Positions 1 to 39,671 of a stretch of 39,671 nucleotides of DNA are shown in pieces. Where the stretch lies: IMG/VR virus record IMGVR_UViG_3300022074_000122, positions 1 through 39,671 of that record, one strand, 5' to 3'. The stretch's first letter is position 1, and the number at the start of each line of letters is the position of its first letter. Source of the stretch: a virus. The translations under genes were made by a program, and so were the position numbers. The notes beneath the pieces are model-generated. The model ran no database searches. It worked only from the letters and a program-made list of their open reading frames with translations, and was not told the origin of the DNA.

Positions 1-2
1 TC

Positions 3-1733
3 TATATGGCTTTTGCAGACACCCGTGAAGCGGCTTTCTGGCTTGACTCCAGCAGTAACGACAATGATGTTCAGCACGTTCATCTAGATCACAACGATAC
101 CGTCAGTGATTCACCTACGGACAATCATGCAACGATGAATCCAGAAGCCGTAGCCGAAGGCCAAGCCCAATCTACACTTTCTGAGGGTAATTTAAAGGTT
201 GATTTAGGCACACCCAGTACAAAGGTCGCTCACACATACGGCACAATTGCTGTCCCTGCATCAGGCAAATATTTCTTTGAGGGAACATTCAGTAATGTAT
301 CCGGCGGCCCCAGAATCGGAATATCTGTTGTGCGAACAAGTGCAAACCAATCCAGATATGTTTATGTTAGTGACGGTAATAAAATCGTAAATACTACTGG
401 TTCATCTTATGGTGCATCCTATGCGGCAGGTGATGTCATTGGAGTAGCCGTCAACGTCGATGATAATGAAATAACATTTTTTAAGAATGGATCTAGCCAA
501 GGAGCGTTTACCATTGACCTGACGTTATCTACTGGTGGCTCTAGCTCTGATTATTTTCCGTTTATTACAAATGGATCAGGAAGCTCAACCTCAGTTGTTG
601 AGTTTAATTTTGGAGCAAGCGGTTTTGCTCACACACCGCCCGATGGTTTTGTCGCACTCAGCACAACCAACCTGCCAAACCCACCGATTGACAACGGGGC
701 GGGCGAAGAGGCCAGTGACCATTTTAACACGGTGTTGACTACATCGACAGGTTCTACATTAAGTGTTGATGTAGGGTTTGCGGCTGATTGGTTATGGACT
801 AAGGCAAGAAATTTTGCTCGTAGCAACGAATTACACGACACAGTGCGTGGCGACAATAAGCGATTGAAATCCGATGCCACAACTGCGGAAGAATCTTATT
901 CTAATTATCTTACATTCGACTCTGATGGTGCTGATTTAGGAACGAATCATAACCTTGGTTATCACGCAGATGGCACAACTACTGGCGTAGTGTGGGCGTG
1001 GAAAGCGGGAACCAGTTTCTCAAATGATGCGAGTGCGACAGGTGTAGGCACGATAGATTCGACAGGTACTGTAAACACAAAAGCTGGCTTCAGTATCATA
1101 TCTTATACTGGCACTGGTTCTAACGGCACTGTGGCCCACGGGCTTGGGGCTGTCCCCGAATGGATAATTTTTCGTGACAGAGATAACGTCAATGATTGGA
1201 TAGTTTACCATGTTGGGTTAGGAAACACTCATGGAATTAAACTAAATGAAGCTCAAGCGTCGTTTGATGAAGCAACGCTCTTTAATGACACAACGCCAAC
1301 GTCTAGTGTGTTTAGTTTGGGAACTGCCAATATAGCAAATAACACAGCGGCGACTATTGCGTACTGCTTTGCACCAAAAGAGGGATATTCAAAGTTTGGT
1401 TCATATGAAGATAATTATGTTAGCGATTACGATATTGATTCTCCATTCGTATACACAGGATTCAGACCCGCATTTCTTATCATAAAAGGAACAAGTGCTG
1501 GGCGTGAATGGGTCATCTATGACAACAAACGCACACCTGATGATGGGGTTTATCTCAGGGCAAACACAAGTGCGGCTGAACAAACAGATGCAACAAACCA
1601 TGATATTTCGTTTTTAAGTAACGGCTTTAAGATTCGTGGTGGTTCCGGTGATATAAACACAACCAATGAATCGTATATTTATATGGCATTCGCCGATCAA
1701 CCGTTTAAATTTGCCAACGGAGGCATAGAATAA
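3..1733 (+). CDS. Tail fibre / receptor-binding-type protein with SPRY-like domain (5' end outside window)
   Basis: About residues 65-200 show the beta-rich pattern of a SPRY domain: GKYFFEGTF, then RIGISVV, then DVIGVAVNVDDNEITFFKNG. The rest (about 225-575) is a long beta-rich region with WLWTKARN, VVWAWKAG and the ending YIYMAFADQPFKF, a layout common in marine phage tail proteins thought to touch the host surface. The first in-frame ATG is at position 6, but the frame is open to the left edge. The first codons read YMAFAD, almost the same as the motif near the C-terminus (bases 1674-1700). I therefore think the gene begins upstream and that the window cuts it at the end of one repeated module. 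It ends in TAATG, coupled to the next gene. The domain call is by eye; a tail/adhesion role is inferred. Confidence 0.65.
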   Translation, partial: YMAFADTREAAFWLDSSSNDNDVQHVHLDHNDTVSDSPTDNHATMNPEAVAEGQAQSTLSEGNLKVDLGTPSTKVAHTYGTIAVPASGKYFFEGTFSNVSGGPRIGISVVRTSANQSRYVYVSDGNKIVNTTGSSYGASYAAGDVIGVAVNVDDNEITFFKNGSSQGAFTIDLTLSTGGSSSDYFPFITNGSGSSTSVVEFNFGASGFAHTPPDGFVALSTTNLPNPPIDNGAGEEASDHFNTVLTTSTGSTLSVDVGFAADWLWTKARNFARSNELHDTVRGDNKRLKSDATTAEESYSNYLTFDSDGADLGTNHNLGYHADGTTTGVVWAWKAGTSFSNDASATGVGTIDSTGTVNTKAGFSIISYTGTGSNGTVAHGLGAVPEWIIFRDRDNVNDWIVYHVGLGNTHGIKLNEAQASFDEATLFNDTTPTSSVFSLGTANIANNTAATIAYCFAPKEGYSKFGSYEDNYVSDYDIDSPFVYTGFRPAFLIIKGTSAGREWVIYDNKRTPDDGVYLRANTSAAEQTDATNHDISFLSNGFKIRGGSGDINTTNESYIYMAFADQPFKFANGGIE

Positions 1734-2296
1734 TGTGGGTTCATGCAGGGAAAGTAATTAGAGTCGGAAGAACGTGGACCTCTGTCGATGGCATCAAGCA
1801 TCCTTACAATTGGAACAACTGGACAGAGGAAGAGAAGAAGGCGGCAGGGCTGGTAAATGACACCTCTTTAGACCCGAAACCGTATGACAATCGCTTCTAT
1901 TGGGGGTGGAATGCCGACAAAACCTCGCTCATCGAAAAAAACATCGCAGATGTCAACGAGGTTGACGACGATGGAAAACCGATCCTCGACGATGACGGAA
2001 ACCAAGTCGTCACCCTTGGACTCAAATCAGTTGCTATTGCAAGAACAAAAGAAACAGCGGGAACAAGATTATCAAAATTTGACTGGATGGTCATTCGCAA
2101 GACGGAGGCGGGAACGGCGATACCGGATACCGTTGGAAATTACAGAACGGCTGTCCGCGATAAATGCAAAGCTATCGAAGATGCAATAACAGCGTGCGAT
2201 ACGTTGGCAAAGTTCATGGCTTTGTACGATGTGCCTATGAAAGATGGTAAGCCGACGGGCAATGCACCAATCCACGATTGGCCTGATGAAATCTGA
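1733..2296 (+). CDS. Tail assembly chaperone-like protein
   Basis: A 187-aa protein whose ATG overlaps the stop of the tail gene (TAATG). The N-terminal half has short Trp/Tyr-rich stretches (WTSVDGIKHPYNWNNW). The C-terminal part (about 115-187) reads FDWMVIRKTEAGTAIPDTVGNYRTAVRDK and ends with Pro/Trp-rich NAPIHDWPDEI. That resembles the small phage tail assembly chaperone family often coded right after tail fibre genes. Such proteins are thought to help fibre folding or assembly rather than stay in the virion. Family membership is from memory of the pattern; position directly after the fibre gene supports it. Confidence 0.5.
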   Translation: MWVHAGKVIRVGRTWTSVDGIKHPYNWNNWTEEEKKAAGLVNDTSLDPKPYDNRFYWGWNADKTSLIEKNIADVNEVDDDGKPILDDDGNQVVTLGLKSVAIARTKETAGTRLSKFDWMVIRKTEAGTAIPDTVGNYRTAVRDKCKAIEDAITACDTLAKFMALYDVPMKDGKPTGNAPIHDWPDEI

Positions 2297-4230
2297 TGCC
2301 TTTAACGAAGCTTGCTTTTAGACCAGGAATCCAGAAAGAGGTTACCTCGTACTCTAACGAGGGAGGCTGGAACGACTGCGACAAAGTCAGGTTTCGTGCA
2401 GGGTTTGCTGAAAAAATAGGTGGTTGGCAGAAATTTTCAACAAGCTCGTACCTTGGCACAGCCAGAGCACTACACGCTTTTGTTGCACTAGATAAGAGTC
2501 GTTATCTAGGTGTTGGCACAAACAAAAAGTATTACGTTCACGAAGGTGGTACTTTTTATGATATTACGCCAATTCGTTTAGCGACATCAGCGGGAGACGC
2601 AACCTTTGCCGCTTCTAACGGATCGTCAACAATCACTGTGACTGAAAACGGTCACGGTGCGATTGCTGGTGACTTTGTATCTTTTACCGGTGCTGCAAGT
2701 CTTGGTGGCAACATCACGGCAAGTGTTCTCAATCAAGAGTACGAAATCCAAAGTGTTGCTGATCAAAACTCTTATACAATTATTGCAAGAGTAGCGGAAA
2801 CCACAATTCAATCGCTGACTGATGACGGTTCTATTAACAGAACGCCTGTTACAGCTAATTCTTCTGATACAGGCAATGGTGGAGGTTCTGTTGCCGCTGA
2901 GTATCAGATCAACACAGGTCTTGATACCAGTGTGCAAGGCAATGGTTGGGGCGCAGGAACCTGGGGCCGTGGCACTTGGAACAGCAACGCAGATGTGGTT
3001 GGTTCAAACCAGGCATTCTCTATTCTTCGTATCTGGACACACGACAACTTTGGCGAAGACCTGATTATTAATGTCCGTGATGGCGACATCTTTTACTGGG
3101 ATGCCAGTGGAGGAACAGGTGCTCGCGCAGCAAAACTATCTTTACGCAGTAACGCGGACGCAGGAACTCCTACAGTTGCTAAGAAAGTTATTGTTTCTGA
3201 TGTAGACCGACATGTTATTTGTTTTGGTTGCGACGCTGTAGGTGCAATCGGTACACAAGATCCGCTGTTGATACGATTCAGCAGTCAGGAAGATCCGACA
3301 ACTTGGATACCATCAGCAACCAATACCGCCGGTGATCTACGCATAGGCTCTGGGTCAGAGATTGTAACTGCCGTCGAAACCAGACAGCAGATACTGGTGA
3401 TTACCGACGTGTCTGTTCACAGTATGCAGTTCCTTGGACCACCGTTCACCTTTGGTGTGCAGATGATTTCTGAAAACACCACCATTCGCAGCCCACAAGC
3501 CGCTGTTGCTGTAGACGACACAGTGTTTTGGATGGGTGTGCAAGAGTTTTATGTGTACAACGGATCGGTCAAAAAGCTGCCATGCTCTGTGAAAGATCAT
3601 GTGTTTAGTGATTTCAACAGTGATCAAGCTGAGAAAGTGGTTGCTGGGGTCAACTCTAGTTTTGGTGAGATATGGTGGTTCTATCCATCAGCAAGTTCTA
3701 CCGAAAACGACAAATACGTTATCTATAACTATGAACAACAGATTTGGTATATCGGCAGTCTGACACGCACAGCTTGGCTGGATCGTGGCATCAATAATTT
3801 TCCGATTGCAGCACACTCTGACAATTATCTGTATGAACATGAGTTTGGTTTTGACGATGGAAGCACTAACACAGCTTTGTCCGCGCACATTGAATCAAGT
3901 CAAATGGACATACAGGATGGCGACGGGTTCTTGTTCATACGACGCATCTTGCCTGACTTGACGTTCAGAACCTCTACAGGCTCTGGTAGCGACAACCCAG
4001 CAGCCAACTTTATATTGAAAGCGCGTAATTTCCCCGGCACAAATTATGGTGATCCTGAAACTGGCGGTGTTACGCAAACATCAACCAGCCCAATTGAGCA
4101 GTTTACCGATCAGGTGCATGTGCGATTGCGTGGACGGTCGTTTGCTTTACGGGTAGAAAGCACGGCAGAGGGTGTTGGTTGGCGGTTAGGTAGTCCGCGT
4201 GTTGATATTAGACCGGACGGCAAACGATGA
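2296..4230 (+). CDS. Packaged-DNA stabilisation / tail tube-type structural protein
   Basis: A 644-aa protein that begins right at the stop of the preceding gene. The N-terminus (about 5-45) carries the pattern LAFRPGIQKEVTSYSNEGGW followed by DCDKVRFRAGFAEKIGGWQ. I recognise this from proteins annotated in marine podoviruses as phage stabilisation proteins, related to the P22 gp10 type that plugs the head-tail channel. The body is beta-rich with many Trp, Tyr and Gly residues and no membrane segment, as expected of a virion part. A P22-like role is inferred from this N-terminal signature and the tail-gene neighbourhood. It overlaps the following gene by four bases (ATGA). Confidence 0.55.
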   Translation: MPLTKLAFRPGIQKEVTSYSNEGGWNDCDKVRFRAGFAEKIGGWQKFSTSSYLGTARALHAFVALDKSRYLGVGTNKKYYVHEGGTFYDITPIRLATSAGDATFAASNGSSTITVTENGHGAIAGDFVSFTGAASLGGNITASVLNQEYEIQSVADQNSYTIIARVAETTIQSLTDDGSINRTPVTANSSDTGNGGGSVAAEYQINTGLDTSVQGNGWGAGTWGRGTWNSNADVVGSNQAFSILRIWTHDNFGEDLIINVRDGDIFYWDASGGTGARAAKLSLRSNADAGTPTVAKKVIVSDVDRHVICFGCDAVGAIGTQDPLLIRFSSQEDPTTWIPSATNTAGDLRIGSGSEIVTAVETRQQILVITDVSVHSMQFLGPPFTFGVQMISENTTIRSPQAAVAVDDTVFWMGVQEFYVYNGSVKKLPCSVKDHVFSDFNSDQAEKVVAGVNSSFGEIWWFYPSASSTENDKYVIYNYEQQIWYIGSLTRTAWLDRGINNFPIAAHSDNYLYEHEFGFDDGSTNTALSAHIESSQMDIQDGDGFLFIRRILPDLTFRTSTGSGSDNPAANFILKARNFPGTNYGDPETGGVTQTSTSPIEQFTDQVHVRLRGRSFALRVESTAEGVGWRLGSPRVDIRPDGKR

Positions 4231-4520
4231 GTCGTCGATTAGCCAGACCGTTTTTTCCTGTGCCACCACAGGACTATGACCGTAGTTACTTTACAGAGGT
4301 TATCCGAGCGTTTTCTGTGTTCTTGCAACAAGTGCAGAATCCAGGTGATGCACGGCACACGGAACTAACGTTAACAAACATACAAACGCACGATCAGGGA
4401 TTAGAGGTTGGTGCTTTGTTTAATGTAGATGGCTTTGTTAAGATAGCGCAAAGTCATAATCCGCACGTTGCTGGCAACTCCGCAACTGGCGCAGTCGGTA
4501 CAGTTAGTGTCACTACATAG
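4227..4520 (+). CDS. Small conserved-type virion-operon protein, unknown function
   Basis: A 97-aa protein starting at an ATGA overlap with the stabilisation protein gene. The first part (RPFFPVPPQDYDRSYFTEVIRAFSVFLQQV) is a short Pro-rich lead and an amphipathic helix. The second half is beta-like, ending in a Gly/Ala/Thr/Val-rich tail (SATGAVGTVSVTT). Nothing in it shows an enzyme. Its position inside the structural operon, coupled on the left and followed after nine bases by another gene, suggests a small tail or neck component, but that is inference only. Confidence 0.55.
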   Translation: MSRRLARPFFPVPPQDYDRSYFTEVIRAFSVFLQQVQNPGDARHTELTLTNIQTHDQGLEVGALFNVDGFVKIAQSHNPHVAGNSATGAVGTVSVTT

Positions 4521-4529
4521 GAGCGGGTA

Positions 4530-5243
4530 TTGAGCTTTCTCAAAAAAATAGCACCTATTGCTGGCGCAATAATAGGAGCACAATTTGGTAATCCTGCGCT
4601 TGGCTCTGCACTTGGTGGTGGTATTGGTTCTTTATTAGCTGGAGCCGACTTAGAAGATGCACTTAAGACAGCAGCCATTGCAGGTATTGGTGGTGCCGCA
4701 TTAAAAGGCACGGGTGCAGAAGCAGCAGCGGGTGCAGAAGCAACATCTAGTGTGGCAGCAAGTGCTCCTTCAGCCGCCACGGTTGATGCACTAGCAAAGT
4801 CTAAGGCTGCTGGTGCTGGGATCATGGAACTTATTAAAGAAAATCCTCTTACATCTCTTACACTTGGGACCTCGGCCCTGGGTATTCTTGCTAGTGAGGA
4901 AGAAGAAGAAAGAGAGCTAACCGAGTTAGAAAAACGACAATATGAGACAGGTGAAAGGGTCCCGGACTACGTTGGTAACCCAGACCTAGTTTCACGTTTT
5001 GACTATGAAAATTTAGCAAGAATGTTTCAAGAGGGCGGTTACATAGAAGGACCTGGGACAGGGCGCAGTGATAGTATTGATGCCGGTATCTTTCAAAATG
5101 GCATGAAAGTCCAGGAGGCAAGACTGTCGGACGGTGAGTTTGTAATGACAGAAAAAGCTGTTCGTGGTTTAGGTCAAGGCGACCGAGCTAAGGGTGCCGC
5201 GAAAATGTACGAAATAATGCAAAAATATGAAAGGATGGCCTGA
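4530..5243 (+). CDS. Virion protein with Gly/Ala-rich hydrophobic N-terminus and GEFVMT-type C-terminal motif
   Basis: A 237-aa protein with a TTG start preceded by GGAG at good spacing. Residues 1-60 are rich in Gly, Ala, Ile and Leu (IAPIAGAIIGAQFG, LGGGIGSLLAGA) and could insert in a membrane. About residues 165-225 carry EGGYIEGPGTGRSDSIDAGI and then ARLSDGEFVMTEKAVRGLG. This GxGTxxSDSI...LSDGEFV(M/L)T..AV signature recurs near the ends of phage internal or tail proteins. The combination suggests a protein ejected into or through the host envelope. Its exact function is unknown. It ends in an overlap with the next ATG (TGATG). Confidence 0.55.
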   Translation: MSFLKKIAPIAGAIIGAQFGNPALGSALGGGIGSLLAGADLEDALKTAAIAGIGGAALKGTGAEAAAGAEATSSVAASAPSAATVDALAKSKAAGAGIMELIKENPLTSLTLGTSALGILASEEEEERELTELEKRQYETGERVPDYVGNPDLVSRFDYENLARMFQEGGYIEGPGTGRSDSIDAGIFQNGMKVQEARLSDGEFVMTEKAVRGLGQGDRAKGAAKMYEIMQKYERMA

Positions 5244-6247
5244 TGGCAGAAGTAGTAGAAACCCGTCGCCTAGACCTTTTACCTGAGTACCAGGAAAAGT
5301 TTTTAAAAGACCTGCTTGCAACAACACAGGCAAGAGCGGGTGAGCCAACTTTTATACCAGATCGTCAAGTAGCTTCCCTCAGTGATGCACAAAAAGCGGC
5401 CATACAACTTGGAATATCAGGGGTTGGGTCATTTTTGCCAATGCTACAAGCGGGTGAGCAAACATTAGGAGCAGGTGCGGGTGCGATACAACAAGGTATT
5501 GGCACAGCACTCAGTGGTGCTCCGCTACTGTTGGGAACTACTGGAGCATATGACCCACAATCTGCTCAAGCTTTTATGAACCCGTTTACAGAGCAGGTAA
5601 TTCGACAAACAGAACGCGATATTCAAAGACAAGGTGACATAGAAAGGCAACGTATTGGAGCAGGGGCTGTTCGAGCAGGGGCTTTTGGTGGATCAAGACA
5701 GGCAGTTGCTGACCAGGAACTACAACGTAATCTTTCTGACCAGATGGCACGAACCAGTGCACAACTTCGCTCGGCAGGATTTCAGCAAGCGCAAGCGCAA
5801 GCGCAAAATGCTTTTCAAAATCAGATGGCTAGGCAACAGTCTGCCGCACAGTTGTTTGGGCAACTTGGACAGGGTATCGGAAGCCTTGGCACTGGGCTAA
5901 CCAGGGCAGGGGTATCTCAAGCAGCCTTGGGTGAGGCAGCACAAACAGGTCAACAACGTGATATTAATGCTTTATTGAACTTAGGTGGCCTAGAGCAACA
6001 ACAAGCACAAACGGAAGCACAAGCACAAAGACAAACAGAACTAGAGAGACAGTTTGAGCCGTTCCAACGAATAAGTTTCATGTCTGATGTGTTCCGAGGA
6101 GTGCCTTCTCAAAGTCAAACAATAGCTCAACAAACAGCACCTAGCCCATCTATTGTTTCGCAGCTTGGTGGTATCGGGGTAGGTATCGGAGGACTCGCAC
6201 AAGCAGGTCTTTTTGATAAAATCTTTGGGCTATCAGGACAAAAATAA
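5243..6247 (+). CDS. Ala/Gln-rich internal virion-type protein
   Basis: A 334-aa protein with a high content of Ala, Gln and Gly. About residues 110-200 form a long helix with MNPFTEQVIRQTERDIQRQ, RAGAFGGSRQAVADQEL and a run of AQ repeats, a pattern typical of coiled-coil internal or ejection proteins. The DNA has a short CAAGCG repeat near 5790-5810 that makes the AQAQAQ stretch. There is no catalytic motif. It sits between two other putative internal virion proteins and overlaps the next start (TAATG), so it was probably made in one operon with them. Role in DNA ejection or head core is inference. Confidence 0.55.
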   Translation: MAEVVETRRLDLLPEYQEKFLKDLLATTQARAGEPTFIPDRQVASLSDAQKAAIQLGISGVGSFLPMLQAGEQTLGAGAGAIQQGIGTALSGAPLLLGTTGAYDPQSAQAFMNPFTEQVIRQTERDIQRQGDIERQRIGAGAVRAGAFGGSRQAVADQELQRNLSDQMARTSAQLRSAGFQQAQAQAQNAFQNQMARQQSAAQLFGQLGQGIGSLGTGLTRAGVSQAALGEAAQTGQQRDINALLNLGGLEQQQAQTEAQAQRQTELERQFEPFQRISFMSDVFRGVPSQSQTIAQQTAPSPSIVSQLGGIGVGIGGLAQAGLFDKIFGLSGQK

Positions 6248-7737
6248 TGAAAGTAGAAGATCGTAAAATGTTTCGCCGTAAAGATGCCCGTAACAAGTTA
6301 CGGCAGCTTGGTGGCATTATGACTTCTAGCCCTGACTTAATGCAAAGCGTTCAAAAATTTAGTCGTGGTGGAGTAGCACAGGCACAGCAACAACTTCCAA
6401 ACCAACTTCCAAACTTGCTTAGTCGTGCTCCCATGGGCATAGACCCAAGGGCTGCTTTGATCGCTCAAGAAGACGCTTTGCGTGCGGCTCCTTTTGGTGG
6501 AGAAATTAGTCCAGAGTTGGACCGAGCGTTAAGTATGCCTAGAACAGGAACAGGTGTAGCAGATGCAGATGCAGAATCACAGCAACTGTTCAACCAACTA
6601 AGAAAATCTTTGGGTGATAGATTTATTGAAAATTTACCTAAATCAGATAACAGCCTTCCTGATGCCCCTGTAATAACTGAAACATCTTTACTAGTTGAGC
6701 CAGTGGAAACCGGAAAAGATATTGTAGATTACGCAAAAAAACTAAAAGACAGTAAAGCAGCTTCAAAAGATGTACAAGATAGGATTTTTGAAATGTTGGC
6801 TGTTAAAGAGCCAGATGAAAAATTAAGCCTGGAAGATCGTTTTAAAAAAATGAAAGAAGTTAGAAAGAACGTTCTTGGAGATAATACAGAAGCGGAAAAA
6901 TCAATTGACGGCTTTAATCTAGCCATGCTTGGCTTTGCCATAGCAGCCGGTGACAGCCCAAATGCTCTGACCAATATTGCAAAGGGTGCTGCAGCCGGTG
7001 CTCAACAAATGCAAGCAACTGCTGAACGCAGACGTGCTCGTGCAGAACGGATACAAGAAGCAGACTTTCAACAAGCGGTGCAGGATGAAAGACTTGCGGA
7101 ACAATACGAACGTGAAGAGCGTCGTTTTAGAGAAGGCAAAGCACTTACCTGGGCTACTACGGTGTACTCAGATGCACGACAAGATGAAAGATTTATTCAG
7201 CAAGCAGCCATCACACAAGCACAGTTAAAAACTAAACTTGCTCAAGAAATACGCATAGCAAACACCAAAGAAATTAACGAAGAGCGCAGATTTAAAGCCG
7301 AGAACGAAACTAAACTACTTACATCAGTTATTAAAGGACTAGAAAGCGGCGAAGTTGCTTCGATAGCCACTGCTAATTTATTAGCACGAGGAATCAAACC
7401 AACTGACCCTAACTTCTTTTCGAGCTTGGTACCTGAAATTGAAGGTCTTATTCAAAATCCAGATATAATCAGAGCAATTCAACTAGGGCAAAAAGGCAAA
7501 TCACTTGATCCTGGAAAAGAAAGGGGTGCTTATATTGCTGACGCTATTGCGAAACTAAGTGCGAAAGACATACGAGAAATTGCGAGTCAGTTTGATAAAG
7601 ACACGATGACGCAAGATCAATTAATTAAATATTTTGGAGATGCTTATGACAAAGCACAAGGTAATGTTCCTGCGCTTCAAGCTGCTCCAGGGACAGGGAT
7701 TGTTCTTAACCCTGATGACTTTACCGTTGTGGAATAA
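6247..7737 (+). CDS. Putative internal virion protein, helical
   Basis: A 496-aa protein. The N-terminus is very basic (MKVEDRKMFRRKDARNKLRQ) with the short motif FSRGGVAQAQQQLP. A hydrophobic Ala/Gly-rich patch lies near 225-255 (FNLAMLGFAIAAGDSPNALT, then AAAGAQQM). It is followed by a long charged helix rich in Arg, Glu and Gln (ERRRARAERIQEADFQQAVQ). The mix of a membrane-like patch and coiled coil in a late operon suggests an ejected core protein. I do not recognise a named family. It follows the preceding gene with a TAATG overlap and is five bases from the next gene. Confidence 0.5.
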   Translation: MKVEDRKMFRRKDARNKLRQLGGIMTSSPDLMQSVQKFSRGGVAQAQQQLPNQLPNLLSRAPMGIDPRAALIAQEDALRAAPFGGEISPELDRALSMPRTGTGVADADAESQQLFNQLRKSLGDRFIENLPKSDNSLPDAPVITETSLLVEPVETGKDIVDYAKKLKDSKAASKDVQDRIFEMLAVKEPDEKLSLEDRFKKMKEVRKNVLGDNTEAEKSIDGFNLAMLGFAIAAGDSPNALTNIAKGAAAGAQQMQATAERRRARAERIQEADFQQAVQDERLAEQYEREERRFREGKALTWATTVYSDARQDERFIQQAAITQAQLKTKLAQEIRIANTKEINEERRFKAENETKLLTSVIKGLESGEVASIATANLLARGIKPTDPNFFSSLVPEIEGLIQNPDIIRAIQLGQKGKSLDPGKERGAYIADAIAKLSAKDIREIASQFDKDTMTQDQLIKYFGDAYDKAQGNVPALQAAPGTGIVLNPDDFTVVE

Positions 7738-7742
7738 TCTTC

Positions 7743-10700
7743 ATGGCAACATACAAACTTCAAGGTCCAGACGGAAAAGTCTATCAACTTGAAGGACCAG
7801 AGGGTGCTTCAAAAGAACAACTTGTACAAGTTCTTCAATCAAAACTAACAAAACAACCATCCGCTGACCCCGAACCTGAGACAGAATCTGAAGGTTTATT
7901 CCAAGAAATTGGTGAGGGTCTTTTATCTGGCAGTTCAAAAGCTGTGCAAGGTCTGGTAGAGACCGGCACCTTACTATACGACTTAGCTGCTGACGATGAC
8001 ATAACATCAGATGTTTCACAAAGATTTGACGATTTTAGAGCTTCTCTTGGACTCGATCCTGTTGGTCTTCCTGGTGAGATAGCAGAAATTGTCACGCAAT
8101 TTGTGGTTCCAGGTGGTCTTGCTGTTAAAGCCGTGGGCAAAGGTGTCAAAGTGGCGGACAAAGTTTTGTCACCAAAAGATGTTGCGTTACTCCCTGCCCA
8201 AATAGCTGTTGATCCAATAGGGACTGTTGTTAAGAGGACAGCGGCCCTCTCTCCTAAACTTAGGGGGCAAGATATTCTAGGAACAAAACTTGGAAAACAA
8301 AGAGAGGCTTTTCGTAAAGGGTTAAGTCCACAAGATTTGTCAAAACCACAAAAATTTGCTCTGGGTGCAGCCACCTTGGGTGCAGTTGCTGGTGCCGATG
8401 TTATGGTTGCAACGGATGATGTTACAACTATCGGTGATTTTTTTGAGGGCGGACCGACACAGACGAGTCGTGAAATAGGGCTTTCAGGTCGTGAAGAGAC
8501 TCTTCGTAGAATAGGCAACAAATTAAAAATTGGTGTAGAAACAGGGGGTATCGTTGCTGCAACACCACCAGTGTTAGGTGCTGCAGGGGCAACTTTGGGG
8601 TTTGTTGGAGACAAAGCAGCAGGAGTTGTTGCACCAGTTTTATCTCCAGTAGCACGCGCAGTACGTGAATCTACTATTCCCAAACAAGTTGCTGATTATT
8701 TAGCTGATATTGAAGAAAGACGTATTCTTAACTCACCTACAGAACCATTAAAAAATATTAAGAACCCTTTTACTGGAGAAGATATACGGATCCCTATTCT
8801 TGGGGGTAATCTTGGAGAAGAAACCTTAGCTAATTTTTTATCTATCTTTCGTTCTCGTGGTTACTTACCAGAGGACGTTTCGCTTCAACGTTTGTTAATT
8901 GCTGCCGAAGGCGAAGCCAGTATAAGAAACGCCAAAGCAGTGTTGGCTGATTTTCAAAACAACTTAGTGTCTGTGATAGAAGAACAAAGGAAGTTAGATC
9001 CTAACGGAGTAGATACTGATCTTATTAAACTGCAATACTTTAATAATATTGAGGCTGCTTTAACTGCGACCAAAACTGAAGACCTGAACAACGCGCTTGC
9101 AGAACTGCCAAAAGAGATAAGGTCAGATGTTCGTAAAATGGCTAACCAACTTGATAGCGCACAATCTGCTATTTTAAACAGTGATTATTTTAAAAACTTA
9201 ACCAGAGTTGTGGGTGTTGATCCACAAACGGGAGCAGTTATTAATGCACAATCTGCTGAAGATTTACAAAAAACAATACGCAGTAACTTAAATGGGTTCT
9301 TGCGCCGCAGATTTGAAATATTCGAGAACGAAAACTACAAACCTAGTGATCAAGTTCGTGCAGAGGCTATTGATGGGTTCTTGCTTGATAACGATTCTCT
9401 TTTAGCGTATTTAACGAAAGGATATAACGCTGAAGCACCAGGACCTGAAACACTTAGAAAATTTGGGTTGATAGAGGAAAATTTACCTGATGGTGGTATA
9501 GGACTTGCTCTTAGACCATTAGTTGATGACGATGCTCTTAGAGCAAGAGCATCGTTAGGCACCGATCAATTTTTAAGATTTCATCAAATAAAAAACCGGG
9601 AGGCTCTTTCTAAAAGGACTGAAATAGCCAGGAACCGGTTAAACCCAGCCCTCTTTTTAAGAAAAGGGGGCTTACCAGAGTATCAAAGAAAGTTGCTTGG
9701 TGAATTTTTAGATGTTGATGAAGCTTTTCTTGGGACAGTTGCTGACATCTCTGAGTTTAAAGCGGTTGATGCTTTTTACGGCAGGATACGAAACCAAATT
9801 GACACTAATCCTGGTCTGAGACGTTTATTCCACGACACTCGCATAAAAGTTTCTCCAAATGCTAGTCCAGAGCAAGAAGCAAGTTTTATAAAACAAGCCA
9901 GGGACAAAAACCTTGCGTTAACACAACAGGGGTTCAAGGTTCTTGACGGTGAAATCATACAATCTGGAACAGACAAAGGTTTATTAGAAAACACAGTGAG
10001 TCCAGCACTCTCAAGCTATGGATCATTGCAAGGGTTTGCTGTTCCTGAAGCAGTATTTAATTATTTAAGCAGACCTTTGAAACAAGATGGGGTTACTGCA
10101 GCTTTATTTGCAGCTTTAAACACAGGTATTCGAGCTAAATCAACCGTTCAATACTCAAAAACTGTTTTGTCCCCAATTACCCAAATACGAAATGTTACAT
10201 CTGCCTCTTTGTTTGCACTAATGCAGGGAAATGTTGGACGTGGCGCAAACTTGGCAGAGTCCTTTGACTTAGTGCTAAAAAACTTTGCTGCATCTCCAGA
10301 ACCCGAAGTGTTGAAAGAACTAACGGAGCTTCAACGGCTCGGGGTTTTAGGATCCCAGGCAGAGCTTCGAGAAATCCAAGACCTGATTCGTCAAGGTGCA
10401 GGAGTTAAGGAACTAGAATCCGAAATATTTGTTGAGGGTCTCAAACGTGTACCTAGCTATTCAGAAAAAGTTAATAGAAGCAAGTTTTCTAGATTAGTTT
10501 CTGCAACAAAGAAACCTATTAAATCAGTCTTAAAAACAGCAGAGACTGCGTATGCAGGAGGCGATGATCTTTGGAAAATATACAACTTTAAGTTTGAACA
10601 ACAGAAGCTAGTCAATGCTTTTAGAGGCGTAAGCCCAGAGGACATATATCAAACAATAAAAGGGCAACCAGCACCTCAAGGGGCGATTATTGATGTAGAC

Positions 10701-12200
10701 CGATTAATAACAGAAGAAGCGGCGGACATCGTTCGTAATACTGTACCAAATTACAATATGGTACCCGAAGTCATCAAGGGGCTTCGCAAGGTCCCGCTTA
10801 TCGGAAACTTTATTTCTTTCCCTGCTGAAATTATAAGGACAGGGACAAATACAATTAATCGTGGCATTAAAGAACTGGCCTCTACAAACCCAGAGCTACA
10901 AAAGACAGGGTTAAGGCGATTAACTGGTGCAATATTTACGGCTGGTGTATTGCCACCAGCTTTACAAAATTTAGCGGTATCACTTACAGGTATAGCAAAA
11001 GAAGAACTTGAAGCCTACAAAAAATCAGGTCTTGCCCCACCTTGGCAAAAAGAAGCACGCTTGATACCAACAGGCAGAGATGAAAATGGTCTTCCGTTAT
11101 TTATTAACTACAGCTTTGCTAACCCTTATGAGTTAGTTGAGTCTATGGGTATATCAGCCTTGAACGCTTATGACGAAGCAGAGGCTAGAGGACAGGACTA
11201 CACTAAGGCCGTAAGTAACGCCATGTTAGCTCCGATAGCAAAGTTCTTTGAACCTTTTTTCGGTGAATCTATTGTTTATGCAAGATTTGCTGATGCCTTT
11301 CTTCGTGATGGTAAAACAGAAACAGGTGCTAAGGTTTACGCAACGGAGGATTCTGATGGTGATAAAAATTATCGTCGTTTCCTACATATCATGGATGCGT
11401 TTTTGCCTAACTTTGTGCCCATTTCAACAAACTTAGGGGAACCACAAGTAAAACGATTTGCTAGATCGTTTATTAACTCTAGCGGTCTTTTTGATGAAAC
11501 AGTGTCTGAGAAAGATAAATTAGGAATCGAAAGACAAATTGTTGGTGAGTTGTTACGAGGCATAACAGGATTAACTGAAGAAGCGATAAACGTGGAACGC
11601 GGACTTGAGTTTGTGGGACTTGAGTACAAATCAGCTGACACAAGTGCTTCTTCGATCTTTAACAGGGTAGGGACAGACAAAAACCTGGCAAACCCCGATG
11701 CAATTTATGATGCTTTTGTTTCAGCAAACGAAGCCAAATATCGGGTTGATACCCGGTTAAAACTAATCTTGGAAGAACTCAATAAGCTTGGTGTAAGTAA
11801 AAATCAAATTAGATCGGGTTTAGAAAAGAAGGTAGGGTCGGACAATTTATCTCAAATTATGCGTGGTAAATTTGAGCCATTTGAAATTTCATCAACTATT
11901 GAAGAGGTTATGCGTGACAACAAAACCTGGCCTTTAGTCCCTAAAGCCAGAATCAGAGCTTATATTAAAGCACAGAGACGCGTACCTTTAAAGCAAGAAG
12001 ATGTGCAAAAAGATGTTACAGAAGAAACAAAACCACAGGCTGCTGCACCACCTGCCCCAAGAACTCCTGTAGCTACAGCAGGGATAAATATACCCGATGT
12101 TCAACCACCTACAGGTCCGGTATCACAGACATCTCCTATACTGATACCGGACCCAACAACCAGAGCGTTAGCAGAGCAACTGGAGGCAAGACGTGGATAA
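7743..12200 (+). CDS. Very large internal virion / ejection-type protein (1485 aa)
   Basis: The largest gene in the window. The N-terminus (MATYKLQGPDGKVYQLEGPE then GASKEQLVQVLQ) is a short module I have often seen at the start of phage internal virion proteins. Hydrophobic Ala/Gly/Val patches occur near 115-135, 205-225 and 270-300, and again near 1060-1090 (RLTGAIFTAGVLPPALQNLA). A conserved-looking stretch near 1020-1045 reads RKVPLIGNFISFPAEIIRTG. The C-terminus is Pro-rich and probably flexible. I see no lytic transglycosylase or protease motif. By size, membrane patches and position just before lysozyme it resembles the large core proteins that podoviruses eject to build a DNA channel. 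This role is inferred. The Shine-Dalgarno is weak; translation may depend on the upstream gene. Confidence 0.55.
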   Translation: MATYKLQGPDGKVYQLEGPEGASKEQLVQVLQSKLTKQPSADPEPETESEGLFQEIGEGLLSGSSKAVQGLVETGTLLYDLAADDDITSDVSQRFDDFRASLGLDPVGLPGEIAEIVTQFVVPGGLAVKAVGKGVKVADKVLSPKDVALLPAQIAVDPIGTVVKRTAALSPKLRGQDILGTKLGKQREAFRKGLSPQDLSKPQKFALGAATLGAVAGADVMVATDDVTTIGDFFEGGPTQTSREIGLSGREETLRRIGNKLKIGVETGGIVAATPPVLGAAGATLGFVGDKAAGVVAPVLSPVARAVRESTIPKQVADYLADIEERRILNSPTEPLKNIKNPFTGEDIRIPILGGNLGEETLANFLSIFRSRGYLPEDVSLQRLLIAAEGEASIRNAKAVLADFQNNLVSVIEEQRKLDPNGVDTDLIKLQYFNNIEAALTATKTEDLNNALAELPKEIRSDVRKMANQLDSAQSAILNSDYFKNLTRVVGVDPQTGAVINAQSAEDLQKTIRSNLNGFLRRRFEIFENENYKPSDQVRAEAIDGFLLDNDSLLAYLTKGYNAEAPGPETLRKFGLIEENLPDGGIGLALRPLVDDDALRARASLGTDQFLRFHQIKNREALSKRTEIARNRLNPALFLRKGGLPEYQRKLLGEFLDVDEAFLGTVADISEFKAVDAFYGRIRNQIDTNPGLRRLFHDTRIKVSPNASPEQEASFIKQARDKNLALTQQGFKVLDGEIIQSGTDKGLLENTVSPALSSYGSLQGFAVPEAVFNYLSRPLKQDGVTAALFAALNTGIRAKSTVQYSKTVLSPITQIRNVTSASLFALMQGNVGRGANLAESFDLVLKNFAASPEPEVLKELTELQRLGVLGSQAELREIQDLIRQGAGVKELESEIFVEGLKRVPSYSEKVNRSKFSRLVSATKKPIKSVLKTAETAYAGGDDLWKIYNFKFEQQKLVNAFRGVSPEDIYQTIKGQPAPQGAIIDVDRLITEEAADIVRNTVPNYNMVPEVIKGLRKVPLIGNFISFPAEIIRTGTNTINRGIKELASTNPELQKTGLRRLTGAIFTAGVLPPALQNLAVSLTGIAKEELEAYKKSGLAPPWQKEARLIPTGRDENGLPLFINYSFANPYELVESMGISALNAYDEAEARGQDYTKAVSNAMLAPIAKFFEPFFGESIVYARFADAFLRDGKTETGAKVYATEDSDGDKNYRRFLHIMDAFLPNFVPISTNLGEPQVKRFARSFINSSGLFDETVSEKDKLGIERQIVGELLRGITGLTEEAINVERGLEFVGLEYKSADTSASSIFNRVGTDKNLANPDAIYDAFVSANEAKYRVDTRLKLILEELNKLGVSKNQIRSGLEKKVGSDNLSQIMRGKFEPFEISSTIEEVMRDNKTWPLVPKARIRAYIKAQRRVPLKQEDVQKDVTEETKPQAAAPPAPRTPVATAGINIPDVQPPTGPVSQTSPILIPDPTTRALAEQLEARRG

Positions 12201-12621
12201 ACAACGGCTTTTTACGCAACTTCGGTTGCATGAGGGTGTGGAGCACATGCCCTATAAATGTAGTGCTGGATTTTTAACAATCGGAGTGGGTCGTAACATC
12301 GAGGAACGTGGATTGTCCGACGATGAGATCGACTACATACTTAACAACGATGTCAACATCGCCACTGACGAACTGGTCAAAACCTTTGATTGGTATCCTG
12401 ATCTTGATGAAGTGCGTCAACGTGTCGTGGTAGATATGGTGTTTAATCTCGGATTGCCGCGTTTCAAGCAATTTCAAAAAATGATCCAGGCCCTAGACGA
12501 TGGGGACTACAAAGAGGCATCAATCCAGATGATGGACAGCCGTTGGGCATCTCAAGTAGGACAGCGTTCAGAGCGTTTGCGAGACATGATGGAAAGCGGC
12601 GAGGATTCATCAGACTTTTAA
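12193..12621 (+). CDS. T4-type lysozyme (GH24 endolysin)
   Basis: A 142-aa enzyme that cleaves the glycan strand of peptidoglycan for host lysis. The T4 lysozyme core is clear: LRLHEGVE with catalytic Glu14, then YKCSAGFLTIGVGRN, where Thr29 matches T4 Thr26. The T4 Asp20 position holds Cys23, a variant known in natural phage lysozymes and tolerated in T4 lysozyme. Later VVVDMVFNLG and MMDSRWASQVGQRSERL match the family's second lobe. No signal peptide is visible, so it would need a holin or other membrane protein; none is next to it. The start is GTG with a strong GGAGG just upstream, inside the last codons of the preceding gene. Length fits the family. Confidence 0.9.
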   Translation: MDKQRLFTQLRLHEGVEHMPYKCSAGFLTIGVGRNIEERGLSDDEIDYILNNDVNIATDELVKTFDWYPDLDEVRQRVVVDMVFNLGLPRFKQFQKMIQALDDGDYKEASIQMMDSRWASQVGQRSERLRDMMESGEDSSDF

Positions 12622-14516
12622 CCAACCTCGCCCCAGTTATTTCCTAACTCCTGATCTACGCTGCTTGGCACACGAAGATCAACACAAGTTTCCATAATCT
12701 CTTTGATCCTCGATGCTTGATCCTCGGTGCTAATACTAAAACACAGTTCATCGTGCACAGTCAGCAAAGGCACTAAACCCTCTTTATAACAATCAACCAT
12801 AGCTTTCTTTGTTTGGTCTGCTGCAGAGCCTTGTATAAGTTTGTTAAGAGCTTTATATGTAAATGCTCTGCGTATACCAGGACCATACTCTTTGATAGCT
12901 TCTTCGTGTTTTAGTGGCTTGTTGTAACCAAAGCTATTTGGTTCCCACATATCAAACCTACACTTTCTACCCAATAGTGTTCGTATTTGTCCATGTCTAG
13001 CTGCCTTTGAAGCAACCATATCTGCCAAACCTTTAACAAAGGGAACTTTATCGTGGTAAGAGTTTAATAAAGCTTTCGCCTCTTCTTTAGTTATATCAAG
13101 CGTATTTGCTAGTTTGCCCTGGCCCATGCCATACATGATCCCAAGATTGACAGTCTTTGCTTGCTTCCTGGTAATGCTTGCCATGTCAGCGACCATTTGA
13201 TGAAAGTCCACCTCAGAGTCATGGTAAGCACTGACGATGCTCTCTACAGATGGATTTGGGTTGTGGTCCGAAAGAAGAGAGCAATAGTGAACCAATAGTC
13301 TTGGTTCCTGGCTTGAATAGTCAAAAGACCCCCACTGATCTCCCTCTTCTGGAATAAACAAACCACGAATCATCTGTTTGATCTCTGGATCCCTTGCAGG
13401 TATCTGCTGTAGGTTTGGATTACTTGAACTAAACCGCCCTGTCACAGTGCCACCGTCATCCGACCGCAACTGATTAAATTCACAATGTATTCGGCTGTTG
13501 TGCTCGTATCTTAAAATAGAGTCAATAAATGTGCTGCTGGCCTTGTTTAGCTCTCTGATTCTAAGGATCTTGTGAGCCACCTCGTGTGTACAAGCTTGTA
13601 AGAATGCTTTTGTTATTGATGGCTGCCCTGATTTTTCTGTAGTTGTGTACGGTATTTGATAGTAATCAAGCACAGATGCAACACTTGTCGCTACCCAGGG
13701 TTCTACCAAAATACCTGTGTCCTTTTTAACACTAGCAAGCAGTTCTTTCTCTCTTTTTTGTAGTATGCTTTTCGTTTGTTCGGCCCTGTTTAAGTCAACG
13801 CGCACTCCCTTTTCTCGCATGTCAAGAAGCAGTGGCGTTAGAGAGGTCTCTAATTCAAAAATATGAGTTAGCTCTTTCTTGTTTAGCTCTGCCTTTAATA
13901 TGTTCCACAAAGAAAACGTAAGACTTGCATCTTGCTCTGCGTATGTACCGACATATTTAGCAGGGAGCTTCCATAGTTCTGCCTTTGCGTCGATACCCCA
14001 ACTAGAGGCAGCGGCACGCAACATCTTTTCGCTTTTTACTGAGCCAACATAGTCGTAACCAAGCGCATTTAACGAGTATGAAAACCTGTTTTCATCTAAC
14101 AACGGCGCAGCAATCATGGTATCTACAATTTTTCCAGCTACAGTGATGCCCTCATGCCGCAACCAACCCAGGTCATACGTTGCATTGTGAAAGACTTTTG
14201 TAATGTATGGTGTATCAAGTTGTTTTTGCAGCCATTTAAACACTATGCTGGGAGCTAGATTACCACCACCTTCGTGTCTAACAGGAAAATACCCTGTGTA
14301 ATCCCCTGTAGAAACAGCAACACCAACCACATACCCGTCACCACGAACCCAACCAGGCCCTAAAGTTCTTAGGTTCGGGTCTTTTGTTTCTAGGTCTATG
14401 GCTATGGTGTCAACGTGTGTTAGGTCTGGAAAGCTTTGTGGAGCGCACCAATCAACCTCTATCTGATCTAACTCTTGTCTTTCAATCCAGTTAATTGTAC
14501 TTGTGTCTTTAGTCAT
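12618..14516 (-). CDS. polA: DNA polymerase, family A, with 3'-5' exonuclease domain
   Basis: The phage replicative polymerase, 632 aa from ATG (a TTG one codon upstream is also possible). Exonuclease motifs are intact: Exo I IAIDLETKDP (Asp41, Glu43), Exo II HNATYDLGW and Exo III YAEQD. The polymerase motifs follow: motif A FDYSSQEPRLLVHY, motif B RKQAKTVNLGIMYGMG and motif C TVHDELCFS. There is no 5' nuclease domain, as usual in phage versions. The residue matching E. coli Pol I Phe762 in motif B is Leu, a natural variant in marine phages. It is the last gene of the minus-strand replication operon, overlapping its neighbour by eight bases. Its stop codon overlaps the stop of the convergent lysozyme gene. 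Confidence 0.95.
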   Translation of the reverse strand: MTKDTSTINWIERQELDQIEVDWCAPQSFPDLTHVDTIAIDLETKDPNLRTLGPGWVRGDGYVVGVAVSTGDYTGYFPVRHEGGGNLAPSIVFKWLQKQLDTPYITKVFHNATYDLGWLRHEGITVAGKIVDTMIAAPLLDENRFSYSLNALGYDYVGSVKSEKMLRAAASSWGIDAKAELWKLPAKYVGTYAEQDASLTFSLWNILKAELNKKELTHIFELETSLTPLLLDMREKGVRVDLNRAEQTKSILQKREKELLASVKKDTGILVEPWVATSVASVLDYYQIPYTTTEKSGQPSITKAFLQACTHEVAHKILRIRELNKASSTFIDSILRYEHNSRIHCEFNQLRSDDGGTVTGRFSSSNPNLQQIPARDPEIKQMIRGLFIPEEGDQWGSFDYSSQEPRLLVHYCSLLSDHNPNPSVESIVSAYHDSEVDFHQMVADMASITRKQAKTVNLGIMYGMGQGKLANTLDITKEEAKALLNSYHDKVPFVKGLADMVASKAARHGQIRTLLGRKCRFDMWEPNSFGYNKPLKHEEAIKEYGPGIRRAFTYKALNKLIQGSAADQTKKAMVDCYKEGLVPLLTVHDELCFSISTEDQASRIKEIMETCVDLRVPSSVDQELGNNWGEVG

Positions 14517-14769
14517 CAATAGAATCCAATAGCTCTTTTATCTGTTCAAGAGTTCCAGGCCAAACATATATGGGAGTGTCTTCCCCGACATAAGCCCCTT
14601 GAACGTTATGTTCAAAGTATTCCAATGCCTCTTCTGAAGTCATACCGTCACGACCCATTAAAATATGAAACATTTTTGATGCGTCATATACGATGATGTA
14701 CCCTTCTTTACCCCAAAGTTCGGTAAATCCTATGATTGCGTCGTCAAACCCATTTGCCGTCTGTGTCAT
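14509..14769 (-). CDS. Small acidic replication-operon protein, unknown function
   Basis: An 86-aa acidic protein with mixed alpha/beta pattern (IIGFTELWGKEGYIIVYDAS, LEQIKELLDSIDD). No known motif or membrane segment. It overlaps both neighbours (ATGA with the upstream gene, eight bases with polA), so it is almost certainly translated with them. I do not recognise it. Confidence 0.6.
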   Translation of the reverse strand: MTQTANGFDDAIIGFTELWGKEGYIIVYDASKMFHILMGRDGMTSEEALEYFEHNVQGAYVGEDTPIYVWPGTLEQIKELLDSIDD

Positions 14770-15065
14770 GTTTCGCTTCTCAATATTTTTGTTCTGAAAA
14801 ATCCATCATGCTCTGGATGCATTACATGAAAATACCTTGCATAGTAAGCACGGTGATTATTACTGATCTTAAATGAATCACCTTTAGTTTCTATATCTGT
14901 GTGCCAGCGTATACGTTCAAAAATTGCATTAACGCTATAGTTCCTTCGCCCTGCGTTGATAGCTTGGAAAGTGTATTTTCTAAATAGATCCCAAACGTGT
15001 GGATTCTTTTTATGCCATATCCACCACTGATGTTTGAGAGACTTTGAAGTAGTTTCATCTGTCAT
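14766..15065 (-). CDS. Conserved phage protein of replication operon (RIRWHT...FKISNN type)
   Basis: A 99-aa protein containing NPHVWDLFRKYTFQAINAG, then RRNYSVNAIFERIRWHTDIE, then FKISNNHRAYYARYFHVMHP and FFRTKIL. I recognise this pattern as a small family found in many bacterial and phage genomes, usually unnamed. The tight pattern of aromatic and basic residues suggests a nucleic-acid-binding fold, but no function is established that I know of. It lies between the UvrD-like helicase gene (four-base overlap) and the small gene before polA (four-base overlap), so a role in DNA replication or repair is a reasonable guess. Confidence 0.65.
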   Translation of the reverse strand: MTDETTSKSLKHQWWIWHKKNPHVWDLFRKYTFQAINAGRRNYSVNAIFERIRWHTDIETKGDSFKISNNHRAYYARYFHVMHPEHDGFFRTKILRSET

Positions 15066-16585
15066 AGCTCATACCTATACTTTGTTTCACTGTCTACGAT
15101 ATGCAGATTTTGTTTTGTTCGAGTGACCGCTGTGTAAAAAACGCGGTGTTCATCATCAGGAGATTGCTGCAAGGTTTTATGTGGCATGTAACCCATGTCC
15201 GTTAGCAAAACCACATTGTCATCTTCTCCTCCTTTCATGCGATGTATAGTGCTCAAAGCTATATCAGGAGTCTTTTTTATACCTTTCTTTCTTCGTTTGA
15301 TGGCAGCAATGTAGTCTCTGTCTTCTCGTGATAAATTAATCACGTCCTCTGCCGAGACCTCTTTCTTAACCATCAACCCGTGATTCTTTCTAAGTTCTTC
15401 AAAAGAAACACGCTTACTACTGTCCTCTATTTCTAGTGTTTTTGCAGATCCCCAGGCAACAGAAGCATGGTTACCCCTCTTTGGACAGTTGATATACAAA
15501 CTTTTTGCTTGCTCTATGGTTATAGACCCGTTTTTCTGTAACTCTTCCCACACTTCCATGCTGTTAAGTTGCGAGATATCAAAACTTAGATGCCCGTTTT
15601 TTAAAAACAAAACACCGTCTCTTCTTAAATTATCTGCAAGTTCGTTAAGTTGCTTGGAGGTCCGTGACATAACAGTCCACGAACCTTGATCCATGTCTAT
15701 TTCATCAAGACTCATGTGATAGTTGATTGATCCTTCGTGCGCAGTGGACTGCCAATCTTTAGGCTGACGAACAGAAATGCGTTTAGCTAAGGTAGCAGCT
15801 AACCCGTGAACTGCCTGTGGCACTCGATACGACTGCTCTAGAACCTGGATGTTAGTGCATGCTTTTAACATCTTGGTTACGTCAACTCCGGTGTATCTAA
15901 AAATAGCTTGGTCATCGTCACCTGCGTACCACACACGTTTAGCTCGTTGCTTCAACACTTCAACCTGTTGCCATTGCAGCGGGGTGAGGTCTTGTGCTTC
16001 GTCTATAATTAACACATCGATAGCAGGGCCAGTGCCCTGCTTGACCATGAGATCAATCATGTCTGTAAAGTCGTATTTACCTAGCTCTTCCTTGTAAGAC
16101 GCATACACTTTGTTTAATTTTTCTAACAAAGGCCACCGTATGTTGTAGTCTCCAAAATCGTTGTACTCACGCTCCAAAGATACACACCGCATTTTAGCTC
16201 TGTGTATTAGCGTCAGGTATTTGTTACCCTCTTTGGCAGATAGCTGCATGATTCCGTCAGCATCGTAGACATCCCTGTTATCAAACGACATCCCCATTTG
16301 AGCACCAATCTGTTTAAGATCGTAGACACTAACAATCTCTTCTTTGCGTAGCCCCAGAAACCTAAAGCCCATTGAGTGAAGGGTTCTAAAATACGGAGTA
16401 TCTTTTTCCGTTAAGTTAAAGTTAGCACTGACCCGCTCCCTTGCTTCGTGTATGGCCTTTCTTGAAAAAGAGCAAAAAGCAATCCTGTCAGGTGTAGTGC
16501 CCCTGTCTAACTCTTGTTGAATGATGTTCATCAAGGTATATGTTTTGCCACACCCAGGTGGTCCAAAAATTAATTGCTCACTCAT
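15062..16585 (-). CDS. UvrD/Rep-like superfamily 1 DNA helicase
   Basis: A 507-aa ATP-driven DNA helicase. Motif I is at the very N-terminus (LIFGPPGCGKTYT, Lys14). Motif II is VLIIDEAQDLTPLQW, motif III YAGDDDQAIFRYTG, motif IV LEQSYRVP, motif V STIHRMKGGEDDNVVLLTDM and motif VI DDEHRVFYTAVTRTKQNLHI. These match the SF1A group (UvrD, Rep, PcrA, and the shorter Dda-like phage enzymes). It is shorter than UvrD, as phage versions often are, with reduced 1B/2B subdomains. Its start overlaps the end of the HTH gene and its end overlaps the next gene, so it is in the replication operon. It probably helps unwinding at the fork or in recombination-dependent replication. Confidence 0.92.
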   Translation of the reverse strand: MSEQLIFGPPGCGKTYTLMNIIQQELDRGTTPDRIAFCSFSRKAIHEARERVSANFNLTEKDTPYFRTLHSMGFRFLGLRKEEIVSVYDLKQIGAQMGMSFDNRDVYDADGIMQLSAKEGNKYLTLIHRAKMRCVSLEREYNDFGDYNIRWPLLEKLNKVYASYKEELGKYDFTDMIDLMVKQGTGPAIDVLIIDEAQDLTPLQWQQVEVLKQRAKRVWYAGDDDQAIFRYTGVDVTKMLKACTNIQVLEQSYRVPQAVHGLAATLAKRISVRQPKDWQSTAHEGSINYHMSLDEIDMDQGSWTVMSRTSKQLNELADNLRRDGVLFLKNGHLSFDISQLNSMEVWEELQKNGSITIEQAKSLYINCPKRGNHASVAWGSAKTLEIEDSSKRVSFEELRKNHGLMVKKEVSAEDVINLSREDRDYIAAIKRRKKGIKKTPDIALSTIHRMKGGEDDNVVLLTDMGYMPHKTLQQSPDDEHRVFYTAVTRTKQNLHIVDSETKYRYEL

Positions 16586-16802
16586 GGTTCATTTTTTCCA
16601 TCCATTGCTCTATCTCCTTTGTCTTCCATCGTATGGACCTTCCAATCTTGTACGGTGGGGGCAGCTTTTCATTGCGCACCCAGCGGTATACCGTTGACCG
16701 GCTCACATTTAACAGGTCACATAGATCAGACACATTTAACAAACCGTGTAGATACACAGTCTTATGTCTGTGCGTAGGTTCTAAGGTCTTAAAATGGTGC
16801 AT
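16578..16802 (-). CDS. AlpA/excisionase-type helix-turn-helix DNA-binding protein
   Basis: 74 aa. Residues about 20-70 are a MerR/excisionase-like HTH: LLNVSDLCDLLNVSRSTVYR then WVRNEKLPPPYKIGRSIRWK and IEQWMEKM. Such proteins bind DNA as excision factors or transcription regulators. I place the start at the ATG at 16802, because AGGAG lies nine bases upstream; the ATG at 16811 is too close to that site. It overlaps the primase gene and, by eight bases, the helicase gene. With no integrase in the window an excisionase role is unlikely; a regulator or replication accessory role is more plausible. Confidence 0.8.
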   Translation of the reverse strand: MHHFKTLEPTHRHKTVYLHGLLNVSDLCDLLNVSRSTVYRWVRNEKLPPPYKIGRSIRWKTKEIEQWMEKMNHE

Positions 16803-18318
16803 GCTGCACATCTCCTTCGGGTAATTTAACCTCTAGTTCTTTGACTTCTCTGATCCACCAAACTCGGGTCCCGGTCCACTTTCCAGCCTCGTTCTTGTAT
16901 TTGTAGATCGCGTTACAATCTTCGTTGTCGTTCATTTGTTTCAAGCGTTCTTGCATCTGAGGTCTGCTAAGTTTTGTAAACCCACGTTGTTTCAAGAACT
17001 CCTGCAAGCCTTTTATCTTGAAGTATGTTTTACCGTCCTCTGTCCAGGGTTTACCTAGCTCCAGTTCCTCTGGGGACATTGCTCTAATCCTGGACGTGCA
17101 ATACATTTCAACTAACTCTTTAAACTGACCACCTGTAGTCAGTTCTTCTGCAACTTCTATCGTTGCTGCGTTAACCATCATTTCGTTAACCATAGGTTGC
17201 CACTCGCTTGCTTTCAGCAAAGGAGGCATGTAATTAAGTTGCTCCATACATGCTTCTTGAAACTGTAAAGGGATCTGTAGTTGTTTGGTGGTTAGCTCCA
17301 GACGTTTCCCGTCTACGTCAAGAAAGTACAAACGTGGCTCTGATAGTAAAATAGTAAGTCCACCTATATTTGGCATGGTGTCATCTCTTTGCCCCACACC
17401 ATACGGTCTGGTCTTGCACAAAGATTTGTTACAGTGAGAGCACATTGGTTCTTCTTTACACTGATACCCGTACTCTTTTTTATCTAACTGAGCCTGGGTC
17501 TGCACAATCTCAGCTGCCGGTAGCGGTGGTGTACAGTGCTTTTGATTAACTTCCTCCAGGTGCTTCTTCCAATCTTCTGGATACTTTTTTCTAAGATATG
17601 TGCCGACATTGAACATCACTTTATTGCGCGTTCCTTCTGGAATACCGTTGCTTAAAAATAATTGAAGACACGGAGGTGCATCTGAAAAAAGCTCCCGTTG
17701 AGTGCCAAAGTCAATCTTCTCTAAATCACCAAGAGATACTGTTTTCTTGTCAACAAGGTCAAGGAAATACTCTAGGTCTAACGCATCACTGGTTCCGTTG
17801 ATTGCGTAGCGCGTGGTTTGGTCTGCAGCAAAATACGGAAGATTGATAAAGTTACCGACATCGCCTCGCTCCACAAGAATCTGGTCCTGTTTTGGAAAGA
17901 TCTCACAGCCTGAGTAACCAATTGCTGCAGCAATCTCGATTAAATATTCACGAACATCTACAGCCAGGTACCAATCATCAAGAAACAAAAACAAATGCGC
18001 ACCGCCAGACTTTGATCGACACAGCACTACGGGTATGTTGTGCTCTTGTATCTTGTCCGCCAGCGCACGATGGTCCATTGGGTATGTATCAATGTCGATA
18101 GCCCCAAACTTGCATTTGTTGTCGCTACGAATAGGAATTTGCCCAACACCTGTTTCACCTTTCAGGTGCTGGGCAACAAGGTCTTCCGTGATTGGCTCTC
18201 GGACAACGAAACTTTTTGCTTCTGTTTTACCGTTGCGTCGAGTGTTCCCTATCTGTGTCTGCCCATGTGCTACGTCCGAACCAGCGAACGCAGCCATGAA
18301 TCTTTTTGTAATAGACAT
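16789..18318 (-). CDS. Archaeo-eukaryotic-type primase (TOTE-like AEP) with Cys cluster
   Basis: A 509-aa protein likely to make RNA or DNA primers. The primase core has the metal-binding pair in FGAIDIDTYP (Asp75, Asp77), the nucleotide-binding motif CRSKSGGAHLFLF (His108) and the third motif GCEIFPKQDQ followed by GNFINLPYF. This is the arrangement of the AEP superfamily, closest by eye to the TOTE-type primases. A likely zinc site follows near residues 280-300: QCKEEPMCSHCNKSLC. The C-terminal half is a PriCT-like or unknown helical domain. No helicase domain is fused; separate helicase genes sit nearby. It follows the putative ssDNA-binding gene by three bases. Confidence 0.85.
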   Translation of the reverse strand: MSITKRFMAAFAGSDVAHGQTQIGNTRRNGKTEAKSFVVREPITEDLVAQHLKGETGVGQIPIRSDNKCKFGAIDIDTYPMDHRALADKIQEHNIPVVLCRSKSGGAHLFLFLDDWYLAVDVREYLIEIAAAIGYSGCEIFPKQDQILVERGDVGNFINLPYFAADQTTRYAINGTSDALDLEYFLDLVDKKTVSLGDLEKIDFGTQRELFSDAPPCLQLFLSNGIPEGTRNKVMFNVGTYLRKKYPEDWKKHLEEVNQKHCTPPLPAAEIVQTQAQLDKKEYGYQCKEEPMCSHCNKSLCKTRPYGVGQRDDTMPNIGGLTILLSEPRLYFLDVDGKRLELTTKQLQIPLQFQEACMEQLNYMPPLLKASEWQPMVNEMMVNAATIEVAEELTTGGQFKELVEMYCTSRIRAMSPEELELGKPWTEDGKTYFKIKGLQEFLKQRGFTKLSRPQMQERLKQMNDNEDCNAIYKYKNEAGKWTGTRVWWIREVKELEVKLPEGDVQHAPF

Positions 18319-18321
18319 AAA

Positions 18322-19101
18322 TTAGAAAGCGTCAACACTGTCTTTGTTTGTGTTGTCGAGGTCTTCAGCCACCGCTTTTGCCTCTCCAGATTGAATGGAC
18401 TTTCTAAATGCTATAGCAGCATCCAATGTTTCTTTGTCTTCAACAAAGCCATCGTGTTTGACAGCCCAGTTAAACCAGGTACCCATGTCATTTGACTCTT
18501 CTACAGAGGTCAAATGCCATTTAGTCCCGAACAACGGCGGACGAACAAGCTCGCCGGTCTTTGGATGCTTCATGTGCAGCATTGTTAGTTGTGTCTTCCA
18601 ACGCTTAGAAACCTTCAAACCAGAAGACTTCATGTCCACAATGCCAAATCCAGGTACACCAGAGTCATCCATGACCAAACAATAATGTTGGTCTGACTTT
18701 ACTAGCTCGTTGCCATCAGGCAGGGTTTCTGTTGATCCTGTCCTGACCGCCTTTGCAATGTCTGGGTCGTCTTTGGACATTTCACCTAAGAATCCACCGC
18801 CACTAGCTCTGGGCACGAACTTGAGATATTTAGTCTCTTGGTAACAGGGTATCACCGTGATACCTGACTCACCTTCCCACTTTTGTCCGGTGACTGTGTT
18901 GAAGATGTCCCCGTTTGAGGCACCTTCTATATATGCGGGATCACGTTTACTAAGTTGTGGCGACAACGCCTGTAGTAAACGCACAAACGGTATTTGTAAC
19001 TCGCTTGTGTCGTAATCCAGGCCCTCGCCCTCGTGTGACGAAAATACATCTAACACATCCGCAGGTAGGTTAGACTCTTTATTAGTTACTGCTTTGCTCA
19101 T
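18322..19101 (-). CDS. Putative single-stranded DNA-binding or recombination accessory protein
   Basis: A 259-aa protein with an acidic tail (EDLDNTNKDSVDAF), a feature of phage ssDNA-binding proteins such as T7 gp2.5. The body has beta-rich blocks: LQIPFVRLLQALSPQLSKRD, then YIEGASNGDIFNTVTGQKW and GITVIPCYQETKYLKFVPR, compatible with an OB-like fold. I recognise the YIEGAxxGDIxNTVTG pattern as a recurrent phage family but do not know an experimental function. It lies next to the primase in the replication operon. The start has a good Shine-Dalgarno (GAGGAAG). Another possibility is a recombinase mediator. Confidence 0.5.
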   Translation of the reverse strand: MSKAVTNKESNLPADVLDVFSSHEGEGLDYDTSELQIPFVRLLQALSPQLSKRDPAYIEGASNGDIFNTVTGQKWEGESGITVIPCYQETKYLKFVPRASGGGFLGEMSKDDPDIAKAVRTGSTETLPDGNELVKSDQHYCLVMDDSGVPGFGIVDMKSSGLKVSKRWKTQLTMLHMKHPKTGELVRPPLFGTKWHLTSVEESNDMGTWFNWAVKHDGFVEDKETLDAAIAFRKSIQSGEAKAVAEDLDNTNKDSVDAF

Positions 19102-19103
19102 TG

Positions 19104-19667
19104 TTACTTCCTCTTTATCTCTGCAGTTTTTGCAACATACGCCCCGAACATATCTAGATCAATCGGCAAGCCCTTTTCCACGCGCTCTTTTACAAACGCT
19201 TTCAAAGTCATCGCATGAATATGCGTTTTGCTTTCTGGATGGAACCCTTGTTTTTCTAGGTCTAGCATCATGTCCCTTGCTTTTGTGTCCTCGTCTTTAC
19301 CGAAGGACAGGATCACATCGTTTTTAATGATGTCATCCAAACCGTTGTCACGAAGCCATTGATATGCCTCGTCTCTACGATCTTTGGGGATTGAAGCAGA
19401 AACAAACGGTTTAATGGTTACGGACACCTCGTCCACATCTATACGAGTCATCCCCATTTCGCCCATCAGATCAGGAATACCCTCTGTCTGAATCTTGTGC
19501 TTCTGCTGCTTAATTGCTTTTACAGCGGCTTCTGCTTGCTCAAGATCTTTGTTTAAGGTCTCAAGCTGTCGAACGAGATGCGACAGACTTTTACTCGAAG
19601 TCGAATCGACATCTGTCAGCTGGTTAGCAGCGTCCAGTATTTCTTCAAACAACATAGTTTCACTCAT
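19104..19667 (-). CDS. Conserved phage coiled-coil protein, first gene of replication operon
   Basis: A 187-aa protein. About residues 25-62 form a coiled coil (SLSHLVRQLETLNKDLEQAE then AAVKAIKQQKHKI). The following part reads IPDLMGEMGMTRIDVDEVSV, WLRDNGLDDIIKNDVILSFG and, near the end, IHAMTLKAFVKERVEKGLPI. This layout is familiar from uncharacterised phage proteins found beside ssDNA-binding or recombination genes. It is the promoter-proximal gene on the minus strand, with AGAGGA upstream of its ATG, and shares a divergent control region with the SNF2-like helicase. A role in DNA binding or replication is inferred from position alone. Confidence 0.6.
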   Translation of the reverse strand: MSETMLFEEILDAANQLTDVDSTSSKSLSHLVRQLETLNKDLEQAEAAVKAIKQQKHKIQTEGIPDLMGEMGMTRIDVDEVSVTIKPFVSASIPKDRRDEAYQWLRDNGLDDIIKNDVILSFGKDEDTKARDMMLDLEKQGFHPESKTHIHAMTLKAFVKERVEKGLPIDLDMFGAYVAKTAEIKRK

Positions 19668-19760
19668 ACAAGTACATCCTCTTCAGGTTAAGTTAGTATT
19701 GACTACCGTGACACAGTTTGTTACGTTGTGACACGAAATGCAACATTAACTGAGGAGAAT
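19668..19760. promoter_or_regulatory. Divergent control region between replication operon and helicase gene
   Basis: 93 bases between two divergently coded genes. It holds a direct repeat GTGACAC at 19708-19714 and 19728-19734, centred 20 bp apart (two DNA turns). A GTTTGTTACGTT stretch lies between them at 19716-19727. A weak sigma-70-like pair for the plus strand is TTGACT (19699-19704) and, after 17 bp, TACGTT. I found no convincing minus-strand promoter. The GTTTGTTAC word recurs in the control region near 29365-29378. Confidence 0.45.
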
Positions 19761-21212
19761 ATGCCTGTCAACTATTATTTTAAAACGACCCCATACGACC
19801 ATCAGCTAAAGGCTTTGGACCAAAGCTTGAACCGAGACAGCTTTGCTTTCTTTATGGAAATGGGAACCGGTAAGTCGAAGCTGTTAATCGACACTATCGC
19901 CAATCGGGAAGACCTTTCTTTTATGGCTGTGCTGGCACCAAAGGGTGTCTATCAAAACTGGGTGGTCAAAGAAATACCAGAGCATCTGCCAGAGAACAGA
20001 CCGTATCGTGTAATCCAGTGGAGAGCGCAACCAAACAAAGAGCAAAAGGAAGAGATGAGGTCTGTGGTTGAGCCGTTTGAGGGCCTGACCATTTGGGTGA
20101 TGAACGTCGAAGCCATGTCTACGTCAAAAGGATCACAAGCTCTGTTGTGGCTGGCAAAACGCTTTGGCGAAAAAGGTATGATTGCCCTGGACGAGTCCAC
20201 CACAATCAAGAATGCAAAAGCAAAACGGACGAAGAATATTGTAAAAGCAGCACATATGTTTGCCTGTCGTCGCATCCTGACCGGCAGTCCAGTTACACAA
20301 TCACCTTTGGACCTGTTTTCACAGTGTGAGTTTCTTGGCCCTCGGTTCTTGGGCTACGACAGTTACTATGCTTTTCAAATCAGGTACGCAATCTTACAAA
20401 GACGCAACGTGGGTAGTCATCAGTTCTCACAAGTTGTCGGCTATCGGCACATGGAAGAGTTATCTGAAAAGCTAGATCGGTTTAGCTATCGTGTATTAAA
20501 GAAAGATTGTCTAGACCTGCCAGAAAAAACATACATTGCTCGACAGGTCACACTAACTGATGAACAACGTAGAGCATACTGGGAAATAAAGAATGAAGCC
20601 TTGACTGTGTTGAACAACGAGCTTGTATCAGTCAACAGCATAATGACGCAAATGATTCGGCTGCAGCAAGTGTTATCCGGTCACATCAAGACTGACAACG
20701 ACAATACGGTGTCTTTACCAAACAACCGGATCAAGGCTGTGCTTGAGGTCTTGGACGAGACCAGTGGCGGTGTGATTATTTGGTCTAGGTTTAGACACGA
20801 TATCCAAGAAATACAAAAAGAAATAAGCAAAAAGTTTGGTGAAGAGTCTGTTGTTTCTTACTACGGAGACACAACAGACGACGAACGAAAACAGGCTGTG
20901 CAGTTATTTCAAGACCCTAGTTCAAGTGTACGGTTTTTTGTTGGCAACCCACAGACAGCAGGGTTTGGTCTGACGCTCACCGAAGCCAATACCGTGATCT
21001 ACTATGCGAACGATTTTAACCTTGGCACCAGGATGCAGTCAGAAGACCGTTGTCACCGTATTGGACAAAAGAACCCCGTGACATACATCGACTTGTTGAC
21101 CCCAAATACAATCGACGAACGTATCGTCAAAACGTTACTTAAGAAAATAGATATTAGCGCAAAAGTTTTAGGCGAGGAGGCCCGTGAATGGTTACAACTA
21201 ACCCCAAAGTAG
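19761..21212 (+). CDS. SNF2/DEAD-like superfamily 2 helicase
   Basis: A 483-aa ATPase. Motif I is FFMEMGTGKSKL (Lys38), motif Ia VLAPKGVYQNW, motif II ALDESTTIKN (a DEST variant of DEAD) and motif III ILTGSPVTQSPLDLFSQ. Motif V is TAGFGLTLTEANTVIYY and motif VI QSEDRCHRIGQKNPVTYIDL. The RxHRxGQ form and the TGSPVxxxPLDLxS motif are typical of SNF2-family proteins. It may move along double-stranded DNA or remodel protein-DNA complexes during replication. I chose the ATG at 19761, just after GAGGAG; an in-frame GTG at 19728 is also possible but has no ribosome site. It starts the plus-strand unit that continues into the next two genes. Confidence 0.9.
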   Translation: MPVNYYFKTTPYDHQLKALDQSLNRDSFAFFMEMGTGKSKLLIDTIANREDLSFMAVLAPKGVYQNWVVKEIPEHLPENRPYRVIQWRAQPNKEQKEEMRSVVEPFEGLTIWVMNVEAMSTSKGSQALLWLAKRFGEKGMIALDESTTIKNAKAKRTKNIVKAAHMFACRRILTGSPVTQSPLDLFSQCEFLGPRFLGYDSYYAFQIRYAILQRRNVGSHQFSQVVGYRHMEELSEKLDRFSYRVLKKDCLDLPEKTYIARQVTLTDEQRRAYWEIKNEALTVLNNELVSVNSIMTQMIRLQQVLSGHIKTDNDNTVSLPNNRIKAVLEVLDETSGGVIIWSRFRHDIQEIQKEISKKFGEESVVSYYGDTTDDERKQAVQLFQDPSSSVRFFVGNPQTAGFGLTLTEANTVIYYANDFNLGTRMQSEDRCHRIGQKNPVTYIDLLTPNTIDERIVKTLLKKIDISAKVLGEEAREWLQLTPK

Positions 21213-21391
21213 AAAGGTGTTTACAAGTTATTAAACAGTACAAGTTTGGCAACAACACATACGAAAAAGCACTTCAAGAAATGCATTATCTTTCAGGGCT
21301 GTCGCCGTTTGTCTGCGATGCTTTCCTTAGTTACATAAAAAAGGATAATATAGTCGAGTTCCCTACCGGCGGCAGAAAGTTAGATGGCTAA
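21188..21391 (+). CDS. Small protein, unknown function
   Basis: 67 aa, starting inside the last 25 bases of the helicase gene, with a strong GAGGAGG eight bases before its ATG. It is mostly helical (VERCLQVIKQYKF, YEKALQEMHYLSGL, FVCDAFLSYIKK) with a Gly-rich end. No motif recognised. Its stop overlaps the start of the 1307-aa gene by eight bases, which suggests coupled translation. Confidence 0.6.
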   Translation: MVTTNPKVERCLQVIKQYKFGNNTYEKALQEMHYLSGLSPFVCDAFLSYIKKDNIVEFPTGGRKLDG

Positions 21392-24300
21392 ACAAAAACG
21401 CGACCCTACTGGAATCACTGGTCAAGGACTTGGTAGTTCTTTCAGTGAGTTCTTTCGGGGGCAAGGCGATGATGACAGCTACATCGAGCAACTGGGTAGA
21501 GGACTAACTAAAGTTCCCGGAAAGGCGCAAGAGTTTCTGTCACAGGATATCGGGGACATTGCTGAAGATGTCACGGACTTTGGGGTTGCTTTTGGACAAG
21601 AGGTTGCCAAACAAGCCAAAGAAAATCCATTAAAGTTTGTTGCTGAAACATTCACTCCGTATGGTTACGCTGTCTCTGCAAAAGAGACCAGGGATCTGTT
21701 AGAACAAGCAGATGCTCTGCGTGCACAAGGTCAAGTTGAACAAGCAGAGGGGCTTGAGGCACTGTCTACAGTTGCTCTGTTAGACCTAATTCCTGGCGGC
21801 CGGTTGTTCAGGAAGGCAGGAAATAGACTTGAGATTGCAGACGACATTCCTGACCAAAATAGAAATAATTTCCCTATACCAGATCGCGGATCCAGTTTTA
21901 AACCAACTAAAGAGCCATTTATACCAAAAGGCAAAATCGGTATAGACCAGCTTGAAAGCGGAATCATTGATAAACAACCCAAAAATCTAAAGGAGGCGGC
22001 TAGAAAGGCCGGTATTGCCTCGATTGTGACAGGTAAAAAGGGACAAAAGCAGATTGATCCTGAGTTGTTTAGAGAAAACATAAGGTCGTTTGACACTACA
22101 GGCGACCTTGTAGTCACGTCAAAGCCAATTAACAGAGGAACCCCAGAACATCCAAATATTGGCGGAGAAGACCCTGAAGGAACAGCCAAAAACGGTAATG
22201 CCGGTGTTGTGTCTTTCTTTAAAAGACCACCCAGTGGTGCTGCAGCCGAAGCCGATAACCTCGGTCCAAGAAGATCGGTTATACAAAATCTTATTGGACC
22301 TAGTCTAACCCAATACATAAATTCAGTTAGAGGAACAACTGCAGAGGCGCACGAGTACAATGCAAATTTTGATGCACCAATCGTCACAGAGATCCCGCCT
22401 GCCCCTATAGATGAATTGGTTGAAACCGAATTAGAGCGTTTAAAAACAAGCAACTTTGGTTTGAGCGAACAGTACGAAAATGTTGTCGGTAAGCTCCTTA
22501 ACGATGAGTTGTTTAAGAAAGAGCTTAAAAACGCGATTGGAACAAGAAGGTTTAAAGACTTTAATAAAAAAATCGCCGCAGTAAGCACAGCTTCAATAAA
22601 TCCAGCTGTGCTTATTCCATCTGACGTTACTGACAACTTTAATAGGCGAATAGTTGAATCGTTTGATGTTACAAATCCAGAGGGAATTGGCCCATCAACT
22701 GCATCAAGAGGAGACCCATTAGGACATATAAATGTAACCTTATTTAGTCGTCTTGGCATGAGTCCCGATGACATGGGCCGTTTAATGGCTTATGCAGAAC
22801 AAGAGGGACTAGATACCGTTTCAAAATCGTTAACAGACCAAATGAATTTTGTTCGGGCTATCTTAGAATCAGTGGAAAGAAATCAAAACTTACCTTTAGA
22901 TCAACAAGACATGGCAGAAACATTATCGGTATACAACGAACTAAGAGATGCTTCTAGAGATTTGATTCCGGAATATACGGCAAGTGATCTTATTGAATTA
23001 GTCGATAAGGCCAAAGAAAAATTTAAAAAACAAAAATTAGAGGTAAAAGACATTGCTCTTTCCTTAGCGAGATACACCAACAATTTTGTGTTTGACAAAA
23101 ATCTTACGTCTTCATTACGCCGAGACACTTCTTCCCCTGTGACTCCAATCCAGGCTTTGTTAGGATCAGAAGAGTTATATACAGGACCAGGCCAAGGGTT
23201 TAGTTTTCGTAGAACGGGTAAAAAGCAGCTACACAACGATTACAGACCTGGAGTGATCAGTTCGGGTTCTAATCAAAGGCTTTTTTATAACGAAAACTTT
23301 GATGACGAGATAAATGCTGCGGTAGATGATGATGGTTTTGACATCAAGGGACGAGCAGATACTGACAAGCACAGTGAAGAGTTTCTTAGACCACTAGATC
23401 CTTATGTTGAAAAACACCACGGCGGATTTAGTCGAGTTACCGATAATTTTGTACTGACAAATACTGGTGGCAGGTTTTTTACTGAAGATGATGTTGGTAA
23501 GGACCTAGAGTTTGAACAAAGCTTACTGCCAAGGGAGTTTATTTTAAATTCAAGTGGTGATGTTGATACAAGTTACATGGGAGATGTTGGACCGCAGGGA
23601 AGTGTTTTAAGAGCCAGGCATAGTTTGGAATATCAACCCGACCCACGCGGACAAGCAAAGTATGGCAGCCAACCTGAGTACGACCAAGCCAAAGTATTAT
23701 TAACAGCGGATATACCTGTACGTTTTCCAGCTACAACCTTTAAACAAAAAAGAGAAAATCTAGAAGCGTTGCAAAAAATTGCTGAAAACAAGGACGTGTT
23801 GATAAACAATCAAAATCCTACGATTAAAAATATGAAAAATAGACTGCACGTCGAAATCATACCCAAAGCTTATCGACTCGTGACATTTGGCAAAAGAGGG
23901 ACAAAAGAAAAAGCAACCAATATATCCACGTTTCAAGAAGCAAATGTACCTCTTAATGTTGGACTAGATAATGGCAACATACCTCAACAATTAGTCACAC
24001 AAAGATCAGATGTAGAAAATCTTGGAGGGGAACTGTTTGATGGTCCCACTGATCTTTACAAGGAGCTATCAGGAGGCAACATCAACAGCCAATACACAAG
24101 AGATATTAAGACTCTTTCTAAGGGCTTGGCTAAGTTTACAAAAGATTTAAAGAAACCTGTGGAAGAGCTAACTGAAACAGAGGTTGATAACTTACATCAA
24201 CAGTATTTTGATGATCTTGAGCTTTTCAATGCGTTTAAACGTGCAAATAAGCATGTTGCCAACACAACTTTACTAACAACACAGCCCAGTGGGTCACCAA

Positions 24301-25307
24301 GGTTATCGGCTTCAGAAGAGACGAAAGTGCTCAATGAATCTGCGGTCAGATACTTTATGGACGAACGTATCTTGCAAAGAGGACCTAACCAAGTACAAAG
24401 AGATCTTTTAGGTGACACCACCCCTGAAATTATTCAAAAAGCCGAAGCTGAAGATCTTTTGCTTAGTAAAGATACTAAACAAGCTGCTGATTTTAATGAG
24501 GCTTTTGATACGGTCCAGGCAAAGCGGCAAACAAGAGACGGAACAGTTCAAGAATTTGCAAGACTAAAAGAACCAAATCCAGGAGAGTCTTACTCTCCCG
24601 ATCTTTTTGGGTACATAGCGGCTAGTGATGCCCCAGAAATTTTTAGTAGATACAACGAATATCTTGGTCTCTCTGCGGGTGTTAACGAAATTTTTCCAGG
24701 ATATGTGTACGGTTCAGCCCTTACGCAACAAAAACAAATTAAGGCTGCGGTGCTTGATGCAGTTAGGACCACAGACTCACAAGCAATTAGCTCTCCCGGA
24801 GCATTCAGAGTACAACTACCGGAGTTTAATCCAAACTTACCTGCCGATGAGGTTATTAATCCACAATACAAATACATGTCGGCTGGAGCGGGCTTTTTTA
24901 ATAATCCACGTTTAATGGTTAAGTCGTCAGCTGGAAAAGAGCAGCATTATCCACAGGTTTATCCAGACATGCATCGTAATCATGTTTCAGTTGTAAAAGA
25001 CCTAAACGCTGACTTACCCTGGGCGGAAAAAGGTGAAGTGCCAGAGGGTAAACCACGTTTTTACGCTGAGATATTACCAACCGGTAATATTCCAGACAGG
25101 GGCAAGAAGACACCAGACAAAAACGAAACAATTATGTTAAGGATTAGACCAGTGATTCGTTGGGATAAAGAGGCTGGCGACTACTTTAAAACAGAGCCGT
25201 TACCTTTTAGAGATGGTGGCTTGGTCAGCTTGCCCAAGATGGCTCCTGGTCTGGAGCCTTTGCTCAGAAAGTATCGTAGAGAAGGCACTCTCTCACACTT
25301 TATTTAA
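21384..25307 (+). CDS. Giant protein of unknown function (1307 aa), possibly virion-associated
   Basis: A very long protein in one unit with the helicase. The N-terminal 150 residues have helical Ala/Gln-rich sequence (KEIRD-like segments, ALRAQGQVEQAEGLEALSTV). The middle is mixed alpha/beta with no motif I can name. The last 40 residues read PLPFRDGGLVSLPKMAPGLE then LLRKYRREG. The FxxGG(L/V)V-type ending recurs in marine phage virion proteins and resembles the GG motifs in the 237-aa and 496-aa proteins here. That points to a virion or ejected protein, although it lies away from the structural operons. The ATG overlaps the preceding gene. Its 3' end overlaps the convergent gene by 15 bases. 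Function is not assigned. Confidence 0.6.
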   Translation: MAKQKRDPTGITGQGLGSSFSEFFRGQGDDDSYIEQLGRGLTKVPGKAQEFLSQDIGDIAEDVTDFGVAFGQEVAKQAKENPLKFVAETFTPYGYAVSAKETRDLLEQADALRAQGQVEQAEGLEALSTVALLDLIPGGRLFRKAGNRLEIADDIPDQNRNNFPIPDRGSSFKPTKEPFIPKGKIGIDQLESGIIDKQPKNLKEAARKAGIASIVTGKKGQKQIDPELFRENIRSFDTTGDLVVTSKPINRGTPEHPNIGGEDPEGTAKNGNAGVVSFFKRPPSGAAAEADNLGPRRSVIQNLIGPSLTQYINSVRGTTAEAHEYNANFDAPIVTEIPPAPIDELVETELERLKTSNFGLSEQYENVVGKLLNDELFKKELKNAIGTRRFKDFNKKIAAVSTASINPAVLIPSDVTDNFNRRIVESFDVTNPEGIGPSTASRGDPLGHINVTLFSRLGMSPDDMGRLMAYAEQEGLDTVSKSLTDQMNFVRAILESVERNQNLPLDQQDMAETLSVYNELRDASRDLIPEYTASDLIELVDKAKEKFKKQKLEVKDIALSLARYTNNFVFDKNLTSSLRRDTSSPVTPIQALLGSEELYTGPGQGFSFRRTGKKQLHNDYRPGVISSGSNQRLFYNENFDDEINAAVDDDGFDIKGRADTDKHSEEFLRPLDPYVEKHHGGFSRVTDNFVLTNTGGRFFTEDDVGKDLEFEQSLLPREFILNSSGDVDTSYMGDVGPQGSVLRARHSLEYQPDPRGQAKYGSQPEYDQAKVLLTADIPVRFPATTFKQKRENLEALQKIAENKDVLINNQNPTIKNMKNRLHVEIIPKAYRLVTFGKRGTKEKATNISTFQEANVPLNVGLDNGNIPQQLVTQRSDVENLGGELFDGPTDLYKELSGGNINSQYTRDIKTLSKGLAKFTKDLKKPVEELTETEVDNLHQQYFDDLELFNAFKRANKHVANTTLLTTQPSGSPRLSASEETKVLNESAVRYFMDERILQRGPNQVQRDLLGDTTPEIIQKAEAEDLLLSKDTKQAADFNEAFDTVQAKRQTRDGTVQEFARLKEPNPGESYSPDLFGYIAASDAPEIFSRYNEYLGLSAGVNEIFPGYVYGSALTQQKQIKAAVLDAVRTTDSQAISSPGAFRVQLPEFNPNLPADEVINPQYKYMSAGAGFFNNPRLMVKSSAGKEQHYPQVYPDMHRNHVSVVKDLNADLPWAEKGEVPEGKPRFYAEILPTGNIPDRGKKTPDKNETIMLRIRPVIRWDKEAGDYFKTEPLPFRDGGLVSLPKMAPGLEPLLRKYRREGTLSHFI

Positions 25308-25550
25308 ATCAAATGTGCTAGTGCCATTCGTATTGGCACCGTAGAATTGCGCAGCTTCAGCAATAAACGGTAGTTCTATCAAGCAGCGAGTGCGGTTCGC
25401 TGAGTCCATGCCCGCAAAGGCTTTATGACATGCAGCCAGGGCATCCCTTAATGCGTCGTGCCTAGTATCAGTGATGCCGATCTCAAACAACTTTTGAGAT
25501 AACTCGTTGCCAGCAAAAACATTTGTTAGCGGCTTTGCTCCATTCATCAT
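25293..25550 (-). CDS. Small protein, unknown function
   Basis: 85 aa, helical, with three Cys residues not arranged as a metal site (RHDALRDALAACHKAFAGMD, RTRCLIELPFIAEAAQF). Preceded by AAAGGA at good distance; a second ATG lies one codon in. It ends 15 bases inside the convergent 1307-aa gene. Bases 25388-25402 are identical to half of the hairpin elements found at 30-33 kb. Confidence 0.55.
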   Translation of the reverse strand: MMNGAKPLTNVFAGNELSQKLFEIGITDTRHDALRDALAACHKAFAGMDSANRTRCLIELPFIAEAAQFYGANTNGTSTFDLNKV

Positions 25551-25723
25551 TTATTTTCCTTTATTTTTGTGCGTTCGTGTTCCCTGGCACGCTGCCCAAC
25601 TAATTTTGCAAAGTTTGTTAGTTCGGTTTCGTTGGCTAAATACCCACGTCCACCAATGCGACACACACCTTCGATATGTTTGATGCCAGCTTGCAAGGCC
25701 AGTTCTTTGATTAGATTAGACAT
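25547..25723 (-). CDS. Small basic protein, unknown function
   Basis: 58 aa from ATG; an in-frame TTG twelve bases upstream is an alternative. It reads LIKELALQAGIKHIEGVCRI then GGRGYLANETELTNFAKLVG and a Lys/Glu-rich tail. It overlaps the following gene by four bases. The central VCRIGGRGY segment is glycine-rich, but I do not recognise a family. Confidence 0.5.
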   Translation of the reverse strand: MSNLIKELALQAGIKHIEGVCRIGGRGYLANETELTNFAKLVGQRAREHERTKIKENK

Positions 25724-25777
25724 GACCGATTCCAAAGATTTAGCCCTAACATTTACAGGACCAGGCTTTTGACTAAA

Positions 25778-25896
25778 CAGTAACTAGGAAACCTCCGAAG
25801 GATAGTTACTGCCAGCATCTCTGGCTTTCAACAGGAGGTCAGCCCTGTTAAGGGAGATACTTAGCAGCTTACTTAGTGAGTTAGGTAAGCTGCTAA
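25778..25896. ncRNA. Four-hairpin structured non-coding region (candidate RNA)
   Basis: No gene fits between 25724 and 25922. Four inverted repeats follow each other: CAGTAACTA/TAGTTACTG (25778-25786 with 25803-25811), GCCAG/CTGGC (25811-25815 with 25821-25825), AACAGG/CCTGTT (25830-25835 with 25844-25849) and the 12-bp TTAGCAGCTTAC/GTAAGCTGCTAA (25861-25872 with 25885-25896). The first loop holds ACCTCC (25791-25796), complementary to GGAGGT at 25834-25839 in the third hairpin, so a loop contact or pseudoknot is possible. If read from the minus strand it lies inside the early operon transcript. No known riboswitch or ribozyme core was recognised. The strand is not settled. Confidence 0.45.
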
Positions 25897-25922
25897 TAGG
25901 AGCGGTCCCAACCTTGCCCAAT

Positions 25923-26111
25923 TTAAGACATTTGTTTCTCTACGTCCCTTACCGGGGCATACTGTTCTGGAAACAAATCAAAGTGATATTTTTTAATAAC
26001 TTCTGCAGCCTGTCTAGTGATTGACCTGTTCTGCTTCTGTGCGCACTCCTTGAGCAATGCGTATTCGCCCAGGGGCACTGCAACGTTTCGATATCTGCCT
26101 TCACGCGCCAT
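25923..26111 (-). CDS. Ribbon-helix-helix (Arc-like) DNA-binding protein
   Basis: 62 aa. The order beta strand, helix, helix is visible: RYRNVAVPLGEYALLKECAQ then KQNRSITRQAAEVIKKYHFD. The strand RYRNVAVP would insert in the DNA major groove as in Arc/MetJ/CopG regulators, and the Ser-Ile-Thr-Arg turn and Ala-rich second helix fit. It is the only clear repressor-type protein in the small-gene region and so a candidate regulator of the phage's repeated operator-like sites. It starts one base after the stop of the 58-aa gene. Confidence 0.7.
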   Translation of the reverse strand: MAREGRYRNVAVPLGEYALLKECAQKQNRSITRQAAEVIKKYHFDLFPEQYAPVRDVEKQMS

Positions 26112-26112
26112 A

Positions 26113-26289
26113 TTACTCGTCTGCCTTATGAAAAGTTGTTGGTTCTGTAGGCATTATACCCTCAAACTCATCATAAATATACAAATATTGAACACCGTGC
26201 TTCTCACCAAACTCTTCTCTGGTTAAATTTTCACAATCTTCCTGCAGTTGTTCTTGCAGATTGGTGTACGCTTTTTTAACTTCGCCCAT
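26113..26289 (-). CDS. Small acidic protein, unknown function
   Basis: 58 aa, found by reading the minus strand. It begins MGEVKKAYTNLQEQLQEDCE, continues LTREEFGEKHGVQYLYIYDE and ends FHKADE. A GGAA-type ribosome site lies upstream. The start lies inside the end of the 41-aa membrane gene and the stop is one base before the ribbon-helix-helix gene, so the three form a coupled run. Function unknown. Confidence 0.6.
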   Translation of the reverse strand: MGEVKKAYTNLQEQLQEDCENLTREEFGEKHGVQYLYIYDEFEGIMPTEPTTFHKADE

Positions 26290-26401
26290 TTTTCTTTAGT
26301 TCCTTGTAGATAGAAAAAAATATTGCTGCGTTAGCAGCAATGATTACAAAACCAGTAATTGACATGATCAAGTAATACGTTTGCGACTCAAATATTGTCA
26401 T
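26276..26401 (-). CDS. Single-span membrane peptide (41 aa)
   Basis: A short gene starting MTIFESQTYYL, followed by a hydrophobic run of about 20 residues (IMSITGFVIIAANAAIFFSI) and a basic tail YKELKKNGRS. This is a classic one-helix layout with the positive end inside the cell. GGAG lies nine bases before the ATG, and both ends overlap neighbours by 14 bases. It could be a holin-like, superinfection or early membrane-acting peptide. A terminator-like hairpin (26322-26341) lies within it, so the alternative is that this is non-coding. Confidence 0.5.
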   Translation of the reverse strand: MTIFESQTYYLIMSITGFVIIAANAAIFFSIYKELKKNGRS

Positions 26402-26603
26402 CTATTGGCTCTCCAACATCATCTTGTGTGTAACCAGAAAACATTTCTGGCTTGTACTTCTTTTTTAGCTCTTGCAGCGTCCACTCGTAGCAGTGATCAC
26501 AAACATAACCAACCGGAAACGGAATGCCTTGCGCATCTTCCATTACATAAAGGTCGTCGTGTAAGTGACCGTTGGCACACGGGGACTCTTTGAAATTAAT
26601 CAT
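26388..26603 (-). CDS. Small putative zinc-binding protein
   Basis: 71 aa with SPCANGHLHDDL and GYVCDHCYEW, giving Cys-x3-His and Cys-x2-Cys about 20 residues apart, a plausible zinc site. The tail is acidic (DDVGEPIDDN). The ATG overlaps the upstream stop (ATGA) without a clear ribosome site, so translation is probably coupled. Function unknown. Confidence 0.6.
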   Translation of the reverse strand: MINFKESPCANGHLHDDLYVMEDAQGIPFPVGYVCDHCYEWTLQELKKKYKPEMFSGYTQDDVGEPIDDNI

Positions 26604-26908
26604 GGCATAATGTACGCATGAGGCGGTGGTGGCTCATCTTGGGGAACACCTCCACACTCGTACTCTGGTGCATATTTGGATCCCTCAAACAATTCATCAA
26701 CTGTCCAATCACCAAAGTCTTGACCAAACTTGAATGTCTTATTTAACAACTCAACAAGTTGTCGTTTGTGTGTGATGTCGTACTCGGTGATCTTCATGTC
26801 GTCATGCGGACCTTTGACCTTGATCAGATATTTTCTCAAAGAAGGTTTGCTGCTAAAAAACAACACTTCATGCGTGTCGTGATTTAGCACTCTAAAAACT
26901 GTATTCAT
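26600..26908 (-). CDS. Small protein, unknown function
   Basis: 102 aa with a beta-rich front (MNTVFRVLNHDTHEVLFFSS), a central helix (RQLVELLNKTFKFGQDFGDW) and a Pro-rich tail (QDEPPPPHAYIMP). AGGAG precedes the ATG. One of a run of coupled small genes; no family recognised. Confidence 0.6.
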   Translation of the reverse strand: MNTVFRVLNHDTHEVLFFSSKPSLRKYLIKVKGPHDDMKITEYDITHKRQLVELLNKTFKFGQDFGDWTVDELFEGSKYAPEYECGGVPQDEPPPPHAYIMP

Positions 26909-27100
26909 TTAATGTGTCTCCTGCGCAACGTATTGCGGTTCAGTTGATTTAAGAGGCTGTGCGATGGTTGCTGTGTAGGTGTCTTCTTTCTCAAGAAGTT
27001 CACTGTAGTTTTTTTCCGCCTCTGCATACGTGTCGCACGTTAAATAATGATCTGTAAAATCCTCAATATCTATCTTCTTTGTCCATACGACTAAAAACAT
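26909..27100 (-). CDS. Small protein, unknown function
   Basis: 63 aa, beginning MFLVVWTKKIDIEDFTDHYL and continuing TCDTYAEAEKNYSELLEKED. The start overlaps the upstream stop (TGATG) and the stop is directly beside the next gene. The alternation of short strand and helix suggests a small alpha/beta domain. No family recognised. Confidence 0.55.
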   Translation of the reverse strand: MFLVVWTKKIDIEDFTDHYLTCDTYAEAEKNYSELLEKEDTYTATIAQPLKSTEPQYVAQETH

Positions 27101-27525
27101 CAGTGCATGCTCCTCGTTTCTGATTCTTCTTCATCATCTTCATCATCCCCCCAGCCACAAAACCTGTGGTTGACGTCATGTAAATTAAGGTAGCCAATGA
27201 CTCGATATAGCTTTTCTCTGTCTGTAAACGTGTCGCTATCAACATGAACCATAACCTCGGTTGCGACTTCTGCTCCCTCCTTATAAAATTTTTCGTAAGC
27301 CGGTACGCACATTAACCTGACAATAAATTCATCGTCGTCATTAGCCCAACAAAACATTACCTTAATCGGGTTCTTCTCTACTGGTTCATCAGTCCATACA
27401 TCATGCTCCCCCAGGATGGCGGATAGTCCACCCATAACTTGCATCATGTCTGCAATCGATTTGTTAAGATCGTTTTGCATTTCTTGTTTAACCTCATCTT
27501 TGAGGGTTAGCTTTTTTGGTTTCAC
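27100..27525 (-). CDS. Acidic small protein, unknown function
   Basis: 141 aa with a GTG start and GGAG nine bases upstream. A Lys-rich N-terminus (MKPKKLTLKDEVKQEMQNDL) leads to a beta-rich middle (KVMFCWANDDDEFIVRLMCV) and a strongly acidic tail (GWGDDEDDEEESETRS). Acidic tails are common in phage proteins that mimic DNA or bind basic proteins, but nothing here proves that. Its start overlaps the upstream stop (TAGTG). Confidence 0.6.
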   Translation of the reverse strand: MKPKKLTLKDEVKQEMQNDLNKSIADMMQVMGGLSAILGEHDVWTDEPVEKNPIKVMFCWANDDDEFIVRLMCVPAYEKFYKEGAEVATEVMVHVDSDTFTDREKLYRVIGYLNLHDVNHRFCGWGDDEDDEEESETRSMH

Positions 27526-27734
27526 TAATCCATTCTCCTTTCCATATCAATGCCGAGGTTCTCTGTGTAGAGAACCTCGTAACCTTTACCCTCGCACCTT
27601 GCGCATCGATCAATGATCAATTCATCAACCGAATCCATGCCATGACCACCACAGTTGTCGCACTCCGCCTCGACATATACCGTGTCTTGGCGAAGCACAA
27701 TCCGAAGTTGCTCAAACTGCAATATTGTTTTCAT
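27525..27734 (-). CDS. DnaJ-type zinc-finger mini-protein
   Basis: 69 aa with two CxxCxGxG units, AECDNCGGHG (Cys25, Cys28) and DRCARCEGKGYEVL (Cys44, Cys47). This is the metal-binding repeat of the DnaJ cysteine-rich region, here as one zinc-binding pair without the J domain. In DnaJ it takes part in binding unfolded protein; stand-alone copies are common in phages with unknown targets. GGAGT lies upstream and the ATG overlaps the preceding stop (ATGA). Confidence 0.7.
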   Translation of the reverse strand: MKTILQFEQLRIVLRQDTVYVEAECDNCGGHGMDSVDELIIDRCARCEGKGYEVLYTENLGIDMERRMD

Positions 27735-28054
27735 AGCGCATCGTACTCCTGCGGGTTTGTTGGCTCCCGAGTAGTGTAATACTCAAACGCACGGCCCTCG
27801 ACAGCATCAAAGATTTTTGAACCAACTCCGCCACATACAAACTCTTGGCATCTGGCGATGCCGTCTTGGTCAAAGTCACTGAGTTTGTTCAAGGACTCTA
27901 CCTCAACAGTTTTCAAGTGCCAGTAGTTCGGCTCGTGCGGATAGTTGCGCTCGTAGAACCATTGACACCGGACTTGATAGTAGTTGTCCTCGTCCCCTGC
28001 ATCTGGGTCACCGTAGTATTGCTCGTTAGAGGTGTAATGACCTTCATTAATCAA
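27731..28054 (-). CDS. Small protein, unknown function
   Basis: 107 aa, rich in Tyr, Asp and Glu (NEQYYGDPDAGDEDNYYQVR, CQWFYERNYPHEPNYWHLKT). The start codon is TTG, overlapping the upstream TGA; the nearby ATG is out of frame. The aromatic, acidic surface suggests a protein-interaction role, but no family is recognised. Confidence 0.55.
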   Translation of the reverse strand: MINEGHYTSNEQYYGDPDAGDEDNYYQVRCQWFYERNYPHEPNYWHLKTVEVESLNKLSDFDQDGIARCQEFVCGGVGSKIFDAVEGRAFEYYTTREPTNPQEYDAL

Positions 28055-28458
28055 AGCCTTGCCTCCAAGCTTCTGATCTCGTCGTCAATATACATACGAA
28101 CGAACTTCAGACCCAACAGCGTTGTTTGTCTGCTGAACTCCTGTGCGAACTGCTTAGACACTTCTTGCGCAGCGTGTCTCTCAGCAATTTTCGTGGCGTG
28201 ATACGCCACCTCTTCTTTTGCCTTGGCTATCACTGCGCGTTTCTCTTCCACAGATTGCGGATCCTTTGCAGCCTGTTGTATTGTTTCAATAATACGTCGG
28301 CTTGCATTTTCCTCCTGCCATGCCTTGCGGATTATGTGCGCGTATGAGTTAACACACCCCGTCGCAGCAACAATATCTTTTAGCGTTGCTTTTGGGTTTT
28401 CGTTTAAGAAAGCGATGATTTTCTGCTTTCTCTTGCCGAACCTGATTCTTTTCGCCAT
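28051..28458 (-). CDS. Helix-turn-helix protein, unknown function
   Basis: 135 aa from the ATG at 28458, which has AAAGGAG at ideal spacing; the longer reading upstream has no ribosome site. The basic N-terminus MAKRIRFGKRKQKIIAFLNE leads into NPKATLKDIVAATGCVNSYA and HIIRKAW, a winged/helix-turn-helix-like DNA-binding unit at about residues 12-50. The remainder is one long helix (EEKRAVIAKAKEEVAYHATK) that may form a coiled coil. It could be an early regulator. Confidence 0.6.
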   Translation of the reverse strand: MAKRIRFGKRKQKIIAFLNENPKATLKDIVAATGCVNSYAHIIRKAWQEENASRRIIETIQQAAKDPQSVEEKRAVIAKAKEEVAYHATKIAERHAAQEVSKQFAQEFSRQTTLLGLKFVRMYIDDEIRSLEARL

Positions 28459-28537
28459 TTTATGCTCCTTTGTTGAATCATTTGGTTTCGATCTAGTTAG
28501 ACCGACAATGCGCTCCGCAGAACGCATTGGCAGGTAA
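28459..28537. other. Intergenic stretch with two small inverted repeats
   Basis: This 79-base gap holds AATGCG/CGCATT (28507-28512 with 28523-28528) enclosing a CCGCAG core, and just after it the near-perfect palindrome CAGGTAACTACCTG (28531-28544) running into the next gene. There is no T tract, so neither looks like a terminator. The first resembles a worn copy of the hairpin elements at 30-33 kb. Confidence 0.35.
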
Positions 28538-28798
28538 CTACCTGTGACTGAACTGACCAAGACAGAAGACCAAATCACCGTTTGGCAATGTGCCCCGAAT
28601 TAATTTATACGCCGGTGTGTCTCCCTCTCTTGGGCAATACTCGTCAAGAAGGCGATAGGCCATCTCTCTTGCTTGCTTATTAAAGTCCATTTCGTAATCC
28701 ATACTCTCTACGATGGCATCCCACCCCTTTGCAAAGACCTTGATCCTTGAACCTCGGTGCGTGGTCGGGGCTAGGTATTTAGCTACGATTGCTTTCAT
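28538..28798 (-). CDS. Small protein, unknown function
   Basis: 86 aa: MKAIVAKYLAPTTHRGSRIK then VFAKGWDAIVESMDYEMDFN and AREMAYRLLDEYC. A strong GGAGG and a TAATG overlap tie it to the upstream gene. The pattern of a beta hairpin followed by a helix is familiar from small phage proteins that read like sequence-specific accessory factors, but I cannot name it. Confidence 0.6.
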   Translation of the reverse strand: MKAIVAKYLAPTTHRGSRIKVFAKGWDAIVESMDYEMDFNKQAREMAYRLLDEYCPREGDTPAYKLIRGTLPNGDLVFCLGQFSHR

Positions 28799-29175
28799 TA
28801 CATTTCCTCCCAGCTAATAAGTTGAACACTTTTACTGTTTTCTTCTTGGATTTCCTGGTGGGTTTTACCAACCATCCACTTGGGTTGGTTGGGAGATTGT
28901 CTGAGCCGTATCCAATCATCGGGGCATACATACGAATGGTATCTTCGGACAAAGACCTGCTTTCGGCTGCCCTTGTAAAGATCGTATGACTTTCTTGTAA
29001 AGACAGAATTTTGATTTCTGTGGAAAAACAAAGTCGATGTCCATTCGGTAGCGTACAAAACTCTTTGTACTGTTGATGCTGTTCTGCCAATTCCTCCCGA
29101 GTAAAGAACGTACCTAGTCGGCTCTCGGTAAATGTGTTCTTGCCTCTTGTCCATGTGCTGTTCTTCATCCCACAT
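28798..29175 (-). CDS. Small basic, aromatic-rich protein; first gene of the early region
   Basis: 125 aa: YVLYSGGIGRTASTVQRVLY, LFFHRNQNSVFTRKSYDLYK, WIRLRQSPNQPKWMVGKTHQ. I prefer this frame because AGGAG is nine bases from its ATG and its stop overlaps the next ATG (TAATG). A second frame starting seven bases later (MKNSTWTRGKNTFTESRLGT) stays open almost as long and cannot be excluded. The gene is the promoter-proximal member of the minus-strand small-gene run; upstream lies a degenerate copy of the 17-bp operator-like repeat. Confidence 0.5.
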   Translation of the reverse strand: MWDEEQHMDKRQEHIYREPTRYVLYSGGIGRTASTVQRVLYATEWTSTLFFHRNQNSVFTRKSYDLYKGSRKQVFVRRYHSYVCPDDWIRLRQSPNQPKWMVGKTHQEIQEENSKSVQLISWEEM

Positions 29176-29200
29176 TGTAAATATCTCCTAGTTTTTACGT

Positions 29201-29217
29201 CTGTCCATTGTAAACAA
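29201..29217 (-). promoter_or_regulatory. Degenerate copy of the 17-bp operator-like repeat
   Basis: CTGTCCATTGTAAACAA matches the site at 32321-32337 at 14 of 17 positions. It lies 26 bases upstream of the first early minus-strand gene. A TAGTCTAA box is not clearly present behind it; AAGTCAAG at 29228-29235 is a weak match. Confidence 0.4.
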
Positions 29218-29292
29218 CTTTTAAACAAAGTCAAGTTTACATATAACACTAATTTTTTCAAAAAAAGTTTTTTGTTTTTTCCTGACAATTTG

Positions 29293-29321
29293 ACGTTACA
29301 AACGTTACAACGTTACAAACG
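29293..29321 (+). repeat. Triple CGTTACAA iteron
   Basis: CGTTACAA occurs at 29294-29301, 29303-29310 and 29311-29318, spaced nine and eight bases apart, followed by ACG. The reverse-complement word occurs at 29365-29378 (GTTACGTTTGTTAC), and a related GTTTGTTACGTT lies at 19716-19727. Confidence 0.6.
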
Positions 29322-29467
29322 CTCTGTAGGTCAATAAATACAGTCATCTTTTTGGAACACCCTGGTTACGTTTGTTACACTTTTTATGAGGCATACTGAC
29401 TCGTTTTTGATTTTGCCTGTTAATTAAGTTAATTTTCGTCACAGAACTGTTATAGGGATTTGTGCCA

Positions 29468-30013
29468 ATGGTCGATAGAGTCGTTAAAAGAATTGAAGAA
29501 GAGACAGACCGTAATCTAACGAACAGGCAAAAAACATTTGCTCGATTGATCGTTGATGGCGTGTATACAAACACTGAATGCGCAAAACGTGCTGGTTTCT
29601 CAGCACAGACCGCAAGGATCAAAGCGTCCTGTCTTTTGAACGGTCGAGACTTTCCACACGTTGTTGAATACATCAAAGAGCTACGCCATGAACGTGAACA
29701 AAAATATGGGGTTACGTTGATCGGGCAACTGCAACGGCTGTCTGAGTTATCCAAATCTGCTGAAGAAGCGGAGCAGTTTTCAGCAGCAATCAACGCAGAA
29801 AAAATTAGGTCTGCCCTTGGTGGGTTGACTATTGACAGGCGCGAAAACATTAACCGATTAGATGACATGAGCAGGGCCGACATTCTGGCTAGATTGGCCG
29901 ATCTTCAAAAGAAGTATCCGCACGCGTTTATTGAGGGAGAGTTTAAAGATGTCACGGGGTCCAGAAGCGAACTTTTGGAATGCGATCAAAAACAAACTTC
30001 CGACAAACTGTAA
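29468..30013 (+). CDS. terS: Terminase small subunit
   Basis: 181 aa. The N-terminal DNA-binding region reads LTNRQKTFARLIVDGVYTNT then ECAKRAGFSAQTARIKASCL and LLNGRDFPHVVEYIKELR, the pattern of the Terminase_2 family with its HTH that recognises the packaging site. A central helix follows (EEAEQFSAAINAEKIRSALG), then an acidic C-terminus that in this family contacts the large subunit. I chose ATG 29468 (AGGGA nine bases before) over a GTG six bases upstream. Unusually, the large subunit is more than 5 kb away, with an accessory block between. Confidence 0.75.
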   Translation: MVDRVVKRIEEETDRNLTNRQKTFARLIVDGVYTNTECAKRAGFSAQTARIKASCLLNGRDFPHVVEYIKELRHEREQKYGVTLIGQLQRLSELSKSAEEAEQFSAAINAEKIRSALGGLTIDRRENINRLDDMSRADILARLADLQKKYPHAFIEGEFKDVTGSRSELLECDQKQTSDKL

Positions 30014-30389
30014 ACACTGGCGGGTTGAAAACCGCAACGGTAATGGGTTTCCAGACGTATATGCCGTTTTGGATGGTTTTTGTTTTTGGTTAGAACTAAA
30101 AGTAACAAAGGCTAACAAGGTTTCCTTGTCCCCTTTGCAAATCTCTTGGCATACCTCGCATGCGATCTCCGGTGGTGTTTCTTTCATCTTAGCCAAGCAC
30201 CTCGGATCGGGTGATGTATTTTTGTTCGAGGGCCAAGATGCGATAGCCGTGGCACGAAACGGTTTGAAGCATGAACCTTTGTACCGTGGCACGGTGTCCG
30301 GTGCGCTCCAGACGATTGCGCACTGCGCAGCAGTGCGCCTTTCTCCAGCCCCCAGGCAGCAGCACCAGCAAAAAATTGCGCGTTGTTGA
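29949..30389 (+). CDS. VRR-NUC / PD-(D/E)XK-type nuclease
   Basis: 146 aa from the ATG at 29949. Its nuclease core is visible: the Glu in EANFWNAIKN, then NGNGFPDVYAVLDGFCFWLE with LELKV giving the PD...ExK metal site, and SPLQISWH, the downstream Gln-containing motif of VRR-NUC nucleases. These act on flap or Holliday-type DNA junctions. It overlaps the end of the small terminase gene, which suits a role in resolving DNA before packaging. The last 25 residues or so (from about IAHCAAVRL) are read through the first hairpin element of the repeat array, so the C-terminus is probably a late extension. Confidence 0.75.
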   Translation: MSRGPEANFWNAIKNKLPTNCKHWRVENRNGNGFPDVYAVLDGFCFWLELKVTKANKVSLSPLQISWHTSHAISGGVSFILAKHLGSGDVFLFEGQDAIAVARNGLKHEPLYRGTVSGALQTIAHCAAVRLSPAPRQQHQQKIARC

Positions 30390-30490
30390 TTGCGCACTGC
30401 ACAGCAGTGCGCACCAGCCGGGAACCAGGCAGCAGCAACCTGAAAAAATTGCGCCTCGGTGATTGCGCATCGCTGCGCGATGCGCAGCAG
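30310..30490. repeat. Tandem array of three hairpin elements (period about 73 bp)
   Basis: Three copies, each GATT then a perfect stem with a 5-base loop: GCGCACTG-CGCAG-CAGTGCGC (30318-30338), GCGCACTG-CACAG-CAGTGCGC (30392-30412) and GCGCATCG-CTGCG-CGATGCGC (30465-30485). Spacing is 74 and 73 bases. Each is followed by a CAGGCAGCAGC-like tail. The third copy changes two stem pairs on both sides. The first copy lies in the nuclease reading frame. Confidence 0.85.
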
Positions 30491-30512
30491 CCGGGTAGCT
30501 GCGGCAGCAGCA

Positions 30513-30544
30513 ACAAAAAAAGGGCGACGCTTTCGCGCCGCCCT
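30513..30544 (-). terminator. Intrinsic terminator for the 30.9-kb accessory gene
   Basis: On the minus strand, stem AGGGCG with CGC pairing across a four-base loop (30521-30544, one mismatch), then seven T. It follows the stop codon by about 20 bases. Confidence 0.8.
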
Positions 30545-30563
30545 CCTTCGAGGTCGGTCGGGG

Positions 30564-30938
30564 TTACCACCAACAAGAGTAGATGACCTTGTTTCCTTGT
30601 TCGAGTTCAGCCTTTGCCCATTCAATGAAGGCAATGTCTTGGTCTTTGTATTCCTCTTCGGACTCGTCTTGGAACTGATGCCCGTAGAAAAAACCGCCTT
30701 GACTCCTCGGCATCTGGTTGGTTTGCATCTTTCGTTCGAGTTCAGCAATGTCCACCACATCGAGTTCAAGCTGTCCGCAGTTAAGCTCGACAGCAGATAG
30801 GCTAGTTTTTTCGACGAACTTTTGTTCCATGAATTCCTGCAGTTTGGCGTGTTTACGCCAAACGAATTGATGCTCGTGTCCCTCTGCGTTTTCTTCTTCT
30901 TCGCGTTCCCGCGCCCAAGCGTATTGATCGAGTCCCAT
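30564..30938 (-). CDS. Widespread phage accessory protein (MGLDQYAW family)
   Basis: 124 aa. The start MGLDQYAWARERE, the middle HQFVWRKHAKLQEFMEQKFV, then AELERKM, GGFFYGHQF and the end AKAELEQGNKVIYSCWW are hallmarks of a small family found in many phages and sometimes labelled phosphoglycerate kinase by mistake; nothing in it resembles that enzyme. Function is unknown. It forms its own transcription unit, with operator-like repeat, leader hairpin, GGAG site and terminator, and is the last of four such units. Confidence 0.7.
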   Translation of the reverse strand: MGLDQYAWAREREEEENAEGHEHQFVWRKHAKLQEFMEQKFVEKTSLSAVELNCGQLELDVVDIAELERKMQTNQMPRSQGGFFYGHQFQDESEEEYKDQDIAFIEWAKAELEQGNKVIYSCWW

Positions 30939-30961
30939 GACTGTCTCCTATTTTTATTAAA

Positions 30962-30979
30962 CGTGGCAAAAGCACCACG
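30962..30979 (-). promoter_or_regulatory. Leader hairpin of accessory unit 4
   Basis: CGTGG (30962-30966) pairs with CCACG (30975-30979) across an eight-base loop. It lies between the 17-bp operator-like repeat and the ribosome site of the 124-aa gene, the same place as leader hairpins in the other three units. Confidence 0.5.
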
Positions 30980-30997
30980 GTCAAAGTGTCTCATAAC

Positions 30998-31030
30998 TTG
31001 TTCACTTTAAACAATAATACTATAGTCTAA
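30998..31030 (-). promoter_or_regulatory. Promoter/operator module of accessory unit 4
   Basis: Reading the minus strand: TTAGACTA box (31030-31023), eight bases, then the 17-bp inverted repeat TTGTTTAAAGTGAACAA (31014-30998). The spacer reads TAGTATTA, a possible -10. No -35 at standard distance is seen. Confidence 0.6.
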
Positions 31031-31140
31031 TTGCGCTTCGACGATTGCGTCTTGCTTCGCAAGACGCACGGAACCAGGCAGCAGCTTCGGATTGCGTTTC
31101 GACGATTGCGGTTCGCTGCGCGAACCGCACTAGCTGTCCA
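31031..31140. repeat. Two hairpin elements upstream of accessory unit 4
   Basis: TGCGTCTTGC-TTC-GCAAGACGCA (31046-31068) and GCGGTTCG-CTGCG-CGAACCGC (31108-31128). Each is preceded by TTGCG..TTCGACGATT, and the first is followed by GAACCAGGCAGCAGC. They fill the gap between the next unit's terminator and the TTAGACTA box. Confidence 0.85.
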
Positions 31141-31152
31141 GGCGGCTGACAT

Positions 31153-31179
31153 AAAAAAAGGGCGGCCCGAAGACCGCCC
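31153..31179 (-). terminator. Intrinsic terminator with UUCG loop, accessory unit 3
   Basis: On the minus strand GGGCGG..CTTCGG..CCGCCC (31160-31179), followed by seven T. It is about 13 bases after the stop of the 83-aa gene. Confidence 0.9.
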
Positions 31180-31191
31180 ATGAGGGAAAGA

Positions 31192-31443
31192 TTATTGTGC
31201 AAAAGGAATATGCTTTCTAAGCTGCACATCTTCTATCAACAATTGTTGGTCTCTTGGATGCTCTTCTTTCAGCCTTTCCATGGCGTGCTGATATGCTTCT
31301 GCGGCTGACTTGATGCCGTAAAGGGTGAAGCAATCATAGTCTACCCACTCGTTGCCGACGCGTGTCTGCAGGTTAAAAGTTGCGCTCTCGTTCCATTCGA
31401 TACGGACACGATATCCATTGTTCCAGGTTCTCCAGTATTTCAT
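31192..31443 (-). CDS. Small accessory protein, unknown function
   Basis: 83 aa: MKYWRTWNNGYRVRIEWNES, DYDCFTLYGIKSAAEAYQHA, then MERLKEEHPR. A beta-rich front with many Trp and Tyr and a helical back suggest a small alpha/beta domain. The start overlaps the upstream stop (ATGA), so it is the second gene of a two-gene unit that ends in a UUCG terminator. No family recognised. Confidence 0.6.
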   Translation of the reverse strand: MKYWRTWNNGYRVRIEWNESATFNLQTRVGNEWVDYDCFTLYGIKSAAEAYQHAMERLKEEHPRDQQLLIEDVQLRKHIPFAQ

Positions 31444-31733
31444 TTGGCTGCCTCCGCAGTTTTTTGAGTTTGAAGAAACTCAATAGCTTTTTTTAGAACA
31501 TTCGGAACGTTTTCACTGTCTCGAAACTTTGCTACAAACTTTGAGTAATAGTGCCCATCGGGACTTATTTTGTTAGAGGTATAAAAGAGTTTACTCAACT
31601 CCCCAAACTTTGGACTCCATGTAAACTTATGGTCTTCATGTTCTCCGCCTGGTTTCTTAATAGTTATCACAAGGTTACGGTTATCGTGTCCTCTGTCATA
31701 CTCTTTGTCGTATTTAATTGATTGTATGAACAT
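31440..31733 (-). CDS. Small accessory protein, unknown function
   Basis: 97 aa, basic: MFIQSIKYDKEYDRGHDNRN, LVITIKKPGGEHEDHKFTWS, then a helical end KKAIEFLQTQKTAEAAK. GAGGGA lies before the ATG. It leads the two-gene accessory unit; its leader contains a 20-bp perfect palindrome. No family recognised. Confidence 0.6.
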   Translation of the reverse strand: MFIQSIKYDKEYDRGHDNRNLVITIKKPGGEHEDHKFTWSPKFGELSKLFYTSNKISPDGHYYSKFVAKFRDSENVPNVLKKAIEFLQTQKTAEAAK

Positions 31734-31758
31734 TTGATTCCCTCATGTTATTGGTTGG

Positions 31759-31778
31759 TGGTGCTTCGCGAAGCACCA
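31759..31778 (-). promoter_or_regulatory. Leader palindrome of accessory unit 3
   Basis: A perfect 20-bp palindrome TGGTGCTTCGCGAAGCACCA between the operator-like repeat and the ribosome site of the 97-aa gene. It can fold as a leader hairpin or be a protein site. Confidence 0.55.
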
Positions 31779-31795
31779 GGTACTACACTACAGTA

Positions 31796-31828
31796 TTGTT
31801 TAAAGTACACAATACTACCTTAGTCTAA
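31796..31828 (-). promoter_or_regulatory. Promoter/operator module of accessory unit 3
   Basis: Minus strand: TTAGACTA (31828-31821), eight bases AGGTAGTA, then TTGTGTACTTTAAACAA (31812-31796). Same order and spacing as at 30998-31030. Confidence 0.6.
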
Positions 31829-31955
31829 TTGCGCTTCGACGATTGCGCCTTGCTTCGCAAGGCGCAGCAGCCAGGATTTCTTCGTAAGCCAGGCAGTGCG
31901 CTTCGACGAGTGCGGTTCGCTGCGCGAACCGCTGCAGCCAGGAACCAGGCAACTC
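31829..31955. repeat. Two hairpin elements upstream of accessory unit 3
   Basis: TGCGCCTTGC-TTC-GCAAGGCGCA (31844-31866) and GCGGTTCG-CTGCG-CGAACCGC (31912-31932). The first matches the element at 31046-31068 except for one stem pair changed on both sides (T-A to C-G). Both follow GCGCTTCGACGA and are trailed by CCAGGC-type sequence. Confidence 0.85.
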
Positions 31956-31958
31956 AAA

Positions 31959-31985
31959 TAAAAAAGGGGCATCCGAAGATGCCCC
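31959..31985 (-). terminator. Intrinsic terminator with UUCG loop, accessory unit 2
   Basis: On the minus strand GGGGCATC-TTCG-GATGCCCC (31966-31985) followed by T residues. It lies about 20 bases after the 87-aa gene's stop. Confidence 0.9.
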
Positions 31986-32003
31986 TGTTCTTGGGAGAAC
32001 CCC

Positions 32004-32267
32004 TTACTCACTTTCGTGTTCTTTTGGTAGTTTATCAACCAGGATTTGAATATTGGTGACTGCATAGTATAACAAGCCGCGAGCATCAAGAGCGACACCG
32101 TGCTCATACCAATCAGCCAGTCCCCACTCGATAGTCTTTTCAGCTAACTCGGAAATGGTGATTAAAGCTTCTTCAAGATCCTCTCTCGAAGTCTTGGCCT
32201 CGATCACACTTTCTTCCATGTCTGAATAGAGTTCGTTTACTGGTTGTGCTTTTTTGAATGATTCCAT
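32004..32267 (-). CDS. Small acidic helical accessory protein
   Basis: 87 aa from the ATG at 32267, which has GGGAG nine bases upstream. An in-frame ATG at 32288 lies inside the leader hairpin and is less likely. It reads MESFKKAQPVNELYSDMEES, then REDLEEALITISELAEKTIE and GLLYYAVTNIQILVDKLP, nearly all helical. No family recognised. Single gene in its unit, with its own promoter-like module and terminator. Confidence 0.6.
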   Translation of the reverse strand: MESFKKAQPVNELYSDMEESVIEAKTSREDLEEALITISELAEKTIEWGLADWYEHGVALDARGLLYYAVTNIQILVDKLPKEHESE

Positions 32268-32286
32268 AATCTTATTCTCCCAATTC

Positions 32287-32302
32287 ATGGCAACATCGCC
32301 AT
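32287..32302 (-). promoter_or_regulatory. Leader hairpin of accessory unit 2
   Basis: ATGGC (32287-32291) pairs with GCCAT (32298-32302) across six bases, between operator-like repeat and ribosome site. Confidence 0.5.
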
Positions 32303-32320
32303 AGTTCTAACTATACTAGG

Positions 32321-32353
32321 TTGTGCATAGTAAACAACTAGACATTAGTCTAA
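32321..32353 (-). promoter_or_regulatory. Promoter/operator module of accessory unit 2
   Basis: Minus strand: TTAGACTA (32353-32346), eight bases ATGTCTAG, then TTGTTTACTATGCACAA (32337-32321). Same architecture as the two modules at 30998 and 31796. Confidence 0.6.
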
Positions 32354-32360
32354 TATACAT

Positions 32361-32435
32361 GGTGCAGCGCACAATTGCGCACCAAAAGAGTGCGTTTCGC
32401 TGCGCGAAACGCTTTAACCAGGCGCAGCAGCTGGG
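32361..32435. repeat. Hairpin elements upstream of accessory unit 2
   Basis: GCGTTTCG-CTGCG-CGAAACGC (32392-32412) is one pair different from the GCGGTTCG type, changed on both arms. Beside it a weaker inverted repeat GGTGC/GCACC (32361-32365 with 32379-32383) encloses GCGC repeats. The tail CCAGGCGCAGCAGC follows. Confidence 0.8.
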
Positions 32436-32437
32436 CA

Positions 32438-32466
32438 TAAAAAAAGGGGCAGCCGAAGCTGCCCCC
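32438..32466 (-). terminator. Intrinsic terminator with UUCG loop, accessory unit 1
   Basis: On the minus strand GGGGCAGC-TTCG-GCTGCCCC (32446-32465), followed by a T tract. It follows the 141-aa gene's stop by about 15 bases. Confidence 0.9.
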
Positions 32467-32479
32467 GTGGGGAGAACTA

Positions 32480-32905
32480 TCACTCTTGATCGGGTTCCCA
32501 ATTCCGAACAAACTCGCGTAGCCTCTCGGCATCCGCGCTTATCTCGTCTTCCATCTCGTCCGCAACTTCGGTGGCTAACCGCTCGACTGTTTCTGACAGC
32601 ATGGTCATCATCGCAAATTTTTGCTCTCGCGTTGCATTCGATGAATCAAAATTAACCAGACGATCTAAAGCAGGGTTGCCGCTGACCTGACCCGTGTGCT
32701 GATCAGCCCAAAGTTCTTTGGTTGTTCCTGTCGGAAAACCCAGGATCTGATCATACCGCGAGTACAAAGTATCGAGGTATTGTTCGCGTGTAACGCCTGT
32801 ACTTGTAGCACCGTTGGTTGGATCCAGAGCAGACTCGCGCAAAGCACGCGCCAACTCTTCAGGATTCATAACGCCATTAAAAAAGGCTCTGTCTAAATTT
32901 GGCAT
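32480..32905 (-). CDS. Accessory protein, unknown function
   Basis: 141 aa, acidic and mostly helical: FFNGVMNPEELARALRESAL, REQYLDTLYSRYDQILGFPT, FAMMTMLSETVERLATEVAD and a Glu/Asp-rich end. The GGGGAGAG ribosome site is strong. No motif recognised. It is the first of the four accessory units in minus-strand order, with the operator-like module upstream and a UUCG terminator downstream. Confidence 0.6.
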   Translation of the reverse strand: MPNLDRAFFNGVMNPEELARALRESALDPTNGATSTGVTREQYLDTLYSRYDQILGFPTGTTKELWADQHTGQVSGNPALDRLVNFDSSNATREQKFAMMTMLSETVERLATEVADEMEDEISADAERLREFVRNWEPDQE

Positions 32906-32926
32906 GGTATCTCTCCCCAGTTACCG

Positions 32927-32942
32927 GTGGCGGTATTGCCAC
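32927..32942 (-). promoter_or_regulatory. Leader hairpin of accessory unit 1
   Basis: GTGGC (32927-32931) pairs with GCCAC (32938-32942) across six bases, upstream of the ribosome site of the 141-aa gene. It matches the RTGGC/GCCAY shape in unit 2. Confidence 0.5.
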
Positions 32943-32962
32943 ATCCCAGATTGTCTCATACC

Positions 32963-33006
32963 TTGTGCACTATGAACAACCCCTATGGTCTTATACTTTA
33001 GTCTAA
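32963..33006 (-). promoter_or_regulatory. Promoter/operator module of accessory unit 1 (long spacer)
   Basis: Minus strand: TTAGACTA (33006-32999), then 19 bases instead of 8, then TTGTTCATAGTGCACAA (32979-32963). The extra 11 bases equal about one DNA turn, so the two parts keep the same face. The spacer contains AGTATAAG, a possible -10. Confidence 0.55.
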
Positions 33007-33021
33007 TGCGGATCGCCGAGT

Positions 33022-33042
33022 GCGGTTCGCGCAGCGAACCGC
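33022..33042. repeat. Hairpin element upstream of accessory unit 1
   Basis: GCGGTTCG-CGCAG-CGAACCGC. The stem equals those at 31108 and 31912, but the loop is CGCAG, the reverse complement of CTGCG, as if the loop were inverted. Confidence 0.8.
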
Positions 33043-33101
33043 TATACCCCTACGGGGGTTACTTGGGGTAAACCTATACAACAACGGTAACAACAGAAGG
33101 G

Positions 33102-33197
33102 GGGCACCCCCTATAACAGGGGTACATACAACATATACAGTGTGTATATATAAGATTGATAAATTTATTCAGAAATAGTTTCATTGGGCACCCCCTA
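33102..33197. repeat. Direct repeat GGGCACCCCCTA, two copies
   Basis: Copies at 33102-33113 and 33186-33197, 84 bases apart. The first is part of a short AGGGGG/CCCCCT stem (33098-33103 with 33107-33112). It flanks the AT-rich patch ahead of the acyltransferase gene. Confidence 0.6.
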
Positions 33198-33240
33198 AAA
33201 CTGAGGTAAAAGCCGTTTGGAGTCCCAGAGCCAAGAAAAA

Positions 33241-33672
33241 ATGCCCATGCGAATTCATTTGAACCTCCCAGGTGCGCCGTTAGTGGAGAACACTTTGTTT
33301 CTGATGGCGCAGTCTGACACGCACCGTTTTTACAATGACCGTGATATTGAGAGATTGATCCTTGCACCTAGGGACTATGACAAGTTGTTGGTTGCTTATG
33401 ATGATCAAGCCAACCCGATTGGTTTTAGTACGCATGCGTTTTTATCTTCTGAAGCGGAGGAGGGTTACCTGACTCGGAGCAGGAAGCTGCAACCGATGGA
33501 TTTTGAAGGAGAAGATGGTACTCTATGGTGCATAGACTTCGCTGCCCCGTTTGGAGACTGTGTTCATGTTATGCGGGTGATGCGGAACTGGTGTAATGAG
33601 CGGTATGGTCCTGGGATGAAGGCTAGGATATACCGGAGCCTTAGAAACCACATAGGGTGTTTGGTCATATGA
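33241..33672 (+). CDS. HlyC-family (RTX toxin-activating) lysine acyltransferase-like protein
   Basis: 143 aa from the ATG at 33241 (an ATG two codons in and an upstream TTG are alternatives). It follows the HlyC pattern: LFLMAQSDTHRFYNDRDIER with His28 at the place of catalytic HlyC His23, then LVAYDDQANPIGFSTHAFLS, then TLWCIDFAAPFGDCVHVMRV with Asp99 at the place of HlyC Asp92 (71 versus 69 residues apart). HlyC-type enzymes move fatty acids from acyl carrier protein to lysines of RTX toxins. No RTX protein is visible, so the target may be a virion protein. It opens the late operon and overlaps the next gene (ATGA). Confidence 0.75.
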   Translation: MPMRIHLNLPGAPLVENTLFLMAQSDTHRFYNDRDIERLILAPRDYDKLLVAYDDQANPIGFSTHAFLSSEAEEGYLTRSRKLQPMDFEGEDGTLWCIDFAAPFGDCVHVMRVMRNWCNERYGPGMKARIYRSLRNHIGCLVI

Positions 33673-35201
33673 TTCACGATCCTTGTATGTTCCCCCAACT
33701 AAGAAGTGACAAGCGAAAGAGTGACGATTGGTTCCTTGTTCGCATGGGCTGTTTTAATGGTGACCCTGACGGAGAAGGTTCTGGAAAAGGCGGCGCAAGT
33801 GATCTTGGTGATGCAGGAGAGGCGATAGCCTCTGACGCAGACTCAGCGTTAGGTTTTGAAGATGATGAAGCCGCTGATTATCAAGATCGTGTAGACGAAG
33901 CCATGAAACAGACTCGTGATCGAGGTGATGATACGGACGAGATTGAAGATTATTTTGATAGAACTGAGGTTGTAGACAGACGTGCCCCCATAGACATTCC
34001 AAGAATACAAGGTATTCCAGACATCGACTTTGACGAAGAGTCTGACAGAAACGAAAGCCCTTTAAATTTTGCCGGGGACCCTCGAAATTTCCCAGGAGGA
34101 GAAAGGGACCTGCAGCAAAGGAACCGTGAGTTTGAAGAGGCAGTCGAGAGACAAATACAAGCAGACCGAAAGGCAAGAGCAGTTGGTGCTGACGGCCCTG
34201 ATCCCGTGGATATTTTTGATTCTTACGATCCTGATGAACCAGAAGGCGGTGCAGGATCGTTGACGGCCCTTCGCCCAGACCTGGCTCGTGATCCTTCTCG
34301 TCCCCCAGTTAGTATTGTTCCTGCAGCTACAACTCCAGCAGAGCAAATAATAGCTGAAGCTCGTGGTAAACAAAGAACATCTGATCAAACAGCACAAAGT
34401 ATAGCTGAAGCTGCCCCCACCCCTGAAGGGGTTCAAGAGGATGTGCCGTTCTCTATCAGAACAATGCGGGGTCCCACGTTTTCGCCAGATCCAGAGGAAT
34501 TTCAACAGTTTGACGAAACAGACTATTTAGATTTAGGAAAAATTGGACCGGCACCTCCAAAAGGGGAGGAAGACAACAGAGCGTCGGACAGTCTTGTTGA
34601 ACGAAGAGAAAGAGGCATTGCTGCTGCAAGAGCGGCTGCGGCCCAAAACCCTTTGGCACAATCTCCAGATCTTAAAGGAATACAGATTGGAGACGTTAAT
34701 ATTCCGTTAGGTCCTGCAGGAATGGTGGCTCAGGGTATCGCTACTGTAGGTACAGACATTTACAATACTTTTGCAAATCCCACAGCAAAAACCATCGATA
34801 ATATTCAGAACAAAGGCCACGGTGCGGTGTACGGTGCCGAAGGAAACCTGATTGGCTCTGTTGATCCAGACACTGGTGCTGTTCAGGCGACAGAGGGCAA
34901 CGCTTTTAACCCTGAACTAGAGCCTTACTTTGCTGAGTATAGGGAGCGACAAGAAAGAGGTCGTGGTGATAACGTTGCTCAACCTATATTACCTCTTGCG
35001 GGACAAGAACCAGTGCCCGTGGCCCCCGAATCTTACATTGGACAACCGATTGTACAGCCATATCAGTACACGCCGGCCCCACCAGTGCAGTTTTCGTACA
35101 CTGGAATACCAACTTTGGCCCCGACAATGTTAAAACCGACGTTTCAGGCGCAAGAATCATTCTCGCCGTTGTTTAATTTAGGCCAAACAAGGCGTAGTTA
35201 G
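33669..35201 (+). CDS. Acidic, low-complexity virion-type protein, unknown function
   Basis: 510 aa from an ATG overlapping the acyltransferase stop; a GTG four codons upstream and an ATG at 33744 (MGCFNGDPDGEGSG) are other possible starts. Much of it is disordered, rich in Asp, Glu, Pro and Arg (DDEAADYQDRVDEAMKQTRD, PLNFAGDPRNFPGGERDLQQ), and the end is Pro/Gln/Tyr-rich (VAPESYIGQPIVQPYQYTPA). A more ordered block near 335-420 includes IPLGPAGMVAQGIATVGTDI. It lies between acyltransferase and large terminase, so a scaffold-like or ejected virion role is possible but unproven. Confidence 0.5.
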   Translation: MIHDPCMFPQLRSDKRKSDDWFLVRMGCFNGDPDGEGSGKGGASDLGDAGEAIASDADSALGFEDDEAADYQDRVDEAMKQTRDRGDDTDEIEDYFDRTEVVDRRAPIDIPRIQGIPDIDFDEESDRNESPLNFAGDPRNFPGGERDLQQRNREFEEAVERQIQADRKARAVGADGPDPVDIFDSYDPDEPEGGAGSLTALRPDLARDPSRPPVSIVPAATTPAEQIIAEARGKQRTSDQTAQSIAEAAPTPEGVQEDVPFSIRTMRGPTFSPDPEEFQQFDETDYLDLGKIGPAPPKGEEDNRASDSLVERRERGIAAARAAAAQNPLAQSPDLKGIQIGDVNIPLGPAGMVAQGIATVGTDIYNTFANPTAKTIDNIQNKGHGAVYGAEGNLIGSVDPDTGAVQATEGNAFNPELEPYFAEYRERQERGRGDNVAQPILPLAGQEPVPVAPESYIGQPIVQPYQYTPAPPVQFSYTGIPTLAPTMLKPTFQAQESFSPLFNLGQTRRS

Positions 35202-36667
35202 TGTCCTTGGCCCTCGATTCTTTGCCTGATGAGGTCTTGAAAGAGGTTTTAGCCCTCAAAGAGGCGAAAATTAGGCTTGATACACGCGAAAAAGCGCAAA
35301 ATCAGTTTATGCCTTTCGTTCATCATGTCTATGATGGCTTTATAGAGGGTCGTCATCACCGAATTATTGCTGAAAAGCTCGAAAAAATAGCAACTGGGGA
35401 GCTAAAACGGCTGATTGTAAACATGCCGCCCCGTCATTCCAAGTCAGAATTCGCTTCTTACCTCATGCCAGCGTGGTTTTTGGGGCGAAACCCTAAATTA
35501 AAGATTATTCAAGCAACCCATAACACGGAATTAGCGGTCAGATTCGGTCGTAAGGTCCGTAATTTGATAGAAACGGAGAGTTATTATGAAATCTTCCCAG
35601 AAACCAGGCTCAAAACGGACGACAAAGCGGCAGGACGCTGGGGCACCGAAGCAGGAGGCGAATATTTCGCAGCAGGAGTCGGTGCAGCCGTCACCGGTCG
35701 GGGAGCCGACCTCTTCATCATTGATGACCCACATTCGGAACAGGATGCCCTTAGTGAAGGAGCGTTTGACAACGCTTACGAGTGGTATACGTCAGGTCCT
35801 CGCCAACGTTTACAACCGGGTGGCGCGATTATTCTCGTAATGACGCGCTGGGGGACGAAAGATCTTACTGGCAGACTGCTAAAAGCACAGTCTAACGACA
35901 TTATGTCAGATCAGTGGGAAATTGTGGAGTTCCCAGCCATTATGCCGTCAGATAAACCGCTCTGGCCTGAGTTTTGGAGCACTGACGACTTATTAAAAGT
36001 TAAATCTGCACTACCCGTTGCTAAATGGAACGCACAGTGGCAGCAACAACCAACTGCTGCAGAGGGTGCCATTGTAAAACGTGAGTGGTGGCAACCCTGG
36101 GAGAAAGAAGATGTACCGCCGGTCAAATACATCATGCAATCGTATGACACAGCGTTCTCGAAGAAGGAGACAGCGGATTACTCAGCAATCACGACGTGGG
36201 GCGTATTTCAGCCAGAAGAGGGAGGAGCAGACCACATCATCTTGCTCGATGCCCGACGAGGACGATATAACTTCCCGGAATTAAAAGAAGTTGCTTTAGA
36301 AGAATACGATTACTGGGAGCCTGATATGGTCATTATCGAAGCCAAGGCAACTGGTACGCCGTTAACGGATGAGTTACGCAGGACGGGTATACCGGTCCTA
36401 AATTATACACCCGGTAAAGGTCGTGATAAAGTGACTCGCATGCACACCGTTGCACCAATCTTTGAAGCTGGGATGGTTTGGGCACCAGATAAAAAGTTTG
36501 CAGACGAAGTGATCGAAGAATGTGCCGCCTTTCCCAATGGTGACCATGATGACTTTGTAGACAGTATGACTATGGCTCTGATTCGTTTTCGCCAAGGTGG
36601 GTTTCTCTCGCTGGAGGGTGACGAAGATGAAGAGATGTATGTACCAAGGAATAGAGAGTATTACTGA
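35201..36667 (+). CDS. terL: Terminase large subunit
   Basis: 488 aa, the ATPase-nuclease that pumps DNA into the capsid. The ATPase half has Walker A IVNMPPRHSKSEF (about 75-82) and Walker B DLFIIDDPHSE (Asp175, Asp176), with the coupling motif VMTRWGTKDLTG. The C-terminal nuclease half has the acidic residues in QSYDTAFSKKETADYSAITT, VIIEAKATGTPL and GDHDDFVDSMTMAL. Start is GTG, overlapping the upstream stop (TAGTG). It is followed by the portal gene with a one-base overlap, the standard terL-portal order. Confidence 0.95.
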   Translation: MSLALDSLPDEVLKEVLALKEAKIRLDTREKAQNQFMPFVHHVYDGFIEGRHHRIIAEKLEKIATGELKRLIVNMPPRHSKSEFASYLMPAWFLGRNPKLKIIQATHNTELAVRFGRKVRNLIETESYYEIFPETRLKTDDKAAGRWGTEAGGEYFAAGVGAAVTGRGADLFIIDDPHSEQDALSEGAFDNAYEWYTSGPRQRLQPGGAIILVMTRWGTKDLTGRLLKAQSNDIMSDQWEIVEFPAIMPSDKPLWPEFWSTDDLLKVKSALPVAKWNAQWQQQPTAAEGAIVKREWWQPWEKEDVPPVKYIMQSYDTAFSKKETADYSAITTWGVFQPEEGGADHIILLDARRGRYNFPELKEVALEEYDYWEPDMVIIEAKATGTPLTDELRRTGIPVLNYTPGKGRDKVTRMHTVAPIFEAGMVWAPDKKFADEVIEECAAFPNGDHDDFVDSMTMALIRFRQGGFLSLEGDEDEEMYVPRNREYY

Positions 36668-39081
36668 TGTCTGTACCTCCAAATGAAATGACCGCAATGG
36701 TTGACTCAGCACTTCAAGCAGTTCCAGGCATGGAGGTAGAGGTGCCACAACCCGAAGACTTTTCTGGTGGTGCTCAGATTACACAGAACCCAGATGGTTC
36801 TGCCTTGATTGAAGCTCTTGCAGATCTACAGGGCATGGAAGTTGAGACAGGGGAGTACGAACATGATGCAAATTTGGCAGAAGCTCTTGACGATTCTATC
36901 TTGGGAGAACTTTCGTCGGAACTTAGAGAGCAGTACGAGACTGATCAAGAATCAAGAGCAGAGTGGGAAGAAGGCTACACCAAGGGACTCGACCTCTTGG
37001 GAATTCAATATCAGGAGCGGACACAGCCCTTTCAAGGAGCGTCAGGAGTCACGCACCCGATAATCGCAGAGTCAGTAACGCAGTTTCAGGCACAGGCATA
37101 CAAAGAGTTGTTACCTGCTGGTGGACCAGTGCGCACAAACATTATGGGCACAAAGACACCAGAGCTAGAAGCCCAGGCGATTCGTGTTAAAGATTTTATG
37201 AACTACATGCTGATGGAGGTGATGGAGGAGTTTGATCCAGACACCGACCAGATGTTGTTCTATTTACCTTTATCAGGCTCAACGTTTAAGAAGGTTTACT
37301 TTGATGAAACGAAGCAACGACCCGTTTCTAAATTCGTACCAGCGGAGGACTTGGTCGTCTCTTATGCGGCGAGCGATCTCACGACTGCGTCGCGGATTAC
37401 GCACGTTCTTCGCATGGACGAAAATGAAATTCGTAAGTTACAGGTTGTTGGTTTCTACAGAGATGTTGATATTTCGGCTGACTATGAGGCAGATGCTGAC
37501 CCGGTCAAATCGAAAGTAAACGAACTGGATGGTGTTGAGAAAAGTGCAACAGAAGACCTTTACACCGTTCTTGAGATGCACGTTAATCTTGATCTTGAGG
37601 GATTTGAAGATGCTGACCAGGAGGGTAACCCAACAGGGATCAAACTGCCCTACATCGTAACGCTTGATCAGGGTAGCGGAGAAGTTCTAGCGATCCGCAG
37701 AAACTACGAAGAAAACGATACCTTGAAGCAAAAGGTGTCGTACTTCGTTCACTACAAGTTTTTGCCGGGTCTTGGTTTCTATGGCTTTGGTTTGATTCAC
37801 ATGATCGGTGGGCTGGGTAAAGCAGCAACATCGATACTAAGGCAACTAATTGATGCGGGCACCCTGGCAAACCTACCGTCAGGTTTCAAAGCGCGTGGCA
37901 TTCGAGTTCGTAATGATGACGAGCCAATATCACCGGGCGAGTTCCGCGATATTGATGCACCAGGTGGTGACATCAGGAACAGCATTATACCACTACCTTA
38001 CAAAGAGCCATCTGGCACTTTGGCGCAGCTTTTGACAGTTTTGATTGAATCTGGTCGTCGTTTTGTTTCCATAGCAGACCAACAAACTGGATCACCTGGT
38101 TCACAACAACAACCGGTCGGTACCACCGTTGCGTTGCTTGAGCGCGGCATGAAAGTTATGTCAGCGATACATAAGCGTTTGCACTATGCGCAAAAATCAG
38201 AGTTCAAGATGCTGGCTCGTTTGATTAGGGACAATATGCCTTCAGCGTATCCGTATGCTGTAAACGGTGTTGATCCAAGAATCAAACAGATGGATTTTGA
38301 TGATCGGGTAGACATACTGCCTGTCTCCGACCCCAACATCTTTTCTATGGCGCAAAGGGTAACTTTAGCTCAGACACAACTACAGCTTGCACAATCAAAC
38401 CCACAAATGCACAACTTACAGGCTGCATATAAAAGGATGTATCAAGCCTTGGAAGTGCAGAACATTGATGAGATTCTACCGCCCACACCAGAGCCACAGC
38501 CTACAGATCCAGGGATTGAAAATGCTCGTGCATTAGCTGGTGAGATATTAACAGCGTTTCCAGACCAGGATCATGATGCACACATTGCCGTCCACGTTCC
38601 TTTATTGATGACACCTTTAGTTCAGGCATCACCTAGTGTACTGGGCATGCTCATGGCCCACTGTATGGAGCATATTTCATTCAAGGCTAGAAACATTGCA
38701 CAACAAGAAATAGAAAGTGCGATGCAACAGATGGATCCGCAAATGGCACAGATGGCGATGCAATCTATGCCGCCCGCGCAGATAGAGTCTCGCGTTGCTC
38801 AGATAGAATCAGAGTTAGTAGGTGCATTTTTACAAGCAATTAACCCTGTGCAGGGAGAGCAGCAAGATCCTTTAGTAGCGATACGTCAACAAGAGTTAGC
38901 TATCAAAGCTATGGAGTCTGAAAGAAGAGCCGAGAGAGATCGGCTTGACATGAACCTAGAACAACAAAAACTACAGCAGAGAGCAGCAACAGATTCGGCT
39001 AGGATTGAGTCTCAAGAAGAGATTGCCGCACAAAGAGCAGAAGTAAATCGTGAGCGTATAGAGGCACAACAAAGGAGATAG
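36667..39081 (+). CDS. Portal protein
   Basis: 804 aa, the dodecameric ring at the packaging vertex. It has the portal-type middle region: GVTHPIIAESVTQFQAQAYK, LSGSTFKKVYFDE, VPAEDLVVSYAASDLTTASR, FYGFGLIHMIGGLGKAATSI and LIDAGTLANLPSGFKARGIR. The C-terminal 130 residues are helical and charged (IESAMQQMDPQMAQMAMQSM, then SERRAERDRLDMNLEQQKLQ), like the barrel of podovirus portals. It is long for a portal, as in P22-like and HMO-2011-like phages. The ATG overlaps the large terminase stop. Confidence 0.85.
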   Translation: MSVPPNEMTAMVDSALQAVPGMEVEVPQPEDFSGGAQITQNPDGSALIEALADLQGMEVETGEYEHDANLAEALDDSILGELSSELREQYETDQESRAEWEEGYTKGLDLLGIQYQERTQPFQGASGVTHPIIAESVTQFQAQAYKELLPAGGPVRTNIMGTKTPELEAQAIRVKDFMNYMLMEVMEEFDPDTDQMLFYLPLSGSTFKKVYFDETKQRPVSKFVPAEDLVVSYAASDLTTASRITHVLRMDENEIRKLQVVGFYRDVDISADYEADADPVKSKVNELDGVEKSATEDLYTVLEMHVNLDLEGFEDADQEGNPTGIKLPYIVTLDQGSGEVLAIRRNYEENDTLKQKVSYFVHYKFLPGLGFYGFGLIHMIGGLGKAATSILRQLIDAGTLANLPSGFKARGIRVRNDDEPISPGEFRDIDAPGGDIRNSIIPLPYKEPSGTLAQLLTVLIESGRRFVSIADQQTGSPGSQQQPVGTTVALLERGMKVMSAIHKRLHYAQKSEFKMLARLIRDNMPSAYPYAVNGVDPRIKQMDFDDRVDILPVSDPNIFSMAQRVTLAQTQLQLAQSNPQMHNLQAAYKRMYQALEVQNIDEILPPTPEPQPTDPGIENARALAGEILTAFPDQDHDAHIAVHVPLLMTPLVQASPSVLGMLMAHCMEHISFKARNIAQQEIESAMQQMDPQMAQMAMQSMPPAQIESRVAQIESELVGAFLQAINPVQGEQQDPLVAIRQQELAIKAMESERRAERDRLDMNLEQQKLQQRAATDSARIESQEEIAAQRAEVNRERIEAQQRR

Positions 39082-39083
39082 TC

Positions 39084-39548
39084 ATGCTCTTTGAAGCCAT
39101 AGCCGTCGTTCAGACCGCAAACACCGCGATTGGTGCTGTGAAAGAGCTATTAAAAAACGGCAAAGACATTACTGATTGTGCCGAGCAGCTTGGTAAGTAT
39201 TTCGACGCAAAGGCAGAGATTCAGAAAAAATCAGGCAGCTCACAGTCCAGTGGTTCCGATTTAGAAAACTTTCTCCACCTCGAAAAGTTACGCCAACGCG
39301 AGGAAGAGTTGAAGACCATGCTGATATATCAGGGCCGGGCAAACCTATATCAGGACTTCCTCAGGTACGCTGCAGAAGCAAAACGCAACCGTGATGAAGC
39401 ACTGGAAGCTCAGAAAAAAGCGAAGATCGCGAAGCGTAAAAGAAACATGGCTTTGCTACGGTCTATGGTCATTGTATTTGTATGTTTGTTGGGATTGGCT
39501 TGTGTCGGTGGCTTTATATATTGGATCGCTTCTTTGAAGGCAGCATGA
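39084..39548 (+). CDS. Coiled-coil protein with C-terminal membrane anchor
   Basis: 154 aa. About residues 60-125 are a charged coiled coil (LEKLRQREEELKTMLIYQGR, AEAKRNRDEALEAQKKAKIA), followed by a basic patch KRKRNMALLRS and a hydrophobic segment near 128-148 (MVIVFVCLLGLACVGGFIYW). This layout, one membrane helix with a long basic cytoplasmic coiled coil, recalls phage lysis accessory or membrane-anchored virion proteins. No holin family is recognised. It is two bases after the portal stop and ends in an ATGA overlap. Confidence 0.6.
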   Translation: MLFEAIAVVQTANTAIGAVKELLKNGKDITDCAEQLGKYFDAKAEIQKKSGSSQSSGSDLENFLHLEKLRQREEELKTMLIYQGRANLYQDFLRYAAEAKRNRDEALEAQKKAKIAKRKRNMALLRSMVIVFVCLLGLACVGGFIYWIASLKAA

Positions 39549-39671
39549 CGCAGAAGAAACTACAAAAAGAATCTATCTACGCTGAATATGATAAAGACGG
39601 TGATGGTGTCATTAGTGACGAAGAGATGTCCCGCATCACATCAATCAAAGAAACTGAGACAGCCTTACGCA
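39545..39671 (+). CDS. EF-hand protein (3' end outside window)
   Basis: The first 42 residues of a gene running off the window. It starts MTQKKLQKESIYAEYDKDGD and the loop DKDGDGVISDEEM is a textbook EF-hand: Asp16, Asp18, Asp20, Val22, Ser24 and Glu27 at the calcium-binding positions. In similar marine phage proteins such an EF-hand precedes membrane-spanning helices, but that part is not visible here. Its ATG overlaps the preceding stop. Confidence 0.75.
   Translation, partial: MTQKKLQKESIYAEYDKDGDGVISDEEMSRITSIKETETALR

Follow-up and report, generated by a model that had tools for sequence, protein, structure and literature searches.

The question raised by this locus is what occupies the longest gap in a block of small, tightly packed phage genes, and whether the RNA of that gap acts on its neighbours. 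The window analysed here is the whole of IMG/VR virus record IMGVR_UViG_3300022074_000122 (39,671 nt), in which, as deduced from the ORF list and hand tiling, a minus-strand block of small genes extends from ~33,370 down to 25,293, where it runs up against a convergent 1307-aa gene. The term 'early' for this operon is taken over from the initial annotation and presumably applies. On hand tiling, the non-coding gap (25724-25922, minus strand, 199 nt) is the longest of six operon gaps exceeding 20 nt and lies ahead of the last two genes. It separates an upstream gene of 62 aa (25923-26111, minus strand), which appears ribbon-helix-helix-like by eye only, from a downstream gene of 58 aa (25547-25723, minus strand) that starts with ATG at 25723 behind a weak Shine-Dalgarno sequence (TTTGGA); no protein family match was obtained for either product. 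The last gene of the operon, encoding 85 aa (25293-25550, minus strand), overlaps the end of the convergent gene. Thus the gap and the packed operon described earlier are indeed present, but the strand that had been drawn is not that of the operon: with the genes on the minus strand, the RNA of interest is the complement of the drawing. Hand tiling also gave two further operon gaps of 168 nt each (29176-29343 and 32906-33073), and the minus strand of the stretch at 32925 folds with -71.3 kcal/mol (z -3.4, 15 shuffles).

Four successive hairpins had been described at 25778-25896, and all four were found, here assigned to the minus strand. H1 (25778-25786/25803-25811) is a 9-bp stem, CAGTAACTA/TAGTTACTG, and has one base in common with H2 (25811-25815/25821-25825; GCCAG/CTGGC, 5 bp), which in the predicted folds is rivalled by two longer-range pairings. 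H3 (25830-25835/25844-25849; AACAGG/CCTGTT) has only 6 bp, while the arms of H4 (25861-25872/25885-25896), set 12 nt apart, form the perfect 12-bp stem that had been reported (15 nt at 93 %). Fold z-scores are -3.2 on the plus and -3.1 on the minus strand for a 151-nt stretch, and -2.97 and -2.78, respectively, for a 200-nt stretch. When each strand from 19,725 to about 33,400 is divided into 69 non-overlapping stretches of 200 nt, with 15 noisy shuffles each, the element ranks fourth by z on the plus and sixth on the minus strand. Since comparable or lower values occur in several stretches elsewhere in the window (again with 15 shuffles each), fold strength by itself is not decisive; the fold energy is good, not singular within the window. 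ARAGORN detected no tRNA or tmRNA, and inside the gap neither a sigma-70-like promoter nor, on either strand, an intrinsic terminator (a GC-rich stem with a T-run behind it) was found.

The sole relative found to carry the element is IMG/VR contig 3300030102_004478 (locus L003), and the two phages are about 90 % alike. A search with the last operon gene gave one locus, 93 % identical, and among the best 80 of 312 helicase relatives one is 99 % identical, being the same contig again, and the next 75 %. Searches with the downstream and upstream genes gave 22 and 19 loci, respectively, and the element is missing from the other 21 loci of the former. A covariance model (R1) was run over 118 of 131 loci and the window, leaving out L001, L002, L083-L086, L113, L115, L116, L126-L128 and L131, most of these being self copies or duplicated contigs; it scored the window and L003 only, the next best hit having an E-value of 1.2. 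When nhmmer was run over the loci after setting aside six (L001, L002, L003, L084, L086 and L113) that are copies of the element or of the window, the best hit was a Streptomyces piece (E 0.027). A near-DNA search of phages with 22.7 kb from the window gave zero matches, a distant-DNA search of the gap against phages and plasmids gave only chance pieces of 20-25 nt, and no repeat of the gap sequence was found elsewhere in the window. Exact-pattern scans of viral contigs returned the same contig alone besides L083 and L085, which proved to be unrelated terminator-like hairpins; the single match of a 21-mer in a genome scan, within an ORF of a Streptomyces contig, was taken as chance. In these searches the element appears lineage-restricted. 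More broadly, terminase identity is 62.5 % with phage 023Pt_psg01 and 60.4 % with Pelagibacter phage HTVC027P, DSL-LC04 lying nearby, and the helicase has the same phage neighbours at 45-50 %.

At the same place, the 75 % relatives hold a different sequence, which on reading consists of a terminator-like hairpin and small frames. Under a strict rule, terminators were found within about 150 nt past the stop of the upstream gene in 7 of 19 loci, and none there in the element-bearing contig. In the homologous gap of L102, L127, L130, L126 and L131, a terminator-like hairpin seems by eye to lie within a small frame resembling a membrane protein, or where that frame begins. Within the window, a terminator-like hairpin with a T-run occurs at 26322-26341 on the minus strand, inside a 41-aa frame (26276-26401) with a product that by eye seems to span the membrane; both frame and hairpin are absent in L003, which, near 26900-26949, has an excess of about 150 bases over the window (152 gap columns in the alignment).

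The earlier statement that no known RNA class is recognisable is borne out by Rfam 15, which yields nothing at the gathering threshold. Even at E-values up to 10 for the window and 5 for L003 only a chance-level CRISPR repeat appears, the best match being CRISPR-DR61 (16.4 bits where 38 are required, E 3.8). The passages of PMC12753301 consulted say nothing on non-coding RNA. The region is also non-coding, as had been proposed, no reading frame being open in both copies. A 45-aa ORF with a TTG start (25784-25921, minus strand) is the sole ORF of at least 40 aa spanning most of the gap on that strand; it was rejected as a gene, as the TTG start is lost in L003, an in-frame stop occurs there and a 2-nt indel lies in the H1 apex. 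A 32-aa frame of L003 gave no meaningful match against phages.

Related phages had been named as the place to look for the stems, and in one of them, L003, the stems survive: 31 of 32 pairs are kept when read on the minus strand and 29 of 32 on the plus strand. The stem of H2 is unchanged; H1 shows one C-G to U-G change, its apex differing in sequence and length (a 2-nt indel); H3 loses its outermost pair at an alignment gap, the sole pair lost of the 32. In H4 both arms are kept, again with one C-G to U-G change, and the loop is replaced by one about 26 nt longer. Thus each of the two base substitutions in the stems leaves a U-G pair in place of C-G on the minus strand and disrupts pairing on the plus strand, while a third change, in the extension of H1, turns G-U into G-C on the minus strand. 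The predicted fold of L003 has -70.1 kcal/mol on the minus strand (z -1.68; 8 of 150 shuffles equally good) and -49.4 kcal/mol on the plus strand (z -0.13; 66 of 150). These comparisons would favour an RNA of the minus strand over one of the plus strand, although with so few changes the preference is suggestive only. As regards covariation, there are two copies only, with changes on one side of pairs and none on both.

Constraint on the sequence is most apparent next to the downstream gene. The start-proximal 125 nt (25724-25848, minus strand) carry 5 substitutions relative to L003 (4 %), compared with 59 of 352 fourfold sites (17 %) in 12 neighbouring genes (Fisher p 8.5e-5), the limits of this block having been picked after viewing the alignment; against the two adjacent genes (8 of 43 fourfold sites) the p value is 0.005. 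In the adjacent downstream gene 6 of 20 fourfold sites differ, and in the 65 nt ahead of its start codon there is 1 difference. Over all aligned columns of the gap, however, 26 of 197 differ, which is indistinguishable from fourfold sites (p 0.16). Moreover, 535 of 3326 overlapping gap-free 125-nt windows nearby, most of them coding, have 5 or fewer differences, so that the low divergence could be mosaicism.

A loop-loop contact had been suggested between ACCTCC (25791-25796) and GGAGGT (25834-25839). In L003, ACCTCC is kept and GGAGGT reads GGGCGG. The segment contains 13 complementary 6-mer word pairs against a shuffle mean of 1.5, and by our own count 12 of the 13 are explained by the stems (7 in H4, 4 in H1 and 1 in H3). 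Given this and the loss of GGAGGT in the relative, the contact is at chance level and unconserved. The reading of the same word as a Shine-Dalgarno sequence fares no better, as GGAGG becomes GGCGG in L003 and inspection by eye shows no start codon at a usable spacing behind it. The idea that the RNA touches ribosomes thus gains no support from the ACCTCC/GGAGGT match.

The MFE folds of both copies contain a predicted three-way junction (25732-25824, minus strand), in which CCAGAGAU (25817-25824) would pair with AUCUUUGG (25732-25739) and enclose the extended H1 together with a third hairpin at 25741-25763; it is not distinguishable from chance alternatives. In the window, an upstream GAGAUGC pairing and the downstream pairing of CCAGAGAU come out nearly equal (-41.2 and -41.6, respectively), the corresponding folds in L003 giving -35.5 and -40.1. 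By automatic alignment 2 of 7 pairs of the GAGAUGC pairing are broken in L003, which by eye looks like misalignment, the motif being two bases away. The alternative predicted folds involve the stretch directly ahead of the start codon, and the ribosome site of the 58-aa gene has an accessibility of 0.44 unpaired, which is not unusual for this operon, of which 23 starts were examined. As shuffled sequences are bistable equally often (51 of 100), a switch is not claimed. It is improbable that the locus represents a novel kind of cis-regulatory phage RNA with a narrow distribution, in which a ligand, a protein or the advancing ribosome would choose between the junction and the GAGAUGC pairing and so switch the last early genes.

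Our tentative preference, to which we give somewhat less than an even chance, is that the gap is a lineage-restricted, non-coding structured 5' leader that exerts a cis effect on the final two early genes. The gap would then be part of the minus-strand early mRNA, with transcription running through it, and the hairpins would set the last two genes apart from the translated operon upstream. They may shape processing or stability of the mRNA, and they may lower or tune translation of the 58-aa gene with its weak ribosome-binding site. Functionally, the gap is probably an ordinary regulatory spacer with a putative function, and is to be regarded as ordinary unless further copies covary. An unconstrained spacer, being what is left of a small gene that was replaced or has decayed, with hairpins owed to composition and similarity owed to recent ancestry or recombination, is less likely, yet a serious contender. 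Related phages do hold other sequence there (tiny genes and terminator-like hairpins on reading), the fold energy is unexceptional, comparable low divergence is common nearby and bistability equals that of shuffles; against this, the stem arms persist even where the loop of H4 has been replaced, the wobble changes, by their direction, speak for one RNA strand, and the downstream gene has its 6 differences in 20 fourfold sites next to 65 nt with a single one.

That same concentration of constraint beside the start codon is why a leader fits better than a stand-alone small RNA, cut from the early transcript and acting in trans, which we consider improbable. Such an RNA would agree with a compact, hairpin-rich, non-coding gap conserved along most of its length, but the gap has no promoter-like site and none of its hairpins is followed by a T-run. 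There is similarly little chance that the element works as DNA, in the form of an operator, a promoter specific to the phage or palindromes bound by protein. The inverted-repeat nature of H1 and H4 and the single difference in 65 nt ahead of the start codon would suit such a site; however, both stem substitutions spoil the DNA palindromes yet keep RNA pairing, no sigma-70-like promoter lies inside the gap, and the window offers no second copy of its sequence.

A structured leader at this position can be set beside several known systems. In the T7 early operon, RNase III processing hairpins lie between cistrons, and the likeness consists in stem-loops between small early phage genes; here, however, the stem has 12 bp and no homology is shown. 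The put RNA of HK022 is a cis-acting antitermination RNA whose hairpins follow one another within an early phage transcript. The element resembles it by description, its cis action being proposed, but is located towards the operon's end and not at its start. Structured 5' leaders also precede small phage and bacterial genes, as in the glutamine riboswitch types, which share with the predicted folds a three-way junction directly ahead of the start codon, whereas no Rfam family beyond the chance-level CRISPR repeat was matched here. As things stand, the main lesson is that the loop-loop idea fails on comparison with the one known relative. If functional, the element would provide one more structured intercistronic leader for a group of aquatic phages that has received little study and whose terminase and helicase link it to HTVC027P and DSL-LC04.

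Follow-up and report, generated by a model that had tools for sequence, protein, structure and literature searches.

The closest described systems are the PeSL cassettes of T4-like phages and the ESAS promoters of cluster K mycobacteriophages. PeSL (promoter early stem-loop) elements are reportedly mobile regulatory cassettes of T4-type phages, as Arbiol et al. 2010 (GBE 2:140) and Comeau et al. 2014 (GBE 6:1611) are said to have described. There, a promoter and a stem-loop are repeated between the small accessory genes of a variable region and are tied to modular gene shuffling between related phages (PMC4503421, PMC3950731). ESAS are SigA-like promoters with an imperfect 15-17 bp inverted repeat that precede several small genes of one phage, with a consensus that varies by subcluster and a proposed role as the site of a DNA-binding protein (PMC3203893, PMC11373665). 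In HTVC027P, a distant cultured relative of the phage studied here, which relies on host RNA polymerase, RNA-seq placed the slot genes gp30, gp33 and gp34 in separate temporal clusters, apart from the three main classes (PMC12753301).

Here we describe a four-unit minus-strand block at 30.5-33.05 kb of the marine phage record IMGVR_UViG_3300022074_000122 (39,671 nt, hereafter the window). The phage is kin to the HTVC023P-type pelagiphages, its nearest isolates being HTVC023P-type podoviruses. Like PeSL, the block repeats a (predicted) promoter with a stem-loop element between small genes; unlike PeSL, it belongs to another phage lineage and runs antisense beside terS, its predicted promoters contain a palindromic operator, and its covarying hairpins are distinct from its terminators. 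Since the nearest isolates are not T4-type, the block works like PeSL but is not a member of that group. As with ESAS, an inverted repeat inside a predicted SigA-like promoter precedes several genes. The available ESAS descriptions, however, concern scattered genes of temperate phages, accompanied by a 13-bp start-associated sequence, and do not include hairpin-bounded cassettes with their own terminators, as present here; a repeat search found no common 13-mer, and neither the leaders nor the ribosome sites are alike from unit to unit. Phage morons are usually single insertions. The units resemble them in being small genes, each with a predicted promoter and a terminator of its own, that some close relatives have and others lack, but they are stacked in one slot under one control sequence. 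HTVC027P also has minus-strand small genes (gp30, gp33, gp34) between terS and terL, although the slot there holds different genes and different repeats, no hairpin elements, and terS lies on the other strand; gp33 matches a gene of the relative L010, not a window gene.

Anatomy of the four units

The four-unit arrangement is real. The block lies antisense to the packaging genes, with terS and a Holliday-junction-resolvase-like gene on one side and the genes before terL on the other. The earlier note had described four units with the same ordered parts (hairpin, TTAGACTA box, 17-bp palindrome, leader hairpin, gene or genes, terminator), and every part is present in that order. All four units have a terminator, T4 having been recognised by eye, and three of the four carry the UUCG loop noted previously. 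The parts are:

32963-33006, minus strand: unit 1 control region (box 32999-33006; operator 32963-32979; predicted -10 GACAAT 32950-32955), a putative promoter
32927-32942, minus strand: unit 1 leader hairpin GTGGC..GCCAC, with a weak z-score
32480-32905, minus strand: g1, 141 aa, in first position in every hairpin-type relative, with a mosaic 3' part
32438-32466, minus strand: terminator T1, TTCG loop
32321-32353, minus strand: unit 2 control region (box 32346-32353; operator 32321-32337; predicted -10 TATAGT 32310-32315)
32286-32301, minus strand: unit 2 leader hairpin ATGGC..GCCAT
32004-32267, minus strand: g2, 87 aa, known from this phage only, its unit missing in L007 and L009
31959-31986, minus strand: terminator T2, TTCG loop
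31796-31828, minus strand: unit 3 control region (box 31821-31828; operator 31796-31812)
31760-31777, minus strand: unit 3 leader hairpin GGTGCTTCGCGAAGCACC
31440-31733, minus strand: g3, 97 aa, missing in L006/L009
31192-31443, minus strand: g3b, 83 aa, from a common marine-phage family (49 loci)
31153-31179, minus strand: terminator T3, TTCG loop
30998-31030, minus strand: unit 4 control region (box 31023-31030; operator 30998-31014; predicted -10 GACACT 30985-30990)
30962-30979, minus strand: unit 4 leader hairpin CGTGG..CCACG
30564-30938, minus strand: g4, 124 aa, from a widespread marine-phage family of MGLDxY type (53 loci)
30513-30543, minus strand: terminator T4, GAAA loop

The 17-bp palindrome TTGT-N9-ACAA occurs in the four units with zero mismatches, while 100 shufflings of the window gave at most three matches, even with one mismatch allowed. 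The composite of box and palindrome was observed four times against 0.003 expected; a search of the record returned exactly the four unit sites, and the reversed control pattern returned none. One further, unrelated copy of the box lies at 22308. From box start to palindrome the distance is 16 in units 2-4 and 27 in unit 1, and across all units compared, including those of relatives, it is 16-17 or 27 bp, a difference of one helical turn. The box is itself half of a 16-bp palindrome, TTAGACTNNAGTCTAA, present whole in relatives; this second palindromic box (TTAGACT/AGTCTAA) stands just upstream of the operator. A predicted -35 coincides with the left half of the 17-bp operator palindrome, and the operator would overlap both this -35 and the spacer. 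We infer the unit promoters from this conserved layout. Units 2 and 3 have poor -10 boxes, and a plain sigma-70 scan missed the unit promoters. The leader hairpins are visible, but judged by energy alone they depart only slightly from expectation (z -0.1 to -1.9 over the window's four units). Pfam and PHROGs gave only weak matches or function-unknown families for the cargo genes, and the predicted fold of g1 is of low confidence (pLDDT 64). A blastn search of the phage collection with words of 11 bases returned no DNA match, nor did Rfam.

Gain and loss of units among relatives

Only five independent relatives carry part or all of the hairpin-type block. The same control grammar recurs in five units of the relative G001 and, with other genes, in L007, L006/L009, L097 and L098; further relatives hold other genes and other repeats in the same slot. 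Two relatives with 99.2% identical terL differ in gene content at the slot. Unit 2 is missing in L007 and L009 (terL about 95% identical), where the junction is chimeric within hairpin E2; L006/L009 have an extra gene between two terminators and have lost g3, and L007 also has an extra gene. Thus unit 2, g3, a 67-aa gene and g3c are each present or absent among the window, L006/L009 and L007, and the contrary outcome, relatives that always carry the same four genes, was looked for and did not occur. Because close relatives gained and lost units there, the slot looks like a plug-in site for trading accessory genes. The suggestion of a loading site that works by recombination between hairpin elements stands in part: genes and whole units come and go, and one junction falls inside a hairpin, but two insertions are bounded by terminators (L006/L009, G001) and one junction lies at a start codon (L006/L009). 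The hairpins would therefore be one recombination node among several.

We consider it probable that the block is an accessory-gene island of independently transcribed early moron units, which share an operator and are exchanged via similar flanking parts. The island would be an antisense insertion among the packaging genes of a marine podovirus-like phage. Every unit would have a host sigma-70-type promoter whose -35 and spacer are overlapped by the operator, with the second palindromic box just upstream; transcription would begin at the small 5' hairpin, run through one or two small genes and stop at the unit's own terminator. As to the agent that moves them, we infer that units and genes may be gained, lost and swapped via homologous recombination between flanking similar parts (hairpin elements, terminators, leaders), so that new cargo would land behind a ready-made switch and leave the packaging genes undisturbed. 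Such a fixed address, loading genes behind a common switch, would show where to seek host-takeover and anti-defence genes, and would carry the PeSL concept beyond T4-like phages into a podovirus-like lineage.

Hairpin elements and the adjoining nuclease

A scan of the whole window for GC-rich perfect hairpins (stem of 9 or more, loop 3-5) found nine elements, all within 30.3-33.05 kb, and one terminator, against 0.05 expected. Every unit has such a hairpin, as the earlier note held, but the count is nine rather than four: units 3 and 4 carry a pair each, and a further three are found downstream of the last unit. These and the adjoining gene are:

33007-33042, minus strand: hairpin E1, stem-loop 33022-33042 with a tail to 33007, loop inverted relative to L005
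32377-32412, minus strand: hairpin E2, stem-loop 32392-32412, the site of the chimeric junction in L007 and L009
31897-31932, minus strand: hairpin E3
31830-31865, minus strand: hairpin E4
31093-31128, minus strand: hairpin E5
31032-31067, minus strand: hairpin E6
30450-30485, 30377-30412 and 30303-30338, minus strand: hairpins E7, E8 and E9, gene-less, spanning about 30303-30487 downstream of unit 4
29949-30389, plus strand: Hjc/RecU-like nuclease of Holliday-junction-resolvase type, with E9 and E8 encoding its 3' end

The 21-nt hairpin tail is absent from 84,980 cellular genomes in an exact search, which divergent copies would escape; REP and REP-like elements, in contrast, are multicopy in bacterial genomes. 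Box plus operator matched once in the same genomes, against roughly 7 expected by chance. A host repeat or prophage as the source of the elements is therefore unsupported. Outside the clade, viral contigs yielded only single matches to hairpin-tail patterns, about chance level, and in a scan of 1.74 Mb the exact hairpin geometry did not occur in the other marine phage loci.

Are the hairpins themselves active? They might be extruded as cruciforms or single-strand hairpins and cut by the adjacent nuclease, and so form directed hot spots of cassette exchange. Several observations point that way. First, the elements are restricted to the block, all in one orientation, and their stems covary strongly across twenty-one hairpins. 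Second, the window and the near-identical L005 differ by an exact inversion of the E1 loop, and the E2 junction is chimeric. Lastly, the nuclease adjoins the array: nearly all best Foldseek matches of its AlphaFold model (pLDDT 88) are Hjc or RecU, and D36, E49 and K51 are invariant, so that the model has a PD-(D/E)XK fold with resolvase topology. However, relatives that lack these hairpins carry the nuclease gene no less than those that have them, 9 bp is a short stem for a cruciform to extrude from, a template switch in replication would invert the loop too, and several junctions lie outside the hairpins. We regard this reading as unlikely, and find its fullest form just as doubtful: a dedicated cassette-loading island with clade-specific, oriented, covarying 21-nt cruciforms as exchange joints, processed by its own adjacent nuclease, and a lineage-specific operator enrolling each loaded gene in the early regulon. 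Together, the loop inversion and the adjacent resolvase-like gene make it testable whether phages direct modular exchange via structured DNA joints.

A common operator and its alternatives

In the preferred reading of an island of exchangeable moron units, a single DNA-binding protein, in the simplest case a repressor, would act through the common operator on every unit and probably on the main early operon too. The early-operon promoter carries a direct repeat with the same half-site:

29211-29228, minus strand: direct repeat TTGTTTA-N4-TTGTTTA, half-site identical to that of the unit operators

Operator half-sites occur at the early promoter in both the window and G001, and together with the operator overlapping the predicted -35 they are consistent with one putative regulator. 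That all units answer to one regulator, as proposed before, thus agrees with the shared operator and the half-sites, but the sole HTH candidate in the window (28051-28578) is rejected because it was not found in G001, which has the same operator. An operator-like site at 18365 of G001 lies within a gene and is taken as chance.

The units might instead be duplicates of one regulatory segment that came by chance to stand before genes, with no common regulator and the palindrome a host-specific core promoter. The search for a regulator yielded none, and a 71-nt repeat, made up of E4 plus the control region of unit 3 in one copy and of E6 plus that of unit 4 in the other, is 86% identical, as recent duplicates would be. 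Against this, the TTGT/ACAA outer arms are invariant in 13/13 operators, fixed even across diverged lineages (terL 79% identical) in which the inner bases vary; only the left arm can act as a -35, and the right arm ACAA sits in the spacer, where a promoter requires no fixed sequence. The half-site also recurs, differently arranged, at the early promoter. We therefore think duplication alone quite improbable. Finally, it is very unlikely that the hairpins serve the packaging genes, as a pac-type site or as bidirectional insulation against plus-strand terS transcripts, with the gene units as passengers: the slot does lie between terS and terL in the window and G001, the genes are convergent and three gene-less hairpins stand beside the terS/nuclease pair, but the elements are missing in relatives with a 93% identical TerL protein, which argues against an essential pac role, their plus-strand side has no T run, so they are not standard terminators, and they recur at the unit boundaries, not solely at the edge.

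An antisense island in the packaging row

The window comprises an entire IMG/VR virus record, 39,671 bp long. Its TerL is ~58–60% identical to those of the Pelagibacter phages HTVC023P and HTVC027P and ~62% identical to those of phages 023Pt_psg01 and DSL-LC04, and closer TerL proteins are encoded by many marine viral contigs. Flanked on one side by the plus-strand terS/resolvase-like pair and on the other by plus-strand genes that run up to terL, the four minus-strand units form an antisense island among the packaging genes:

29462–30013, plus strand, terS
29949–30389, plus strand, resolvase-like gene, overlapping terS
35201–36667, plus strand, terL

The plus-strand gene at 33217–33672, conserved beside the slot in relatives too, matches PF02794 (HlyC-type acyltransferase family, E 8e-13), and the low-complexity gene before terL (33657–35201) diverges very fast (45–58% between phages with 98% identical TerL). 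Further away, the 1307-aa protein encoded at 21384–25307 (plus strand) matches nothing in PHROG or Pfam and resembles G001, a 50.7 kb relative, only at its two ends (34–36%).

Control region and hairpin elements

Every part that the earlier note had listed, in the same order, for the four units is present in the window sequence. There are four matches to the composite TTAGACTA-N(8-19)-TTGT-N9-ACAA in the window, all in this block (0.003 expected), and the TTGT/ACAA arms are invariant in 13/13 operators from the window, G001 and the related loci L007 and L098. Each operator half-site reads TTGT-N-Y-A around a 3-bp centre, and the left one matches a −35 hexamer. At a distance of 16–18 bp stand −10-like forms, often with TG one base upstream, such as GATAAT in L007 unit 1, GACAAT in unit 1 of the window and G001, and GATTAT and GATACT in G001; those of window units 2 and 3 are poorer. 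Transcription is predicted to start at the leader hairpin. The palindrome TTAGACT-NN-AGTCTAA, of which the TTAGACTA box makes up one half, is found whole in G001 unit 3 and almost whole in L098, L010, L011 and L019. The box starts 16 or 17 bp before the operator, except in unit 1 of the window, L007, L009 and L098, where the 27 bp amount to one more helical turn.

TTGTTYA-N4-TTGTTTA is also found in the promoter of the early gene cluster beyond terS in the window (29228) and G001 (32776), the window site overlapping the region's best sigma-70 match (TTGACT-16-TACAAT). The L010 lineage has TTAGACTA at the first unit and again at the early promoter. Because such sites recur at units and early promoters, the units and the early operon probably share one putative regulator, possibly a host protein. 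The proposal that all units answer to one regulator is plausible; no regulator was identified.

GC-rich perfect hairpins with stems of 9 or more number nine elements in the block plus one terminator across the whole window (0.05 expected). Element geometry is fixed (GCG, 4 bp, GC, a 3-nt loop, the mirror image, then a ~15-nt tail ending CGCA), as is orientation relative to the genes. Of the pair cells in 21 distinct copies, taken from the window and its relatives, 98.4% hold standard pairs and 34 have changed on both sides (8.3 in shuffles); four pairs are variable on both sides, and the covariation score is 0.50 versus 0.13.

L005 represents the same phage as the window over 6.4 kb, and the two differ at 6 of 6357 positions: three single changes and three loop bases of element E1 (33031–33033). 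The latter, exactly inverted, are the sole multi-base difference between these genomes, and the L005 loop is also present in L009. An inversion of this kind would be the expected trace of cruciform processing or of template switching; mis-assembly at so short a palindrome is unlikely.

The neighbouring nuclease (29949–30389) has a confident structural model (pLDDT 88) with the fold of an Hjc/RecU-type resolvase; its PD-(D/E)XK residues are invariant, and repeat elements E9 and E8 supply its last, C-terminal codons. A link between the predicted nuclease and the hairpins is suggestive only, because the gene also occurs in phages without them. The gene's 3' end also extends into repeats in other lineages, where these are of CGCAGGGT type (L010/L016) or GSG type (L043/L077).

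Gain and loss among relatives

That units and genes are gained and lost here was confirmed by relatives. L009 (the same contig as L006) and L007 share 94.8% and 94.7% terL DNA identity with the window, respectively, and 99.2% with each other; both lack unit 2, through gain in the window or loss in L007/L009. Breakpoints had been expected inside the hairpins, and the L007/L009 junction, the one case in which this is shown, is a hairpin joining the left flank of window E2 to the right flank of E3. In L006/L009 g3 is missing too, with the leader fused to the start codon of the next gene. This contig also carries a 67-aa gene, flanked on both sides by a TTCG terminator. After g3b, L007 has one more gene, the G001 homologue of which has its own promoter. 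In g1 the 3' part has been exchanged between L007 and L009, and likewise between G001 and L097.

G001 has five operator-bearing units, with only g1 and g4 in common with the window. In the terL tree L010, L011, L012, L016 and L019 are nearer to the window than G001, yet L010, L016 and L019 contain none of the window cassette genes. Their slot is occupied by different small genes on the minus strand, with leader hairpins that also differ and with CGCAGGGT-type repeats; slot and style are therefore common, and cargo, repeats and operator change.

Known systems and comparable slots

In the way it works, the block is comparable to the PeSL cassettes of T4-type phages, which combine a promoter with a stem-loop and shuffle small genes (PMC4503421, PMC3950731), and its predicted promoters resemble the ESAS of cluster K mycobacteriophages, with an inverted repeat in a SigA-like promoter (PMC3203893, PMC11373665). 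The block belongs to neither group by lineage or sequence. Its combination of a covarying hairpin family, a common operator and a fixed antisense address beside terS was not found described in open-licence literature, and promoters, terminators, hairpins and cassettes all go unmentioned in the paper on HTVC023P-type genomes (PMC9599517).

In infection RNA-seq of HTVC027P, which relies on host RNA polymerase, most genes fall into three classes, with gp33 and gp34 (early to middle) and gp30 (early and late) as two extra clusters (PMC12753301). All three genes are minus-strand and lie between terS and terL; gp33 and gp34 are preceded by TTGACA-like promoters adjoining GCTTG repeats, and gp33 is 45% identical to a slot gene of L010 (3795–4397). 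These data support separate transcription in the slot, not the details of the window. Between the minus-strand slot genes of this cultured phage (L087:5900–7350) lie GCTTGNGGCTTGNAG-type repeats at 14-nt spacing, a third repeat type for the corresponding slot.

In other marine phages (L165:5000–6500, also L164, L166, L167, L168 and L180), a g3b homologue stands behind its own TTGACA promoter with a GGGATA-N4-GGGATT-type repeat, and CCCGAACAATTGTTCG hairpins lie close by; in L165 these are immediately preceded by a terS-like gene. Such loci form an accessory slot parallel to that of the window but with repeats of other types.
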